Positions 1-50,659 of a DNA stretch of 50,659 bases are shown here, piece by piece. Position numbers and translations under genes: made by a program. The notes under the pieces were generated by a model, which searched no databases, had not been told where the DNA came from, and saw only the letters and a program-made list of their open reading frames with translations. Numbering within the stretch: the stretch's first letter is position 1; the number at the start of each line of letters is the position of its first letter. The stretch is from Actinomycetota bacterium (GTDB lineage: Bacteria > Actinomycetota > Acidimicrobiia > Spongiisociales > UBA4744): the NCBI GenBank assembly GCA_013152275.1, contig JAADGS010000057.1:1-50659 (forward strand), written 5' to 3'.

Positions 1-1008
1 GTCGACCACCGCGACCCCCTGGGACGCCGCGACGATCGTCACCGGAACCCGGGTGCCGTCGACGGTCGTCACGAACGGTTGGTTCGCCGCGTCCGAACCG
101 ATCGCCGCGACTGGCACCAACGGCCCAGACGTCACCGGGATCACGACCACCTCGGCACGAAAATCCGTCCTGTCGACCAGGTCCACCCACCGGGCGCACC
201 CCGACCCGCACACCGACCCTCCATCGATCCCGGTCAACAACAGATCCAACTGGCCGAACTCCGGCGACTCCACCGCCCGATCCACCCGAGCGTCCCACAC
301 CCCCTCCGGGAACGTCACCCGAACCTCGGCCGACAGCGGCACCAGGGTCCGCTGCTCGATCGACAACGGAATCCGAAACACCGGATCGTCGGGCACCACC
401 GACACGACCTCCTCCCCGCCGCTCAGACGCGCCCCCACCTCCAACACCTCGGCGAACACGACCCGCACCGGCAAGACAGGTACGAACACGACGTCACCGG
501 CCCGCACCACACCATCCGCCGCCACCCCCAACGACGACTGCCACACCTTCACCGCATCGCGGGTCGAGCGGCCGAACACCCCGTCCGGTTCCACCGACAA
601 CAACCCCAACCCGACAAGCAGACCCTGCAACTGGGCCACATCCGGCCCCACCGCCTTCAACGACAGATCGCGAAACGCCGGCACCGACCCTTGCGCGATC
701 ACCACCGGACGCAAATCCACCGTATACAACACATCGCCCGACGACACCGCACCGCCCACCCTCACCGGCATCGACGTCACCACACCCGACGCCCCATTAC
801 GACCAACCGGAGTCAAATCCCACTCCGCGACCGCGGTAAACGTCAACGACCGGCCAACCTCACCCTCCCCCACCGCATAGGTCACAGCCTCGGCCCCCGT
901 CAACGGATTCCCCGGCGGAACCAACGCCCTCCGGCCCGCCCAAAACCCCACCGCACCGACACCCACGATCGCCACCGCAACCCACAGCGCAACCCATCGA
1001 CGCTTCAT
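1..1008 (-). CDS. Peptidoglycan-binding, membrane-fusion-like protein (3' end outside window)
   Basis: This gene reads leftwards off the window edge, so only its first 336 residues are visible. The start ATG at 1008 follows an AGGAAGG ribosome site. Residues 4-24 form one membrane anchor. Residues about 115-170 match a PG_binding_1 repeat (the QLQ..L..LG......DG.FG..T..AV..WQ pattern). The flanking beta-rich segments resemble the periplasmic adaptor (HlyD/MacA) fold, with paired 'V..G..V..GD.LY' half-motifs. Adaptors of this kind normally serve an ABC exporter, which would lie beyond the left edge. The role is inferred; the PG-binding motif and anchor are seen directly. It is third in a co-directional group with the two genes at 1210-2228. 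Confidence 0.7.
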   Translation of the reverse strand, partial: MKRRWVALWVAVAIVGVGAVGFWAGRRALVPPGNPLTGAEAVTYAVGEGEVGRSLTFTAVAEWDLTPVGRNGASGVVTSMPVRVGGAVSSGDVLYTVDLRPVVIAQGSVPAFRDLSLKAVGPDVAQLQGLLVGLGLLSVEPDGVFGRSTRDAVKVWQSSLGVAADGVVRAGDVVFVPVLPVRVVFAEVLEVGARLSGGEEVVSVVPDDPVFRIPLSIEQRTLVPLSAEVRVTFPEGVWDARVDRAVESPEFGQLDLLLTGIDGGSVCGSGCARWVDLVDRTDFRAEVVVIPVTSGPLVPVAAIGSDAANQPFVTTVDGTRVPVTIVAASQGVAVVD

Positions 1009-1209
1009 CACACCTTCCTCATCACACCAGACACCACCGGTGAAGCCGGCCGGGCTCCCCGGAGACCTCCAACGGCACGCTTCCGGGTGGACTCCGACCG
1101 TACGACGATTGAGGATGACGTCCCAGCCGGAGCCCACCACATGACACAGCCCGTCGAACATCGACCCGCCACTCCACACACTCCAGTTTGTGTGCGTCGC
1201 CAGGCCGGT

Positions 1210-1893
1210 TCACGGTTGGGGACATAGCTCTTGGATTCTGTACCAGTCCGCTTGACTCATTCTCGGAACCGAGTTGTACGCAGTCCAGATGTCCTGACCG
1301 CCCATGTAGCTGTCGATGAACGTATCCAGTGACGGTGGATCGTCGACCGTGTACCCCTCGGCTTCAAGGCACGCCTTGGTGTCGACCTGTTGGTAATAGA
1401 ACTCGGTGACCTGCTCCTCCGTCATCGGTTCGGACGGTGGGATATGCAGCCCCGCCCAGCAGGCAGAGACCACCGCCAGAGCCATGTTTTGCTGGTCGAG
1501 CACGACCTGGTTGTAACCGATCCCGTTACCCGGGGGGATGACGGTCACCGGATACCCTTGGTCGTTGGCGCACTGCACCTCCAGCGCAGTGACCTCGACC
1601 CAGTCGACGTCATAGTACGAAACACCTGAGAAGTCTCCGTACCCGGTGATCGGATCCAGCGTCGGTATCGGCAACACATCGGCAAAAGGCACACCCGAAT
1701 CCCCATAATCGCTCAAGACGCCGGCACTGGTCGTGCCTGTCACCGTCGGAGACGTCTCCGTCACCGCAGTCGTCGTGGAGGCGCTCGACGACGTGGGTGA
1801 TGCTGCGTCACCGGGGGTGCACCCGGCCAGCATCACCAACAGCACCACACCCCCGACCCACAGTCTCAATCTAGTTTCTGTGCAGCGAACCAT
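1210..1893 (-). CDS. Lipoprotein of unknown function
   Basis: I do not recognise the family. The start at 1893 was chosen because an AAGG site precedes it and because it places a lipoprotein signal at the N-terminus: basic residues, a hydrophobic run, and the lipobox LAGC with Cys about residue 25. A Ser/Thr-rich linker (about residues 30-58) follows, as in many actinobacterial lipoproteins. The mature part of about 165 residues is acidic and has four cysteines that could pair. It lies 8 bp downstream of the secreted protein at 1902-2228 and upstream of the membrane-fusion-like gene, so the three may be one operon. Confidence 0.75.
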   Translation of the reverse strand: MVRCTETRLRLWVGGVVLLVMLAGCTPGDAASPTSSSASTTTAVTETSPTVTGTTSAGVLSDYGDSGVPFADVLPIPTLDPITGYGDFSGVSYYDVDWVEVTALEVQCANDQGYPVTVIPPGNGIGYNQVVLDQQNMALAVVSACWAGLHIPPSEPMTEEQVTEFYYQQVDTKACLEAEGYTVDDPPSLDTFIDSYMGGQDIWTAYNSVPRMSQADWYRIQELCPQP

Positions 1894-1901
1894 GTGACCT
1901 T

Positions 1902-2228
1902 CTAGCTGATGTCCGTGCACCAGCCGTGCGTATCGTTGTCATACAGCACGCCACCGAACTCATAGACGACCCAGTCGAAGGCAAAAGCATTCCCAATCGA
2001 CTGGTGGGTCCTCACAGTCGAGCCGTCGTTCCAACTCCCTCTGACACCTCCATACGGGTCGGCTTGATAGTGCTGGACCTGTCCTGACGACCTCGACTGG
2101 ATACCAGCGATGTAGGTACCGCAGTCCTGGTGGCCCTGCTTCTCAAGCGTCTGGATTGTTGCCCCAGCAGGCAATGCTGCCATCGCAGCCAACACGACAA
2201 CCAGTACGAGGACAGTGATTCGCTTCAT
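1902..2228 (-). CDS. Small secreted protein, unknown
   Basis: This 108-residue protein has a clear Sec signal (basic MKR, a hydrophobic run of about 16 residues, probable cleavage after PAGA near residue 23). The exported part of about 85 residues has two cysteines and is rich in Gly, Tyr and Trp. A GGGGAG ribosome site precedes the ATG at 2228. The reading frame stays open far upstream, but those residues lack protein character and the signal peptide fixes this start. Some of its features (HQDCGTYI, a WNDGSTVRTHQS stretch) recall small lactococcin-972-like or LamG-free secreted proteins, but I cannot assign it. It is the first gene of the leftward group. Confidence 0.7.
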   Translation of the reverse strand: MKRITVLVLVVVLAAMAALPAGATIQTLEKQGHQDCGTYIAGIQSRSSGQVQHYQADPYGGVRGSWNDGSTVRTHQSIGNAFAFDWVVYEFGGVLYDNDTHGWCTDIS

Positions 2229-3041
2229 CTTGCGAACTCCCCTTTCCTGGATCTCACACCTCTCACTGTATGTATTCGCGAAAGAGCCGTCCTCTGTTCC
2301 CAAAGAGTGGAGATTCGGGCGCAAGGTTCCCGAACCGACGCAAGAATCTTCGTGCTGTCCTGGTTGCCCGCCGCTTCCGACTCCTGTCCGTATTCTGTCC
2401 GTCAGAGGAACAGGAATGGGCGAGAATCGACGGGCATTGACCGGTGGGTGAATGTCCAGGTCGCGGCAGGTTCTTGGGTCATTCCTCCTGGTCATCGGAA
2501 CCCGCCGTGTCAGGCGTATGACCTGTTGGTCGCAGGTTTGAGTCCTGCCGGGCTCACAACATGCGCCCAGGGAACCATGAGGAGAACCCCCGGACCAGGT
2601 GGTTCTTGTCGAGGATACCGGAGCTATCTGGCCTTGATATTCGCGGGGCGAACGATCCGAGCGACCCAGCTGTGCTCGGGTCGAGGCTTGGTGCATGGTC
2701 CACGCGGATCCAAGCCCGATCTGGTGCCGCGCCAGCCAACGTTCGGAGTGTCGATGGCGAGGCAGGGGCGTTGCTCACAAGGCCCTACAACGAAGGCACA
2801 CCTATGAGTGCGCCGAGGCGGAGAATGCAGTGAGCGGCGTTCCTGGCCGCCAGAACGGCGCCAAGGCTGCCTGACGGGGTGCTAGCTCGGCTCAGAGCCG
2901 CACAGAGTACACTGCCATTTGTGCTCCATTTGTGCTGAGATGTTGAGAAACGTCGACAAAGGCCAGGTGGCGATGCGAAGTGTCACGAACGGGAAGCCCC
3001 AGCTAACGGGGCCAGAATAGCCTCCCACGCAGGGGTTTCGT
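2229..3041. other. Non-coding stretch with a tRNA-like 3' half
   Basis: I see no convincing gene in these 813 bases; open frames on both strands lack ribosome sites and known motifs. Two details stand out. Positions 2510-2557 resemble the 3' half of a tRNA: a 4-bp anticodon-like stem, a 5-base variable loop, a perfect GCAGG/CCTGC T-arm and an acceptor-like end, but no matching 5' half. Positions 2915-2936 hold two tandem copies of CCATTTGTGCT. Together with the tRNA genes just to the right, this could be a scar of past integration at a tRNA gene. Confidence 0.4.
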
Positions 3042-3117
3042 TGGTGGCCAGGGGCAGAATCGAACTGCCGACCCCAGGTTTTTCAGACCTGTGCTCTTCC
3101 TACTGAGCTACCTGGCC
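3042..3117 (-). tRNA. tRNA-Phe (GAA)
   Basis: The cloverleaf is complete: acceptor GGCCAGG pairs with CCTGGCC, the D-arm has AGCTCAGT...GAGC, the anticodon stem is CAGGT/ACCTG with loop CTGAAAA giving anticodon GAA, and the T-loop is TTCGATT. The CCA end is encoded (3042-3044). It lies 8 bases downstream of tRNA-Asp in the same direction, so both are likely cut from one transcript. Confidence 0.97.
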
Positions 3118-3125
3118 GAGCAGGT

Positions 3126-3203
3126 TGGCGGGGACGACGGGATTTGAACCCGCGACCTCCGGCTTGACAGGCCGGCGTGAACTCCAGGCTTCACCACGCC
3201 CCC
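3126..3203 (-). tRNA. tRNA-Asp (GTC)
   Basis: Acceptor GGGGGCG pairs with CGTCCCC (one G-U pair). The anticodon stem CCGGC/GCCGG encloses CTGTCAA, giving anticodon GTC. The T-arm is CGGGTTCAAATCCCG and an encoded CCA follows (3126-3128). It is the upstream member of an Asp-Phe pair, an arrangement common in Actinomycetota. Confidence 0.97.
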
Positions 3204-3271
3204 AAGACCGCTCCACGGCGCAGCCGTGTAGACGGCGGCAGTATAGGGGGTCTGGAACCCGCCCGGGTTCG

Positions 3272-4288
3272 TCAGCCATGCCGCAGCAGAATCTTGCCGA
3301 ACTGGTCATTGCCCTGCATGCGGCCCAGAGCCGTGGGGAGATCGTCGAAGGCGAAGACGGAATCGACGAGGACCGGCACCTGTCCTGTGGCGACGAGGCG
3401 TGTTGTCGACGCGAACTCACCGAAGTCGTACATGGTCGACCCGATGATCTCGAGCTGTTTGAAGAACAACCTCGGAACGGTGAGTTCCACGGTCGTTCCT
3501 CCCGTTGCTCCACACGTGACGAGACGGCCGCCCTTCTCGAGGGAGCGAACAGAGGTGTCCCACGTCGGTTTGCCGACGTTCTCGAGCACGACATCGGCAC
3601 CGGCACCGGTAGCTGCTTTGAGGGCGCGGTCGTAACCCTCGTCGGAGAGGAACCCACCGTCCGCTCCCAGCGAGATCGCCTTCTCGATCTTCTCGGCATT
3701 CCGAGAAGTGACGAACACGGTCGCTCCCATCGCCTTGCCGATGAGCATCCCGGCGCTCGACACGCCGCCTCCGACGCCGATCACCAGCAGCACCTCACCG
3801 GCCTGAAGACGAGCCCTGCGCAGCATGCGGTACGCGGTCCCGTAGGCGAGACCGTACGCGCCCGCCTCCTCCCAGCTCAGTGACGAAGGTTTCGCCGTGA
3901 CGTTTCGGGCCGGGGCGACGACCTGTTCTGCGAAGGTCCCCCAGCGGTGCTCCCCGAGGATCTGATACGCATCACAGAATGGCGTATTCCCGCGCAGGCA
4001 CGCCGCACAGTGTCCGCAGGAGACCGACGGATTGACGATGACTTCATCGCCGATGGCCAATCCGGCGACATCTGCTCCGATGGCATCGACGACGCCTGCA
4101 CCGTCCGCGCCGGCGACGTGGGGGAGCGGGGGTTTCGGCATCCCCATGGACGACCAGATATCGAGGTGGTTGAGGGCCGATGTCTTCAGGTGAACTCGGA
4201 CCTCCCCGGGGCCAGGGCTGGGGGTCTGGACGTCCTCGAGTGTGAAGGAATCCGGTCCATCGATGTCGTGAAGGAGCCATGCTTTCAT
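3272..4288 (-). CDS. Zinc-binding medium-chain dehydrogenase/quinone reductase
   Basis: The 338-residue product belongs to the MDR superfamily (GroES-like N-terminal domain, then a Rossmann domain). The structural zinc lobe is present as C-x2-C-x2-C-x7-C in CGHCAACLRGNTPFC. The cofactor fold shows the glycine run VIGVGGGVSSAG, and the RNAEKIEKA helix after beta-2 suggests NADP(H). The family oxidises alcohols or reduces quinones and enones; the substrate cannot be read from sequence. The start at 4288 was chosen because it aligns with family N-termini (MKAWLLHDIDGP) and because TACGCT lies 7 bases upstream, consistent with a leaderless message. The frame remains open upstream without protein-like character. 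Confidence 0.85.
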   Translation of the reverse strand: MKAWLLHDIDGPDSFTLEDVQTPSPGPGEVRVHLKTSALNHLDIWSSMGMPKPPLPHVAGADGAGVVDAIGADVAGLAIGDEVIVNPSVSCGHCAACLRGNTPFCDAYQILGEHRWGTFAEQVVAPARNVTAKPSSLSWEEAGAYGLAYGTAYRMLRRARLQAGEVLLVIGVGGGVSSAGMLIGKAMGATVFVTSRNAEKIEKAISLGADGGFLSDEGYDRALKAATGAGADVVLENVGKPTWDTSVRSLEKGGRLVTCGATGGTTVELTVPRLFFKQLEIIGSTMYDFGEFASTTRLVATGQVPVLVDSVFAFDDLPTALGRMQGNDQFGKILLRHG

Positions 4289-4419
4289 GACAAGCAGCGT
4301 AGTAGCGGCCTGTTCCCGGGGTCGGGTCCAGAGTCCCTCGATCACTTTGCGAGGTCACTGAACCTCGTGTGTGAGACATGTCGGCGGCTGTGGTCGGCAG
4401 GCTGGTGGGCGGCTCGTCC

Positions 4420-4812
4420 TCAGAGTGCTGCGAGCGCCTCGGCGAACTCGGTCGGGAACCGGGTCGGCCTGCCGTCGAGGTCGGTGACCGCCGCGCGGAT
4501 CTCGAGCGTGGCGATCAACGTGTCATCTCGGAACATCCGCTGCTGCCACATGGACGAAGCGCGCCTTCGTTCTTTCACGGCCGTCTCGATCCGGAGCGTG
4601 TCACCGCCGACGGCCGGGACGAGGAACCGGGCGTCGGCCTCGACGACCACCACATGGATCCCCACTGCCGACATCTGATCCATGGCGAGCCCCACCGATT
4701 CGAGTGCCTCGATGCGTGCGGTCTCGAAGTAGCCGAAGTACGCGGTGTGGTTCACGTGGCTGTAGGGATCCAGTTCGTAGAAGCGAACTTTGAGGGTCGT
4801 CGTGTGTGCCAT
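4420..4812 (-). CDS. Acyl-CoA thioesterase (4-HBT / YbgC-like)
   Basis: This 130-residue hot-dog fold protein carries the YbgC/FadM signature RFYELDPYSHVNHTAYFGYFETAR, with Asp15 as the likely catalytic acid. Relatives hydrolyse acyl-CoA thioesters in the cytosol. The start ATG at 4812 has TAGCCT 8 bases upstream and no ribosome site, so it may be leaderless. It is divergent from the methyltransferase-like gene at 4879, with only 66 bases between their start codons. Confidence 0.85.
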   Translation of the reverse strand: MAHTTTLKVRFYELDPYSHVNHTAYFGYFETARIEALESVGLAMDQMSAVGIHVVVVEADARFLVPAVGGDTLRIETAVKERRRASSMWQQRMFRDDTLIATLEIRAAVTDLDGRPTRFPTEFAEALAAL

Positions 4813-4878
4813 GAGTGGACAGGCTACTGCAGGCGTTCCCACGTGGGCGTAGCATTGCGCCGGGAGAGGAGACTCCAG

Positions 4879-5481
4879 ATGCTGCCGTGGCTCAACGTTG
4901 CGGTGATGGTCGGCGCCACGATCTTGACGTTCGTCTTCTATGTGGCGAGCGTCCGGCCGGCGGCGCTGTCGCGACGGATCGGTGCCGAAGCCGCCTATCG
5001 GACGTGCACGCGGTTCCGGGTCCTCTCCGCGGTGATGATGACGGTCGTCGGGATCAACTACGTGGTGTATGCGTTCTTCCCGTTGCCGTGGTCGTTCCCG
5101 AAGACGTTTCCCTGGCCCTACTGGGTGTCCGCGCTGATCGCCGTCGTTATCGCCATTCCTTCGGGCATCGTGTTCGCCCGCGGGATGAAGGACGCCGGCG
5201 AGGAGACCATGGTTCTCAAGGAACAGCACACCATGTACGGCGGAATCTACGAGAAGATCAGGCATCCACAGGCCGCGGGCGAGGTCTGGTACTGGTGGGT
5301 GATCGCCTTCCTGTGCCACTCACCCTTCCTGGCGATCTACTCGTTCGTGTGGCTTCCGCTGTTCCATCTCATGTCGCGGGCGGAGGAGCGTGATCTGTTG
5401 ATCAGATACGGGGACGACTACCGGGCCTACAGGGAACGCACGGGCATGTATCTCCCAAGACGGGCGCACACCGGCTCATAG
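4879..5481 (+). CDS. Membrane isoprenylcysteine/phospholipid methyltransferase-like protein
   Basis: The 200-residue product has about five hydrophobic segments and ends with the ICMT/PEMT-type SAM-binding region: EKIRHPQAAGEVWYW (about residues 125-139), then AEERDLLIRYGDDYRAYRERTG near the C-terminus. The His-Pro and Glu-Glu pairs in these blocks are the family hallmarks. Relatives methylate lipids or small membrane substrates; the substrate is unknown here. GGAGAGGAG lies about 8 bases before ATG 4879. Its stop overlaps the convergent ABC ATPase gene by 6 bases. Confidence 0.75.
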   Translation: MLPWLNVAVMVGATILTFVFYVASVRPAALSRRIGAEAAYRTCTRFRVLSAVMMTVVGINYVVYAFFPLPWSFPKTFPWPYWVSALIAVVIAIPSGIVFARGMKDAGEETMVLKEQHTMYGGIYEKIRHPQAAGEVWYWWVIAFLCHSPFLAIYSFVWLPLFHLMSRAEERDLLIRYGDDYRAYRERTGMYLPRRAHTGS

Positions 5482-6459
5482 GCCGACGACTCCGTCGGGG
5501 TCGATGCGGAAACGGATCGATGTGCCGGGCTCCTCGGCGTGGTCGAGGTCGGCCTGGAGGATCGTCCCGTCGGGCATTTCGAGGTGGGTCGTGTAGTGGC
5601 CTCCCCGGAAGCTGCGTTGCGCGACGACGGCTTCGAGCGGACCGTTCTCCGTGATGGCGTCCTGTCTGATGATCACCTGGTGTGGGCCGTCGGAGACTCC
5701 CGGGGCTTCGAACGTGCCCCACGGTGCAGTGGCGATCCCGCCGGACACGTTGACCGTGACCACGTTGGCGAATCCGAGGAACCGGGCCACCCATGCGTCC
5801 ACCGGTGCTCGCCACACCTGCTCGGGAGTACCGGCTTGGGCAACCGTGCCGTCTCGTAGGATGACGATCCAGTCGGCGATCCCGAATGCCTCCTCCTGGT
5901 CGTGGGTGACGTAGATCGCGGTGATGTTGTGAGTCACGAAGAGGTCTCTGAGCTCTGGAACGATCCGCTCTCTCAACGTCCGGTCGAGGGATCCGACGGG
6001 TTCGTCGAGCATCAGGACCTTGGGTTCGGGTGCGAGCGAACGAGCCAGGGCCACACGCTGCTGCTCACCGCCGGAGAGATGCCCGACGCCCCGATCTTCG
6101 TACCCTGCCAGCCCCACCCAGCGAAGCACCTCCGCGACTCTGCGGTCCACGTCGGGGCGGTCTTCGATGCCGAAGGCGACGTTTGCGCCGACGGTCATAT
6201 GCGGAAACAGGGCGTAGTCCTGGAACATCAGTCCGAAGCCTCGGGCATGTGGTGGTGTGTGGTCGAGTGGCTCTCCGTTCCAGGCGATGGATCCGGAGTC
6301 GGGGCGTTGCAGGCCGGCGATGGTTCGCAGTAGCGTCGTCTTTCCACTTCCGCTGGGACCGAGGATCGCGACGACCGTTCCGTCCGTCACGGTCAGGTTC
6401 ACATCGTGGAGGAATGGCACTCCTGCGAAGGAGACGGCGAGGTCCTTCACTTCGAGCAT
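5476..6459 (-). CDS. thiQ: Thiamine ABC transporter ATPase
   Basis: A 327-residue ABC ATPase with Walker A GPSGSGKTT (about residues 34-42), Q-loop FQDYALFPH, signature LSGGEQQRVALARSL, Walker B VLMLDEP and the H-loop VTHDQEEA. A C-terminal extension of about 100 residues looks like a TOBE-type regulatory domain, making it longer than enterobacterial ThiQ. It would energise import through the permease gene, whose stop codon overlaps this start as ATGA. Assignment to thiamine rests on the TPP riboswitch and the binding protein at the head of the operon, since close relatives serve iron or sulfate. Confidence 0.85.
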   Translation of the reverse strand: MLEVKDLAVSFAGVPFLHDVNLTVTDGTVVAILGPSGSGKTTLLRTIAGLQRPDSGSIAWNGEPLDHTPPHARGFGLMFQDYALFPHMTVGANVAFGIEDRPDVDRRVAEVLRWVGLAGYEDRGVGHLSGGEQQRVALARSLAPEPKVLMLDEPVGSLDRTLRERIVPELRDLFVTHNITAIYVTHDQEEAFGIADWIVILRDGTVAQAGTPEQVWRAPVDAWVARFLGFANVVTVNVSGGIATAPWGTFEAPGVSDGPHQVIIRQDAITENGPLEAVVAQRSFRGGHYTTHLEMPDGTILQADLDHAEEPGTSIRFRIDPDGVVGL

Positions 6460-8084
6460 CAGAAATCACCCAACTCGCCGAACCGGAACCGCTCGATGAG
6501 GAGTATCGAGAGTGCGGTGAGCACCATGAGCACCGTTGCGAGTGCCAGCGCCTGATCGAGGGTGCCCGGTCGTCCGAGCAGACGGAAGATCGCGATCGGC
6601 AGCGTGGGCGTCGCCGGCCGGGCAATGAAACTCGTGGCGCCGAACTCTCCGAGGGATATGGCGAACGCGAACCCTGCGCCGACCAGTCCGGCGCGAAACA
6701 CCATCGGGAGGTCGATCCGTCGCCACACGCGGGAGGGGGGAGCGCCGAGCATTGCCGCAGCTTCGCGCAGCTTCTCCTTCACGGACCGCATTACCGGGAC
6801 GGCGGTTCGCACGACGAACGGGATTGCGACGAGCGCGTGGGCGATCGGTATCAGCACCGGTGAGGTCCTCAGGTCGACCGGTCGTCCGAGCGCCACGAGG
6901 AAACCGAACCCGATCGTCACCGCGGACGTGCCGAGGGGGAGCATCAGCAGCACGTCGAAGGCTCTGGAGAGAAGACCCGTCCGGTAGGCGACGATTGCCG
7001 CAGCCGCCATGCCGACGGTCACGGCAATCACGGTCGCCGCGAAGGCGAAGAGGATCGAGTTCCGGATGGCTTCCACCGGTGGGACGAAGAGGGCGGAGGT
7101 CGGTGTGGCGAGGGATCGGTAGGCGGCGAGCCCGAACCCGGCGTCGGTCCGCAGGGAGCGTTCGATGAGTACCGCCAGGGGGGTTCCGAGGAAGAGACCG
7201 GTGAAGCCAAGGGTGATACCGACGATGGCCCGGTCGCGCAACGTCCTGGGTGTCCGTGAGACTTCCTGTGCCGGGCGCAGCGGCAGTTCGATCATGCGCC
7301 GCTGTTGGTAGCGCGAGTACGCGAACAGGATCGACGTGACGCCGACGAGTTGAATCACGGCGAGTGCACTCGCGATCGGCAACTGCAGATAGGAGATCGT
7401 CTGGCGCCAGATCTCGACTTCGATCGTGGCGAAGCGAAGACCTCCGAGGATGAGGATCACTCCGAAGGACGTGAAGGTGAACAGGAACACGATCGATCCT
7501 GCCGCCGCCAGTGCAGGGCGGAGCAGCGGCAGTGTGACGGTGCGGAACGTGCGCCAGCGTCCCGCGCCCAGCATTCGTGCCGCCTCTTCGAGTCGAGGAT
7601 CGAGATTCGCCCAGAACCCGCCGACGGTGCGCACGACGATGGCGTAGTTGAAGAAGACATGGGCGATGAGGATGAGCCACACGGTGCCGCTGAGATCGAT
7701 CAGTCCGGTCGGTCCGAGGAGTGCCAGAAAGGCCGTGCCGACGACCACGGTCGGGAGTACGAACGGAACGGTGATTGCTGCACGAAGCAGGTTCTTACCG
7801 GGGAACCGGTACCGCGCGAACACGTATGCGGTCGGCAACGCGACGACCAGTGTGAGCAGCATGGATGCGGTCGCCTGCCACACGGTGAACCAGATGGCAT
7901 TTCGCAGGGTGCCGCGGCGGAACACGTCGGCGAAAGGCGTCAGGTCGACGCGCCCCGCCTGGAGGAGACTCTTGGAGAGAATCGCTCCAAGCGGGTACGC
8001 GAAGAAGTAGCCAAGGAAGACGAGAGGGAGTACGACGAGGATGACGCCGCCGACACGCTCTCGTAGTCTGGCCGGGGTTCTCAC
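6459..8084 (-). CDS. thiP: Thiamine ABC transporter permease (fused double unit)
   Basis: This 541-residue protein has two tandem permease halves, about a dozen hydrophobic segments in all. Each half has an EAA loop: EEAARMLGAGRWRTFRTVTLP in the first and REAAAMLGAPPSRVWRRIDLP in the second. The length matches ThiP (about 536 residues in E. coli). The start is GTG at 8084, overlapping the stop of the binding-protein gene as GTGA. The frame stays open upstream, but that part is antisense-like and lacks membrane segments. It forms the membrane channel, with one ATPase presumably acting as a dimer. Confidence 0.87.
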   Translation of the reverse strand: MRTPARLRERVGGVILVVLPLVFLGYFFAYPLGAILSKSLLQAGRVDLTPFADVFRRGTLRNAIWFTVWQATASMLLTLVVALPTAYVFARYRFPGKNLLRAAITVPFVLPTVVVGTAFLALLGPTGLIDLSGTVWLILIAHVFFNYAIVVRTVGGFWANLDPRLEEAARMLGAGRWRTFRTVTLPLLRPALAAAGSIVFLFTFTSFGVILILGGLRFATIEVEIWRQTISYLQLPIASALAVIQLVGVTSILFAYSRYQQRRMIELPLRPAQEVSRTPRTLRDRAIVGITLGFTGLFLGTPLAVLIERSLRTDAGFGLAAYRSLATPTSALFVPPVEAIRNSILFAFAATVIAVTVGMAAAAIVAYRTGLLSRAFDVLLMLPLGTSAVTIGFGFLVALGRPVDLRTSPVLIPIAHALVAIPFVVRTAVPVMRSVKEKLREAAAMLGAPPSRVWRRIDLPMVFRAGLVGAGFAFAISLGEFGATSFIARPATPTLPIAIFRLLGRPGTLDQALALATVLMVLTALSILLIERFRFGELGDF

Positions 8085-9223
8085 TTTCGTAGGATCTCCG
8101 TCCACTCCTCGATCCAGCGTTCCCTGTTCTGTTCGATGAGGGCCGGGTCCAGCGACTCCGGGTGCTCGGGCAGTGTCGTGAATTCGATGAACTCGGGTGG
8201 CAGCTCGGCTTGGGAGTTCGCGGGGAAGACGAACATGTTCAGGGGGATGTCCTCCTGGAACTCTTTCGAGAGCATGAAGTCGATGAGTTTCCGGGCGGCG
8301 TCCGGATGTTCGGTGCCCGCGAGGATCCCTGCGAACTCGATCTGACGGAAGCACCCGTCGGTGATGACGCCTGTCGGCGCGCTGGTGAGCGGAGTCTCGG
8401 AGAAGATCACCTCTGCCGGCGGAGACGACGCGTAGGAGACGACCAGGGGCCGTATCCCATCCGACGCGGCGGAGAAGTCCGAGTAGTAGGCCTCCGTCCA
8501 TCCGCTGTCGACCTTGACTCCGTTTGCGGCCAAGTCCGCCCAGAAGTCCTTCCAGGTGTAGTCGCCCTCCTCGCCGAACTCGGCGATCGTTGCCAGCAGA
8601 AACGCCAGGCCGGGTGACGACGTCGCCGGATCTTCGACGACGAGCATGTCTCGATAGGCCGGGTCGGTCAGGTCGAGAAGTGAAGTCGGGACCGGGACAT
8701 CTCCTGTGAACGCCGCCTTGTCGTAATTGATGCAGACGTCGCCGAAGTCGATCGGTGTGACGTAGTGCTCGGGGTCGAGTTGGAGTGCCTTGGGCACCGT
8801 TGCCAGGCCCGGCGACTCATACGGATCGAAGATACCTTCCGACAAGGCCCTGGAGAGGAACGTGTTGTCGATACCGAACATCACGTCTGCGATCGGGTTG
8901 TCCTTCGTGAGGATCGTCTGATTGAGCATCGTCCCGGCATCGTCCGACCGCAACAGCTTGACGTTGATGCCGGTCTGGGAGGTGAAGTCTGCGAGGACAT
9001 TGTCCGAGACGGCAAACGCATCGTGGGTGAGCAGGACGATTTCGACGGGTTGGGTGGTCGTTGTCGTGGGTTGGGTGGTGGTCTCTCCGGGTTGGGCGGT
9101 GGTCTCGCTTGTTGTCGTACTCGTTTCCTTCGGTGCCGATCCTGTCGGGCTACATGCCGCGACGATCAGGGTCAGTGCAATGACAAGCCCGCCGAGACGA
9201 CGGACCTCTGGTGTTCTACGCAT
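8081..9223 (-). CDS. thiB: Thiamine ABC transporter substrate-binding lipoprotein
   Basis: The 380-residue product has a lipoprotein signal ending in VAAC (Cys about 24), a Thr-rich tether (about 30-58), then a two-lobed periplasmic-binding domain. The TbpA-like blocks are LLTHDAFAVSDNVLADF, ADVMFGIDNTFLSRALSEGIF and PIDFGDVCINYDKAAF. It would capture thiamine (or its phosphates) outside the cell and deliver it to ThiP. AGGAGG lies 4-5 bases before ATG 9223 but sits inside a perfect hairpin downstream of a TPP riboswitch, so translation is probably shut off by thiamine diphosphate. It is the first gene of the thiBPQ operon. Confidence 0.9.
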   Translation of the reverse strand: MRRTPEVRRLGGLVIALTLIVAACSPTGSAPKETSTTTSETTAQPGETTTQPTTTTTQPVEIVLLTHDAFAVSDNVLADFTSQTGINVKLLRSDDAGTMLNQTILTKDNPIADVMFGIDNTFLSRALSEGIFDPYESPGLATVPKALQLDPEHYVTPIDFGDVCINYDKAAFTGDVPVPTSLLDLTDPAYRDMLVVEDPATSSPGLAFLLATIAEFGEEGDYTWKDFWADLAANGVKVDSGWTEAYYSDFSAASDGIRPLVVSYASSPPAEVIFSETPLTSAPTGVITDGCFRQIEFAGILAGTEHPDAARKLIDFMLSKEFQEDIPLNMFVFPANSQAELPPEFIEFTTLPEHPESLDPALIEQNRERWIEEWTEILRK

Positions 9224-9226
9224 GGT

Positions 9227-9247
9227 GCCTCCTTTGTGTTCGGAGGC
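9227..9247 (-). promoter_or_regulatory. Hairpin sequestering the thiB ribosome site
   Basis: In the mRNA, GCCTCC pairs with GGAGGC across a 9-base loop, burying the whole Shine-Dalgarno sequence just before the thiB start codon. The TPP aptamer upstream carries another GGAGGC/GCCTCC pair in its P3-like arm, which could exchange partners. This fits translational control. Confidence 0.65.
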
Positions 9248-9249
9248 CA

Positions 9250-9346
9250 GGCTGAGACAGCTTCCTACGCCGGCATTATCCGGTCAGGTTCCAACGGTCG
9301 GAGGCTCCAAGCCTCCTTCTCAGCCCGGTCAAACCGAGCTCCCGTG
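9250..9346 (-). promoter_or_regulatory. TPP riboswitch (THI element)
   Basis: On the minus strand the conserved core is present: GGGAGCTC at the 5' side, GGGCTGAGA, a GGAGGC/GCCTCC arm, then CCTGACCGGATAATGCCGG and CGTAGGAAGC. These match the CTGAGA, ACCTGA and GATAATGCCAGCGTAGGGA blocks of the TPP aptamer. It lies 27 bases before the thiB start codon, so it reads the thiamine diphosphate level and controls the importer. Confidence 0.95.
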
Positions 9347-9395
9347 CGATGTCGATTGTAGCGGAACCGGCGGGAGGGACGCGACCCCGACAAAT

Positions 9396-9456
9396 CCTCC
9401 CGTTCTCGTGACGGTTGGGCGGGACTATTCCGGTGAACCGTCACGAGAACGGGAGG
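9396..9456. terminator. 21-bp perfect hairpin, copy 1 of a repeated element
   Basis: The arms 9396-9416 and 9436-9456 are perfectly complementary over 21 bp, with a 19-base loop containing CGGGACTATTCC. It begins 18 bases after the stop of the small membrane gene at 9474, so it probably acts as a terminator or 3' stabiliser for the PspC operon. There is no T-tract. A second copy with the same loop core lies at 10687-10739. Confidence 0.7.
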
Positions 9457-9473
9457 GGGGTGCTCGTGTTCGG

Positions 9474-9638
9474 TCAGGTCCTGTCGGCGGCGCCTCCAAC
9501 GAGTAGGGCTACTCCCAGGGCGATCACGGCCGCCGGCAACAGGTAGCCCGAAGGGACGTCCCAAACTCCTGCGGCTTCGAGAAGGAAGACGACTCCGACG
9601 ATGACGAAGAACACTCCGGCGGTGATGGAACCTTTCAT
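9474..9638 (-). CDS. Small two-helix membrane protein (DUF5668-like)
   Basis: This 54-residue gene begins at 9638 with an ATGA overlap on the LiaF-like gene's stop and ends at TGA 9474. It has two hydrophobic helices (about residues 5-22 and 33-49) joined by EAAGVWDVPSGY. The pattern GVFFVIVGVVFLLEAAGVW...LLPAAVIALGVALL matches the LiaI/LiaF-type membrane repeat also found in its neighbour. It is the last gene of a three-gene membrane operon, and its exact role is unknown. Confidence 0.75.
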   Translation of the reverse strand: MKGSITAGVFFVIVGVVFLLEAAGVWDVPSGYLLPAAVIALGVALLVGGAADRT

Positions 9639-10234
9639 CGTGATACTCCGATCTGCCCGGCGAAGGCGGAGACGTTCAATACCAGGGTCCGGTCGCTGTC
9701 TCCCGACGACGTCTTGTCGAGGCCCACACCCACACCCGACCGCTGCTCACCGAACGCGTTGATCTCTCCGAACAGCGTGTTGGCGTTCACCTCGACGGTG
9801 GCGTCACTCGGGACGCGAATCTCGATCTCTCCGGCGAACACGCTGATGTCGATCTTGGTGGTTCCGGACGGCAGGTCGAGATCACGCAGGTCGAGGGTGA
9901 GGCTGCCGGCGAACATGGAGGTGTCCTTGAGGTCGGTCATGCTGGTTATCCGTTCGTGTCGATCGCCCACCGCGCTCGTGGTCGTGTCGACGTTGACCGC
10001 CCTGCCTCCGCCTGCCACGAGTATGAGCGTCAGGATCACGCCGAGAGCGATCAGACCGCCGTGCCTTCGCCCCTTGGCGTCGGCGATGAGCGCCAGACCG
10101 ACGACGATGAGGATGGCGGGGAGGATCCAGTCCCAGGCCAGGTGGTCGATCAATCCTGCCGCCTGGAAGAACCATCCGAGCCCGATCAGCAGGATGATCA
10201 GGCCAAGGATGAGTCGCCCGGCGCGACCGTTCAT
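9635..10234 (-). CDS. LiaF-like membrane protein (DUF5668 plus cell-wall-stress C-terminal domain)
   Basis: The 199-residue protein has three or four membrane helices (about residues 7-30, 36-52 and 59-76), then a soluble beta-helical C-terminal domain with repeating 'FAG.....L.DL' and 'FGEI' rungs (about 105-199). This domain is found in LiaF and other cell-wall-active-antibiotic response proteins, where it senses envelope stress or restrains a histidine kinase. AGGAGG precedes ATG 10234, and the start overlaps the PspC stop as ATGA. The residues upstream in frame are antisense noise. No kinase or regulator gene is adjacent. Confidence 0.82.
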   Translation of the reverse strand: MNGRAGRLILGLIILLIGLGWFFQAAGLIDHLAWDWILPAILIVVGLALIADAKGRRHGGLIALGVILTLILVAGGGRAVNVDTTTSAVGDRHERITSMTDLKDTSMFAGSLTLDLRDLDLPSGTTKIDISVFAGEIEIRVPSDATVEVNANTLFGEINAFGEQRSGVGVGLDKTSSGDSDRTLVLNVSAFAGQIGVSR

Positions 10235-10632
10235 CGCCTGCCTCCTATGATCACCGCCAGACCGATGATGATCACGGTTGCCGGCAGGATGAACTTGCCG
10301 AGGCTCGGGACGATACGGTCGAGGATCATGAATCCGCCGATGACGATCAGCGCGGCGCCGATCAGCACGGTTGCGTTGCTTGCCTGTCCGGTCGCAGGTC
10401 CGACGTTGTCGCCGGGTCGTTCCATCGGCATGGCGACCCATCCGATCAGATAGATCAGAAAACCGGATCCGCCTGCGACGAGCAGGACGAGCAGGATGAT
10501 CCGAATGATCACCGAGTCGATGCCCAGGTAGCGGCCCAGCCCGCCTGCAACCCCTGCGATGACCTTGTCGTTTGCGCTCCGTCGCAGGACCTTCGGCGCG
10601 CTCGCCGGCTCCGAGCCCTCATGTGTGGTCAT
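10231..10632 (-). CDS. PspC-domain membrane protein
   Basis: A 133-residue protein with the PspC signature: VLRRSANDKVIAGVAGGLGRYLGID, then hydrophobic helices RIILLVLLVAGGSGFLIYLIGWVAMP. A second hydrophobic pair fills residues 85-130 and resembles the DUF5668 membrane repeat. PspC proteins respond to membrane stress. It is the first gene of the PspC, LiaF-like, small-membrane-protein operon, with ATGA overlaps at both junctions. The operon is framed by the twin hairpins at 9396-9456 and 10687-10739. Confidence 0.88.
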   Translation of the reverse strand: MTTHEGSEPASAPKVLRRSANDKVIAGVAGGLGRYLGIDSVIIRIILLVLLVAGGSGFLIYLIGWVAMPMERPGDNVGPATGQASNATVLIGAALIVIGGFMILDRIVPSLGKFILPATVIIIGLAVIIGGRR

Positions 10633-10686
10633 ATGTTCCCTCCTGGCGTCGATTCCAACCTACCCGAGTCCGCACGAACCTTTTCC

Positions 10687-10739
10687 CCGTTCTCGTGACG
10701 CTCGGCCGGGACTATTCCCATGAAGCGTCACGAGAACGG
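10687..10739. terminator. 16-bp perfect hairpin, copy 2 of a repeated element
   Basis: Arms 10687-10702 and 10724-10739 pair over 16 bp around a 21-base loop that again contains CGGGACTATTCC. The right arm abuts the fabH-like stop codon (10741), so it sits just after that gene and just before the PspC operon promoter region. Near the loop, GCT/AGC here replaces GGTT/AACC of copy 1, so pairing is kept while sequence changed. Confidence 0.7.
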
Positions 10740-10740
10740 T

Positions 10741-11754
10741 CTACCAGCGGATCAGCATCGATGCCCACGTGAAGCCGCTGCCGAAGGACGCCGATGCCAC
10801 CAGCATCCCCGGCTGGAGAACTCCGATCTTCTCGGCCTCGTGAAGTCCGATCGGGATCGTCGCGGCGGTCGTATTGGCGAAGCGGTCGATTGTGTTGAAC
10901 ACCTTCTCCTCGGGAATCCCCATGCGCTGTGCGACGGCCTCGTTGATCCGGAGGTTGGCCTGGTGGAAGACGAAGAGGTCGACGTCTTCGAGAGCGACTC
11001 CGTTGGCTTCGATGGTCTCGATGATCGCTTCCGGCATGCGCTTGATCGCGTTGACGTACACCTTGCGGCCGTTCATTTTCGGGTAGATGAGACCTTGGTC
11101 GATGATCTCGTGGGTGACCATGCGGCCGCCGACTGCCATTCCGGGGGCTTCGACCCACAACTCTTCGGCAAACCTGCCGTCGGCGTGCAGATGCGTGGAG
11201 AAGACATGCGCATCGACCGCAGGGTCCTGGACGTCGGTGGCCTCCATGACGATCGCTCCGGCGCCATCCCCGAAAAGCACGGCGACATCGCGCCCCTCGG
11301 TGCTGATGTCGAGGCCTTTGGAGTGAATCTCGGCGCCAACGACGAGAACCTGGCGCGCCGATCCGGTGCGGATGTACTGGTCGGCCATCGAGGCGGCGTA
11401 GATGAATCCGGTGCACTGCTGGCGGACGTCGATCGCAGGGATGTCGGAGATTCCCAGCTTGCGCTGGAGGAATACGCCACTGCCGGGGAAGAAATGATCC
11501 GGACTGATGGTCGCGAAGAAGATCATGTCCAGGTCCTCGGGGCCGATTCCTGCCGACGCGAGGGCCTGGTCGGACGCTTGCAGAGCCAGATCGGAGGTGG
11601 TCGTGGCGCCTTCCACCCAGTGCCGTTGCTTGATGCCCGTGCGCTGGGTGATCCACTCATCGGACGTGTCCATGAGATGAGTGAGGTCGTCGTTGGTGAC
11701 GACCCTCGGTGGGACGTAGCTTCCCACGCCCGTGATTCGCGAACGGAGTGCCAT
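10741..11754 (-). CDS. fabH: 3-oxoacyl-ACP synthase III family protein (FabH-like)
   Basis: The 337-residue ketosynthase has the KAS III triad: Cys114 in DVRQQCTGF, His264 in FHQANLR and Asn294 in FANTTAATIP. FabH condenses acetyl-CoA or another acyl-CoA with malonyl-ACP to start fatty acid synthesis; some relatives make polyketide or olefin precursors. The start at 11754 was chosen because MALRSRITGVGSYVPPR aligns with the family N-terminus and GAAGG lies upstream. The gene stands without other fab genes, so a specialised acyl chain is possible. It is 53 bases downstream of glpD and ends directly at a strong hairpin. Confidence 0.87.
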   Translation of the reverse strand: MALRSRITGVGSYVPPRVVTNDDLTHLMDTSDEWITQRTGIKQRHWVEGATTTSDLALQASDQALASAGIGPEDLDMIFFATISPDHFFPGSGVFLQRKLGISDIPAIDVRQQCTGFIYAASMADQYIRTGSARQVLVVGAEIHSKGLDISTEGRDVAVLFGDGAGAIVMEATDVQDPAVDAHVFSTHLHADGRFAEELWVEAPGMAVGGRMVTHEIIDQGLIYPKMNGRKVYVNAIKRMPEAIIETIEANGVALEDVDLFVFHQANLRINEAVAQRMGIPEEKVFNTIDRFANTTAATIPIGLHEAEKIGVLQPGMLVASASFGSGFTWASMLIRW

Positions 11755-11807
11755 GCGATCTGCCTTCCCGGATGGTGCGGGCATGGTATCGCGCGATGTG
11801 AGACCGG

Positions 11808-13499
11808 TCAGGTCGACTTGCGGATGTCTGGGGCGCCGAGACGAACCGCGTCGGCCGTTCGGTCGTCGGGTTGGCGTTGTGAGTCTCGCTCGGCCTCGAC
11901 CCGGGCGAGGTAGTAGGTCACCTCCCGCCGGCGGGTTTGCTCGTCCCAACCGAGTAGAGGTCCGATGAGTCGGGCGGCTTCTTCGGCGACATCGGTTCCA
12001 CGGTCAGCGGTCTCGACAGAGATCCTGGTCCTTCGCGTGAGGACGTCGTCGAGATGCAGTGCGCCCTCGTGGGAGGCCGCGTAGACGATCTCGGCTCTCA
12101 GGTATCCGCCGGAGAGTGTGCGCCCCAGCGTCGGGTCGGCGTCGATCAGCCCGAAGATGTCCTCGATCATCGAGCCGTACCGGTGCAGGAGGTGTTCGAC
12201 GGTCTCGAGGGAAAGGGATCGTCTCACGGCGATCTGCTCCCTTCGGTCCCACAGGTCCCGATACCCCTCGGCTCCTGCGAGAGCGAGGTCGTGTGTTGCG
12301 GATGGTGGCGTGTCCGAACCGAGGCTCTTCACGGTGGCGTCGACGGCATCCTTGGCCATGACCCGATAGGTCGTGTACTTGCCGCCTGCGACGGTGATGA
12401 GACCGGGGACGACCTCGGTAACCGCGTGCTCCCGGGTCAGCTTGGACGTCGAATCAGATTCGCCGTACAGCAGCGGTCGTAGGCCGGCGAAGACGCCTGC
12501 GACATCATCGTGACCGAGGGGCGGGTCGATGACCTTGTTGATGTGCTTGAGCAGGTACTCGATGTCCGTACTCGAAGCGGCGGGATGGGCGAGGTCCAGA
12601 TCCCAATCGGTATCCGTCGTACCGATGATCCAGTGACGATCCCAGGGTATGACGAACAGGACGCTCTTCTCGGTCTTGGTGATCAGGCCTGTGTCTCCAC
12701 GGATACGGTCTCTGGGTACGACCAGGTGGATGCCTTTGGAGGCGCGTACGTGGATCGCACCGCGACCCGCGAAGTCCTGGATCTTGTCGGTCCAGACGCC
12801 GGTGGCGTTGATGACGGTTCGGGCATTGATCGTGAAGGTCTCTCCACATTCGAGACAGCGGGTCTCCACTCCGGTGACCCGGTCACCGTCCCTGCGGAGT
12901 CCGGTGGCGATCATGCTGGGTGCGATGGCGGCACCGAGTCCTGCGGCGGTGCGGGCAACGGTCAGGACAAAGCGGGCGTCGTCCTCTTGAGCGTCCCAGT
13001 AGCGGATCGCGCCGACGAGGCCGTCTTTGCGTAGAGAGGGAAACAGCTCGATCGCACGTCTTCGGGAGAGTTGCCTGTGCCATGGGAGTGGGTTGACGCC
13101 TGCTCTGGCGAACAGGTCGTACATCGTGACTCCGGCTCCCACGTAGAGCCGCTCCCAGACACGATGGGTGAGTGGGTAGAGGAATGAGACCGGTCGGACC
13201 AGGTGTGGGGCGATGCGGTCCAGCAGGAGGCCACGCTCGTGCAGCGCTTCCCACACGAGACGAAAGTTGAGTTGTTCGAGGTAGCGGAGCCCTCCGTGGA
13301 TGAGCTTGCTGGATCGGCTCGATGTTCCGGAAGCAAGGTCACGCTGTTCGATGAGGCCGACCGAGAGGCCACGTGATGCGGCGTCGAGCGCGGCGCCCGT
13401 CCCTGTGATCCCACCGCCGATGACCAGTACGTCGAATGTCTCGCTCCGTAGCCGATCGATGTCCCTGCGGCGCTGCATCGGACTGAGGGCGGATGTCAT
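11808..13499 (-). CDS. glpD: Aerobic glycerol-3-phosphate dehydrogenase
   Basis: This 563-residue FAD enzyme oxidises sn-glycerol-3-phosphate to dihydroxyacetone phosphate at the membrane and passes electrons to quinone. The FAD site is VIGGGITGTGAALDAASRG (about residues 26-44). SSRSSKLIHGGLRYLEQ and KGIHLVVPRDRI are GlpD family blocks. The C-terminal third (about 390-540) is the GlpD cap domain. Length is as expected. The ATG at 13499 has TAGTCT 6 bases upstream and no ribosome site, so it is a leaderless candidate. No glpK or glpF lies nearby. Confidence 0.93.
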   Translation of the reverse strand: MTSALSPMQRRRDIDRLRSETFDVLVIGGGITGTGAALDAASRGLSVGLIEQRDLASGTSSRSSKLIHGGLRYLEQLNFRLVWEALHERGLLLDRIAPHLVRPVSFLYPLTHRVWERLYVGAGVTMYDLFARAGVNPLPWHRQLSRRRAIELFPSLRKDGLVGAIRYWDAQEDDARFVLTVARTAAGLGAAIAPSMIATGLRRDGDRVTGVETRCLECGETFTINARTVINATGVWTDKIQDFAGRGAIHVRASKGIHLVVPRDRIRGDTGLITKTEKSVLFVIPWDRHWIIGTTDTDWDLDLAHPAASSTDIEYLLKHINKVIDPPLGHDDVAGVFAGLRPLLYGESDSTSKLTREHAVTEVVPGLITVAGGKYTTYRVMAKDAVDATVKSLGSDTPPSATHDLALAGAEGYRDLWDRREQIAVRRSLSLETVEHLLHRYGSMIEDIFGLIDADPTLGRTLSGGYLRAEIVYAASHEGALHLDDVLTRRTRISVETADRGTDVAEEAARLIGPLLGWDEQTRRREVTYYLARVEAERDSQRQPDDRTADAVRLGAPDIRKST

Positions 13500-13780
13500 G
13501 GTCGAAGACTAGATGTGTTGTTCTTGGAGGTTGCCGACTGCTCGAAGTGACCCTCCCGGCTTCGCCGGCCACTTTCCCGGTCGTTTGCTCCCCCAGGAGA
13601 CCCCCAGGGCCGACGCTCGGGGAGGTGCCCTCGAGGTTCGGGCTGAGGGCGGAGGGGGTGCTTGGGACGTGACCTCCTTGGGAACGGAGAAGGTTTTGGG
13701 AGGTGTTCCTCGGCGAGATGAAGGGGCGGGTTCTTTGGCCGGGTAGCCTAGGTTTGTGGTGTCGAGGGCGGAGGCAGTGC

Positions 13781-14653
13781 ATGGAGGACCGAACGTTCAT
13801 GATTCTTGGGGGGGCCGGTCTGGTCGGCTTTCAGGTGGCGCACCGTGTTGCAACCGACCTGCGTCCGGACCGGATCGTGCTCGTCTCGCTCTACGAAGAG
13901 GGAGTCGAGCAGGCCGTCGCCGACCTGCGTGCCCTGTTTCCAGAGGGTGAGACCGAATTCGTCGGCGAGTGGGGCGACATCTTTGCCCGGGAAGCGTTTG
14001 CTCAGCGCTCTCGGGGCGATCTGCTCGAAGATGAAGATGCCCGGGAGGGCATCTTCGCTGATCTTCTGGGTCCCGTCGACGAGGCGTTCGAACGTTCCCG
14101 GTTGGCTCATCTGATCGATGGGCATCGTCCCGACGTGATCGTCGATGCGATCAACACGGCGACCGCCATCAGCTATCAGGACGTGTATACGTCGGCCCGA
14201 TGCGCCAAGCGAAGCGTGGATCGACTCCAGGAGGACCCTTCGTACCCGGGCGATGAAGTCGCTCACGATGTCGAGACGCTGATTCTCTCCCAGGCGGTTC
14301 CCCAGTTGATCCGCCATGTGATGATTCTGGACAGGGCGATGCGAAAGGCTGGGACACGCCTCTATCTCAAGATCGGCACGACGGGAACCGGTGGAATGGG
14401 ATTGAACGTCCCCTACACGCATTCGGAAGACCGCCCTTCCGCGAAGCTGATGACCAAGGCGTCCGTTGCATTTGCCCATACCGGCCTGCTGTTCCTCATG
14501 GCTCGAACGGCCGGTGGGCCGATCGTCAAGGAGGTCAAACCTGCGGCAATGATCGGGTACGCGGACATTGACCACCGAACGATCTATGAGCGGGGTGAGC
14601 CCGTGCGTCGGTACGGCGCGCGTGTCGAGACACGCACCTTGCCCTGCGGGTGA
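13781..14653 (+). CDS. NAD(P)-binding-fold protein of unknown function, first of a coupled pair
   Basis: The 290-residue product starts with a Rossmann-type motif, MILGGAGLVGFQVAHRVAT (residues 7-25), followed by RIVLVSLYEEG, as in extended SDR or saccharopine-dehydrogenase-like folds. DVIVDAINTATAISYQD and LYLKIGTTGTGGMGLNVPYTHSEDRPS are further conserved-looking blocks; the latter may bind substrate. I cannot name the reaction. GGAGG lies 8 bases before ATG 13781. Its stop overlaps the next gene as GTGA, and the two products probably work together or are halves of one enzyme. Confidence 0.7.
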   Translation: MEDRTFMILGGAGLVGFQVAHRVATDLRPDRIVLVSLYEEGVEQAVADLRALFPEGETEFVGEWGDIFAREAFAQRSRGDLLEDEDAREGIFADLLGPVDEAFERSRLAHLIDGHRPDVIVDAINTATAISYQDVYTSARCAKRSVDRLQEDPSYPGDEVAHDVETLILSQAVPQLIRHVMILDRAMRKAGTRLYLKIGTTGTGGMGLNVPYTHSEDRPSAKLMTKASVAFAHTGLLFLMARTAGGPIVKEVKPAAMIGYADIDHRTIYERGEPVRRYGARVETRTLPCG

Positions 14654-15456
14654 GTCCCGACGAGTTCGAACGGGGGCCCGATCTGCAGCTTCCCGTGGTG
14701 GGCACAGGGGAGAACGGCGTGTTCACGAAGGGTGAATTCGAGGCGATCACCGCGCTGCGGCAGATGGAGTTCGTAACTCCAGAGGAGATTGCACAGATCT
14801 GCCTGCAAGAGATCGTCGGCGACAACACGGGCCACGATGTCATCGCGGCGATGGACGCCTCGGTCGTGGATCCGAGTTATCGGGCCGGTGTGCTGCGTGA
14901 GGACGCTCTCGTGAAACTGCGCAAGCTCGAAGAGGAGACCGGCACGCACAGCGTCGCGCTCGGCCAGCTCGGTCCGCCGGAGCTCTCCAAGTTGCTGTGG
15001 GAGGCCGAACTCCTGAAGCTCACCTATCGGACGTTGCCCGCCGTCCTGGCGGCGACAGCGGCGGAGATCGCGACAGCGGCGACGAGTCTGCTTGTGGAGC
15101 ATCCCGACTTGCGAGACACGATCACTTCGCTCGGGCTGCCCATCATCACCAAGGACGGGAGCTCGTTGATCAGAGGTCCGCGTATCAGGATCCCAGAAGT
15201 CTCCGGTGAGACGGTCATCTCGCTGTCTCCCGAGGCGGTTGACCGCTGGGCCGCCAAAGGATGGGTCGATCTGAGACCGAAGAACTTCGCCGAGTGGCAG
15301 CGGAGGTTCCAGGCGATGCGGGACGCGCGTAGTGGAAGGGCACAGCGCGGGTCCGCCGGTGTTGTGCAAACTGCCTATGCGACCGAGAACATCACGATCG
15401 GCGCCGTCGTCGCCTGGGTGCTGACCAACGAGCTGGGCGGATTCAGGACGAAGTAG
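14650..15456 (+). CDS. Partner protein of the upstream NAD(P)-binding-fold gene
   Basis: This 268-residue protein starts at GTG 14650, inside the previous stop codon, without its own ribosome site, so translation is probably coupled. It is largely helical with TGENGVFTKGEFEAITALRQMEFVTPEEIA near the N-terminus and RIPEVSGETVISLSPEAVDRWAAKGWVDLRPKNFAEWQ in the second half. Its frame opens only about 50 bases before the GTG (a stop lies at 14596), so a long ancestral fusion is not visible. I do not recognise the family. Its C-terminal piece ENITIGAVVAWVLTNELGG may contact the partner or a membrane. Confidence 0.68.
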   Translation: MSPDEFERGPDLQLPVVGTGENGVFTKGEFEAITALRQMEFVTPEEIAQICLQEIVGDNTGHDVIAAMDASVVDPSYRAGVLREDALVKLRKLEEETGTHSVALGQLGPPELSKLLWEAELLKLTYRTLPAVLAATAAEIATAATSLLVEHPDLRDTITSLGLPIITKDGSSLIRGPRIRIPEVSGETVISLSPEAVDRWAAKGWVDLRPKNFAEWQRRFQAMRDARSGRAQRGSAGVVQTAYATENITIGAVVAWVLTNELGGFRTK

Positions 15457-15461
15457 CCGAA

Positions 15462-15496
15462 CGAGAGAGTGGGCCTCGGGGAGACCCACTCTCTCG
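15462..15496. terminator. Bidirectional terminator hairpin
   Basis: CGAGAGAGTGGG and CCCACTCTCTCG form a perfect 12-bp stem with an 11-base loop. It lies 5 bases after the stop at 15456 and 17 bases after the stop of the convergent gene at 15514, so it probably ends both transcripts. There is no T-tract. Confidence 0.75.
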
Positions 15497-15513
15497 GATG
15501 GTGGGCCGGCGTG

Positions 15514-16470
15514 TCAGCTGTTATTCGAGGACGAGCCGTCGCTGCGCTCATCCTCGCTGTCGTTGTTCTTGATCTCGGTCTTCGTCTGGAGTTGACCGTG
15601 GTCGAGTTCGGCTTCGAATTCGACGTTCTCGGACCCGTTGGTGAACTCGATCTTGATCTGATCGGCCTCGGTGCGAGTCTCGGTGATCTCCCATCCTGCG
15701 TTCGGGGTGGCATCCAGCAGTTCGAGACTTCCGCCCGAAACCTTGATCTGCACAGAACCGGCGGTACCGACGGTGTACGTCTTGGTCATGTCCACGGCCG
15801 GGGTCGTGTCCGTTGAGCCCTCGGTGGAGGAGTTCTCGGTGGAGGGGTGGTCGCTCGTTGAGTCCTCGGTGGAGGAGTTCTCGGTGGAGGGGTGGTCGCT
15901 TTCCCGAGTTTGATCGTCGTTGGCCACATCGTCGGCAGTCTCACGGGAGACCTTGACGTTGAGCGTTCCGTTCTCGAGCTCGGCCTCGAACTCGACTTCG
16001 AGAGATCCGTTCCGGAACTTCACATCGATGCCGTGTGGCTCAGTGCGCGTGCTCGAGACCTCGAAGCCGTCGTTAGGTGTTGCCGAGACCAGTTCGAGTC
16101 CTGTGTCACCGACCGCGATTTCGACCGTTCCGGCTTCGTCGACGGGGAAGATTCCGCCGGTGGGAGCCACCTGGCTCGGCTGGGGATCCGCACTCTCGAG
16201 GGAGTCGTCGGTGGAGTTGTCCGAACTCGACGACGTGGCCGTGGCCGAGCCGTCACCGGCTACGGACGATGTTGTTTCCTGAGAGTTGTCGTCGGCGGCT
16301 TCGGCCGTCGTTGACGTCGAGCCGTCAGCCGACGCGCTCGGGCTGTCGGTGGTGCTCACGGACGTTGCGGTGTCATTGGTGGATGCCGGTGCGGTTGCTG
16401 CGTAGGCAAGGCCTGCGATCAGCAGCACGGCGAGTGCGATCGATGAGATCACGGATACTCGCTTCAACAT
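15514..16470 (-). CDS. Secreted protein with a duplicated beta-rich domain
   Basis: The 318-residue product has a signal peptide (MLKR, a hydrophobic run, cleavage near AYA about residue 25), then a Ser/Thr/Asp-rich low-complexity region to about residue 115. Two homologous units of about 60 residues follow, near 127-190 and 231-295. Both read AG.V.I.V....LEL..ATPN.G.E...TRTE...I...F.NGS..VEFEAEL..G. They are joined by an acidic linker holding two copies of SDHPSTENSSTE, encoded by a 45-bp direct repeat. AGGAGG precedes ATG 16470. The function is unknown; its acidity and repeats suit a wall-associated or ion-binding protein. Confidence 0.75.
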   Translation of the reverse strand: MLKRVSVISSIALAVLLIAGLAYAATAPASTNDTATSVSTTDSPSASADGSTSTTAEAADDNSQETTSSVAGDGSATATSSSSDNSTDDSLESADPQPSQVAPTGGIFPVDEAGTVEIAVGDTGLELVSATPNDGFEVSSTRTEPHGIDVKFRNGSLEVEFEAELENGTLNVKVSRETADDVANDDQTRESDHPSTENSSTEDSTSDHPSTENSSTEGSTDTTPAVDMTKTYTVGTAGSVQIKVSGGSLELLDATPNAGWEITETRTEADQIKIEFTNGSENVEFEAELDHGQLQTKTEIKNNDSEDERSDGSSSNNS

Positions 16471-17010
16471 GCTTGTCCTCCTGGGATTGCTGGGTTGCAT
16501 GAGGGCATGATCCTCGAGGCAACGCTATGGGGTCCTCTCGGGAGGGTTAGAGGTTGGATAAGGATCCAAAGGCCGGGCCGACAGTCGCGACCAACGTGAG
16601 CAGATCATGCTGTCCGCCGACCCCGTCATTCACGACGAGGGGCAGCGATGTATCGAGCGGGTTGTTGGGGCGGTTGTCGTCGACGCCGGGCCGTGGCGTC
16701 GACGGTTGGGAGGTTCGTATGTTGCTGTGGCGTTCCCCGGCCGCAAACACCCGGCGAGGGTGTCTCCGAGGGCGTCGGCTTTCACGATCACGTTACGGGT
16801 GTCGGCGGCATGCATCGTGCCAATGCCCTCCTGTTCCGGAAACCGTTCTCTTCGCAACCTCGTGTCCCTTGCCAGAAGGACCTTTGCGCGTACCGAACTT
16901 TCCCAACAGCACGACCCCTCGATGGTGGGATCTAGCATGACCGGAAACCGATGAGAACTGTCCCAATGCTTCTATTACCGGGCGGAGGGACGCTGCCCGA
17001 GGAGTACACC
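16471..17010. other. 540-base stretch without a confident gene
   Basis: This gap separates the divergent genes starting at 16470 and 17011, so it should hold both promoters. Several short open frames exist on both strands, including two minus-strand pieces (16630-16938 and 16547-16750) in different frames, but none has a ribosome site plus recognisable protein features. A decayed gene is possible. I see no repeat or RNA motif. Confidence 0.4.
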
Positions 17011-17625
17011 ATGGACCAGCACGAGAACGGCCTGCAGCAGTGGCGGTGGAAGACGACAAGCCGTCGAGAACGATGGGCGACCGCCTGGGGTGTCGGTTGG
17101 CGACTGGGGGTCGTCGGGGCGGTGCTGGCAGGTGTCGTGGCGGCGGTGCTGTTGGCGGTTACCCTGCTCGTCTCTTTTCTGCCGGCCGTCTCCATCAACG
17201 GGCTCGGCGACACAGGCACCGACGGTGGTCGGGGCTTCGGAGCCCGCCTGTTCGCGTTCCTCCAGCCGCCCGATGCTTCAGGTCCCGGTAGGCTCTCCGC
17301 GGTCGTCAGCGGTGACTGTTTCGACACCACCCTCGCCGCCGGAGGGGCTCTCGACAGCTTCGAACAGAAACCATGCACCCAGCCGCACAGTTACGAGGTG
17401 TCCGGCGTGATCTCCACGGAGACCTTCCTGGCACATGACGAATTGGCCAACGAAGGCTACTGCCTGAGCATCGCCATCAGCTATCTGGGAAGGGCCCCGA
17501 ACGCAGGCGATGGTCTCGAACCCGACTGGTTCCTCATCGATGCAGCCGATCCCAACGGACTCATCTGCGTCGTCCACAGCTACTCGCCCATCGATCACGC
17601 GGTGGCAGGCCAACTCTCCTCCTGA
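17011..17625 (+). CDS. Membrane-anchored septum-formation-domain protein
   Basis: The 204-residue product has a short basic cytoplasmic start, one membrane helix (about residues 30-56), a linker, then a domain with GDCFD...PCTQPHSYEVSGVI (about 98-135) and later cysteines in NEGYC and NGLICVV. That Cys/His pattern matches the actinobacterial 'septum formation' family (PF13845), whose proteins are membrane-tied and extracellular. GAGGAG lies about 8 bases before ATG 17011; another ATG at 16951 in the same frame has no ribosome site. Members are linked by name to division, but the molecular role is not established. Confidence 0.75.
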   Translation: MDQHENGLQQWRWKTTSRRERWATAWGVGWRLGVVGAVLAGVVAAVLLAVTLLVSFLPAVSINGLGDTGTDGGRGFGARLFAFLQPPDASGPGRLSAVVSGDCFDTTLAAGGALDSFEQKPCTQPHSYEVSGVISTETFLAHDELANEGYCLSIAISYLGRAPNAGDGLEPDWFLIDAADPNGLICVVHSYSPIDHAVAGQLSS

Positions 17626-17848
17626 CCGGGTCCCCCTGTCACGCGTCGGTCCGTAGCAGGCCCCTTCTTCCGGCACCCCACCGGCCGGTCACCCGCGCCC
17701 GCCCGCCCCTGCCACGTCGCTGAAGGCTGCCTGACACGCGTCGGAACCCCGGACATCCGCCGTTCCGGGCGCTGTCGCACCCCGGATGGGTCAAGACCCC
17801 GCCTCCGAGACCCTCGAGGGTCGGTCGGGCAGGGTTTTCGTGTGTCCA

Positions 17849-17872
17849 ACCAGCCGGTTTCGGCCGGCTGGT
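17849..17872 (-). terminator. Hairpin downstream of tRNA-Lys
   Basis: ACCAGCCGG and CCGGCTGGT form a 9-bp perfect stem with a 6-base loop, starting 7 bases past the tRNA 3' end. Only a weak TTGG follows, so termination is likely but not certain. Confidence 0.65.
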
Positions 17873-17878
17873 ATCTCG

Positions 17879-17951
17879 TGGGCCCGGAGGGAATCGAACC
17901 CTCGACCTTGGGATTAAAAGTCCCCTGCTCTGCCAACTGAGCTACAGGCCC
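17879..17951 (-). tRNA. tRNA-Lys (TTT)
   Basis: Acceptor GGGCCTG pairs with CGGGCCC (one U-G pair). The D-arm is AGCTCAGTTGGCAGAGC, the anticodon loop CTTTTAA gives anticodon TTT, and the T-arm is GAGGGTTCGATTCCCTC. CCA is not encoded. TTATCT at 17958-17963 could be its -10 element. Confidence 0.97.
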
Positions 17952-18188
17952 GGGACTGCAAGATAACTCACGAGAAAACACGCGAGAAAACCAGCCGTCG
18001 CAAGCGGCCCACAGGATAGGGTCCTGACGGGGGAGGCGGCGCAATCGGCGTGTGGGAGAGGCCTGGCGGTTGATCTCCGTGCCGGCTTCTCCCCGGCTTT
18101 CGGGAACGGTTGGGTTGCCGGTAGCCCAGGGTGCATGACATGCCGGTTCTGCGCTCTTGCCACGAGTGCCCATCGGCAATCCCGACGG

Positions 18189-19103
18189 TCAAGCGGCCAG
18201 GCTGCGGTCCAGTAAGACTCGCAGCCGCTCGGCATAGGCCTGGTCCACAGGGGCGGCAGTCGCGCGGTTGAAGCGATGGCCGAGCTCGCCCATGAAATCG
18301 AGGCAGAAGAGCGCCGCATAGAAATCGAGCGCCGCACGTTGCTCCGCGTCAGGTCGAAGCAGCTCGGTCCAGCTGTCGGCATAACAAAGGCTATGGCCGT
18401 TGGCCGACAGCGCCATGCGAACCAGACCGAGCAGGAACAGCGGGTCGCCGAAACAGAGGTCGTCCACGTCAACGATTCCACTCAGGCGCGATTCCTCGAC
18501 AATGACATTCCTGGTTGTGATGTCGTGCAGGAAGGGTGTGGGAGGCAGCCTTGCGAAATAGTCTGCGAGCCTGCCGGAAGCCGCTTCGACCCGGTCGCCG
18601 GGGAGATCGCCGAAGATGCCCGCGGCGCGAATGCGCTTCCGGCTGCGTTCGATGGAGGCGGCGACAGCCTGCCCCCAATCGGCATGGGGAAAGGGCCCTT
18701 CCAGGCGCGGCGTAAACCCATAGCCCTGCCCCTGCGGCAGATCACCCACGATCGCCTGTATGCCCGCCACGCGCCGCGCCAGGCTGCGTAGCGCGTCGGG
18801 CGACAAACCGTCGATCACAAGCCCCAGGTCGCAGCCCGGCAGTCGTTCCAGGATCATGAAGGGGAAGGGGTGGCGAGTCATGGTCGTGTCGGCGTACAGA
18901 ACCTCCGGCAGCGGGACACCCAGCGGCCGTAGCTTGCCCGACCAATAGAGCGCATCCAGCGCCACGCCGACAGCCGTGCTCCTCGAGATCCGGACAACGA
19001 CGCTGCCGCCTTGTGTCGATACGGCCTCAAAGACGAAGTGTCGGGCGCCGGTTGGGAAGCGTGCGACGCTGATGTCGCCATCGGGAAACACTTCCCTGGC
19101 CAT
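18189..19103 (-). CDS. Aminoglycoside phosphotransferase/choline-kinase-fold protein
   Basis: The 304-residue product has the APH-fold kinase signature. HDITTRNVIV (about residue 195) is the catalytic loop with Asp and the Mg-binding Asn, and GIVDVDDLCFGDP (about 213-225) holds the metal-binding Asp. FPFMILERLPGCDLG marks the hinge between lobes. Family members phosphorylate antibiotics, choline, sugars or other small molecules; no substrate can be read here. The frame opens at TAG 19201-19203 and 32 sensible codons precede ATG 19103, but none is a usual start, so the N-terminus may be mis-set or truncated. It stands alone between tRNA-Lys and catalase. Confidence 0.75.
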   Translation of the reverse strand: MAREVFPDGDISVARFPTGARHFVFEAVSTQGGSVVVRISRSTAVGVALDALYWSGKLRPLGVPLPEVLYADTTMTRHPFPFMILERLPGCDLGLVIDGLSPDALRSLARRVAGIQAIVGDLPQGQGYGFTPRLEGPFPHADWGQAVAASIERSRKRIRAAGIFGDLPGDRVEAASGRLADYFARLPPTPFLHDITTRNVIVEESRLSGIVDVDDLCFGDPLFLLGLVRMALSANGHSLCYADSWTELLRPDAEQRAALDFYAALFCLDFMGELGHRFNRATAAPVDQAYAERLRVLLDRSLAA

Positions 19104-19395
19104 GGCGGTCGCAGCGGCCTCATCGGGGTCTGTTGGCGAAGCGCTGATGACATCCTCTCCAGAACTCGTGTCGACGATGACACGCCAATGGGTTGCAGCC
19201 TAGGTCGCCCCCCGGTGGGACCGTGGTCGGCTGACACGGTGTGGGGCCTGCACGGTGATACGGGATCCGCCAGACGCGAATCCTCCTCGAACCCGACCAG
19301 AATCGCGAATCGACGCGCCGGTGAACAACCGCGAGAGAACCACCGTCGGCGACCAGCCGACCGATCTACGGATCGGCCGGCTCCGACTCACGCTC

Positions 19396-20847
19396 CTAGC
19401 GGCGGAGAGTTTCGACTGCGCCTTGGAGCCGACTGCCGTATTCGGGATCGGCGTTGCGGAAGTGTGACACCGCCCTCTCGACGATCTCGTCCTTGGAGAC
19501 CTGCGAAAGGCTCCCTGCGATCGAATCGATGAGACGCTGTTGCGCGGCGGCGTCCATCAGGCGATACAGGGCTCCGGCCTGCTCGAAGTCGTCGGACTCG
19601 CGGTCATCCCACTCGTAGGTACCGGTCACGCCGCCTACGTCGATGCCTGCGTAGTGCGCCTCATCGCTTTGGATCGGGCCGTCGAAGCTGTTCGGCTCGT
19701 AGTTCTTCTGGCGGCCGGCGTTGTCGTCGAACCGCATGAACCCGTCCCGGCCGTAGTTGTCGGCGGTGGCGGCGTGAGGGCTGTTCACCGGGAGCCGGGT
19801 GTGGTTGACACCGAGGCGGTACCGGTGTGCGTCGCCGTAGGCGAACAGCCGACCTTGCAGCATCTTGTCGGGTGAAGGCCCGATACCGGGAACGAAGTTT
19901 CCCGGGTTGAATCCGCTCTGCTCCACCTGCGCAAAGTAGTTGTCCGGGTTGCGGTCGAGCACGAGCTTGCCCACCTCGATCAGCGGGTAGTCGGCGTGCA
20001 GCCACACTTTCGTCACGTCGAACGGGTTGACCCCGTATGTCTCGGCGTCCTCGAACGGCATGATCTGCACGTTGAGGGTCCAGGACGGGAAGTCACCATC
20101 GTCGATCGAGGTGATCAGGTCGGTGGTGTGCGATTCGGGGTTCTCTCCCGCCACCTGGGTTGCTTCGTCGTCGGTGAGGCATGCGATGCCCTGATCCGTC
20201 TTGAAGTGGTACTTGACCCACACGCCGTCCCCCGCTGCGTTCACCCACTGGAACGTGTGCGATCCGTACCCGTTCATGTGACGGTATGAAGCGGGGATCC
20301 CGCGATCGCCGAACAGCCAGGTGAACATGTGGGTCGCCTCGGGCGACAACCCGAAGAAATCCCAGACGTTGTCCGGCTCCTGCTTGTTCGTATAGGGATC
20401 GGCCTTCTGGGAGTGGATGAAGTCGGGAAACTTCAGAGCATCGTGGAGGAAGAAGATCGGCGTGTTGTTGCCGACGAGGTCGTAGTTGCCGTCCTTGGTG
20501 TAGAACTTGACGGCGAACCCTCGCGGGTCACGAACGGCCTCAGGCGCGCCGCGACCGCCGGCCACCGTGGAGAACCGGACGAGCACCTCCGTCTTCTTCC
20601 CGACCTCGGAAAGGAAATCGGCACGGGTCCATTGCGTGACATCCTGTGTGACCTCGAAGTGGCCGAACGCTCCCGAGCCGCGAGCGTGGACGACACGCTC
20701 GGGAATCCGCTCCCGATTGAAGCGGGCGAGCTTCTCGATCAGATGGTGGTCCTGTATCAGTACCGGACCGTCCGGCCCGGCGGTCTGAGAGTTCTGGTTG
20801 TCGGCGACCGGTGCGCCGGATTCTGTCGTGAGACGGCGAGGGGTCAT
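19396..20847 (-). CDS. katA: Catalase (small-subunit, clade 3-like)
   Basis: A 483-residue haem catalase that converts hydrogen peroxide to water and oxygen. Catalytic His lies in [16 protein letters not shown] (about residue 57), Asn in [11 protein letters not shown], and the proximal haem Tyr in [14 protein letters not shown] (about 340). Length fits small-subunit catalases. The start at 20847 was chosen for [14 protein letters not shown], which matches family N-termini, with AGGGAG about 8 bases upstream. It is monocistronic in this window. Confidence 0.95.
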
Positions 20848-22000
20848 GTGGATCTCCCTTTCTGGTTCGGACATCGGCTCGAGAGAATCGAAGCTTCGTC
20901 ACCCCGGCAGGCCATCGGCCATGTCGCTGGAGCATCGACTTCACACACTAGGACGCTGTTGATCTAATGCCCGTGGCGGTCGCGATCATGAGCGTCTCGT
21001 GTCGGATTGCGCCACATACGGCAAGAGTTTGCTGCGAATCGTGAGTTGTCGGATGCGGCGGCGTCGTGTCGCCGGTGTGCGTTCTCGACCGATCGGATCG
21101 CTCAGGATTGCGTCTCGGAGTTGTGTCCACGGACGTCGTGTCAGCGGCCCGTTGAGGGTGCGTCCTTTGGGTGATCACCGCACTGGTCCCACAGGGGCGC
21201 GTAACCGGCCGTGTGAGGTCTGTGGTGACCAACGACAGGGTGGCCTGTGGGTGAAGAGCGAGCAGTTCGAGAGTGGCGGGAATGATGTGTTGCGCGAGAT
21301 GGTGCGCAGTTTCGCCGGGGGCTTGATGTCAGTCGAGGCCAATGCGGTGTGTGACGCGCCTCATGCCTTCCAGGTTGTACACGGTGTTCTCTCAGGGCAA
21401 GGAATGCGCCGGTGTGTGAGAAGATGTCCCCGGTAAAGCAGCCGCCAGGGCTTCCGTCCGGCAGCGACGACACGGTGGGTCGGAGGGCAGTTCGAGGCGA
21501 GCGCCATCGCCGTCACCAGGAGTCTGGATCCCACATTTCTGGCACCTTGGCCGGCAACGTTCGTGGTGTCGAGAGACTACTCGGGTTGTCGTTGACGAAG
21601 ATGTCAAGGGTCACCGAGCCGGCCTCGTCTCTTCGCTCGACTGCCTGCCGCCGGGACGATCGCCTATCAGCGTGGCGGGTTTTGCGATCCCCGACGCACC
21701 CGACGGACCGCATCGCGATCTTTCCGGAGCGTTTCCTCGCTGGTATCCTGAATTCGAGGTGATGAGGCCCGCCTAGATGCCGCGCAGCGGCTGATGGCTT
21801 CTAACGGACGACTGTTTGGAAGCTGATGGCGAGCGATAACCACCTCGGACCCGATTCGATATCCCTGATAGCTGCTGCACCGGGTCGGCGCGTCGTCGTG
21901 GCGGCGAAGCCTTGCACCTGGTTGTGCGACGGAGATCTTCGGTCGCCCGTCGACGTTGCTCTCATCCCTTCGGCATCTCTCGAGAAGGACGGTTCGCCAG
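20848..22000. other. 1.15-kb stretch without a confident gene
   Basis: No gene here convinces me. Open frames on both strands overlap one another between about 20950 and 21470. One minus-strand frame (20986-21174) reads as a plausible basic helical C-terminus (PWTQLRDAILSDPIGRERT) but has no start codon and is preceded by an in-frame stop, so a decayed gene or mobile-element remnant is possible. The right part should hold the promoter of the MutS-like pair; I could not pin one down. Confidence 0.4.
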
Positions 22001-23533
22001 GTGCAGTTTCATAGCATTCTCTTTGAGCAGCCTGCGGACCGTGTCGACGGCGATGCGCAAGATGTGCCCTCGTCCTTCCGAGACTTGAACCTCGATCAGG
22101 TCCTGGAGTCGATGGTCGAGGGTCGGGAGGAGTATCGCCTGGAAGCGTTCTTCTACTCGCCGCTGACCGCCGCCGAGCCTGTGCTCTATCGGCACGAAAC
22201 TCTGCAGGATCTCGAGAAGAAAGAGATCCTCGACTCCGTTACAGACTTCTCCGAGAGCATGCGGAGGGTGCGAGCCCATCTGGGTCGGGCTGCAAAGCTG
22301 CGCCACAAGTACGAGACGGAGCGCTGGTTTCTGGACGCGGCCGAAACGTATCTGGCCGCCGTGAACACCTTGAAAGAGAAACTCGCGCTCTGCGAGCTCG
22401 GCTCCCGCGCCTTGATGGGGCTCCACGAGTATCTGGAAGCCTATGTCCTTTCGCCTTACTTTTCGTCGTTCGCAGCCGAGACGCAGAAGGTGAAGGACGA
22501 GCTCGCTTCGGTCGTGTACCGCGTCCATATCAGGGGGAGTCGCGTCGAAGTCAGTCCCTACGGCGGCGAGCCGGATTACACACCCGAGGTGGAGCAGACA
22601 TTCGCGAAATTCCGGCAGGGCGATGTCGAGGACTACACGGTCAGATTTGTGGACAGGGCCGGGATGAACCACATCGAAGCGCAGATCCTCGACCTGGTCG
22701 CCCGGCTGAATCCAGCTGTTTTCGGGGCTCTCGACGACTACTGCGTTCGCCATGAAACGTTCCTGGACGACACGATCGTTCGATTCGAGCGAGAGGTCCA
22801 GTTCTACGTGGCGTATCTGGAGTTCATCGAGCGCTTCAAGGCGGCGGGATTGCCTTTCTGCTATCCGCAGGTGTCTTCCCGATCGAAAGATATCAGCGTC
22901 CGTGGGGCGTTCGATGTGGCACTGGCCAACACGCTCGTGCCTGGTGAGCGGGTGGTGTGCAACGACTTTCACCTCGAGGGGACCGAGCGAATCTTGGTGG
23001 TAACCGGGGCCAACCAGGGCGGCAAGACGACATTCGCCCGAATGTTCGGCCAGTTGCACTATCTGGCGAGTCTGGGTTACCCCGTACCGGGTAGTGAGGC
23101 GCGTCTCTTCTTGCCGGACCAGATCTTGACGCACTTCGAGCGGGAGGAGGATATCGAGACCTTGCAGGGGAGGCTGGAGAGCGACCTCGTGAGGATTCGT
23201 GACATTCTTCAACGAGCCACGAGCAGCAGCGTCGTGATCATGAACGAGTTGTTCAGTTCCACCACCGTGAAGGATGCGCTGGTCCTTATTGCGGCAGTGA
23301 TGAGCCAGATCATGGAACTCGGCGTCCTGGGCGTGTGTGTCACGTTCTTGGACGAGATCGCTTCTCTCGGCGAGAGCACGGTCAGCATGGTGAGCATGGT
23401 GGATGCCGAGGATCCGTCGGTGCGCACGTACAAAGTTGTCAGACGGCCTGCCGATGGACGCGCCTACGCCGTGGCGCTTGCCGCGAAGTACGGGCTGACC
23501 TACCCGCAGCTGAGAGGGCACGTGACATCGTGA
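22001..23533 (+). CDS. Divergent MutS-like ATPase, first of a tandem pair
   Basis: The 510-residue product has a helical N-terminal part (about 1-320) resembling the MutS core/lever domains and a C-terminal MutS-type ABC ATPase. There is no mismatch-recognition domain I. Walker A is TGANQGGKTT (about 334-343) rather than the usual TGPNMAGKST. Walker B is VVIMNEL, with Asn415-Glu416 where MutS has Asp-Glu. The signature is FSSTT. The position of the MutS switch histidine is Phe449 (VTFLDE). GTG 22001 was chosen because QFHSILF starts the conserved region; GAAGGA lies about 11 bases upstream. The stop overlaps the partner as GTGA. Cellular role unknown. Confidence 0.85.
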   Translation: MQFHSILFEQPADRVDGDAQDVPSSFRDLNLDQVLESMVEGREEYRLEAFFYSPLTAAEPVLYRHETLQDLEKKEILDSVTDFSESMRRVRAHLGRAAKLRHKYETERWFLDAAETYLAAVNTLKEKLALCELGSRALMGLHEYLEAYVLSPYFSSFAAETQKVKDELASVVYRVHIRGSRVEVSPYGGEPDYTPEVEQTFAKFRQGDVEDYTVRFVDRAGMNHIEAQILDLVARLNPAVFGALDDYCVRHETFLDDTIVRFEREVQFYVAYLEFIERFKAAGLPFCYPQVSSRSKDISVRGAFDVALANTLVPGERVVCNDFHLEGTERILVVTGANQGGKTTFARMFGQLHYLASLGYPVPGSEARLFLPDQILTHFEREEDIETLQGRLESDLVRIRDILQRATSSSVVIMNELFSSTTVKDALVLIAAVMSQIMELGVLGVCVTFLDEIASLGESTVSMVSMVDAEDPSVRTYKVVRRPADGRAYAVALAAKYGLTYPQLRGHVTS

Positions 23534-25041
23534 AGGTCTACCTCATGCACAGGGATCAAGACTTCGACGCGCAAGCGGAGTTTCCGTCGAACGCGGAGGA
23601 CCTGTCGCAAGATCTCGGGTTGGACACGCTGTTCGATGCCATGGCCGGCGACGACTCTTTTGTGCTCGGTATTGTGAAGAGGGCCATCTTGTCGAGCCTC
23701 GTCGATCCGGATGCGATTGTCTACCGGCAGGACGTCCTGAGAGATTGTCTGAACCATCCCTCGGTCGTGAGGGAGCTTTACGACGTCGCCGTGGGCGTGA
23801 TCGAGGCCGAGAGGAAGGTCTTTTGGGGTCTGTCCAGGGATTCGCCCGAGAGGATTCTTGCGAGATCTCTGCGCGTGCTCCAGGTCCTCACCAGTTCGCT
23901 CAAGAGACTGAGAGAGATTGCGGATCAGCACGGGGAAGAGTTCCGGTCCGAAGGTTTTGTGCGGTTCTTCGGGATGCTCGAGGCCGAGTTGACGGACGAG
24001 TACCTGAACACCGTCGATTTTCATCTGCGCGAGCTGACGTTTCCACGCGGCGTTCTGATCAGCGCCAAACTCGGCCAGGGAAACGTGGGTACTCACTACG
24101 TGCTCCGACAACCGTCGAAACAGAGTTGGACCGAGTGGCTCTTCGGTGGACACAACCGCTCCAAGTTCAGTTTCGTCATTCCTGAGAGAGACGACAACGG
24201 CTTCAAAGCTCTGGCGGAGCTGACGAACAAGGGGATCAATCGTGTCGCCGGCGCGGTTGCACAGTCGGCAGATCACGTCCACAGCTTTGTTGCCGTGTTG
24301 CGTGACGAACTGGCTTTCTACATCGGTTGTCTCAACCTGCACGAGGAGCTCTCCAAGAAGGAGGAGCCAACGTGTTTTCCGGTTCCCGTACGCTCGGAGG
24401 AGGTCGCGTTCACCACTCGGGGCCTGTACGACATTTGTCTGGCGCTGAATGTGGAAGCGAGAGTGATTGGCAACGATGTGAACGGGGACGGTGAGTCGCT
24501 CGTGATGATCACCGGCGCCAATCAAGGCGGGAAATCGACGTTCTTGAGGAGTGCAGGTCTCGCGCAGCTGATGATGGGTTGCGGCATGTTCGCCCCTGCG
24601 GAGCAACTTCGTATCAGCGTCTCTGCCGGCGTCTTCACGCACTTCGAACGGGAAGAGGATCCGACCATGAGGAGAGGCAAGCTCGAGGAAGAGCTCGAAA
24701 GGATGGAGAAGATCGCCGAGGCGATCACGCCAAGCAGCCTCTTGTTGTGCAATGAGTCGTTCGCCTCGACAAACGAGAGGGAAGGCTCGGAGATCGCGCG
24801 CCAGATCGTACGTGCCCTGTTGGAAAGGGGCGTCAGGATCTTCTTCGTGACCCACATGTTCGACTTGGCGGAGGGTTTCCAACGCCTCGAGGCCGACACC
24901 GCCTTGTTCCTCCGCGCCGAGAGAATGCAGGATGGTCGGCGAACCTTCAGGATGATCGAAGGTGAGCCCCTACCGACGAGCTACGGCGAAGACCTGTATC
25001 GGCGCATCTTCGGCACGTCTCCGAGTGCCGCCGGGGGGTAG
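23530..25041 (+). CDS. Divergent MutS-like ATPase, second of a tandem pair
   Basis: This 503-residue protein shares the architecture of its neighbour: a helical lever-like N-terminus and a MutS ATPase domain, no DNA-mismatch domain. Walker A is TGANQGGKST (328-337), Walker B is LLLCNES with Asn408-Glu409, and the signature is FASTNEREGSEIARQI. Unlike its partner it keeps the switch His (His442 in VTHMFD). Both share THFEREED before Walker B. The start is GTG 23530 within the stop of the first gene, indicating coupled translation and probably a heterodimer. Such paired proteins are known from many genomes but, to my knowledge, lack an established function. Confidence 0.85.
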   Translation: MKVYLMHRDQDFDAQAEFPSNAEDLSQDLGLDTLFDAMAGDDSFVLGIVKRAILSSLVDPDAIVYRQDVLRDCLNHPSVVRELYDVAVGVIEAERKVFWGLSRDSPERILARSLRVLQVLTSSLKRLREIADQHGEEFRSEGFVRFFGMLEAELTDEYLNTVDFHLRELTFPRGVLISAKLGQGNVGTHYVLRQPSKQSWTEWLFGGHNRSKFSFVIPERDDNGFKALAELTNKGINRVAGAVAQSADHVHSFVAVLRDELAFYIGCLNLHEELSKKEEPTCFPVPVRSEEVAFTTRGLYDICLALNVEARVIGNDVNGDGESLVMITGANQGGKSTFLRSAGLAQLMMGCGMFAPAEQLRISVSAGVFTHFEREEDPTMRRGKLEEELERMEKIAEAITPSSLLLCNESFASTNEREGSEIARQIVRALLERGVRIFFVTHMFDLAEGFQRLEADTALFLRAERMQDGRRTFRMIEGEPLPTSYGEDLYRRIFGTSPSAAGG

Positions 25042-25113
25042 GTCAGGTCAGGGTGCCGCGACCAAGGGAACCGTGCACCCTCGAGAAACAGGCGGCACAG
25101 GAACAATGCAGAC

Positions 25114-25151
25114 TGTACATAGATGTCAATTACATATATACTCTACATGTA
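25114..25151 (+). promoter_or_regulatory. padR promoter with overlapping operator repeats
   Basis: TGTACA (25114-25119) and TATACT (25137-25142) are spaced by 17 bases and form a good -35/-10 pair; the start codon is 10 bases beyond, so the message is probably leaderless. Within it lie ATGT-CAATT-ACAT (25123-25135) and the palindrome TACATGTA (25144-25151). TACAT occurs three times. ATGT/ACAT half-sites are typical PadR operators, so autorepression is likely. Confidence 0.7.
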
Positions 25152-25526
25152 ATGCGACGTGGACCTCATCATGGACATCCGGGGCATGGTCACGGACCGG
25201 GCCCTCGGGGTGGCAGGCTTCTCGATGCGGGGCTGCTCCTGCTCATATCGAGAGGCACGTCCCACGGGTACCCGCTGATCGAGGCGATCAGGGAGGATCT
25301 CGGTCTCGACGTTCCCGATGTTGGGGCCGTCTACAGAGCATTACGCCGCCAGGAATCCCAAGGGCTGCTCACCTCGACTTGGGAGACGGGTGCGACGCGA
25401 CCCAGGCGCGTGTACACGATCACACCGGCAGGTCGAGAGGTTCTCGAGATCTGGATGCAGGGTGTAGAGGAGATGCGTGAGGCCTTGGAGCGACTTCTCC
25501 AGGCCTGGAAAGGAGACAAGCAATGA
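25152..25526 (+). CDS. PadR-family transcriptional regulator
   Basis: The 124-residue product has a His/Gly/Pro-rich N-terminal tail (about 20 residues), then the PadR winged helix: LLDAGLLLLISRGTSHGYPLIEAI, VPDVGAVYRALRRQESQGLL, GATRPRRVYTITPAGREVL, and a C-terminal dimerisation helix. The His-rich tail could bind a metal (inference). The start at 25152 is supported by the promoter ending just before it. The frame is open upstream to 25053, but that part would lie ahead of the promoter. The stop overlaps the next gene as ATGA, so the two are co-regulated. Confidence 0.88.
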   Translation: MRRGPHHGHPGHGHGPGPRGGRLLDAGLLLLISRGTSHGYPLIEAIREDLGLDVPDVGAVYRALRRQESQGLLTSTWETGATRPRRVYTITPAGREVLEIWMQGVEEMREALERLLQAWKGDKQ

Positions 25527-25789
25527 GATATCGAAGGATGAGACGCTTCGGCGGTCCCCGCATGTGTTGCGCGTACGGTCCCGGGATGGGATACGGGCGC
25601 TCCATGGCCTTCGGCTCCGGTCCCCACGGTCACCGGCACGGCGATTGTCGCGGCGGGTGGGGGTACGGCCCGTGGGTCGAAGATGACCCCGAAGTCCAGG
25701 AAGAAGACATGCGGACCTACGTGGCCGACCTCGAGGCCGTCGTCAAAGGGCTCCAGGACGAGATTCGAGACCTGAAGTCCAGGGTCTGA
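25523..25789 (+). CDS. Small Gly/Met/Cys-rich protein with C-terminal coiled coil (DUF5320-like)
   Basis: This 88-residue protein has an Arg/Gly/Met-rich N-terminal half with Cys-Cys and several His residues (GGPRMCCAYGPGMGYG, GPHGHRHGDCRGG) and ends in a short coiled coil (LEAVVKGLQDEIRDLKSRV). That layout resembles DUF5320-type proteins, which are often encoded beside PadR-like or metal-related genes. A metal-binding role is only suggested by the Cys/His content. It overlaps the padR stop (ATGA) and is followed by a hairpin. Confidence 0.7.
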   Translation: MRYRRMRRFGGPRMCCAYGPGMGYGRSMAFGSGPHGHRHGDCRGGWGYGPWVEDDPEVQEEDMRTYVADLEAVVKGLQDEIRDLKSRV

Positions 25790-25799
25790 TCGTATCGAT

Positions 25800-25834
25800 G
25801 CGTGACGGCCGGGTCGCCGACCCGACCGTCACGC
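25800..25834 (+). terminator. Terminator-like hairpin after the padR operon
   Basis: A 9-bp stem (GCGTGACGG/CCGTCACGC), one mismatch, then a 6-bp stem (CGGGTC/GACCCG) around a 3-base loop. It begins 10 bases after the stop at 25789. No T-tract follows. Confidence 0.7.
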
Positions 25835-25865
25835 TCATGGCCGGTTCACTAGGCTCGATTGGGCG

Positions 25866-26744
25866 ATGAGTGACGACGGCACCCAGGAGTCCGCAGCGCA
25901 GCAAAGGGTCGATCATCCGATCCTCAACCAGCAGCGTCTCGGCGGTGACGAGGCTCGACAGAGGAAACCGAAGCTGCCCAAGAAGCTCTACGAAAGCGAG
26001 CTCGCGAGGCTGCAGATCGAACTCGTCAAGCTTCAGGAGTGGATCAAGGCCGAGGGCGTGAAGGTCGTCGTCGTGTTCGAGGGCAGGGACGCGGCCGGCA
26101 AGGGCGGGGTCATCAAACGGATCGCCGAACCACTCAACCCCCGCATCTGTCGCATCGAGGCGCTGGGCACTCCGACCGATCGTGAGAAGACCCAATGGTG
26201 GTTCCAGCGATACGTCGCACGCCTGCCTGCCGCCGGGGAGATGGTGCTGTTCGACCGGAGCTGGTACAACCGGGCCCTCGTCGAGCGCGTGATGGGGTTC
26301 TGCACCGAAGATCAGTATCGCGAGTTCCTGAGGACATGCCCAGAATTCGAACGCATGCTGGTGCGCGCCGGCATCATCCTGATCAAGTACTGGTTCTCGG
26401 TGAGCGACGAGGAGCAGGAGCGCCGGTTCCAGAACCGCATGGAGACACCGACCAAGCGCTGGAAGCTGAGCCCGATGGATCTCGAATCACGGTCCCGCTG
26501 GAGCGAGTATTCGATCGCCAAAGACGTGATGTTCAATCACACCGACATCAAGCAGGCACCCTGGTACGTGGTCAACGCCGACGACAAGAGGCGCGCCCGA
26601 CTCAACACGATCACTCATCTGCTCAGCCTCATCCCCTATGAGGACCTTACGCCCGGCCAGATCGAGCTCCCGCCCCGTCAGCCCGACATCGGCTACATCA
26701 GGCCGCCGCTCAGCGAGCAGACGTTCGTGCCGGAGAACTACTGA
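25866..26744 (+). CDS. ppk2: Polyphosphate kinase 2
   Basis: The 292-residue protein is a PPK2-family phosphotransferase that moves phosphate between polyphosphate and nucleotides. Walker A is GRDAAGKGG (73-81), the Asp-Arg lid motif is LFDRSWYNRA (about 128-137), and KYWFSVSDEEQERRF, MDLESRSRW and PWYVVNADDKRRARLN complete the family pattern. The length fits single-domain class I PPK2, usually favouring nucleoside diphosphates, but class cannot be fixed by eye. ATG 25866 has no ribosome site. It lies 36 bases before the repair-like fusion gene. Confidence 0.93.
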   Translation: MSDDGTQESAAQQRVDHPILNQQRLGGDEARQRKPKLPKKLYESELARLQIELVKLQEWIKAEGVKVVVVFEGRDAAGKGGVIKRIAEPLNPRICRIEALGTPTDREKTQWWFQRYVARLPAAGEMVLFDRSWYNRALVERVMGFCTEDQYREFLRTCPEFERMLVRAGIILIKYWFSVSDEEQERRFQNRMETPTKRWKLSPMDLESRSRWSEYSIAKDVMFNHTDIKQAPWYVVNADDKRRARLNTITHLLSLIPYEDLTPGQIELPPRQPDIGYIRPPLSEQTFVPENY

Positions 26745-26780
26745 CCGGGTGTCTGCGGTGACAGCCGATAGTCTCGGAGC

Positions 26781-28577
26781 ATGATCCGGTTCGGTTACTC
26801 GGAACTCCCTGCAAATGGAGACGACGCAGTGTTCCTCGACGGGCTCGTCGCCAAGCGTCACCGGGCGTTCGAATTGGCCTTCATCGAGGAGCTCTCGTGG
26901 AGCGAGCAGCGGTGTCGGCGGTTCGGTGACCTCGCGGCCGAGCGGGATATCCGCCTTTCGATGCATGCTCCGTACTCTGCCGTTCTGACGGTCGCAGACG
27001 AAGAACGCTCGGCGCAGTGCCTGTCCACCATCGAGCGCACGATGAAACTCGCCAAGGCGGCCGGTGCCCGGATCATCTGCGTGCATCTCGGCAACCGTCA
27101 TGGGAGGGACGGGGAGGCGCTCATGGAGTTGGTCTCGGAACGCCTCGAAAGGATCGCTCCGAAGGTCGAGCATCTCGGCGTCGGTCTCGGACTGGAAACC
27201 GCCGGACGCAGCAGCGCCTTCGGAACGCTGGATGACATTGCCTCGCTGGCCTCGAAGTTCTCGTTCGTCCGTCCCTACGTCGACTGGGCGCACCTACACG
27301 CCATCACTCGGGGAGGTCTGGCGGCAAAGGAGGCGTTCCGAGAAGTGCTCGGTTTTCTTCGGGAGCATTTCCCCGGATGGATGATCGACCCGCTGCAGTG
27401 CCAGTTCTCGGAGGTCCGGTTCGGGGAGAAGGGAGAGATTCGTCACGTTCGGTATGGAGAAGGAAGTCTGCGGATCGCCAATCTCGTCGAGGCCGTGCAG
27501 GAGGTGGACATCGGACTGGTCGTCATCTCCGAAGCCCGAGAGCCCGAGAGCACCGACGCGATGGCGCGAGAGCTGCAGCAGATCATGGGGAGACCGGAAC
27601 CGTCCGGCATCGCCAGACGTCTCGGGTCGGGCAGTGTCGAGTTCCCGGTCCCGATCCATGTCGCCCCGTCCGGATCCGGCTTTGCTCCGCTCGGTCTCGC
27701 ACATCCCCTCGTGCTGTCCAAAATCGACAAACCGTTCTTTCCCGACGGGTTCACGAAGGGGGACCTCATCCAATACTACGCGTCGGTCGCCCCGACGCTG
27801 CTGCCCCATCTGGTAGAGCGGGCCATCGTCATGGCGCGCTACCCGGATGGCAGCGAAGGAGAATCGTTCTACGAGAAACAGGCACCCGAGCATCGGCCCG
27901 ACTGGCTCCTGCTCGCCCCCATCTACTCGAAGCATCGTGGAGAGACCATCGAGTTCGTCACCGTCGCGGATCGTGAGGCTCTCATGTGGCTCGCTTCGAT
28001 GGGTTGCATCGAGGTCCATCCATGGCTCAACCGTCTGGGCAATCAAGACCGCCCGGATTTCGCCGTCTTCGATCTCGACCCTTCCGAAGGTGCGACCTGG
28101 GCCCAAGTCGTCGCGGTTGCCAAAGAGCTGAAGGCCACACTCGATCGTCTCGGTCTCGTCGGGCATCTGAAGACGTCTGGGGCCACCGGTCTGCACATCT
28201 ACGTTCCGCTCGACCCCGTGCACGACTATCGGCGGGTGCGAACGTTCGTCGGGACGGTCGGCCGATTGCTGCAGTCGGCGAACCCCGACGACATCACGAT
28301 GGAGTGGCATGTCGCCAAACGGGGGGCCAGGGTGTTCATCGACCACAACCAGAACGCCCCGGGCAAGACGATTGCCTCGGTGTACTCGGTGCGACCCCGC
28401 CGGAGTGCCCCCGTATCGACCCCCATTCTGTGGGAAGAAGTCGACGACGTGCAGCCGGGCGATTTCACGATCGCCACGATCTGGGACCGCCTGCAACGGT
28501 TCGGCGATCTCTTCTCGCCCGTTCTCGCAGGAGGGCAGACGCTCGACGCCGCCGAGGAGGCACTCGGGCTCGGATAG
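26781..28577 (+). CDS. Endonuclease IV-like TIM barrel fused to a LigD-type polymerase/primase domain
   Basis: This 598-residue protein joins two repair domains. Residues about 1-270 form an endonuclease IV-like (xylose-isomerase-like) barrel with probable metal ligands in MHAPYS (His62), VHLGNR (His102), GLETAG, YVDWAHLHA, IRHVRYGEG and ISEARE. Residues about 300-570 are a LigD PolDom (archaeo-eukaryotic primase fold): FFPDGFTKGDLIQYY, FDLDPSE with Asp431/Asp433, KTSGATGLHIYVPL and FIDHNQNAPGKTIASVYSVR. Known relatives excise abasic or damaged ends and fill gaps in non-homologous end joining. No ligase or Ku is in the window. TAGTCT lies 6 bases before ATG 26781, so it may be leaderless. Confidence 0.85.
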   Translation: MIRFGYSELPANGDDAVFLDGLVAKRHRAFELAFIEELSWSEQRCRRFGDLAAERDIRLSMHAPYSAVLTVADEERSAQCLSTIERTMKLAKAAGARIICVHLGNRHGRDGEALMELVSERLERIAPKVEHLGVGLGLETAGRSSAFGTLDDIASLASKFSFVRPYVDWAHLHAITRGGLAAKEAFREVLGFLREHFPGWMIDPLQCQFSEVRFGEKGEIRHVRYGEGSLRIANLVEAVQEVDIGLVVISEAREPESTDAMARELQQIMGRPEPSGIARRLGSGSVEFPVPIHVAPSGSGFAPLGLAHPLVLSKIDKPFFPDGFTKGDLIQYYASVAPTLLPHLVERAIVMARYPDGSEGESFYEKQAPEHRPDWLLLAPIYSKHRGETIEFVTVADREALMWLASMGCIEVHPWLNRLGNQDRPDFAVFDLDPSEGATWAQVVAVAKELKATLDRLGLVGHLKTSGATGLHIYVPLDPVHDYRRVRTFVGTVGRLLQSANPDDITMEWHVAKRGARVFIDHNQNAPGKTIASVYSVRPRRSAPVSTPILWEEVDDVQPGDFTIATIWDRLQRFGDLFSPVLAGGQTLDAAEEALGLG

Positions 28578-28712
28578 CGCACACGGCCGCGGTCGTTCGG
28601 GCCCCACAACCCCGCACCTGACTGGTGTTTTGCGATCTGGGCACGTCGGTCTCCCGACCGGGCAAGGATCGGGGACAGGACGTCGTGTGCTGTGGGCGCT
28701 AGCGTTTCGTGC

Positions 28713-29153
28713 ATGCAGTGGATCGAAACTCATCGCGACGTCGTCTACCCGTGGCAGTGCGATCACATGGGCCACCTCAACGTCATGTTCTACACGGGCA
28801 TGTTCGATCGGGCCACCTGGCACCTCTTCTCGAGTGTCGGGTTCACAGGCGCCTACCTGCGGAAGCGGGATCGTGGGATGGCGGCGGTCCAGTCGACGGT
28901 CTCGTACCGCAGCGAGCTCGTCTCCGGCGACCTGATCGTGATCCGGTCGAGATTCCTCGAAGTTCACGATCGCAAGGTCCGTTTCGAGCATGAGATGACC
29001 AACGTCGAATCTGGTGAGATAGCCGCAACCAACGAGCTCGTCGGAGTGCACATCGATCGTACGGCCCGCAGGGCATGCCCAATCCCCGCAGAGATACGCT
29101 CTTCGGTCGAGAAGCTCATTTCCGGCGAGAGCAGCGAACGCCCCGACCGATGA
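28713..29153 (+). CDS. Acyl-CoA thioesterase (4-HBT family)
   Basis: A 146-residue hot-dog thioesterase with VYPWQCDHMGHLNVMFYTGMFDRATWHLF near the N-terminus; Asp and the HMGHLN run form the active-site region of the 4-hydroxybenzoyl-CoA-thioesterase class. Start 28713 was chosen because MQWIETHRDV begins the conserved part and TAGCGT lies 7 bases upstream without a ribosome site. The stop overlaps the LLM oxidoreductase start as ATGA, so the two may act on the same acyl or aromatic substrate. Confidence 0.82.
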   Translation: MQWIETHRDVVYPWQCDHMGHLNVMFYTGMFDRATWHLFSSVGFTGAYLRKRDRGMAAVQSTVSYRSELVSGDLIVIRSRFLEVHDRKVRFEHEMTNVESGEIAATNELVGVHIDRTARRACPIPAEIRSSVEKLISGESSERPDR

Positions 29154-30280
29154 CTCATCCTCGTGTCGCCGTCGGTCTCGGGTTGGGCACATCCCCACCT
29201 ATCTGGCGACCCCGTGCGTTGTTGCGTCTGGCGAGGGTGATGCGTCTGCATTCGGCGTGGACCGTCGACCACTTTCTCGGCTTCTTCCCACAGCAGATCT
29301 GGAATCGGGACTTGACCTGGACTGCCCGTCCGGGCTCGAGTCCACACGAGTACTTCGATTATCAGGTCCTCCTTGGCCATCTCGCCTCTCGGGCGGGGAA
29401 CGTTCGCCTTGGAGTTGGGGTGACCGAAGCGTTGCGACGGCACCCCGTGTTGATCGCCCAGACGTTCCTGTCACTGTCGCACCTGACGAGACGGCCCCCG
29501 ATCCTGGGGATCGGAGCGGGGGAGCGAGAGAACCTCGAGCCGTACGGAATCTCCTTCGAGCAGCCGGTCGGTCACCTCGAAGAGGCGTTGCAGATCATTC
29601 GGCTGTGCTTCCGGTCGCGAGGCCCGTTCGATTATTCCGGGAAACACTATCGGCTCGACGGTGCCGTGATGGACATACAGCCCGGCCGAGGCGGCGTACC
29701 GGAGATCTGGATCGGGGCGCACGGTCCGAAGATGCTCCGGTTGGTCGGAACGTACGGCGACGGCTGGTATCCGAGTGTCCCGATGACGCCGGACGACTAC
29801 GGCACGAGGCTCGCGACGATTCGGTCCGCAGCCGAGGCGGCCGGACGCGATCCGGACGCCATCACACCGAGTGCGCAGCTGATCGTCGTGCTCGGTCGAA
29901 GTGAGGAGCATGCCCGCTCCCTGCTGGACAGCCGGGCGCTGCGGTACCTGGCGCTGATGGCCCCCGCGTCGCTCTGGCGAGCACACGGCGCTCCGCACCC
30001 CTTCGGTGACGGCTTTCGTGGATTCATCGACCTCGTTCCCCAGCACCTCACCGCCGGCGAGATCGACGGTGCCTTGACGTCGGTTCCGAGATCGGTGCTC
30101 GAGGGTGCGATGTTGTGGGGGACTCCCGAACGCGTGCTGGAGGGCATCAGGGAGCTTGCAGATGCCGGCATGCGCCACGCCGTGCTGTCCCCGGCGTCCG
30201 CGCTGGTGTCACGTCGCGATGCGTTGTTCTCCATGCGGGCGGTGCTCGGTCTGATGCGCCGCCTGCAGAACGGATACTGA
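29150..30280 (+). CDS. LLM-class (probably F420-dependent) oxidoreductase
   Basis: The 376-residue TIM-barrel protein fits the luciferase-like monooxygenase family. Blocks include GHLASRAGNVRLGVGVTEALRRHPVLIAQTFLSLSHLT, ILGIGAGERENLEPYGI, PEIWIGAHGPKMLRLVGTYGDGWYPS and GTPERVLEGIRELADAG. Actinobacterial members with this pattern usually use coenzyme F420 (phthiodiolone ketoreductase and methylene-H4MPT-reductase-like). The cofactor is inferred, not shown. The start ATG 29150 overlaps the thioesterase stop, so a longer upstream start is unnecessary. Confidence 0.85.
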   Translation: MTHPRVAVGLGLGTSPPIWRPRALLRLARVMRLHSAWTVDHFLGFFPQQIWNRDLTWTARPGSSPHEYFDYQVLLGHLASRAGNVRLGVGVTEALRRHPVLIAQTFLSLSHLTRRPPILGIGAGERENLEPYGISFEQPVGHLEEALQIIRLCFRSRGPFDYSGKHYRLDGAVMDIQPGRGGVPEIWIGAHGPKMLRLVGTYGDGWYPSVPMTPDDYGTRLATIRSAAEAAGRDPDAITPSAQLIVVLGRSEEHARSLLDSRALRYLALMAPASLWRAHGAPHPFGDGFRGFIDLVPQHLTAGEIDGALTSVPRSVLEGAMLWGTPERVLEGIRELADAGMRHAVLSPASALVSRRDALFSMRAVLGLMRRLQNGY

Positions 30281-30439
30281 GCGGCGGAGCCGGGCTGCGG
30301 CCGGCGGCACGTCGTGGTCTTCCGAAGCTCGATGGCACGGCCGGCGACATGTGTTGTCCCGCAGTCGTCTGGCGACGGTGTCGGTTCTGCCGAATACCCG
30401 ATACGGGCGGGCATGGAGGGTCGATGCTATGGTGATTTC

Positions 30440-30493
30440 TCGATGATCAACTCATCGAACGTGCAGTAAGCCGCCCGAGGGGCGGCCTTTTCT
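30440..30493 (+). promoter_or_regulatory. Leader with attenuator-like terminator before the NCS2 permease gene
   Basis: A 7-bp hairpin (TCGATGA/TCATCGA, 30440-30458) is followed by a 7-bp GC-rich hairpin (30470-30486, GCCGCCC/GGGCGGC) and CTTTTCT, a textbook intrinsic terminator. It lies 18 bases before the GTG start of the permease and over 180 bases after the preceding gene. Its place suggests attenuation by nucleobase supply, but the two hairpins are not mutually exclusive as drawn and no known riboswitch motif was recognised. Confidence 0.6.
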
Positions 30494-30510
30494 ATGGAGG
30501 GAGGAGCATC

Positions 30511-31725
30511 GTGGAGTTGACCACCGAGAAGAAGCTGGTGTTGGGCGCCCAGCACACTGTCGCGATGTTTGGAGCGACGATCCTGGTTCCGCTGCTCACC
30601 GGTCTGGATCCGGCCGTCGCGCTGCTTTCGGCCGGACTCGGGACGCTGATCTTTCATCTGCTGACGAAGCGTATGGTGCCCGTGTTCCTGGGATCTTCGT
30701 TCGCGTTCATCCCTCCGATCGTCGCTGCACGTGACGGCGGGTATTCGTGGGCGGCGATCGGCGCCGGCATCGTGGGCGCCGGCATCATCTACGCACTCAT
30801 GTCGCTGACCGTGAACTTTGTGGGGAGTGCACGGGTCCGCCGCCTGTTCCCGCCGATCGTGACAGGACCGGTGATCGCGGTGATCGGGATCACACTCGCT
30901 CCCACGGCGGTGGGGATGGCCTCGGGGCACTGGTGGCTGGCGATTGCGACGCTTGTCGGAACGATCGTGGCGGCGGTGTGGTTCCGTGGCCTGTTCAAGA
31001 TGCTTCCGATTCTCAGCGGCCTGGTGTTCGGCTATGCGGTCGCGGTCCTTGCCGGCGCGGTCGATTTCACTCCCCTCGAGAAAGCCGCGTGGATCGGTCT
31101 GCCGAACTTCACCTGGGCTTGGCAGGATGTCCAGTGGGGCGCAATCGTGCTGATCGCACCGGTCGCGTTCGTGACGATCATCGAACATGTGGGCGATATT
31201 CTCACCAACGGGGGCGTGGTCGGTAAGGACTTTTTCAGAGAGCCGGGCTTGCATCGAACCCTCATCGGCGACGGTGTGGCGACGCTGCTGGCGGGGTTCA
31301 TCGGCGGCCCTGCCAACACGACCTACTCCGAGAACACCGGTGTGCTGGCGGTCACCGGCGTGTACGACCCGGCAATCCTGAGAATCGGCGCAGGCTTCGC
31401 GATCGTCCTCGGATTCATCCCGAAACTGGCAGCGCTTCTCCAGACGGTCCCGGTGGCCGTACTCGGTGGGCTGTCGATCATCCTCTTCGGGATGATTGCG
31501 TCGATCGGCATGCGCACATTGGCCGACGCACAGGTCGATTTCACACACAGCCGGAACCTGATCGTCGTCGCCCTGATCCTGGTGCTCGGCCTCGGAGTCA
31601 CCGGCCTCGACGAGGGGATCGTCTGGTTTGGCGTCAAGATCTCGGGGCTGGCGCTTGCCGCCGCCGTCGGCGTCGTCGCCAACCTCGTGCTGCCCAAAGA
31701 GATGGACGTCCCGGAGAGAGTGTGA
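30511..31725 (+). CDS. NCS2-family uracil/xanthine permease
   Basis: A 404-residue membrane protein with about 14 hydrophobic segments. The NCS2 markers are present: KKLVLGAQHTVAMFGATILVPLLTGLDP at the N-terminus, VFLGSSFAFIPPI, VTIIEHVGDILTNGG (with the substrate-site Glu) and GGPANTTYSENTGVLAVTG. Members import uracil or oxidised purines with protons; UraA-like details (GATILVPLLTG, NTTYSENTG) favour uracil. GGAGGGAGGAG lies before GTG 30511. The gene's last 36 bases recur, diverged, 36 bases downstream. Confidence 0.9.
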   Translation: MELTTEKKLVLGAQHTVAMFGATILVPLLTGLDPAVALLSAGLGTLIFHLLTKRMVPVFLGSSFAFIPPIVAARDGGYSWAAIGAGIVGAGIIYALMSLTVNFVGSARVRRLFPPIVTGPVIAVIGITLAPTAVGMASGHWWLAIATLVGTIVAAVWFRGLFKMLPILSGLVFGYAVAVLAGAVDFTPLEKAAWIGLPNFTWAWQDVQWGAIVLIAPVAFVTIIEHVGDILTNGGVVGKDFFREPGLHRTLIGDGVATLLAGFIGGPANTTYSENTGVLAVTGVYDPAILRIGAGFAIVLGFIPKLAALLQTVPVAVLGGLSIILFGMIASIGMRTLADAQVDFTHSRNLIVVALILVLGLGVTGLDEGIVWFGVKISGLALAAAVGVVANLVLPKEMDVPERV

Positions 31726-31761
31726 CACGCCGGCGTGAGCCCAACCGCGCCGCGTCGTGGA

Positions 31762-31797
31762 CTGCCCAAGGGGATGGATGTCCCAGAGGGGGTGTGA
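31762..31797 (+). repeat. Diverged copy of the NCS2 permease gene's 3' end
   Basis: These 36 bases match the last 36 of the permease gene (31690-31725) at 30 positions, including the stop codon. The copy would encode LPKGMDVPEGV and stop, versus LPKEMDVPERV and stop in the intact gene. The sequence between and before the copy is not similar, so it looks like the scar of a lost tandem duplicate or a small slipped duplication. Confidence 0.75.
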
Positions 31798-31800
31798 CTC

Positions 31801-33417
31801 TCACTCCAGCGCCTGTTCCTGGGAGCGGGACTCCTTGCGCCGAGTCTCCGGCAACAGCCAGCTCATCAGGAAGCCGATGAAGATGATCAGCGCACCGGTG
31901 AGACTCGACCGTCGAGCCGAATCCGAGAGCGCCTTCTCGAGGACGGGAACCAGCGGCGCCGCGTCCGGGCGCTCCCTCAGGCCCACCAACATCTGTCCCG
32001 CCGACTCGCGAAACCCGTCGGCGATCACGACCCGACCCTGCTCGGGGACCTGTGGAACCGAGGCGAGTCCGTCCTCGGCGAGGGATCCGAGTGACACGGC
32101 GAGCACGGTGCCGAGCAGCGCGATGCCGAGAGCGGAACCGATCTGACGTGATGTGGACTGTATCCCGGAGGCCTGGCCGGACTTGGATTTGGGAACGTCG
32201 GCGAGGATCACGTTGGTGAGTTGTGCGGCCGCGATGCCAACGCCGAGCCCGTAGACGAACAGTGCTGGAGCCAGCTCGAGGCCGTGGACTCCCGGGCGGA
32301 GCTGGAGCGACGCCACGACCACCGCCACCGCCTCGAGGAACATCCCGATCGAGACTGCTCTTCGTGGACCGATCTGGACGGCGACGTACGCGGCCACAGG
32401 TCCGCCGATAAAGGCCCCGATCGCCAGGGGGAGGAGTGTGAGTCCGATGTGAAAGGCGCTGTAGCCGAGCACGCCCGCCATGAACAGCGGGAGAACGAAA
32501 ACGAGACCGAATTCGCCGAAACTGCGGGTTGCGGCGACGAGATTGCCGTAGCGAAAGCTCCGTAGGCGAAAGAGGGAGGTATCGATGAGACCTCGGCTTC
32601 CCCGGCGCTGTTCATTCGATTCGTGGATCACGAATCCGAGCAGCATCACCACGGCCACGGCGAAAGCGACGGGCACGGGGGACAGAACGTTGCCCGGCCA
32701 GCCGAGTCCCGCGATCTGGAACGGCTGCGTCGGATGCAGCCATCCGTGGCGCGGCCCTTCGATCAAGGCGAAGACGAGGCTCGCCAGGCCGGTTCCGATC
32801 AGGATCACGCCTTTGAAATCGAAAGCCCTGACAGCGTGTTCGTCGCGGCTTTCGCTCACCCAGAGGATCGTCCCGATCCATACCATCACACCGATCGGAA
32901 CATTGATGTAGAAAACCAGACGCCAGGAATAGCTGCTTGTGAGCCATCCGCCCAAGAGTGGACCCAGCGCAGCCATCCCACCGATCACCGATCCCCACAC
33001 GCCGAACGCGATACCCCGTTCCCGGCCGCGAAATGTCGCGTTGACCATCGACAAGGCGGCCGGCAGTGTCAATGCGCCTCCGAGTCCTTGGAGGAACCGT
33101 GCTCCGATCAACCAGCCTCCGCTGCGCGAGAGGCCGGCGAGCATGCTGGCCAGGACAAACGTCGTGACGCCGACTCGAAAGAGCTTGCGACGTCCCTCCA
33201 GATCACCAAGACGACCGGCGGTGGTCAGCAAGGAGGCAAAGACGAGGACGTAAATCGTGTTGATCCACTCGGCTTCCGCCAGATGGATTCCGAGTTCCTC
33301 GATGATCGTGGGGAGGGCGACGTTGATGACCGTCACGTCCACGATGATCATGGAGACCCCCATGGCAAGGGTTGCGAGGGTGAGCCAGCGTGTTGAAGGG
33401 CGTGTTTCCGACACCAT
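31801..33417 (-). CDS. DHA2-family (14-TM) MFS drug exporter
   Basis: The 538-residue product shows EmrB/QacA-type features: MIIVDVTVINVALPTI in helix 1, GRLGDLEGRRKLF between helices 2 and 3, GARFLQGLGGALTLPAALSM, FGVWGSVIGGMAALGPLLGGWL (motif C) and about 14 hydrophobic segments. Members expel drugs or metabolites with protons. A perfect 13-bp inverted repeat covers the start codon, which suggests control by a TetR- or MarR-like repressor; none is adjacent. TATCGT lies 9 bases before ATG 33417, consistent with a leaderless message. Confidence 0.9.
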   Translation of the reverse strand: MVSETRPSTRWLTLATLAMGVSMIIVDVTVINVALPTIIEELGIHLAEAEWINTIYVLVFASLLTTAGRLGDLEGRRKLFRVGVTTFVLASMLAGLSRSGGWLIGARFLQGLGGALTLPAALSMVNATFRGRERGIAFGVWGSVIGGMAALGPLLGGWLTSSYSWRLVFYINVPIGVMVWIGTILWVSESRDEHAVRAFDFKGVILIGTGLASLVFALIEGPRHGWLHPTQPFQIAGLGWPGNVLSPVPVAFAVAVVMLLGFVIHESNEQRRGSRGLIDTSLFRLRSFRYGNLVAATRSFGEFGLVFVLPLFMAGVLGYSAFHIGLTLLPLAIGAFIGGPVAAYVAVQIGPRRAVSIGMFLEAVAVVVASLQLRPGVHGLELAPALFVYGLGVGIAAAQLTNVILADVPKSKSGQASGIQSTSRQIGSALGIALLGTVLAVSLGSLAEDGLASVPQVPEQGRVVIADGFRESAGQMLVGLRERPDAAPLVPVLEKALSDSARRSSLTGALIIFIGFLMSWLLPETRRKESRSQEQALE

Positions 33418-33429
33418 GTCGGAAACACG
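33401..33429. promoter_or_regulatory. 13-bp inverted repeat over the MFS start codon
   Basis: CGTGTTTCCGACA, a 3-base centre and TGTCGGAAACACG form a perfect palindrome spanning the ATG (33415-33417) and the 3' end of the -10-like TATCGT (33427-33432). Its length and symmetry suit a dimeric repressor that would block a leaderless promoter. Confidence 0.75.
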
Positions 33430-33467
33430 ATAGTGGACCCCGCCCGATTACGGAAACCGTGACAGAC

Positions 33468-34433
33468 TCACGTTGCATCGATTGCGGCAATCGCCCAGGC
33501 GAGCCCTTCCTCGGGATCCTCGATGGCGAGATGCAGGGTCCAGCCTGTGGGAGGGAACAGGTCGGACCACGCATACCAGCGCAGGCGTCGAGCATGCTCT
33601 CCGAGTAGCGTCGGGTCGGGAGGCCACTCGGCGTCCGTCAACGCTGCGATCGTCCACCACGCGGCGAAGCGCCCGGCGGCAGCTCCTCGTCTCCGACCAT
33701 GCGCCCCACCACTCGCTGCCGCCCAAGCCATCGTGGCGAGCCCGAGATCGGGGCCGACCTCGGCGATCCGGGCCCTTCGAAGTCCGAGAGCGGCCAAGGC
33801 CATCCGCGCCGTTCCCCGGACGGCAATGGTGTCGCACCGTCCATTGGATTCTTCGGTCCATGGGGTCGTGAGTCCCGCGAGTGCTTCAAGGGACTCCGGG
33901 TCGTCGAGGGGGTCGGGAGCGGGGGGGAGTGTGATCTCGGCCATTGCCGGCAGGTCGGGGGGTGGGAACTCTGCACTGCGGTGGTGGTAGGTGGCAGCGG
34001 GGTAGGAAGGTTCCCAGGGTTCGAGTCGCAGAGGGATCTCGAGCACGGTGTCGTCGACGACGCCACGGAGGTCCTCGCCCCGGACGACACGTTCCTGGGC
34101 AACGACCGACTTGGTAGGTCCTTCGGACAGATAAGGCTCGAGATCGTCCCAGGTGTGGGTCGAAGCCGCGACCTCGGCGAGCGGTCCGATCGTGAACTTC
34201 CCGGCTCCCACCACGACAACGGGACCTGCCCACCGCCCTGGTGACTCGAGCGCGAGGCGGTAATCGATGTGCTCTGCGATTCCCCAGAGTTGCTTGCCGC
34301 TGTCCACGGCGTGCAGACAGCGGTCTTTCAACTCGACGAGGTCGTTCCAGGATTCGTCTTTGCAGAGGTGATCGACGACGCGCAGCAACTCGTCGAGGTT
34401 TCCACGATCGACTGCGGCAGCGAGAGTGCTCAT
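33468..34433 (-). CDS. Conserved-looking protein of unknown function
   Basis: I do not recognise this 321-residue protein. It starts with a helical segment rich in Asp/Glu and Leu (DELLRVVDHLCKDESWNDLVELKDRCLHAV) that resembles a HEAT or TPR-like opening, continues with a proline-rich centre (about 130-185) and ends with an Ala/Trp-rich helical part. No membrane segment or signal is evident, so it is probably cytosolic. TATCCT lies 6 bases before ATG 34433, another leaderless-type start. It is divergent from the esterase at 34571 and 50 bases from the MFS start, on the same strand. Confidence 0.7.
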   Translation of the reverse strand: MSTLAAAVDRGNLDELLRVVDHLCKDESWNDLVELKDRCLHAVDSGKQLWGIAEHIDYRLALESPGRWAGPVVVVGAGKFTIGPLAEVAASTHTWDDLEPYLSEGPTKSVVAQERVVRGEDLRGVVDDTVLEIPLRLEPWEPSYPAATYHHRSAEFPPPDLPAMAEITLPPAPDPLDDPESLEALAGLTTPWTEESNGRCDTIAVRGTARMALAALGLRRARIAEVGPDLGLATMAWAAASGGAHGRRRGAAAGRFAAWWTIAALTDAEWPPDPTLLGEHARRLRWYAWSDLFPPTGWTLHLAIEDPEEGLAWAIAAIDAT

Positions 34434-34570
34434 CCCTGCAGGATATCGAGATTGGATCGGTCGACGGTCCCCGTGTCTCGGCGTGTGTTTCGGTCCGTGT
34501 CTCGGCCAAGCAACCTCTGTGCCGTTCCGGGAGCCGGGGACACCGTCTGCCGAGCACTAATCTCGCCACG

Positions 34571-35320
34571 ATGCAGCTTCTCGATCCTCTGGCCGCGCCC
34601 TTCCTCTTTGAAGGGACCAATGGTGAGGGAGTGCTGCTCCTGCACGGTTTCACCGGCACGCCGGCGCACTTCCGCATGATGGGCAAGTTCCTCACCGAGC
34701 GCGGCTACACCGTGCATGCGCCGCTCCTCGCCGGCCACGGTACGAGTTTGGAGGAGATGGACCGAACGACGCGTCGCGACTGGGTGCAGAGTGCTCGGGA
34801 TGGGCTGGCGCTGCTATCAGGGTCAGCGCATGTCCACCTGGTCGGTCTCTCGATGGGCGGGCTGATCTCGTTGCTGCTCGCAGGACAGGGCGAGGTGGCA
34901 TCCATTACGACGATCGACACACCGGTGAAACTCTGGGACCGCCGCGATCCGCTCGTGCACATTCTCAAGCACGTGGAGCGATTCCACTCCTGGAACGGGC
35001 CCGAGGACCCTCCGCGCGGTGAGGCGGCCAGATACTTCATCCAATACGACGGGTTTCCCTTGGGCGCCGCATCGGAGCTGTTGCGCTTGAAACGTGAGGC
35101 GTTGCGGCATCTCGATCGGGTGCACGCGCCGGCGTTGATCATTCAGTCACGTGCCGACGAAACGGTGCGACCGGAGAGCGCAGTCATCCTTGCTCGCAGG
35201 CTCGGCTCATCCCGCAAGCGGATCCTGTGGCTCGAGCGCCACAACGCGCTGCTCGACACGGAGCGCGACATCATGGATGAGGCCATCCTCGAGCACCTCC
35301 GCTCCACCCAACCCAGCTGA
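34571..35320 (+). CDS. Alpha/beta-hydrolase carboxylesterase (Est30/monoacylglycerol-lipase-like)
   Basis: The 249-residue hydrolase has the oxyanion segment LLLHGFTGTPAHF, nucleophile Ser in GLSMGG (about residue 95), acid Asp in QSRADETV (about 198) and His in ERHNALLDTE (about 226). The arrangement and length match bacterial carboxylesterases of the Est30 group that cleave short-chain esters or monoacylglycerols. TAATCT lies 7 bases before ATG 34571 without a ribosome site. Three 36-bp tandem repeats follow its stop directly. Confidence 0.87.
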   Translation: MQLLDPLAAPFLFEGTNGEGVLLLHGFTGTPAHFRMMGKFLTERGYTVHAPLLAGHGTSLEEMDRTTRRDWVQSARDGLALLSGSAHVHLVGLSMGGLISLLLAGQGEVASITTIDTPVKLWDRRDPLVHILKHVERFHSWNGPEDPPRGEAARYFIQYDGFPLGAASELLRLKREALRHLDRVHAPALIIQSRADETVRPESAVILARRLGSSRKRILWLERHNALLDTERDIMDEAILEHLRSTQPS

Positions 35321-35330
35321 ACCCAGGGCT

Positions 35331-35438
35331 CAGGGGGGTCGCCACGACGCATACGAGCCCAGGGTTCAGGGGGGTCGCCACGACGCATACGAGCCCTGGG
35401 TTCAGGGGGGTCGCCACGACGCATACGAGCCCTGGGTT
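35331..35438. repeat. Three tandem 36-bp repeats
   Basis: Units begin at 35331, 35367 and 35403, each reading CAGGGGGGTCGCCACGACG then CATACGAGCCC. They differ only at one base near the unit end. GAACCCAGGGCTC (35319-35331) is the exact reverse complement of GAGCCCTGGGTTC at 35391-35403 and 35427-35439, so the array can fold. It fills the gap between two convergent genes and reaches the stop of the gene at 35438. Confidence 0.85.
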
Positions 35439-35788
35439 CAGTGGTCCGTGTCGTCAGGCGGTTCCGGCTGGGAGGTCTTGCGGACGCTGTCGACCGCCCG
35501 ATCGAGCGCCTCTCCAACCTGAGCGAAACTCGTTCCGAGCGCATCGAGGAGTGACTTGGCTGCGTCCTTCGCGCTCTGTTGTACCTCTGGATCCCTGATA
35601 GCGTTCCCAACCGACGTCAATGCCGTATCCAAGGCATCGGTCACAGTGTGGAGCGCGTCACGGACTTCCTGTTCCGACGGAGTGGCGTCACCCTGATCCT
35701 TCGTGGCGCGGTACTGGTCTCGAAATGCATACCCGAGATCTCGGAATTCTGCGGCGACGGTCTGCCAACTGTCTTCCATTTCACCCAT
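35438..35788 (-). CDS. Small acidic helical protein, unknown
   Basis: The 116-residue protein is almost entirely amphipathic helix, with heptad-like patterns in EVRDALHTVTDALDTALTSVGNAI and SLLDALGTSFAQVGEALDRAVDSV, and an acidic Pro-rich tail. No membrane segment or cysteine is present. AGGAGG lies about 9 bases before ATG 35788. It resembles short coiled-coil proteins of unknown role common in Actinomycetota. It lies 30 bases downstream of the B12 transporter ATPase's stop, on the same strand, and could be its distal operon member. Confidence 0.65.
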   Translation of the reverse strand: MGEMEDSWQTVAAEFRDLGYAFRDQYRATKDQGDATPSEQEVRDALHTVTDALDTALTSVGNAIRDPEVQQSAKDAAKSLLDALGTSFAQVGEALDRAVDSVRKTSQPEPPDDTDH

Positions 35789-35818
35789 GATCGAGTCCTC
35801 CTTCGTCTCGACTTGATG

Positions 35819-36613
35819 CTACCGATCCTGCACCTGGCCGTTCGATCGGACCGGCACGACCACCAGCCCCCCGGATCCGTCATCGAGGATGCGCACGGTC
35901 GCCCCGAAATGCCGCGCGATGACCGATTCCTGCAACACCTCTCGCGGTGTCCCGTCTGCGATGACCTCTCCTGCGGAAAGCAGCACGAGGCGGTCACAGA
36001 ACTGTGCAGCGAGGGTCAGGTCGTGCATCGCCGAGAGCACCGTCAGGGTCCGTTCTCTCCGAAGGCGATCGATGAGGGCGAGCACTTGGAGTTGGTGACC
36101 GACGTCGAGGGCGGACGTGGGCTCGTCGAGAAGGAGCAGAGAAGCCTCCTGGGTGAGTGCCCGAGCCAGGACGACTTGCTGTAGCTCCCCGCCGGAGAGT
36201 TCCCCGAGGAGTCGGTCGGCGAACTGCTCCATGGTGAGCGAGGCGAGTGCCGTACGTGCCACGGCGACATCGTGATGTCCTTCCACACCCAGATAGGAGA
36301 TGTGCGGGCTCCGTCCGAGGAGCACATAGTCGAAGACCCGCATGTCCGGTGGGGATGCAGGGCGTTGGGGAACGAGTGCCGCCAGTTGTGCACGGGCCGA
36401 TCGAGACAGGTGGGTGACATGTCGGCCCGCGAGCGTCACGGTCCCCGTGGACGGAATCGTGCCGTGGACCGCCCGCAGCAAGGTGGTCTTCCCAGCGCCG
36501 TTCGGACCGATCAATCCGACCCACTCTCCTCTTGCCGCCGAGAGGTCGACACCGTCGAGGATCGTGGTCTTGCCGAGAACCACGCGGAGACCTTCGACCG
36601 TCAAGCCGTTCAT
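35819..36613 (-). CDS. btuD: Vitamin B12 ABC transporter ATPase
   Basis: The 264-residue ABC ATPase has Walker A GPNGAGKTT (about 36-44), Q-loop VPQRPASPP, signature LSGGELQQVVLARAL, Walker B LLLLDEPTSALD and H-loop SAMHDLTLA. It belongs to the FepC/BtuD/HmuV group for siderophores, haem or cobalamin. Cobalamin is inferred from the riboswitch heading the operon. Its start overlaps the permease stop as ATGA. Confidence 0.88.
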   Translation of the reverse strand: MNGLTVEGLRVVLGKTTILDGVDLSAARGEWVGLIGPNGAGKTTLLRAVHGTIPSTGTVTLAGRHVTHLSRSARAQLAALVPQRPASPPDMRVFDYVLLGRSPHISYLGVEGHHDVAVARTALASLTMEQFADRLLGELSGGELQQVVLARALTQEASLLLLDEPTSALDVGHQLQVLALIDRLRRERTLTVLSAMHDLTLAAQFCDRLVLLSAGEVIADGTPREVLQESVIARHFGATVRILDDGSGGLVVVPVRSNGQVQDR

Positions 36614-37602
36614 CGCAGGCCTCTCGATGTCCGAAGTACGAGCACGAAGAACGGCGCGCCGAGAAAGGCGGTGACAACTCCGATCGGCAATTCGGCAGGG
36701 CTGAGTGCCGTGCGTGCGACCACGTCGGCGACGATGAGGAACGCCGCTCCGAGCAGCGCCGAGAGCGGAAGGATGACGCGATAGCTTGCACCGGTGACCA
36801 ATCGAACGGCGTGCGGGACGATGATCCCCACGAAGCCGATCAGCCCGCCGACTGCAACGGCGGCGGCGGTGCCCAAGGTGGCTGCGGTCACCACGAGTAG
36901 GCGCACACGACGAACGGGAACACCGAGGGCAGAGGCCTCTTCGTCTCCGAGCGAGAGGACGTCGAGCATCCGACGGTGGAGCAGGATCACCACACCACCG
37001 ATCGCCACGTACGGGAGGATGAGGAGCACTTCATGCCATCCGCTCGTCGAGAGCCTTCCGAGAATCCATGCGTAGACCTCTCGGAGTGTGCTGGAGTTGC
37101 GCTGCTGGATGTACGTCTGTAGAGCGGTCAGAAAAGACGCGACCGCAACGCCCGCCAGGATGAGACTCGTATCCGTGCGACGTCCGACCGTTCGCCCAAG
37201 CACGTAGGTCATGAGAACTCCGCCAACGGCGCCGGCAAACGCAGCGATCGGGACGACGGCGCCGGTGGCCGAGGACCCGGCCGCGATGGCGAGTGTCGCG
37301 CCGAGACCCGCACCGGCCGCGACACCCAGCAGGTACGGGTCGGCCAGCGGATTGCGGAACACGCCCTGATACGCGGCTCCGGCAAGGGCGAGGATCGCTC
37401 CGACGAGTCCACCGAGTGCCACCCGTGGGAGACGGACGACCGTGAGGATGTCCACCTGGCGATCCGTCAGTGTTGCCGGCACATCGATGCCGGGCAGAGC
37501 ATTCAGGAGTGAGCGCGCCGCCCCAGACACCGGGATGTGTACCGGCCCGATGAGGGAGCCGAGGGCGGCGGCAGCGATGACCGCTGCGACGGCCGTCAGC
37601 AT
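36610..37602 (-). CDS. btuC: Vitamin B12 ABC transporter permease (FecCD/BtuC family)
   Basis: The 330-residue protein has about ten hydrophobic helices and FecCD hallmarks: RLPRVALGGLVGAILALAGAAYQGVFRNPLADPYLLGVAAGAGLGA, AWILGRLS and GFVGIIVPHAVRLVTG with the coupling-helix Pro-His. It forms the import channel as a dimer. The N-terminus is a little short; ATG 37602 has only a weak site, and no better in-frame start exists in the 50 bases after the binding-protein stop. Confidence 0.88.
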   Translation of the reverse strand: MLTAVAAVIAAAALGSLIGPVHIPVSGAARSLLNALPGIDVPATLTDRQVDILTVVRLPRVALGGLVGAILALAGAAYQGVFRNPLADPYLLGVAAGAGLGATLAIAAGSSATGAVVPIAAFAGAVGGVLMTYVLGRTVGRRTDTSLILAGVAVASFLTALQTYIQQRNSSTLREVYAWILGRLSTSGWHEVLLILPYVAIGGVVILLHRRMLDVLSLGDEEASALGVPVRRVRLLVVTAATLGTAAAVAVGGLIGFVGIIVPHAVRLVTGASYRVILPLSALLGAAFLIVADVVARTALSPAELPIGVVTAFLGAPFFVLVLRTSRGLR

Positions 37603-37652
37603 CCCTGCCCACGTGAGCCTGGTGGGTCGGTCGGGCCGGTGCGGGGCTGCGC

Positions 37653-38651
37653 TCAGGGGTGTGTCACCTGTCTTACGGCGTTGGCGATCGTGTCGAGAAA
37701 GTCGACGATTCGCGGTCCCCAGCGTGAGGCCACGTCATCGTCGAGGGCGAACACATTGCCATCTGTCACTGCAGTCAGATTATCCCAGCCGGGCCGTTCG
37801 GCGACCCTCTCCGGGCTTTGGCCACAGCATTTCGTGTCCGCGAGGAAGATCAGGTCCGGGTCTGCATCGAGGATGTACTCGGCTGACAATTGCGGGTAGC
37901 CGAACCCATCGGCATCCGCCGGGTCGGCGATGTTCTCCAATCCGAGCATGCCTACCAGTTGGCCGATGAACGTCGAGGAAGTGACCGAGTAGTAGGTCGG
38001 ATCGAGCTCGAAGTAGTAGGTGAGATTCTGGCCGTCAGGGATGGAGGACGCCGTGTCGAGCAGGATCTGATCGATATCGGAGCTCATCCGATCGACGAGG
38101 TCGAGCGCTTCCTGTTGATGTCCAGTGGCGGTGCCGAGCTGTCCGATCTGGTCATAGACATCCTCGATCGATGCTGCCGCAGGGTCGAGGAGCACGGGAA
38201 TACCGAGAGAATCGAGTGAGGCGACGAGATCTCCGGGATCGAACGTGATCACGACGAGGTCCGGGTCATAGGCCACGATTGCCTCGACGTTGGGGCTGAA
38301 CCCGGTCAGGTCGGTGACTGGTGCCGTGTCCGGATAGTTCGACTGATCGTCGACTGCCACGACCTGGTCGCCTGCGCCGATCGCGAAAAGCATCTCGGTG
38401 GCCGTCGGGGAGAGGGACACGATCGCATTCGGTGTCTCCTGGATCTCCACCGTTCCATTCGCTGCGGTCACGGTTGTCGGGAAGGGACTTGCCAGGGTCG
38501 TTGTCGTTGGCGCCGCCGCTGTCGTCGTCGGCGCCGTTGTTGTTGTTGTTGTCATGGGAGTGGTGGGGGCCACCGCGGTGGTGACAATCGTTCCGGTCGA
38601 GCACGCGCTCACGATGAGCGCGGCTACGACCCCCACAATGGCCTTCCGCAT
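37653..38651 (-). CDS. btuF: Vitamin B12 ABC transporter substrate-binding lipoprotein
   Basis: The 332-residue product has a lipobox VSAC (Cys about 17), a Thr-rich tether (about 22-58), then a TroA/BtuF-like fold: NAIVSLSPTATEMLFAIGAGDQVVAVDDQSNYP, VEAIVAYDPDLVVIT, and WDNLTAVTDGNVFALDD near the end. The TATEML and YP elements are typical of BtuF-like proteins. ATG 38651 follows AAGGAGGAT, which is buried in a hairpin below a cobalamin riboswitch. The frame is open upstream through the riboswitch, but that is not protein-like. First gene of btuFCD. Confidence 0.87.
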   Translation of the reverse strand: MRKAIVGVVAALIVSACSTGTIVTTAVAPTTPMTTTTTTAPTTTAAAPTTTTLASPFPTTVTAANGTVEIQETPNAIVSLSPTATEMLFAIGAGDQVVAVDDQSNYPDTAPVTDLTGFSPNVEAIVAYDPDLVVITFDPGDLVASLDSLGIPVLLDPAAASIEDVYDQIGQLGTATGHQQEALDLVDRMSSDIDQILLDTASSIPDGQNLTYYFELDPTYYSVTSSTFIGQLVGMLGLENIADPADADGFGYPQLSAEYILDADPDLIFLADTKCCGQSPERVAERPGWDNLTAVTDGNVFALDDDVASRWGPRIVDFLDTIANAVRQVTHP

Positions 38652-38656
38652 GAGAA

Positions 38657-38678
38657 CATCCTCCTTGTCCGGAGGATG
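38657..38678 (-). promoter_or_regulatory. Hairpin sequestering the btuF ribosome site
   Basis: In the mRNA CATCCTCC pairs with GGAGGATG across a 6-base loop (8 bp), hiding the Shine-Dalgarno sequence 5-6 bases before the start codon. It parallels the hairpin before thiB and indicates translational control by the cobalamin riboswitch. Confidence 0.7.
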
Positions 38679-38734
38679 AAGTGGACTGCCGGCCTGAGTG
38701 CCGACGAAGTACGCCTTCATCCGAGGGTTCGTTC

Positions 38735-38870
38735 GTTGCCGCTGCGCCAGGCGACCTGGCTCGGCCCCGAGGGAGCCTCACAGTTGCGGGACAGCGCCGG
38801 TTTTCCACCGGACTTCGCTGAACGCTCGCGGCGCCTGCCTCACTGGACAGGCAGGGCGAGCATAGCGCGT
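38735..38870 (-). promoter_or_regulatory. Cobalamin (B12) riboswitch
   Basis: The minus strand has the aptamer core GAAGTCCGGTGGAAAACCGG, CGCTGTCCCGCAACTGTGAG, then the B12 box GAGCCAGGTCGCCTGGC (38746-38762). A GCCTG/CAGGC arm precedes it. TATGCT (about 38868-38873) could be the -10 of its promoter. It heads the binding-protein, permease and ATPase operon, so cobalamin should repress uptake. Confidence 0.93.
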
Positions 38871-38968
38871 ACAGTTTGCCGTCGGACTCGGCACGCGCGA
38901 GCGGGTTTCGGTTGCTTTCGTGTCTGGCGGGCGGGACACCCTGGGGGCGACTGACGTACGATGCTCCC

Positions 38969-39802
38969 ATGCGGCTCCACGTGATCGACGCGACCTACGA
39001 ACTGTTCCGCGCCTATTTCGGCTATCCCCGAAGGAGTGATCCATCCGGCCGAGAAGTCGGGGCGGTGTGGGGACTCGTCGACTCGACGAGACGCCTGCTG
39101 CGCGAACCGGGTGTCACACACGTTGCAGCCGCCTTCGACACGGCCATCCGGTCGTTCCGCAACGACATGTACGACGGATACAAGACGGGAGAGGGGATCG
39201 AGCAGGAGTTGTTCGATCAGTTTCCGTCGGCAGAGCGAGCCCTGGAATCACTGGGTGTTGTCGTGTGGCGGATGGAAGAGTTCGAGGCGGACGATGCGCT
39301 CGCTTCGGCCGCTTTCCGCTTTGGCGACGATGTCGAGCAGGTCGTGTTGTTGAGTCCGGACAAGGACCTCGCCCAGTGTGTGGTCGGAGACAGGGTCGTG
39401 ATGTACGACCGTCGCCGCTCGATGATGATCGATGAGGACGGTGTGCACGACAAGTGGGGGATATCACCTGTATCGATGCCCGACTACCTGGCACTCGTCG
39501 GGGATGCCGCCGATGGTATTCCGGGCATACCCGCGTGGGGAGCGAAGTCGGCGTCGACGCTGCTGGGTCGTTATCGAAGGATCGAACGGATCCCCCTCCG
39601 CCACGAACTGTGGGACGTTCCGGTTCGCGGTGCCCTTCGGTTGTGCACGTCGCTGGCCGCCAACATGGACGATGCGCTGTTCTACCGCACGCTCACGACA
39701 CTACGACGCGACGTGCCGATTACCGAGACGATCGACGATCTCGAGTGGGTGGGAGAAGACGAATCGGCGATGCGGGCGCTTGCCACCGAGTTTGGATTCT
39801 GA
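38969..39802 (+). CDS. 5'-3' exonuclease (PolA N-terminal/FEN-like), stand-alone
   Basis: The 277-residue product has the metal-binding acids of 5'-nucleases: VIDATYELFRAYF (Asp7), AAAFDTAIRSFRN, EEFEADDALASAA, LLSPDKDLAQ and ALVGDAADGIPGIPAWGAKSA, the last being the H3TH DNA-binding motif. It has no polymerase domain, so it is a separate flap-endonuclease-like enzyme rather than PolA. Such proteins trim 5' flaps in replication and repair. TACGAT lies 6 bases before ATG 38969, a leaderless-type start. It is divergent from the B12 operon. Confidence 0.9.
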   Translation: MRLHVIDATYELFRAYFGYPRRSDPSGREVGAVWGLVDSTRRLLREPGVTHVAAAFDTAIRSFRNDMYDGYKTGEGIEQELFDQFPSAERALESLGVVVWRMEEFEADDALASAAFRFGDDVEQVVLLSPDKDLAQCVVGDRVVMYDRRRSMMIDEDGVHDKWGISPVSMPDYLALVGDAADGIPGIPAWGAKSASTLLGRYRRIERIPLRHELWDVPVRGALRLCTSLAANMDDALFYRTLTTLRRDVPITETIDDLEWVGEDESAMRALATEFGF

Positions 39803-39833
39803 TTGGTGGCGAGTGCAAGAAGAGCCTCCACCC

Positions 39834-40012
39834 CATCGACCTCGGCTCGTTCCTCGCCTCGGCCACTTCCCCTGCCAGGGGAAGCAAGAAGTGAGCCACT
39901 CTTTCCTTCCCCCACAAGGAAGGGCCGAGTCTTCGAGGCGATGGGGGTGTTCGCGCGTAGCCGAGGTGTGGTGGCTCTACCGCATCGACCTCGGCTCGTT
40001 CCTCGCCTCGGC
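39834..40012. repeat. 30-bp direct repeat with intervening hairpins
   Basis: CATCGACCTCGGCTCGTTCC and the next ten bases occur identically at 39834-39863 and 39983-40012. Between them are two hairpins: CTTCCCCT/AGGGGAAG with a 3-base loop (39866-39884) and CCTTCC/GGAAGG (39905-39923). The block fills the gap between two convergent genes and may serve as their terminators. It looks like part of a dispersed intergenic repeat. Confidence 0.75.
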
Positions 40013-40016
40013 TGCT

Positions 40017-41984
40017 TCACTCCCCGCGAGGACCGGTGAGCCCGAGGTGGTGCAGGAACGCCTCGTTGTTGGGTTCCCGACCCAGGAAATCCCTGAGCAG
40101 ATCCGCCGCGTCTCTGGAGCCGCCTCGCTCGAGGATCTTACGGCGATAGGCGATACCGACGTTTGGGTCGGTGACGCCTGCTTCCTCGAATCGGGAGAAC
40201 ATGTCGAGGCCGAAGACCTTTGACCACAGGTACCCGTAGTAGCCGGCGTCGTAGCCGCCGAGCAGATGGCCGAAACTTGCCGGAAAGAAGGTTCCCTCCT
40301 GGTGGGGGAGGAGGCCGACGCTTTCGGCGTCGAGCATGATCGCGTCCAAGTCGCTGTGATCCCCCGGCCCGTGCAATCCGAGGTCCAGCTTGCCGAGAGA
40401 GATCTGGCGGAGTGTGTCGAGGGCCTCATTCACGTGCCGGGCGGCCACCAACCTGTCGACGAGATCCGTCGGGATCGGCTCGCCGGTTTCATGGTGCAGA
40501 GCGAATCGCTGGAGAAGGTCTGCTCGCCAGCACCACTCCTCCATGATCTGTGACGGCGCCTCGACGAAATCCCACTCGGTCGAGGCACCCGAGAAGCGGG
40601 TGAACTCGGTGTGACCCAGCGACATGTGCAGGATGTGGCCAAACTCATGGAAGAGGGTCTCGACCTCGGAGTGCTGGAGCAGGGACGGCCCATCTGCCGA
40701 GGGCTTCGTGAAGTTGGCCACGATTGTGGACAGTGGCAGCTGGTACTCGCCGTTGGCCGTTCGGTGCCCCGGAACGAGGGGGAAGGCGGCCGCGTGGCTG
40801 AACTTGCCCTCTCGCGGGAACAGGTCGGCCATGAAGGTCGCCACCTGGTCGCCCGAGGATGTGTCGACGATGTCGTAGACGACGACATCGGGGTGCCAGG
40901 TCGGAACATCTTCCCGCTTGCGGTATTCGAGCCCAAAGACCTCTCCGGTAATGCCGAGGAGGCCGTCGATCACCCGATCCAGAGGAAAGTACTGCGCGAC
41001 TTCCGTTTGATCGACTCCGTAATCCTGTTTGCGAAGTTGCGTGTCGTAGTAGCGGCGGTCCCAGGGCTGCAATTGCAGGTCGCCGGTTTCGGATTCCAGC
41101 ATCGAGGCCAGTACGGCGACCTCGCGATGACCGATCTCGGTCAGGGGCGGGACGAGATCGTCGTAGAAGGCCGTGACGGCCTTCGGGTGCCTGGCCATCT
41201 TCACCTCCATCTGATAGTCGGCCCAGGAAGGAAGACCGAACATCGCCGCCATCTTCTCCCGTAGATGCACGGCTTCTTCGAGGATCGGGCGGTTGATGCC
41301 TGCAGCTCTGTTCGAGAACAAGAACAAGAGTCGCTCTCGCAGATCGCGTCGGGTGGCGTTTTCCATGAACGGGAAGACATCCGGGTATGCCATGGTCACC
41401 TTGTACGTGCCGGCATCCGGTCCTGGCTGGAGATGCTCGATGTACTTATCGGTCATCCCGGCCAGATCCGGTCCCGTCACGATGAGCGCCGCATCGACGT
41501 CGGCGATGTTCTTCTCGAAGGCGATTCCGAGTTCGACCATCCGGTTCTGAAGCTTCTGGAGTTCCTCGCGTTGGTCCTGCCGGAGTTCATGACCGGCACG
41601 CCGGAAATCGCGAGTGGTGAAGTCGAGAAGGCGGCGGCGTTCTCCGGAGAGAGAAGTGGCGTCTTCGGTTTCGGCATATGCGCTGATCGCCTCATAGAGA
41701 TCACGACGGAACGTGAGTCCGACCTGCCATTTCGTGAGTGCCTCCTCTGACGCCCGAGCAGCGGCACGGATGGACTCGTCTGGGTGAACGTTGGAGAGAA
41801 ACGGCCCGCGACCGTAGGCAAGGGCCATCGTCGTGGCCGCTTCTTCGAGCGGAAGCAATGTGTTTGTGAACGTTCGCGCACCCTCGACGGCGACGACACC
41901 GGCGACGAGACGCTCGCAGGTGGCGATGGTTGCAGAGGTCAAGTTGTCGATCGTGTCCGGAGTGATCATCGTGTAGTCGAACAT
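40017..41984 (-). CDS. M3-family oligopeptidase (thimet-oligopeptidase-like)
   Basis: The 655-residue zinc metallopeptidase carries ETLFHEFGHILH with the HExGH zinc motif (about residue 446) and the downstream Glu in EAPSQIMEEW. AGGYDAGYYGYLWSKV-like sequence (GGYDAGYYGYLWSKVFGLDMF) forms the substrate tyrosine loop. Length and layout match the PepF/Dcp/thimet group that degrades short peptides in the cytosol. ATG 41984 has TATCGT 7 bases upstream and no ribosome site, so it is a leaderless candidate. Confidence 0.93.
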   Translation of the reverse strand: MFDYTMITPDTIDNLTSATIATCERLVAGVVAVEGARTFTNTLLPLEEAATTMALAYGRGPFLSNVHPDESIRAAARASEEALTKWQVGLTFRRDLYEAISAYAETEDATSLSGERRRLLDFTTRDFRRAGHELRQDQREELQKLQNRMVELGIAFEKNIADVDAALIVTGPDLAGMTDKYIEHLQPGPDAGTYKVTMAYPDVFPFMENATRRDLRERLLFLFSNRAAGINRPILEEAVHLREKMAAMFGLPSWADYQMEVKMARHPKAVTAFYDDLVPPLTEIGHREVAVLASMLESETGDLQLQPWDRRYYDTQLRKQDYGVDQTEVAQYFPLDRVIDGLLGITGEVFGLEYRKREDVPTWHPDVVVYDIVDTSSGDQVATFMADLFPREGKFSHAAAFPLVPGHRTANGEYQLPLSTIVANFTKPSADGPSLLQHSEVETLFHEFGHILHMSLGHTEFTRFSGASTEWDFVEAPSQIMEEWCWRADLLQRFALHHETGEPIPTDLVDRLVAARHVNEALDTLRQISLGKLDLGLHGPGDHSDLDAIMLDAESVGLLPHQEGTFFPASFGHLLGGYDAGYYGYLWSKVFGLDMFSRFEEAGVTDPNVGIAYRRKILERGGSRDAADLLRDFLGREPNNEAFLHHLGLTGPRGE

Positions 41985-42018
41985 TCCGAGAACGATACCC
42001 GCCCGGGGAGCCTGCTGA

Positions 42019-42175
42019 GCGATGCATGGCTCGGGTCTCGACGACCGTGCATTGCCCTGTCTCTGCCTCGACGCAGCGCACGACTGCGCTTTGTCACGCC
42101 AGATTCGTCACGCTCGCCCCGCGGTGTTGCATCGATGAGGTTGCGATACGAAGTACCAGGTACCTGGTACCGGCA
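42019..42175 (-). repeat. Inverted element, copy A
   Basis: Read on the minus strand, this stretch is homologous to 43572-43882 on the plus strand but shorter, with two internal gaps. Shared blocks include CTTCGTATCGCA, GATGCAA, CGGGGCGA, CAAAGCGCAGTCG, TGCACGG and GAGCCATG. It also has the 18-bp palindrome GTACCAGGTACCTGGTAC (42153-42170). It starts directly at the DUF72 stop codon and ends near the M3 peptidase promoter. Confidence 0.7.
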
Positions 42176-43123
42176 TCACTCGGTGGATTCCAGATGCGTC
42201 CAGTCGGCCTCGGAGAGCAGCCGGGACAACAGCCGCGCGGATCTGATCCCGTAATCTGCGTAACAGTTGTTCATCAACAGATGCACACGCTCCGCTCGTT
42301 CGCGAAGAAGCCGGATGCGGGGGATCCACTCTCGCAGCTCGTCTTCCCGGTAGTCGTAGCGGAACCGCTCGGCGGCGGTGATTCCCTTGCGTTCCCAGTT
42401 GTCGGCATTCCTGCCGTGGAAGCGCACGTGTGCAATCGGCGCTGTTACCGCTGCCACCGGTGGCACGGAACTTCTGAACCCTCGAGGCGCGTCGACGCAG
42501 ACGTAGGCGAGGCCATGTTCTCGCAGAAAGTCGAGCGTGGAGCCGGCATGGTCCCGGTCCATCCAGCGTTGCTGCCGAAACTCGACCGCCACATCGAATT
42601 CCTCGAGCTGCTCTGCGGCCCAGGAGAGATAGCCGAGGGAACCTCGCGAGGGATAGACGTATGGAGGGAGCTGCATCAGGATCGAGCCGAGCTTTCCTGC
42701 GGAGTGCAGAGGCATGAGCGCCTCGGAAAAGCGGTGGAACGCCTCGGCGACGAACTCCCTCGGAAGATCCCGGGCGTAGACATTGCGCTTGTCGGCCTGT
42801 TCCTGGGGCAGTGCCTCTCGCAGATCCTTCCACAGTGTCCGCGGAGGAGTCGGATGCTGAGTGAGGAGTCGGAACGCCTTGATGTCGAAGGTGAAGTCGT
42901 TGGGCGTGCGCTCGACCCACAACCCTGCAGTTCGCTCGTTGGGAGGGCCGTAGTAGGTGGAGTCGACCTCGACGATCGGGAACTGGGATGCGTAGTAGCG
43001 AAGGCGCTTCTCGGCCGTGTCGACGTCCGGCGGGTAGAAGGCGCCGGATTCGAGCAGGGTCTTGTCTGTCCACGAACATGTTCCGACGAGGAGCCCCCGG
43101 TCGGCGATGGTGTCGCTGGCCAT
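42176..43123 (-). CDS. DUF72 (YecE-like) TIM-barrel protein
   Basis: The 315-residue product matches DUF72: GTCSWTDKTLLESGAFYPP at the start, RLRYYASQFPIVEVDSTYYGPPNERTAGLWVERTPNDFTFDIKAFRLLT, and FHGRNADNW in the second half. The biochemical role of the family is not settled; some members are linked to nucleic-acid or iron-sulfur contexts. ATG 43123 was chosen over an ATG 39 bases upstream because TACCCT lies 6 bases before it. It is divergent from the NTF2-like gene, with 46 bases between start codons. Confidence 0.85.
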   Translation of the reverse strand: MASDTIADRGLLVGTCSWTDKTLLESGAFYPPDVDTAEKRLRYYASQFPIVEVDSTYYGPPNERTAGLWVERTPNDFTFDIKAFRLLTQHPTPPRTLWKDLREALPQEQADKRNVYARDLPREFVAEAFHRFSEALMPLHSAGKLGSILMQLPPYVYPSRGSLGYLSWAAEQLEEFDVAVEFRQQRWMDRDHAGSTLDFLREHGLAYVCVDAPRGFRSSVPPVAAVTAPIAHVRFHGRNADNWERKGITAAERFRYDYREDELREWIPRIRLLRERAERVHLLMNNCYADYGIRSARLLSRLLSEADWTHLESTE

Positions 43124-43169
43124 GCCGAGAGGGTACGCGCTCCGACCCACCCTGTGCGACAATCAAGAC

Positions 43170-43559
43170 ATGGAGCATCCGGGCATCCGGCGGATCAAAG
43201 AGGGGTACAGGTGCTTCTCCGTGGGTGACTGCGAGGGGTTTGCCCGCGAGTTCGCCGACGACGCGATATGGCACGTCCGCGGGGATACGCCGCTCGCAGG
43301 CGACAAGGTGGGTCGGGAGGAGATCCTGGAGTTTCTCAGGTCACTCGCTCAGGACACCCGTGGGTCGTTCATGATCGAGGTGCACGACATACTTGCGAAC
43401 GATCTCCATACGGTGGTGTTGGCTCACATGACCGTGCATCGGGAAGAAGGGACCTACACGGCGGACGAGGTACACGTCTTCTGTACGAACGGGGGACGGA
43501 TCACCGAGGCATGGGGATTCACGTCCGACCCCGACGGTCGCGGCAAGTTTTGGTTCTAG
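43170..43559 (+). CDS. SnoaL/NTF2-like protein
   Basis: A 129-residue cone-fold protein: IKEGYRCFSVGDCEGFAREFADDAIWHVRGDTPLAGDKVGREEILEFLRSL is the typical NTF2/SnoaL N-terminal half, followed by alternating strands ending WGFTSDPDGRGKFWF. Such proteins act as small isomerases, hydrolases or binding proteins; no catalytic set can be assigned. GACAAT lies 6 bases before ATG 43170, so it may be leaderless. It is flanked by homologous intergenic elements on either side of the divergent pair. Confidence 0.8.
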   Translation: MEHPGIRRIKEGYRCFSVGDCEGFAREFADDAIWHVRGDTPLAGDKVGREEILEFLRSLAQDTRGSFMIEVHDILANDLHTVVLAHMTVHREEGTYTADEVHVFCTNGGRITEAWGFTSDPDGRGKFWF

Positions 43560-43571
43560 GGCCTCTGCCGG

Positions 43572-43882
43572 ATGATGCACGTACCAGGCACCACGCATGA
43601 GAACGATCTCCTGGCGGCCATAGACCCCCTACAAACAAGGAACGATGTCGTGGCGGCCCACCCGTGCTTCGTATCGCAGCCTCGAGTCGATGCAAGACCA
43701 CGGGGCGAACGTGGCGGCGGTTGCCGTCGGGTTCAAAGAGTCCGAAGACGCAACGCGTCGATGTACTACCACGGGGGCAACGTGACGATTCAGTCGTGGC
43801 AAAGCGCAGTCGCGTGGCGTGTCAGGAGGGGGTGGAGCACTGCACGGCCATCGAGAGGTGAGCCATGTGTCGCCCGGCAGGT
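43572..43882 (+). repeat. Inverted element, copy B
   Basis: This stretch between convergent genes is homologous, in opposite orientation, to 42019-42175. It has two extra segments of about 60-70 bases compared with copy A. It includes GTACCAGGCACC (43581-43592), which matches 11 of 12 bases of copy A's palindrome half. A 46-codon ORF (43645-43785, MSWRPTRASYRSLES...) with AAGGA upstream lies inside; I doubt it is a gene. Any protein origin is unresolved, though both copies read VPGT then FVSQP in the same frame, so a decayed gene is possible. Confidence 0.65.
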
Positions 43883-43884
43883 GC

Positions 43885-44295
43885 CTATGAGTCGGCTGCC
43901 TCTGCTCCGTTGGTGGTCAGCAGTCGACGGAGTTGTTCTTTCTTGACGACACCGGTGGTGCGAAAGCGCTGCGTGATCTTCTTGGTGTCTTCCTCGCCAC
44001 GCTGTTTCGCCTTACGCTGGGATCGTTCCGACGTCCCAAACAGTACGAACGTCGGCGTGCCCTTGATCTTGTAGTGTTCCACGGCGCCCGGCACCTTGCC
44101 CACGTTGACTTTCAGGACGTGGGCAGATCCACGAAACTCATGAGCGAGCTCGTCGATGGTGCCGTCCATCGCTTTGCACGCCGGGCACGAAAACTGCATG
44201 AAGTCGATGAGGACCGGTTTGCCGTCGGCCGTGAACTGCTCGATCTGATCGATGTTCTTTACGTTGATCGCTCTGGTGCGTCTGCGGAATGCCAC
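43885..44295 (-). CDS. Thioredoxin-like protein
   Basis: The 136-residue product has the thioredoxin fold with the redox pair FSCPACKAMD (Cys37, Cys40) and the cis-Pro loop KGTPTFVLF. It lacks a signal peptide, so it acts in the cytosol. The CPAC motif differs from CGPC of classical thioredoxin and suggests a different redox potential or partner. A basic, Lys/Arg/Gln-rich C-terminal tail of about 40 residues replaces the last strand-helix pair partly. The start is GTG at 44295. Confidence 0.85.
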   Translation of the reverse strand: MAFRRRTRAINVKNIDQIEQFTADGKPVLIDFMQFSCPACKAMDGTIDELAHEFRGSAHVLKVNVGKVPGAVEHYKIKGTPTFVLFGTSERSQRKAKQRGEEDTKKITQRFRTTGVVKKEQLRRLLTTNGAEAADS

Positions 44296-44383
44296 GACTG
44301 CCTACAAGGGGGAACGGGGCAAGGGTATGCTCGAGTTGGTGGATTTGTCCACTCTCGGACCGCTCCGGTGCCCTTCCTGCCGG

Positions 44384-46663
44384 CTACCAGCCGCCTCCTC
44401 CACCGCCACCACCGAAGCTTCCGCCACCACCGAAGCCGCCGCCACCACCGAAGCCACCGAAACTGCCGACGCTTCCCCCGGAACCCCACGAGGATCCGCC
44501 GCTTCCCCCGCCGGATCCGAAGCCGCCGCCACCACCGAACCCTCCAAACCAGCTGCTCTTGGATTGGGACCACGAAGTATCTCGATAGATGGGGCTCCAT
44601 CCAAGCGCCTGGCTCACGCCCCTGGTGATCACCCAGTGGTAGTAGAAGAGTGTGAATGGGTCGAAGGTTCCGAGGTCTCTCGGCAACGGGCGGCCGGTCC
44701 ACGAGTCTGCCTGTCCCGATGTGCCTTCGTGAGCCAGTTCCGGTGCGTAGCGATCGGCGTCGTCGATGGTGGAACGCTCGAGGGCCTGGCGCTGTGCCGC
44801 GTACGCGAGCGCGAATGCGCGAGGCCCGCGAGGATCGGAGGCTCCGAACGCCGCGGCGGTGTCGGCGTACGCCCCCGAGAGCCCGAGGTCGGCGAGGGCG
44901 CGGCGGGCATCCAGCCATCGGTCGAGGGCACGTGCCGGTTCCAGAGAGATTGCCAGAACGGCGGCGATCGTACGACGAGTCTCTCCGGTGACCCCTTTGG
45001 CAGAGAGCTGGTTTGCCAGTTCGTTGAATGCCGTGACCGACCGCTCACCATTCCGAACGAGTGCCGCCGTAATGGAGATCGGCAATCCAAGCCGCTTCGC
45101 CTCGTCGCGGATCCTCTCGATCTCGCTCGAACTCGTCAGCCCTGCAATGGCCAGCTCGACGGCGACGACCGGCTCGTACCCGTACCCACGCGCATCGTGG
45201 TATGCCGCGAGGAAGTCCGGCACCGAGTCGTTGTTGAGGAGTAGGAACGCGGCCACGGCCGGAAGTTCAAGACCATCTTGGCGCAGGTCGGACCCTTTCT
45301 CCTCGAGCTCGACTCTGATCGTTTCGTATCGGTCCACCGACTCCTGGGGATCATCCATCACATCCGCGAGCGCAACTGCCACGGCCGGCCGGGCCAGCGA
45401 GTCGGGCAACTTCTCGTAGATGGCCTCCAACCTGTCGGTCTTCGCTCTCGCCGTCGCATACGCGTCTTCAAGAGATGCAATCGAAGTCTCGATGGGATCG
45501 GTGTCCTCGAGCACAGGGCCCGCCTGAAGGAGCCGGACTCCAAGATCGTTGACCACGGTCGCTCCGATCGGGGTGTGGACGATCTCGTCGGCCAATGCGA
45601 TCGCCAGTTTTCGACGAGCCTCGGCGATTCGGTATGGGCGGAGTGCGTCGACGATGGAGCGGAGGCGTCCGAGCGTGACCTCGAAGGCTTGGTCGTCGGT
45701 CTCGTCGATCGCGTCCCGAGAGGCTTGCTGCAGAGAATCCTCCAACACAGATTGCTCACCGCTCACGCGCAGCTCGAGGGGGATCTCGGTGCGAAGTTTC
45801 TTGGTGTCGAGGACTTCGACGGCTCCGTGCGTCCAGAGTGCTTCGAGTGCAAGCCTTGTCGCTGGAGGAGATCCTTGTTTGAGCGCCCCGAGGGTCGACA
45901 GTGCCTCTCGGGTCGAGGTGGAGACTGCGGTCGCGGGAGGAGCGATGGTGACCTCGGCCGGCACGGTGAGCTCATGACCCGCAGGCCGCAGGCGTGCCAG
46001 TTCCCCGTCGACGCGTTCTTGTCGCTGCTTGCGAGCCAGGGACCGTCGGTCGCGACGAGTTTTGGCTGCTCCCGTACCGACGAGCACCGCGCCGATTCCG
46101 AAGATCACGATCGCGATGATCAGCCCTGCATTCGACGAGGAGGGTTCTCCGGATGGAGAACCGGTGGAGGCGACCGGAGTGCTTCCGGCGAACGTCTGCC
46201 CGAGGCCACCCACGATCGCGGCGATCCCACCGTCGAAATCACCGGCGGCGAAGAAACTCTTCCCGAGTCCGGCGACGAAGTCGAGCTGTGAAGAGGAGAT
46301 ATCCAGACCTTTCCCGGTCTCGATCGCCGTGGCCCGATTGTCGAGGTCGATCAGTACGACGACCCCATCGTTGCGGTCTGCAGCGCCCACTCCCCACGCG
46401 TTTCCGAGATCCTGTGCGAACTCGTTCGGCGAACGAGGGTCGCTGTTCCGGATCACCACGACGGCGATCTCGTGACCGTACTGGGCGACGACACGGCCGA
46501 CGGCTTCCTCCAGTCGAGCGTCGTCGGTGATCACCCCCACGGTATCGGTCACCCACCCAGCGCAGGTGATCCCTTCGAACGAAGGACAGGTCGGTGCACT
46601 CTGGGCGAGTGCCGGGGTTGCCGGCATGAGCAGCAGCGCGAGAATCGAGAGGAGACGTTTCAT
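44384..46663 (-). CDS. TPM-domain (TLP18.3/Psb32-like) membrane protein, unusually long
   Basis: The 759-residue product has a signal peptide (MKRLLSILALLLMPATPALAQ) and a TPM domain at about residues 35-150 (VTDTVGVITDDARLEEAV..., IAVVVIRNSDPRSPNEFAQDLGNAWGVGAADRNDGVVVLIDLDNR). A membrane helix (about 178-200) follows. The long helical region (about 215-690) matches nothing I know, and the tail is almost pure Gly/Phe/Ser ending GGGGGGGGW. Short TPM proteins often end in a Gly-rich tail; here a 470-residue domain is inserted between. TAGGCT lies 8 bases before ATG 46663. Confidence 0.83.
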   Translation of the reverse strand: MKRLLSILALLLMPATPALAQSAPTCPSFEGITCAGWVTDTVGVITDDARLEEAVGRVVAQYGHEIAVVVIRNSDPRSPNEFAQDLGNAWGVGAADRNDGVVVLIDLDNRATAIETGKGLDISSSQLDFVAGLGKSFFAAGDFDGGIAAIVGGLGQTFAGSTPVASTGSPSGEPSSSNAGLIIAIVIFGIGAVLVGTGAAKTRRDRRSLARKQRQERVDGELARLRPAGHELTVPAEVTIAPPATAVSTSTREALSTLGALKQGSPPATRLALEALWTHGAVEVLDTKKLRTEIPLELRVSGEQSVLEDSLQQASRDAIDETDDQAFEVTLGRLRSIVDALRPYRIAEARRKLAIALADEIVHTPIGATVVNDLGVRLLQAGPVLEDTDPIETSIASLEDAYATARAKTDRLEAIYEKLPDSLARPAVAVALADVMDDPQESVDRYETIRVELEEKGSDLRQDGLELPAVAAFLLLNNDSVPDFLAAYHDARGYGYEPVVAVELAIAGLTSSSEIERIRDEAKRLGLPISITAALVRNGERSVTAFNELANQLSAKGVTGETRRTIAAVLAISLEPARALDRWLDARRALADLGLSGAYADTAAAFGASDPRGPRAFALAYAAQRQALERSTIDDADRYAPELAHEGTSGQADSWTGRPLPRDLGTFDPFTLFYYHWVITRGVSQALGWSPIYRDTSWSQSKSSWFGGFGGGGGFGSGGGSGGSSWGSGGSVGSFGGFGGGGGFGGGGSFGGGGGGGGW

Positions 46664-46739
46664 TGACAGCGAGCCTACCGTTTTGGCGTGAGCGAGCCGA
46701 CCGGGAATCTTCGGGTAGGCCGGACGTGTTGGAGGGACC

Positions 46740-47147
46740 ATGGACTACGAAGAGGCGGCACGCCACATCTTGTCGAGATATCGAACGTGGGCCGTGGTGG
46801 GGTGCTCCCCCCGACCGACTCGCGCGAGCCACGACGTGGCGGCGTTCCTTCAGCACCGGGGGTTTCGGATCATCCCCGTCAATCCTGCCGCCGACGAGAT
46901 TCTCGGTGAGACCGCATACCCCGATCTGGCCTCTGTCCCGGATCCGATCGAAGTCGTCGACATCTTCCGTCGTTCCGAACACGCAGGACGGCACGTCGAC
47001 GAGGCGATCGCTATCGGGGCGAAGGCGGTGTGGATGCAGCTGGGCGTCATCGACGAGGGTGCCGCGATACGTGCGAGAAAGGCCGGCCTCGAGGTCGTCA
47101 TGGACCGCTGTCCCAAGATCGAGTATCGACGACTGTTCGCGGGGTAG
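46740..47147 (+). CDS. CoA-binding domain protein (YccU-like)
   Basis: A 135-residue Rossmann-type CoA_binding_2 protein: WAVVGCSPRPTRASHDVAAFLQHRGFRIIPVNPAADEILGETAYPDLASVP, then VDIFRRSEHAGRHVDEAIAIGAKAVWMQLGVIDEGAA. The glycine turn and the VNP motif are family hallmarks, and CPKIEYRR closes it. Members bind CoA, but their role is unclear. GGAGGG lies before ATG 46740. It is divergent from the TPM gene. Confidence 0.87.
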   Translation: MDYEEAARHILSRYRTWAVVGCSPRPTRASHDVAAFLQHRGFRIIPVNPAADEILGETAYPDLASVPDPIEVVDIFRRSEHAGRHVDEAIAIGAKAVWMQLGVIDEGAAIRARKAGLEVVMDRCPKIEYRRLFAG

Positions 47148-47597
47148 GTGCCCTGCAAGGAGAAACATGCGGAGATCGCGGGCATGACCCTGCGGATCTC
47201 CGGCGGGGAGTTGTCGCCGCATGCACATCGCGACGTTCCAGGGCTTCCGTTCTTGCGTGTGTCCCGCGCCCTTGCCCTTCGCGATGGTGGTGGCGGAATG
47301 CTCGCACCGAACGAAGACGCGGCCGGATCTCCCGCAATCCCAAATGTCGTCGAGATCGGGTTGTAGATAGACGGTGTTCACGTCCTGTATCGAAGGTCCG
47401 GCGGCCTGGGAAATCGAGTTCCAGGTCGAACCCCGCGCAGCGTGACCGAGTTCGACCGAAGGCGGCTGCGGGCCGGTGATTTCGGGGATTCGGACGGTCG
47501 CATCGTGTGGATCGCAGGATGGGAAGTCGGCAGTCCCCGGCTCCCGGCGGTCGCAGCGCCGCCGCCTTGTGGGAGCGTTCTTGTGATCGATGACCGG
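47148..47597. other. 450-base stretch without a confident gene
   Basis: Both strands have open frames here. A minus-strand frame reads DATVRIPEITGPQPPSVEL and then VNTVYLQPDLDDIWDCGRSG, and a plus-strand frame runs into antisense of the zinc-ribbon gene. Neither has a ribosome site or known motif, and both continue into antisense of real genes, a sign of shadow frames. A decayed gene cannot be excluded. Confidence 0.35.
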
Positions 47598-47759
47598 CTA
47601 TTCGCCAGGGAGGTGCTCCTCGTGGACGATGTCCCAGCGATCGAGGCAGTCCTCGCATCGGTAGACGAGGATATCGCCAGGTTCGAACCCTTCTTCGGGC
47701 GGATACGAGATCAGGTGGGCAGTCCCGCCGCAATCGACGCAAGTGATCGTCTCATCCAT
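47598..47759 (-). CDS. Small zinc-ribbon protein
   Basis: This 53-residue protein has two CxxC knuckles, CVDC (Cys7, Cys10) and CEDC (Cys35, Cys38), spaced as in a rubredoxin-type zinc ribbon, with an acidic middle (PPEEGFEPGDI). It starts at 47759 with an ATGA overlap on the KamA-like gene's stop and is probably co-translated with it. Its role is unknown; it might deliver a metal or bind nucleic acid. Confidence 0.75.
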   Translation of the reverse strand: MDETITCVDCGGTAHLISYPPEEGFEPGDILVYRCEDCLDRWDIVHEEHLPGE

Positions 47760-49090
47760 CAGGGCCTCCGTTCGATCGTCGGGCGGGTGTCGTGGGGGCG
47801 TTCGACTTCGGGCAACCGCTCGAAGAAGAACGAACCATCGAGTGGTTTCAAATTGTCGAACCATGTCGCCAGCGGGTCGTAGCGAGCGAGAAACGGCTTT
47901 CCGACCCAGGCGGGATCTCTCGCCTGGAGGAACGACAGCGAGAAGGCCTTTTGTGTGCCGATGCGAGTTGTTCCGTGGATCATGACTTTGCCCGGCGTGG
48001 TTGACATGACGGGGCCACGAACGGTGCGGCCGAGGCCGGAGACCTGTCTGTACGCCGCGAAGAAGATGGCGTGGGTTTGTGCCAGGGGAAGTTCGAAGTA
48101 GGCACGGGCTCCTGTGTCCCGAGCGACGAACATGTAGTAGGGCACAATGCCCAGCTGAACCTGACGGTTCCACATGGATGCCCAGATGTCCGGATCGTCG
48201 TTGATGTGGCGGGCAATCGGCGATTGTGACCTCAGTACGGCGCCGGTCTCTTTGAGGCGGCCGACTGCCGTCACCGCAGCCGGGGTGGAGAGTTCGCGGG
48301 GGTGCGTGTAGTGAATCATCAGCGCGAGGTGGAAACCTGCGTCGACCACACGTCGGAGAAGTTTGAGCAGTTCATCTGTGTCGCGGTCGCTGATGAAACG
48401 GTACGGCCAGGTGGCAGGGACCTTGGTGCCGATGCGGATGGAGGTGAGCCCGCCCGGCCTCTGATCCAGGATCGGTTGGATGTATCGGGCCAGCACCCGC
48501 GCGCGCATGGTGAATGGGTCCCCTCCGGTGATCAGCAGGTCCGTGACGTCCGGGTTCTCGCGGAGATAGCGGATCAGTGGCTGGACCTCGGTGGCGGCGA
48601 TTCGATCGTCTCCGACGAACTGTGGCCATCGGAAACAGTAGGTGCAGTAGGCGGGACAGGTCTGGCCGCGCTTCGGGAAGAACAGCACCGTTTCGCGGTA
48701 CTTGTGTTGAATGCCAGGCAGCGGTCTCCCGTCGAGAAGAGCCGCATTCAGATCGAGTTGACCGGCCGGGTGTGGATTGAGAGAACGGTGGATTCGACGT
48801 ACCGATTCGTGGAGAGCGTCGCGGCTCATCGGCTGCTCGATCCGTTCGAGGTCTCGCTCATCGAGCATCTCTGGCTGCGGGAATACGAGGCGGAAGATCG
48901 GATCGTCGGGGACGCTGTTCCAGTCGATCAACTCGTCGAGTTGATACCTGTTGACGCGGAAGGGGAAGACATGGGCGAGCGCGCGAAGACGTCCTCGATC
49001 TCGAGCTGTCCACGTTTCGAGCTGTGGAATCTGGTCTATCGACGCTTTTCCATACGCCCTGAATTGATGTGCTTTCTTCGCGACACCCAT
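47759..49090 (-). CDS. KamA-family radical SAM protein (lysine 2,3-aminomutase-like)
   Basis: The 443-residue product carries the radical SAM cluster motif CPAYCTYCF (Cys145, Cys149, Cys152) and the SAM-binding LLITGGDPF. Other family blocks are FRLVFPQPEML before the cluster and RLKETGAVLRSQSPIARHIND (SQSVLLRGVND in KamA). KamA enzymes move amino groups on lysine or glutamate using PLP; here a C-terminal extension follows the PLP-site region. The exact substrate is uncertain. ATG 49090 has TATGTT 6 bases upstream (leaderless type). An upstream GTG at 49114 is less likely. Confidence 0.85.
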   Translation of the reverse strand: MGVAKKAHQFRAYGKASIDQIPQLETWTARDRGRLRALAHVFPFRVNRYQLDELIDWNSVPDDPIFRLVFPQPEMLDERDLERIEQPMSRDALHESVRRIHRSLNPHPAGQLDLNAALLDGRPLPGIQHKYRETVLFFPKRGQTCPAYCTYCFRWPQFVGDDRIAATEVQPLIRYLRENPDVTDLLITGGDPFTMRARVLARYIQPILDQRPGGLTSIRIGTKVPATWPYRFISDRDTDELLKLLRRVVDAGFHLALMIHYTHPRELSTPAAVTAVGRLKETGAVLRSQSPIARHINDDPDIWASMWNRQVQLGIVPYYMFVARDTGARAYFELPLAQTHAIFFAAYRQVSGLGRTVRGPVMSTTPGKVMIHGTTRIGTQKAFSLSFLQARDPAWVGKPFLARYDPLATWFDNLKPLDGSFFFERLPEVERPHDTRPTIERRP

Positions 49091-49285
49091 ACGTACAACA
49101 TACCCAATGATCACGTCTGCTGTGCATGGGCTTCAGGAAAACGGTGGTCTGGCGGGTTGGCCACGGCGCCGGCGCGACTTCCGCCGGTTGCTGCAGCAGC
49201 CGTTGCGCCTGCCCCGAGGCCTTGTGTCGGCGTGAGGTCGCGATGCGAAGCACAGGGTGGGTGGGCGGTGGTACTCGGCGGGTTC

Positions 49286-50284
49286 CTAGTCGTCGTTTGT
49301 GGTGGTTTCGATGGGTTTGGTGAAGAAGCGGAGGTAGGCGTAGCCGAGGGCTCCGGCGAGGAAGGATCCGGCGAAGACGCCTGTCTTTGCCATGTCGGTG
49401 AGAGCCGGGTCTCGGAAGGCGAGTGTTGTGATGAACAGGGCGACGGTGAATCCGACACCGGCGAGGAGTGCGACACCGAAGATGTGATGCCAGGTGGTGT
49501 TCTTGGGGAGTTTGCCGATGCCGAGCTTTATGGCGATGGCGGTGAAGAGCGAGACGCCGATGAACTTGCCGACCAGGAGTCCGAGTCCCACACCGAGGGT
49601 GACCTTGCTGGTGAGTTCGTCGAGGATGTTGACGCCTGTGAAGCGGACGCCTGCGTTGGCGAGGGCGAAGATCGGGATCACCAGGAAGGAGCTCCAGGGT
49701 GTGAGGGCGTGTTCGAGGCGGTTGAGTGGCGGGATCGATTCGGTTGCGATTGCCGCGACTTCTCTGGCGCCGTGGTCGACGCGAGCTTGGGAGTGGCGTG
49801 AGTCTTCTTCGGGTCCGTACGCCTTGAGTACGAAGTCGGTCTTCTCGTAGAACTGCTTGTCTGAGTACATGGCGGCGGCAGGGGTGAGGAGTCCGAGGAA
49901 CACGCCGGTGAGTGTCGGGTGCACGCCCGATTCGAGCATGAAGTACCAGATGACGAATCCGACCGCCCAGTAGAACCCCATCGAGCGGATACCGGCGCGT
50001 TCTGCGAGTTTCACCAGTGCGAACAGCACGATTGCGCCGATGAGGTATTTCAGGGCGAGGTTGGTCGTGTAGAAGATCGCGATGACGATGATGCCGCCGA
50101 TGTCGTCGGCGATGGCCAGTGTGAGCAGGAACAGTTTCGCTCCGAGAGGCACACGTTTGGAGACGAGGGCCAGAATGCCGACCGAGAAGGCGATGTCGGT
50201 CGCGACCGGGACTCCCCACCCCCGTGTGGCTTCCGGTCCGAGGTTGTGGACGAACGCAAGATAGATGACCGCCGGAAAGATCAT
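49286..50284 (-). CDS. nhaA: NhaA Na+/H+ antiporter, C-terminal part after a frame change
   Basis: The 332 residues cover NhaA from about helix 3 on, with the key acids in VATDIAFSVGIL (Asp133 equivalent) and AIADDIGGIIVIAIFY (Asp163/164 equivalents), and the C-terminal helices to ETTTNDD. The natural polypeptide would run on from the piece at 50281-50659, but this part lies in another frame and begins at an ATG overlapping the other piece's stop (ATGA). Either a sequencing or assembly frameshift, or a real two-piece gene with re-initiation. NhaA exchanges Na+ for H+ at the membrane. Confidence 0.8.
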   Translation of the reverse strand: MIFPAVIYLAFVHNLGPEATRGWGVPVATDIAFSVGILALVSKRVPLGAKLFLLTLAIADDIGGIIVIAIFYTTNLALKYLIGAIVLFALVKLAERAGIRSMGFYWAVGFVIWYFMLESGVHPTLTGVFLGLLTPAAAMYSDKQFYEKTDFVLKAYGPEEDSRHSQARVDHGAREVAAIATESIPPLNRLEHALTPWSSFLVIPIFALANAGVRFTGVNILDELTSKVTLGVGLGLLVGKFIGVSLFTAIAIKLGIGKLPKNTTWHHIFGVALLAGVGFTVALFITTLAFRDPALTDMAKTGVFAGSFLAGALGYAYLRFFTKPIETTTNDD

Positions 50285-50659
50285 GTGGCGCCGAGTGCCG
50301 CAAACGCCGGGAGACCCGCGGCCTTGGGGTCGCGCAGCTCACCGACGGCGAGTTCACGTTTGATCTCGAGCCCGATAACGAAGAAGAAGATCGTCATGAG
50401 GCCGTTGTTGACGACTTCTCGTAGCGTCTCGTTCAGAGCGAACCCGCCGATGTTCAGGTTGACCGCCGTCTCCCAGAACCGCTCATAGCTTTCACCACCC
50501 GGCAGGTTCGCCCACACGATCGCGACGACCGCCGCGATGAGCAGCAGGACACCAGACGCCGCCTCGATCTGCATGAACCGCAGCACAGGAGAAATGAAGA
50601 TCCTCGGAACGGGCCGCTGAGAATGCAGCCACGTACGATGAACGCGATCACGATCCGGC
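50281..50659 (-). CDS. nhaA: NhaA Na+/H+ antiporter, N-terminal part (5' end outside window)
   Basis: This frame runs in from the right edge without a start codon in the window. It reads RTWLHSQRPVPRIFISPVLRFMQIEAASG, then helix 1-2 (VLLLIAAVVAIVWAN) and the diagnostic MTIFFFVIGLEIKRELAVGELRDPKAAGLPAFAALG, and stops at TGA 50281. Full NhaA continues directly from that point with the sequence of the downstream piece, about two bases out of register. Confidence 0.82.
   Translation of the reverse strand, partial: PDRDRVHRTWLHSQRPVPRIFISPVLRFMQIEAASGVLLLIAAVVAIVWANLPGGESYERFWETAVNLNIGGFALNETLREVVNNGLMTIFFFVIGLEIKRELAVGELRDPKAAGLPAFAALGAT

Follow-up and report, generated by a model that had tools for sequence, protein, structure and literature searches.

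In 2010, Weinberg et al. listed mutS, as a DNA repair gene, among the genes that carry the crcB motif (now the fluoride RNA) in their 5' UTR (PMC2864571), and why mutS should stand under a fluoride riboswitch has been a question ever since. MutS, mismatch repair and DNA repair genes are unmentioned in a 2024 review (PMC11139923), and a MutS link is likewise absent from the work on fluoride resistance in Enterobacter cloacae FRM (PMC5533749). A search of open-access papers, which leaves room for an earlier mention of the pair described here, returned none that contained both "fluoride riboswitch" and "MutS". In E. coli MutS, substitution of residues 693–696, which include Asp693, is reported to lead to loss of ATPase and repair activity, and the switch histidine His728 belongs to the small number of residues whose position reportedly shifts from that in the ADP-bound crystal (PMC3848065). 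MutS2, which is built without domains I and II, splits stalled ribosomes by means of its ATPase, the KOW and SMR domains being only partly needed, and the Walker B mutation E416A abolishes its function (PMC10897456). An earlier note on the locus studied here held that no function was established for its two MutS-like genes; a function is indeed still not given, but the mutS genes already placed downstream of the crcB RNA in 2010 (PMC2864571) had been overlooked.

The window that we analysed is a stretch of 50,659 nt from an Actinomycetota bacterium (GCA_013152275.1 JAADGS010000057.1:1-50659). On its plus strand lie gene A (22001–23533, 510 aa) and gene B (23530–25041, 503 aa), both encoding MutS-core ATPases, and the sequence GTGA (23530–23533) is shared by the stop of A and the start of B. 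The C-terminal third of each product matches Pfam MutS_V (E of 3e-16 for A and 2.5e-21 for B), which confirms two overlapping MutS-type ATPase genes, and both reading frames are intact and retain every clade-invariant motif. The GC content (0.59–0.60) and GC3 (0.76–0.77) of the two genes are near the window values, so that composition gives no strong signal of recent transfer; the sole sign of one is that 58 relatives within the order of the host do not have the pair. The PadR regulator and the Gly/Cys/His-rich protein that had been pointed out directly downstream are in place, but they recur at only 1 and 0, respectively, of the best 80 of 581 homologous loci; they appear not to be part of the system, and PadR and the DUF5320-like gene were dropped as partners. 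A defence system was also rejected, as PADLOC yields only weak P-loop matches, and so was a phage or viral origin, since no relative was found among the viral contigs searched and the single full-length "phage" match lies on a contig that carries metabolic genes of bacteria.

AlphaFold models of both proteins are good (pLDDT 86.6 for A and 85.6 for B) and match the folds of MutS and MutS2 (Foldseek, VIA-align). Residues 15–498 of B align to approximately residues 260–785 of E. coli MutS (domains III–V) and to residues 1–491 of MutS2 (the MutS2 core); hence the mismatch-recognition domain (I), as had been proposed from the sequence, and the connector domain (II) are absent, and MutS_V is the sole domain found by Pfam. 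What is left is a core/lever, a clamp and an ATPase domain, after which both proteins end, with no KOW/Smr tail and no Smr match in the Pfam search. Concomitantly, MutS1, MutS2 and MutL_C were not found in the host genome, which makes a role of the pair in mismatch repair very unlikely.

The Walker A motif of A (GANQGGKT, residues 336–343) lies at 23006–23029 and that of B (GANQGGKS, residues 329–336) at 24514–24537, both on the plus strand. The core GANQGGK, previously regarded as unusual in both genes, is present in both and is the norm for B, but the A family reads GPNQGGKTT in 66 of 75 aligned rows, so that the A of the window is one of few with Ala. In HMMER alignments with PDB sequences, the Walker B Asp of MutS and MutS2 falls on Asn415 of A (Asn415-Glu416, 23243–23248, plus strand) and on Asn408 of B (Asn408-Glu409, 24751–24756, plus strand), while their switch His falls on Phe449 of A (23345–23347, plus strand) and on His442 of B (24853–24855, plus strand). 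Both substitution patterns described in the earlier note are upheld in the sample of the best 80 of 581 loci, where Asn-Glu is found in 78/78 A and 81/82 B sequences, Phe at the switch position in 78/78 A and His in 82/82 B. The Asn had been called unexpected for an active ATPase; it is real, but it characterises the clade as a whole, a distant pair from the human gut included, rather than being a local quirk. In comparison, KamC and nearly all MutS1 and MutS2 rows examined have Asp-Glu with Thr-His, the few MutS1/MutS2 exceptions being rows whose motif went unread in the pattern search. From these residues, the A-B pair would hold two unlike composite ATP sites. With a natural Asn in both subunits and the Glu kept, we make the modest prediction that hydrolysis is slow or conditional, and that the A site is the weaker one as it also misses the switch His. 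A conserved Asn that occurs naturally in the Walker B motif of both subunits would show the bounds of the catalytic rule in ABC/MutS ATPases.

The loci of this sample come from a scan of a genome collection, of which the best 80 of 581 were kept as named loci; they span many phyla, including archaea, in line with the earlier expectation of homologues in other phyla, and as the best matches they are biased toward close relatives. The patterns used were the Walker A of B and its TNEREGS segment, leaving out Asn-Glu, His and all of A, and the motif counts are therefore not imposed by the search. A lies immediately upstream of B in 77/77 of these loci in which the contig is long enough for the test, and the refuting case set by the earlier note, two genes that are rarely adjacent, thus does not hold in this sample. 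The overlap is exactly 4 nt in 58/63 full homologous pairs. Within the phylum, A and B share the same 15 of 396 genomes and neither occurs alone; in 13 of the phylum genomes and in six plasmids, A is directly 5' of B in each pair, and together with the window these give 20/20 pairs with Asn-Glu in both members, Phe in A and His in B. Moreover, the divergence of the A proteins tracks that of the B proteins (Mantel r 0.91, with no permutation above 0.30). The strict order, 4-nt overlap, co-occurrence, correlated divergence and conserved asymmetry make it likely, at the level of sequence, that A and B form an obligate heteromer.

Upstream of gene A we found a probable fluoride riboswitch aptamer (RF01734) at 21749–21810 on the plus strand, in the gene A leader and 190 nt 5' of the start codon. 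It scores 27.2 bits (E = 1.6e-4 in 5.2 kb), below the Rfam gathering score of 34, and it is the top RF01734 match in the whole 3.07-Mb genome (E = 2.3e-5); an independent covariance model, R1, built from plasmid and phylum aptamers, gives 31.9 bits and E = 8.9e-9. In order to assess its structure, 58 sequences were compared (96.8% of cells paired): all 13 pairs of P1, P3 and the pseudoknot are standard in the window aptamer, and the GAUG and GGCUGAUG motifs are both present. J1/3 departs from the consensus, reading UAGAU for AACC/AACU, which accounts for the score below gathering, and the pseudoknot has G-U and C-G where A-U and U-A are commonest. No intrinsic terminator was found between the aptamer and gene A, the leader folds no better than its shuffles, and no expression platform was recognised. 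The same intergenic stretch also holds, at 21439–21511 on the minus strand, a possible remnant (the 5' half) of a second, divergent aptamer, detected with RF01734 as the second-best match of the genome (18.2 bits, E = 0.02) and with R1 at 17.7 bits; divergent aptamer pairs also occur at L055, L083, L087 and L101, and the identification here is suggestive only. The 21749–21810 aptamer lies outside the region covered by the earlier note and is not mentioned there. It is the only fluoride feature found in the window, where the seeded search revealed no fluoride gene; two adjacent crcB genes are present on another contig of the host genome. Fluoride control of A-B in this strain would follow from the presence of the leader aptamer.

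We then looked at the association with fluoride elsewhere. RF01734 is detected at E ≤ 1e-3 in 38/39 pair-bearing genomes from many phyla (36 over the cut-off) and in 4/14 controls; at E ≤ 1e-5, it is found in 11/15 pair-bearing genomes of the phylum versus 69/381 of the others (Fisher p 8.5e-6). Among the best 80 of 581 loci, model R1 places an aptamer on the same strand at most 600 nt upstream of A in 38/66 testable loci (median distance 109 nt). The other 28 of the 66 do not have an aptamer directly upstream; some have one further up, or the operon is possibly shared. These 80 loci hold 23 enolase genes in 1.23 Mb, against about 0.3 expected if enolase were single-copy, as well as CrcB in 12 loci, Usp in 12, formate-hydrogenlyase/complex-I-like genes in 12 and a Na/H exchanger in 10. 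Altogether, an aptamer or hallmark gene occurs in 68/80 loci of this best-of-581 sample, and 9 of the remaining 12 are contigs of at most 10 kb. The pair is also carried by conjugative plasmids of Klebsiella, Citrobacter and Salmonella. Six plasmid loci hold 20 fluoride aptamers by Rfam, and the plasmid neighbourhoods comprise crcB, eno, ppa/DHHA2 pyrophosphatase, phosphoglycerate mutase, CLC, DUF190, Usp, a Na/H exchanger and a P-type ATPase; on a Klebsiella plasmid, the pair is convergent with P-type ATPase-crcB-gpm-eno-usp-ppaC. The same gene set was shown by knockout and complementation to confer fluoride resistance in E. cloacae FRM (PMC5533749).

As the pair adjoins fluoride-sensing RNA switches and resistance genes across bacteria and archaea, a machine for fluoride stress is the most likely reading, in preference to a mismatch-repair protein, and we consider it highly probable that A-B is a fluoride-regulated, obligately paired MutS-type ATPase acting outside mismatch repair. 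Points against it are the sub-threshold score, off-consensus J1/3 and unrecognised expression platform of the window aptamer, the lack of other fluoride genes in the window, the 28 loci with no aptamer directly upstream and the gut pair with no aptamer nearby. The locus would then be a fluoride-stress operon, with a riboswitch leader ahead of two genes coupled in translation, and incoming fluoride would bind the aptamer and switch the operon on. The contact between A and B would run through the ATPase domains, in the manner of MutS subunits, and create the unlike sites described above. The A site, with Asn and with Phe for His, would bind and hold ATP with little or no turnover, while the B site, with Asn and the His kept, would turn over slowly and thereby open or close the lever/clamp ring. 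Without the mismatch-reading and connector domains, and without the Smr and KOW domains of MutS2, the pair would clamp a non-mismatch target. We conjecture, tentatively, that this target is a fluoride-arrested machine, either an enzyme caught in a Mg-fluoride trap (enolase, for example) or a nucleoprotein complex, and that the pair would free or hold it. A sharper version, which we regard as quite unlikely, is that A-B is an ATP-driven fluoride reactivase that frees enzymes (enolase first among the candidates) or machines that Mg-fluoride-phosphate complexes have locked, the Walker B Asn weakening the hold on Mg2+ and so letting the clamp itself escape ADP-MgFx trapping. This version is borrowed from KamC, named a reactivase by NCBI, and from the enolase linkage, neither of which is evidence of activity; if true, fluoride poisoning would be countered by repair as well as by export and by replacement of the targets.

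Other explanations were weighed against the fluoride-stress machine. One that is possible, if on balance improbable, is that the pair kept a MutS-like nucleic-acid binding and, under fluoride stress, binds damaged, branched or stalled DNA in order to protect it or aid its repair. The lever and clamp regions are retained and correspond in the alignments to the core with which MutS binds DNA, the net charge of the clamp tip of B is +5 in the median, and mitigation of DNA damage was proposed for crcB-RNA genes by Weinberg et al. (PMC2864571); however, neither domain I nor domain II is present, the clamp tip of A is neutral, the host genome is without MutS1/MutS2 and MutL_C, and no DNA-repair gene was seen among the recurrent neighbours looked for in the seeded comparison. 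A second, doubtful reading concerns the host genome, where the pair might be the stranded leftover of a fluoride island whose aptamer has decayed and whose genes are constitutive or unused. While both frames and all clade-invariant motifs are intact, GC and GC3 of the genes are close to those of the window, and the aptamer has retained its base pairs, those of the pseudoknot too, this reading would fit the sub-threshold aptamer with a half-aptamer beside it, the lack of nearby fluoride genes and the absence of the pair from the 58 relatives. It is unlikely that the pair acts like Bacillus MutS2, splitting by its ATPase and clamp the ribosomes stalled by fluoride-inhibited translation factors: the MutS2 core is among the top fold matches and its ribosome splitting is achieved by a protein of the same build, but A and B are without the KOW and Smr domains that recruit MutS2 to collisions, they form a clade separate from MutS2, and they naturally carry Asn for Asp in the Walker B motif, where the E416A mutation kills MutS2 function. 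Finally, the model implied by the earlier note, an MSH-like mismatch or recombination heterodimer with no fluoride link, has in its favour the MutS-core architecture of heteromeric type and the asymmetry of the ATP sites, but the fluoride association has by now largely refuted it, and the missing domains I/II and MutL further make it very improbable.

The annotation "DNA mismatch repair protein MutS" misleads for these genes. The survey reveals a two-gene, probably obligately paired, asymmetric ATPase unit in many phyla, in archaea and on conjugative plasmids, and what was a loose association becomes a machine open to testing, with one operon, two proteins, one inducer and named active-site residues.

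In order to place the pair among known ATPases, a tree of ATPase domains was built by a quick method. A and B together are separate from MutS1, MutS2 and KamC with 99% SH-aLRT and are sister groups of each other; long branches were flagged for KamC and for the gut pair. The latter, a divergent pair on a human-gut contig (L133, the contig of the "phage" match above), splits in the same way, one member grouping with A (90) and the other with B (98). It has Asn-Glu and His in both members and no fluoride aptamer within its 7.7 kb. From these sequences, the Walker B Asn thus appears to predate the fluoride clade, as does the duplication, and the core activity may be general, with fluoride as one of several uses. 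With this pair as single comparator, what separates the fluoride clade is the His-to-Phe change in A.

MutS2 of B. subtilis, Thermus and Thermotoga is a near full-length fold match with the same core/lever, clamp and ATPase and without domains I and II; it differs in its Smr/KOW domains, in being a homodimer whereas A and B would be unlike subunits, in Asp-Glu versus Asn-Glu, and in its separate clade, and its profile TIGR01069 (NCBIfam cut-off 400 bits) is not reached by A (70.9 bits) or B (60.3 bits). The parallel with eukaryotic MSH pairs, raised earlier, stands for the architecture, namely a MutS core and ATPase in a presumed heteromer of unlike subunits as in MSH2-MSH6/MSH3, but not beyond it: MutS1 and MSH have mismatch and connector domains, the Walker B Asp and Asp-Glu/His sites are the rule in MutS1, MutS2 and KamC, A is without the switch His, and the host is without MutS1, MutS2 or MutL. 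KamC, the lysine 5,6-aminomutase reactivase ATPase (NF052383), is likewise a MutS-type ATPase of about 500 aa without a mismatch domain, and its name has it act on an enzyme; yet it keeps Asp-Glu and His (L135), groups with MutS2 on a long branch rather than with A/B, and its profile (NCBIfam cut-off 300 bits) is not reached (A 48.6, B 64.7 bits), so that orthology was rejected on score, motif and tree; a search of open-access papers on KamC/KamB gave nothing relevant. E. coli MutS D693N (PDB 3K0S), among the fold matches, carries the same Walker B Asp-to-Asn change, engineered there as a mutant, whereas in A and B the Asn is the conserved wild type of both subunits. Lastly, A and B fit the description of the mutS genes downstream of the crcB RNA (PMC2864571), although the pairing, the Asn-Glu/Phe/His signature and the loss of domains I and II go unmentioned in the portion of that paper that treats these genes, and the conserved two-subunit asymmetric design appears to be undescribed.

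Several gene types recur beside the MutS pair in the 80-locus set, the best of 581. In these fluoride islands, dynamin-like GTPases accompany it at 18 loci (for example L028:10560-12677, with further examples at L064, L087 and L101), together with MFS transporters at 26 and operons resembling formate hydrogenlyase or complex I at 12.

In the window, what may be half of a divergent fluoride aptamer lies at 21439-21511 (minus strand), with no recognisable gene downstream of it ahead of the catalase; a fluoride gene may once have stood here and left this trace when it was lost. Elsewhere in the same genome, two adjacent crcB (Fluc) genes were located (L164 and L165, G000:C8:4153-4826), and no RF01734 match was observed near them. 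The PadR-family regulator and the overlapping Gly/Cys/His-rich protein (25131-25789, plus strand), the latter with weak similarity to DUF5320 (E 0.011), probably form a separate small operon. A 598 aa protein encoded at 26781-28577 (plus strand) displays an AP-endonuclease-2-like TIM barrel followed by a fused LigD primase-polymerase domain. Two other riboswitches, TPP (9245-9355) and cobalamin (38732-38854), both on the minus strand, exceed the Rfam cut-off.

A divergent tandem MutS pair (L133:2599-5548), in which both members have Asn-Glu and both have His, suggests that pairs of this type also occur in a second context. Its contig, labelled Bacteriophage sp., also carries genes that, judged by eye, are HydG-like (radical SAM) and phenylacetate-CoA ligase-like, and no fluoride aptamer was detected within its 7.7 kb.

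Among plasmid loci, gene A of the Rubrobacter radiotolerans plasmid (L025:6255-7890) is frameshifted or mis-sequenced, since the annotation splits it into two overlapping reading frames. Finally, in Klebsiella plasmids the stretch adjoining the MutS pair (L026:13586-20148) matches in gene order the fluoride operon of Enterobacter cloacae FRM, which has been studied experimentally in a report where MutS goes unmentioned (PMC5533749).

Follow-up and report, generated by a model that had tools for sequence, protein, structure and literature searches.

One gene of the window, as we call the whole 50,659-nucleotide stretch that was analysed, encodes a LigD-type repair polymerase joined to a sister domain of endonuclease IV (EndoIV). 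The fusion is real and conserved and, as far as the literature searched shows, undescribed, since the searches returned no account of a barrel joined to a LigD polymerase domain (PolDom). LigD is the textbook example of a bacterial NHEJ machine, and the debate on whether its polymerase also takes part in BER has so far drawn on pull-downs and double mutants. A natural EndoIV-like fusion that occurs in both domain orders and is kept in a genus without Ku gives direct genetic evidence of a BER role of the PolDom, and provides a single protein in which this second role can be tested. The domain make-up, residue conservation, distribution and purifying selection that we describe are established; what the protein does is argued from them.

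The gene is an uninterrupted frame of 598 codons from ATG to stop, giving 598 amino acids (Table 1). The domain search that the preliminary description had proposed finds two Pfam domains and nothing else: AP_endonuc_2 (PF01261) at residues 29-260 (77.9 bits, E = 1.3e-21, cut-off 31.1) and LigD_Prim-Pol (PF21686) at residues 325-578 (298.8 bits, E = 4.6e-89, cut-off 27.4), with neither an ATP-dependent ligase nor a phosphoesterase domain. The second half also passes the NCBIfam cut-off for ligD_pol (246.4 against 214.7 bits), and AlphaFold2 (AF2), run on an alignment of 69 orthologues, models the protein with a pLDDT of 93.4 and a pTM of 0.90 (pLDDT 94.7 for the barrel). The single 598-residue frame is thus confirmed. 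Two separate genes, which the preliminary description had named as one outcome that would undo it, are not what we find: in this order 81 genomes carry the same single-frame fusion complete or nearly complete, so that neither chance nor an assembly join can be its origin. Other actinobacterial classes have Pol-first LigD proteins in which the C-terminal part of the linker likewise precedes the PolDom. The gene for polyphosphate kinase 2 (PPK2) just upstream recurs as a neighbour only in genomes G050 and G051 and therefore probably lies outside the system.

Table 1. Features of the fusion gene, its surroundings and its reversed counterpart (window positions unless a locus is named; residue numbers are those of the fusion protein)
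Feature	Position	Strand	Basis or remark
Fusion gene P0001, EndoIV-like barrel plus LigD-type primase-polymerase domain	26781..28577	+	ORF, Pfam, NCBIfam, full-length homologues
EndoIV-like TIM barrel, residues 1-270	26781..27590	+	PF01261 at 29-260, AF2, Foldseek
His62 in HAPY motif, equivalent to EndoIV His69	26964..26966	+	alignment; invariant 69/69
His102, equivalent to EndoIV His109	27084..27086	+	alignment; invariant 69/69
Glu139, equivalent to EndoIV Glu145	27195..27197	+	alignment; invariant 69/69
Asp168-Trp-Ala-His171, equivalent to EndoIV Asp179/His182 motif	27282..27293	+	alignment; D168 69/69, H171 68/69
Gln206, at EndoIV His216 position	27396..27398	+	alignment
Glu219-Ile-Arg-His222, probable counterpart of EndoIV Asp229-Arg-His231 with one residue inserted	27435..27446	+	alignment
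Glu251, end of strand 8, equivalent to EndoIV Glu261	27531..27533	+	strand end, not MAFFT column; invariant 69/69
Linker, residues 271-308	27591..27704	+	alignments, AF2
LigD-type PolDom, residues 309-590	27705..28550	+	PF21686 at 325-578; PDB matches to Prim-PolC and LigD PolDoms
Lys317 and Lys326, aligned with 5'-phosphate-pocket lysines K23 and K35 of Prim-PolC	27729..27758	+	alignment to Prim-PolC
Asp431-x-Asp433, polymerase catalytic metal pair	28071..28079	+	alignment
Asp521, third catalytic carboxylate, DHNQN motif	28341..28343	+	alignment
PPK2, ends 36 bp upstream of fusion gene	25866..26744	+	neighbour gene
Reversed fusion, 600 aa, family f89	L217:7193-8995; L218:2691-4493	both -	genomes small, about 1.5 Mb

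The barrel is a distant sister group of EndoIV that falls under the curated Nfo cut-off. When a profile of 68 barrels is compared with solved structures, the M. tuberculosis EndoIV leads (8e-8), and MJ1311, TTHB071, other EndoIVs and the UV endonuclease (UVDE) all outrank any isomerase; the profile also matches the order's own EndoIV in hhalign (P 96.4%, E = 1.3e-9). Foldseek on the AF2 barrel gives its lowest E-values to D-psicose/tagatose epimerases, but with TM-scores of 0.62-0.70 at 4-5 Å, compared with 0.76-0.79 and an rmsd of about 3.3 Å for EndoIV. An AP-endonuclease-like barrel, as originally proposed, therefore describes the N-terminal half better than a sugar isomerase devoid of endonuclease residues. 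It is nevertheless unlike Nfo in scoring only 28 bits against that profile (cut-off 129.65) and in the very long branch that separates it from the order's own Nfo. The barrels of the MJ1311/TTHB071 type and of CbiR, a cobamide-remodelling phosphodiesterase, are likewise EndoIV-like with weak profile matches (19.6 bits for CbiR, below the NCBIfam cut-off), yet they score lower than EndoIV, and we know of no polymerase partner for either.

The barrel residues are mapped onto the EndoIV residue numbers and metal roles. Seven of the nine zinc-ligand positions are identical (His69, His109, Glu145, Asp179, His182, His231 and Glu261), the HAPY motif is kept, and the H-x-x-x-G-x-G tail is similar. The statement that most metal ligands are in place holds with these seven, the other two positions being changed. 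At the His216 position, 50 of the 69 relatives have His and 19 have Gln, the window's protein and its sublineage among the latter; the Asp229 column is hydrophobic (Ile220), and the preceding invariant Glu219 aligns with the Asp once a one-residue insertion is allowed, which would shift the carboxylate by one residue. Across the 69 sequences H62, H102, E139, D168, H173, E219, H222 and E251 are invariant and H171 varies once. Apart from the two changed positions the residues follow the three-metal pattern of EndoIV rather than that of isomerases, and would presumably serve as metal ligands here too.

The LigD PolDom is intact, as had been suspected. Its best PDB match, by sequence and by fold, is Prim-PolC, whose DNA complex defines the 5'-phosphate pocket and the nucleotide contacts (PMC7442782). 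Aligned with that complex, all three catalytic aspartates (431, 433 and 521), the residues that contact the 2'-OH (H413, T530 and A532) and those at the phosphate tail (S466, H472 and R538) are kept, together with the pocket lysines; position 314 of the pocket is Asn in relatives and Lys in the window's protein. The PolDom trees place the fusions of the order in one clade (support 98/95 and 99/97), beside another that combines the fusions of families f96 and f93, solo PolDoms from family f61 and PolDoms taken from LigD proteins of the Pol-PE-Lig type. Prim-PolC sits apart from the fusions in a clade of ten rows supported at 96/100 and 100/100, and the LigD proteins of the window's own order are also placed elsewhere.

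The fusion is widespread, as the survey suggested in the preliminary description now shows. A scan of genome contigs with the single sequence as query gave no match, and an alignment query then gave 347 relatives. In the window's uncultured order 92 of the 138 genomes encode the fusion (the records bearing names are Acidimicrobiia MAGs). The 81 full or near-full-length copies, the window's own included, cover 540-598 query residues at 47-84% identity, and the remaining matches lie mostly at contig ends or gaps. In the sampled genomes from other orders of the class, the matches listed are to a PolDom alone; in our phylum sample, a second actinobacterial order (families f96 and f93) has the fusion in seven of eight genomes. 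A search with the barrel profile alone adds family f89, where the domain order is reversed, the PolDom (1-291) preceding the barrel (327-596) in one gene, of which two genomes have an intact copy and another a frame-broken one. The f89 PolDom falls outside the joint clade of fusions and Pol-PE-Lig PolDoms, though with weak backbone support, which makes a separate origin of the reversed fusion probable. The same search finds family f97, where the barrel stands alone with no PolDom fused to it. Bacillota have stand-alone barrels that are more distant.

These stand-alone barrels of f97 (L214-L216) and Bacillota have nfo as their nearest NCBIfam profile, at 22-61 bits, and one in Bacillota (L241:2366-3256) adjoins genes for a YqeG phosphatase and an Xaa-Pro peptidase. 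A Bacillota-like barrel gene also lies beside spermidine-synthase- and agmatinase-like genes in a record labelled 'Klebsiella pneumoniae plasmid unnamed2' (L240, NZ_CP061967.1), a sequence that may be foreign or a contaminant rather than a Klebsiella plasmid. In genus g35, G081 and G083 carry a PolDom of the fusion clade without the barrel (L035:940-1947 and L034:936-2270) and have no ATP-dependent ligase or Ku, the barrel apparently having been lost and the polymerase retained. Several irregular copies have simple explanations: the split genes of G001 are an artefact of an N-filled scaffold gap, those of G030 and of G637 (reversed form) are lone cases with intact sisters and probably frameshifts, and the apparent extra N-terminal domain of G479 contains no Pfam domain and is probably an over-extended frame of 1006 amino acids. 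We rejected a phage origin, as the viral contigs and phage collections searched have no relative of the fusion and phage records match the PolDom only, and a defence system, as PADLOC gave no match.

Among the loci read there is no conserved operon partner. PPK2 and thioesterase neighbours are limited to family f1, and a HisA-like gene follows the fusion in 13 loci. At 14 of 49 loci a free-standing 5'-3' exonuclease (PF02739/PF01367) is found on the same strand, 2.6-7.3 kb downstream of the fusion start (e.g., L062:6560-7438), and is possibly a flap-removal partner or merely regional synteny.

The remark that no ligase or Ku is nearby turns out to be an understatement. The whole genome of the window (G000; 3.07 Mb, 100% complete) contains no Ku and no ATP-dependent ligase (PF01068); its only ligase is the NAD-dependent LigA, and it has a single PolDom. 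A canonical EndoIV is encoded here (G000:C27), as in most genomes of the order. The sister genome G050 likewise lacks Ku and ATP-dependent ligase. Across the order, the fusion and Ku go together: in genomes with a completeness of 90% or more, the two occur together in 57, the fusion only in 4, Ku only in 6 and neither in 14 (Fisher p = 5e-8, counting genomes as independent of phylogeny). Counted by genus, 42 have both, 4 the fusion without Ku and 6 neither, while among genera without the fusion 5 have Ku and a LigD-size protein and 4, mostly with incomplete genomes, have Ku only. The LigD-size protein occurs in eight genomes of those five genera, all eight without the fusion. Genomes of the order with Ku thus mostly contain either the fusion with a free-standing ligase or a conventional LigD, and none showed both; G567, in the second order, is an exception with fusion and LigD.

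The Ku loci themselves point the same way. We read 20 of them in fusion genomes. A free ligase, some 320-420 codons long in the complete cases, lies no more than about 2 kb from Ku at 11 of these loci, and a phosphoesterase or PolDom at none, whereas each of the three LigD genomes read combines phosphoesterase, ligase and PolDom in a single protein. The fusion is the sole PolDom match in several genomes with Ku (G007, G044, G047 and G106). It thus behaves as if a LigD had been split and the fusion were its polymerase part. The barrel would then stand in the place of the phosphoesterase missing beside Ku, and may have replaced it.

In the window's genus the gene is under purifying selection even though Ku and the ATP-dependent ligase are gone. 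Comparing G000 with G050, dN/dS is 0.21 for the fusion, 0.13 for the PolDom and 0.31 for the barrel. Because the constraint persists without Ku, a Ku-independent job must exist, which implies BER-like gap repair as the probable activity. The window's own barrel departs from the consensus at 10 conserved positions, the most of the 69 sequences, none of them a proposed ligand, so that it may be drifting or weakened in this genome.

The explanation that we favour, and think somewhat better than even, is that the protein combines a repair polymerase and an end-healing domain in one chain, and in most of the order would be the polymerase and end-processing half of a split LigD. The barrel, with its three-zinc-type site, would bind a nick or break and restore a 3'-OH by removing a 3'-phosphate, a 3'-phosphoglycolate, a terminal ribonucleotide or an abasic sugar; the PolDom would dock on the 5'-phosphate across a short gap and fill it, probably with ribonucleotides, and a separate ligase would seal. 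We infer these catalytic steps and the end-healing substrate from the domains and residues present. In most of the order Ku and the free-standing ATP-dependent ligase would be supplied by separate genes, with the barrel standing in for the LigD phosphoesterase. The loss of both in the window's genus means that single-strand gaps must be its substrate there, in a BER-like manner, with LigA the likely sealer. Published work on EndoIV with Prim-PolC and LigC in mycobacteria (PMC5663958) and on ligD and nfo in B. subtilis (PMC4770248) offers such a role outside Ku-dependent joining. That the domains were joined repeatedly, and in both orders, argues that both activities work on one substrate. Points against this explanation are the sub-threshold Nfo score, the epimerases' lower Foldseek E-values, the changes at the His216 and Asp229 positions, the many departures in the window's own barrel, a Ku association counted without regard to phylogeny, the presence of fusion and LigD together in G567, and the unrelated genes beside unfused barrels. 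A broader claim, which we put forward tentatively and hold to be a little short of even, is that an undescribed EndoIV-sister domain replaced the LigD phosphoesterase across whole actinobacterial orders, giving a split, ligase-free LigD that can serve in end joining with Ku as well as in gap repair without it, and that arose on two or more occasions, as barrel-Pol and as Pol-barrel. If true, the LigD phosphoesterase is replaceable by an unrelated fold.

The protein could instead be a dedicated BER enzyme everywhere, with a barrel that is a genuine AP endonuclease, cutting on the 5' side of abasic sites and passing the resulting 3'-OH on to the PolDom, and with the tie to Ku reflecting only shared ancestry or lifestyle. 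In favour of this, the EndoIV-type site and HAPY loop are kept, and the gene is retained by four genera in which no Ku was detected, including the window's own, where two nearly complete genomes lack Ku and ATP ligase. There are also published precedents for the partnership: EndoIV and LigC co-purify in mycobacteria, where EndoIV is the most efficient end processor in Prim-PolC/LigC repair (PMC5663958), and ligD and nfo mutations are not additive in B. subtilis spores (PMC4770248). However, a canonical EndoIV is already present in this genome and most of the order, the fusion strongly accompanies Ku and excludes a full LigD, and one His and one Asp ligand are changed in the window's protein. 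We regard this account as unlikely, while noting that the distribution points to a split-LigD end-healing role as much as to AP-site repair.

Quite improbable, in our judgement, is that the barrel is no nuclease at all but a sugar-phosphate/nucleotide binding or isomerase-type domain, or else an inactive scaffold, whose role is to regulate or tether the polymerase. The epimerases' Foldseek E-values and the sub-threshold Nfo score would suit such a domain, as would its faster evolution in the window's genus and the phosphomannomutase-like, YqeG or Xaa-Pro peptidase genes that adjoin the unfused f97 and Bacillota relatives. Against this, His62, His102 and H222 match EndoIV zinc ligands, the conserved residues do not vary among the 69 sequences or in the reversed form, and sequence profiles rank EndoIV, MJ1311, TTHB071 and the UV endonuclease above the isomerases.

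Returning to the end-healing polymerase that we favour, its relation to known systems can be stated by domain. With the PolDom of NHEJ LigD (Prim-PolD) it shares a family score above the curated cut-off, the Asp triad, the 5'-phosphate lysines and the nucleotide residues, and its closest relatives in the tree are the Pol-PE-Lig and solo PolDoms of other actinobacterial families. It differs from LigD in having its PolDom behind an EndoIV-like barrel, in lacking phosphoesterase and ligase domains, and in a host without Ku or ATP ligase; that the barrel is not the usual partner of a LigD polymerase, as first noted, is borne out. The mycobacterial Prim-PolC is similar in being a stand-alone, LigD-like short-gap polymerase with EndoIV as end processor (PMC5663958, PMC7442782), whereas the fusion falls outside the Prim-PolC clade, has its end processor covalently attached and resides in a host without LigC. 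By analogy, the fusion resembles a partnership of the EndoIV/Prim-PolC type made covalent.

Elsewhere in the window, positions 21956-25041 encode two consecutive MutS-domain-V proteins (525 and 568 amino acids, with MutS_V as the only match), followed by a PadR regulator at 25053-25526.
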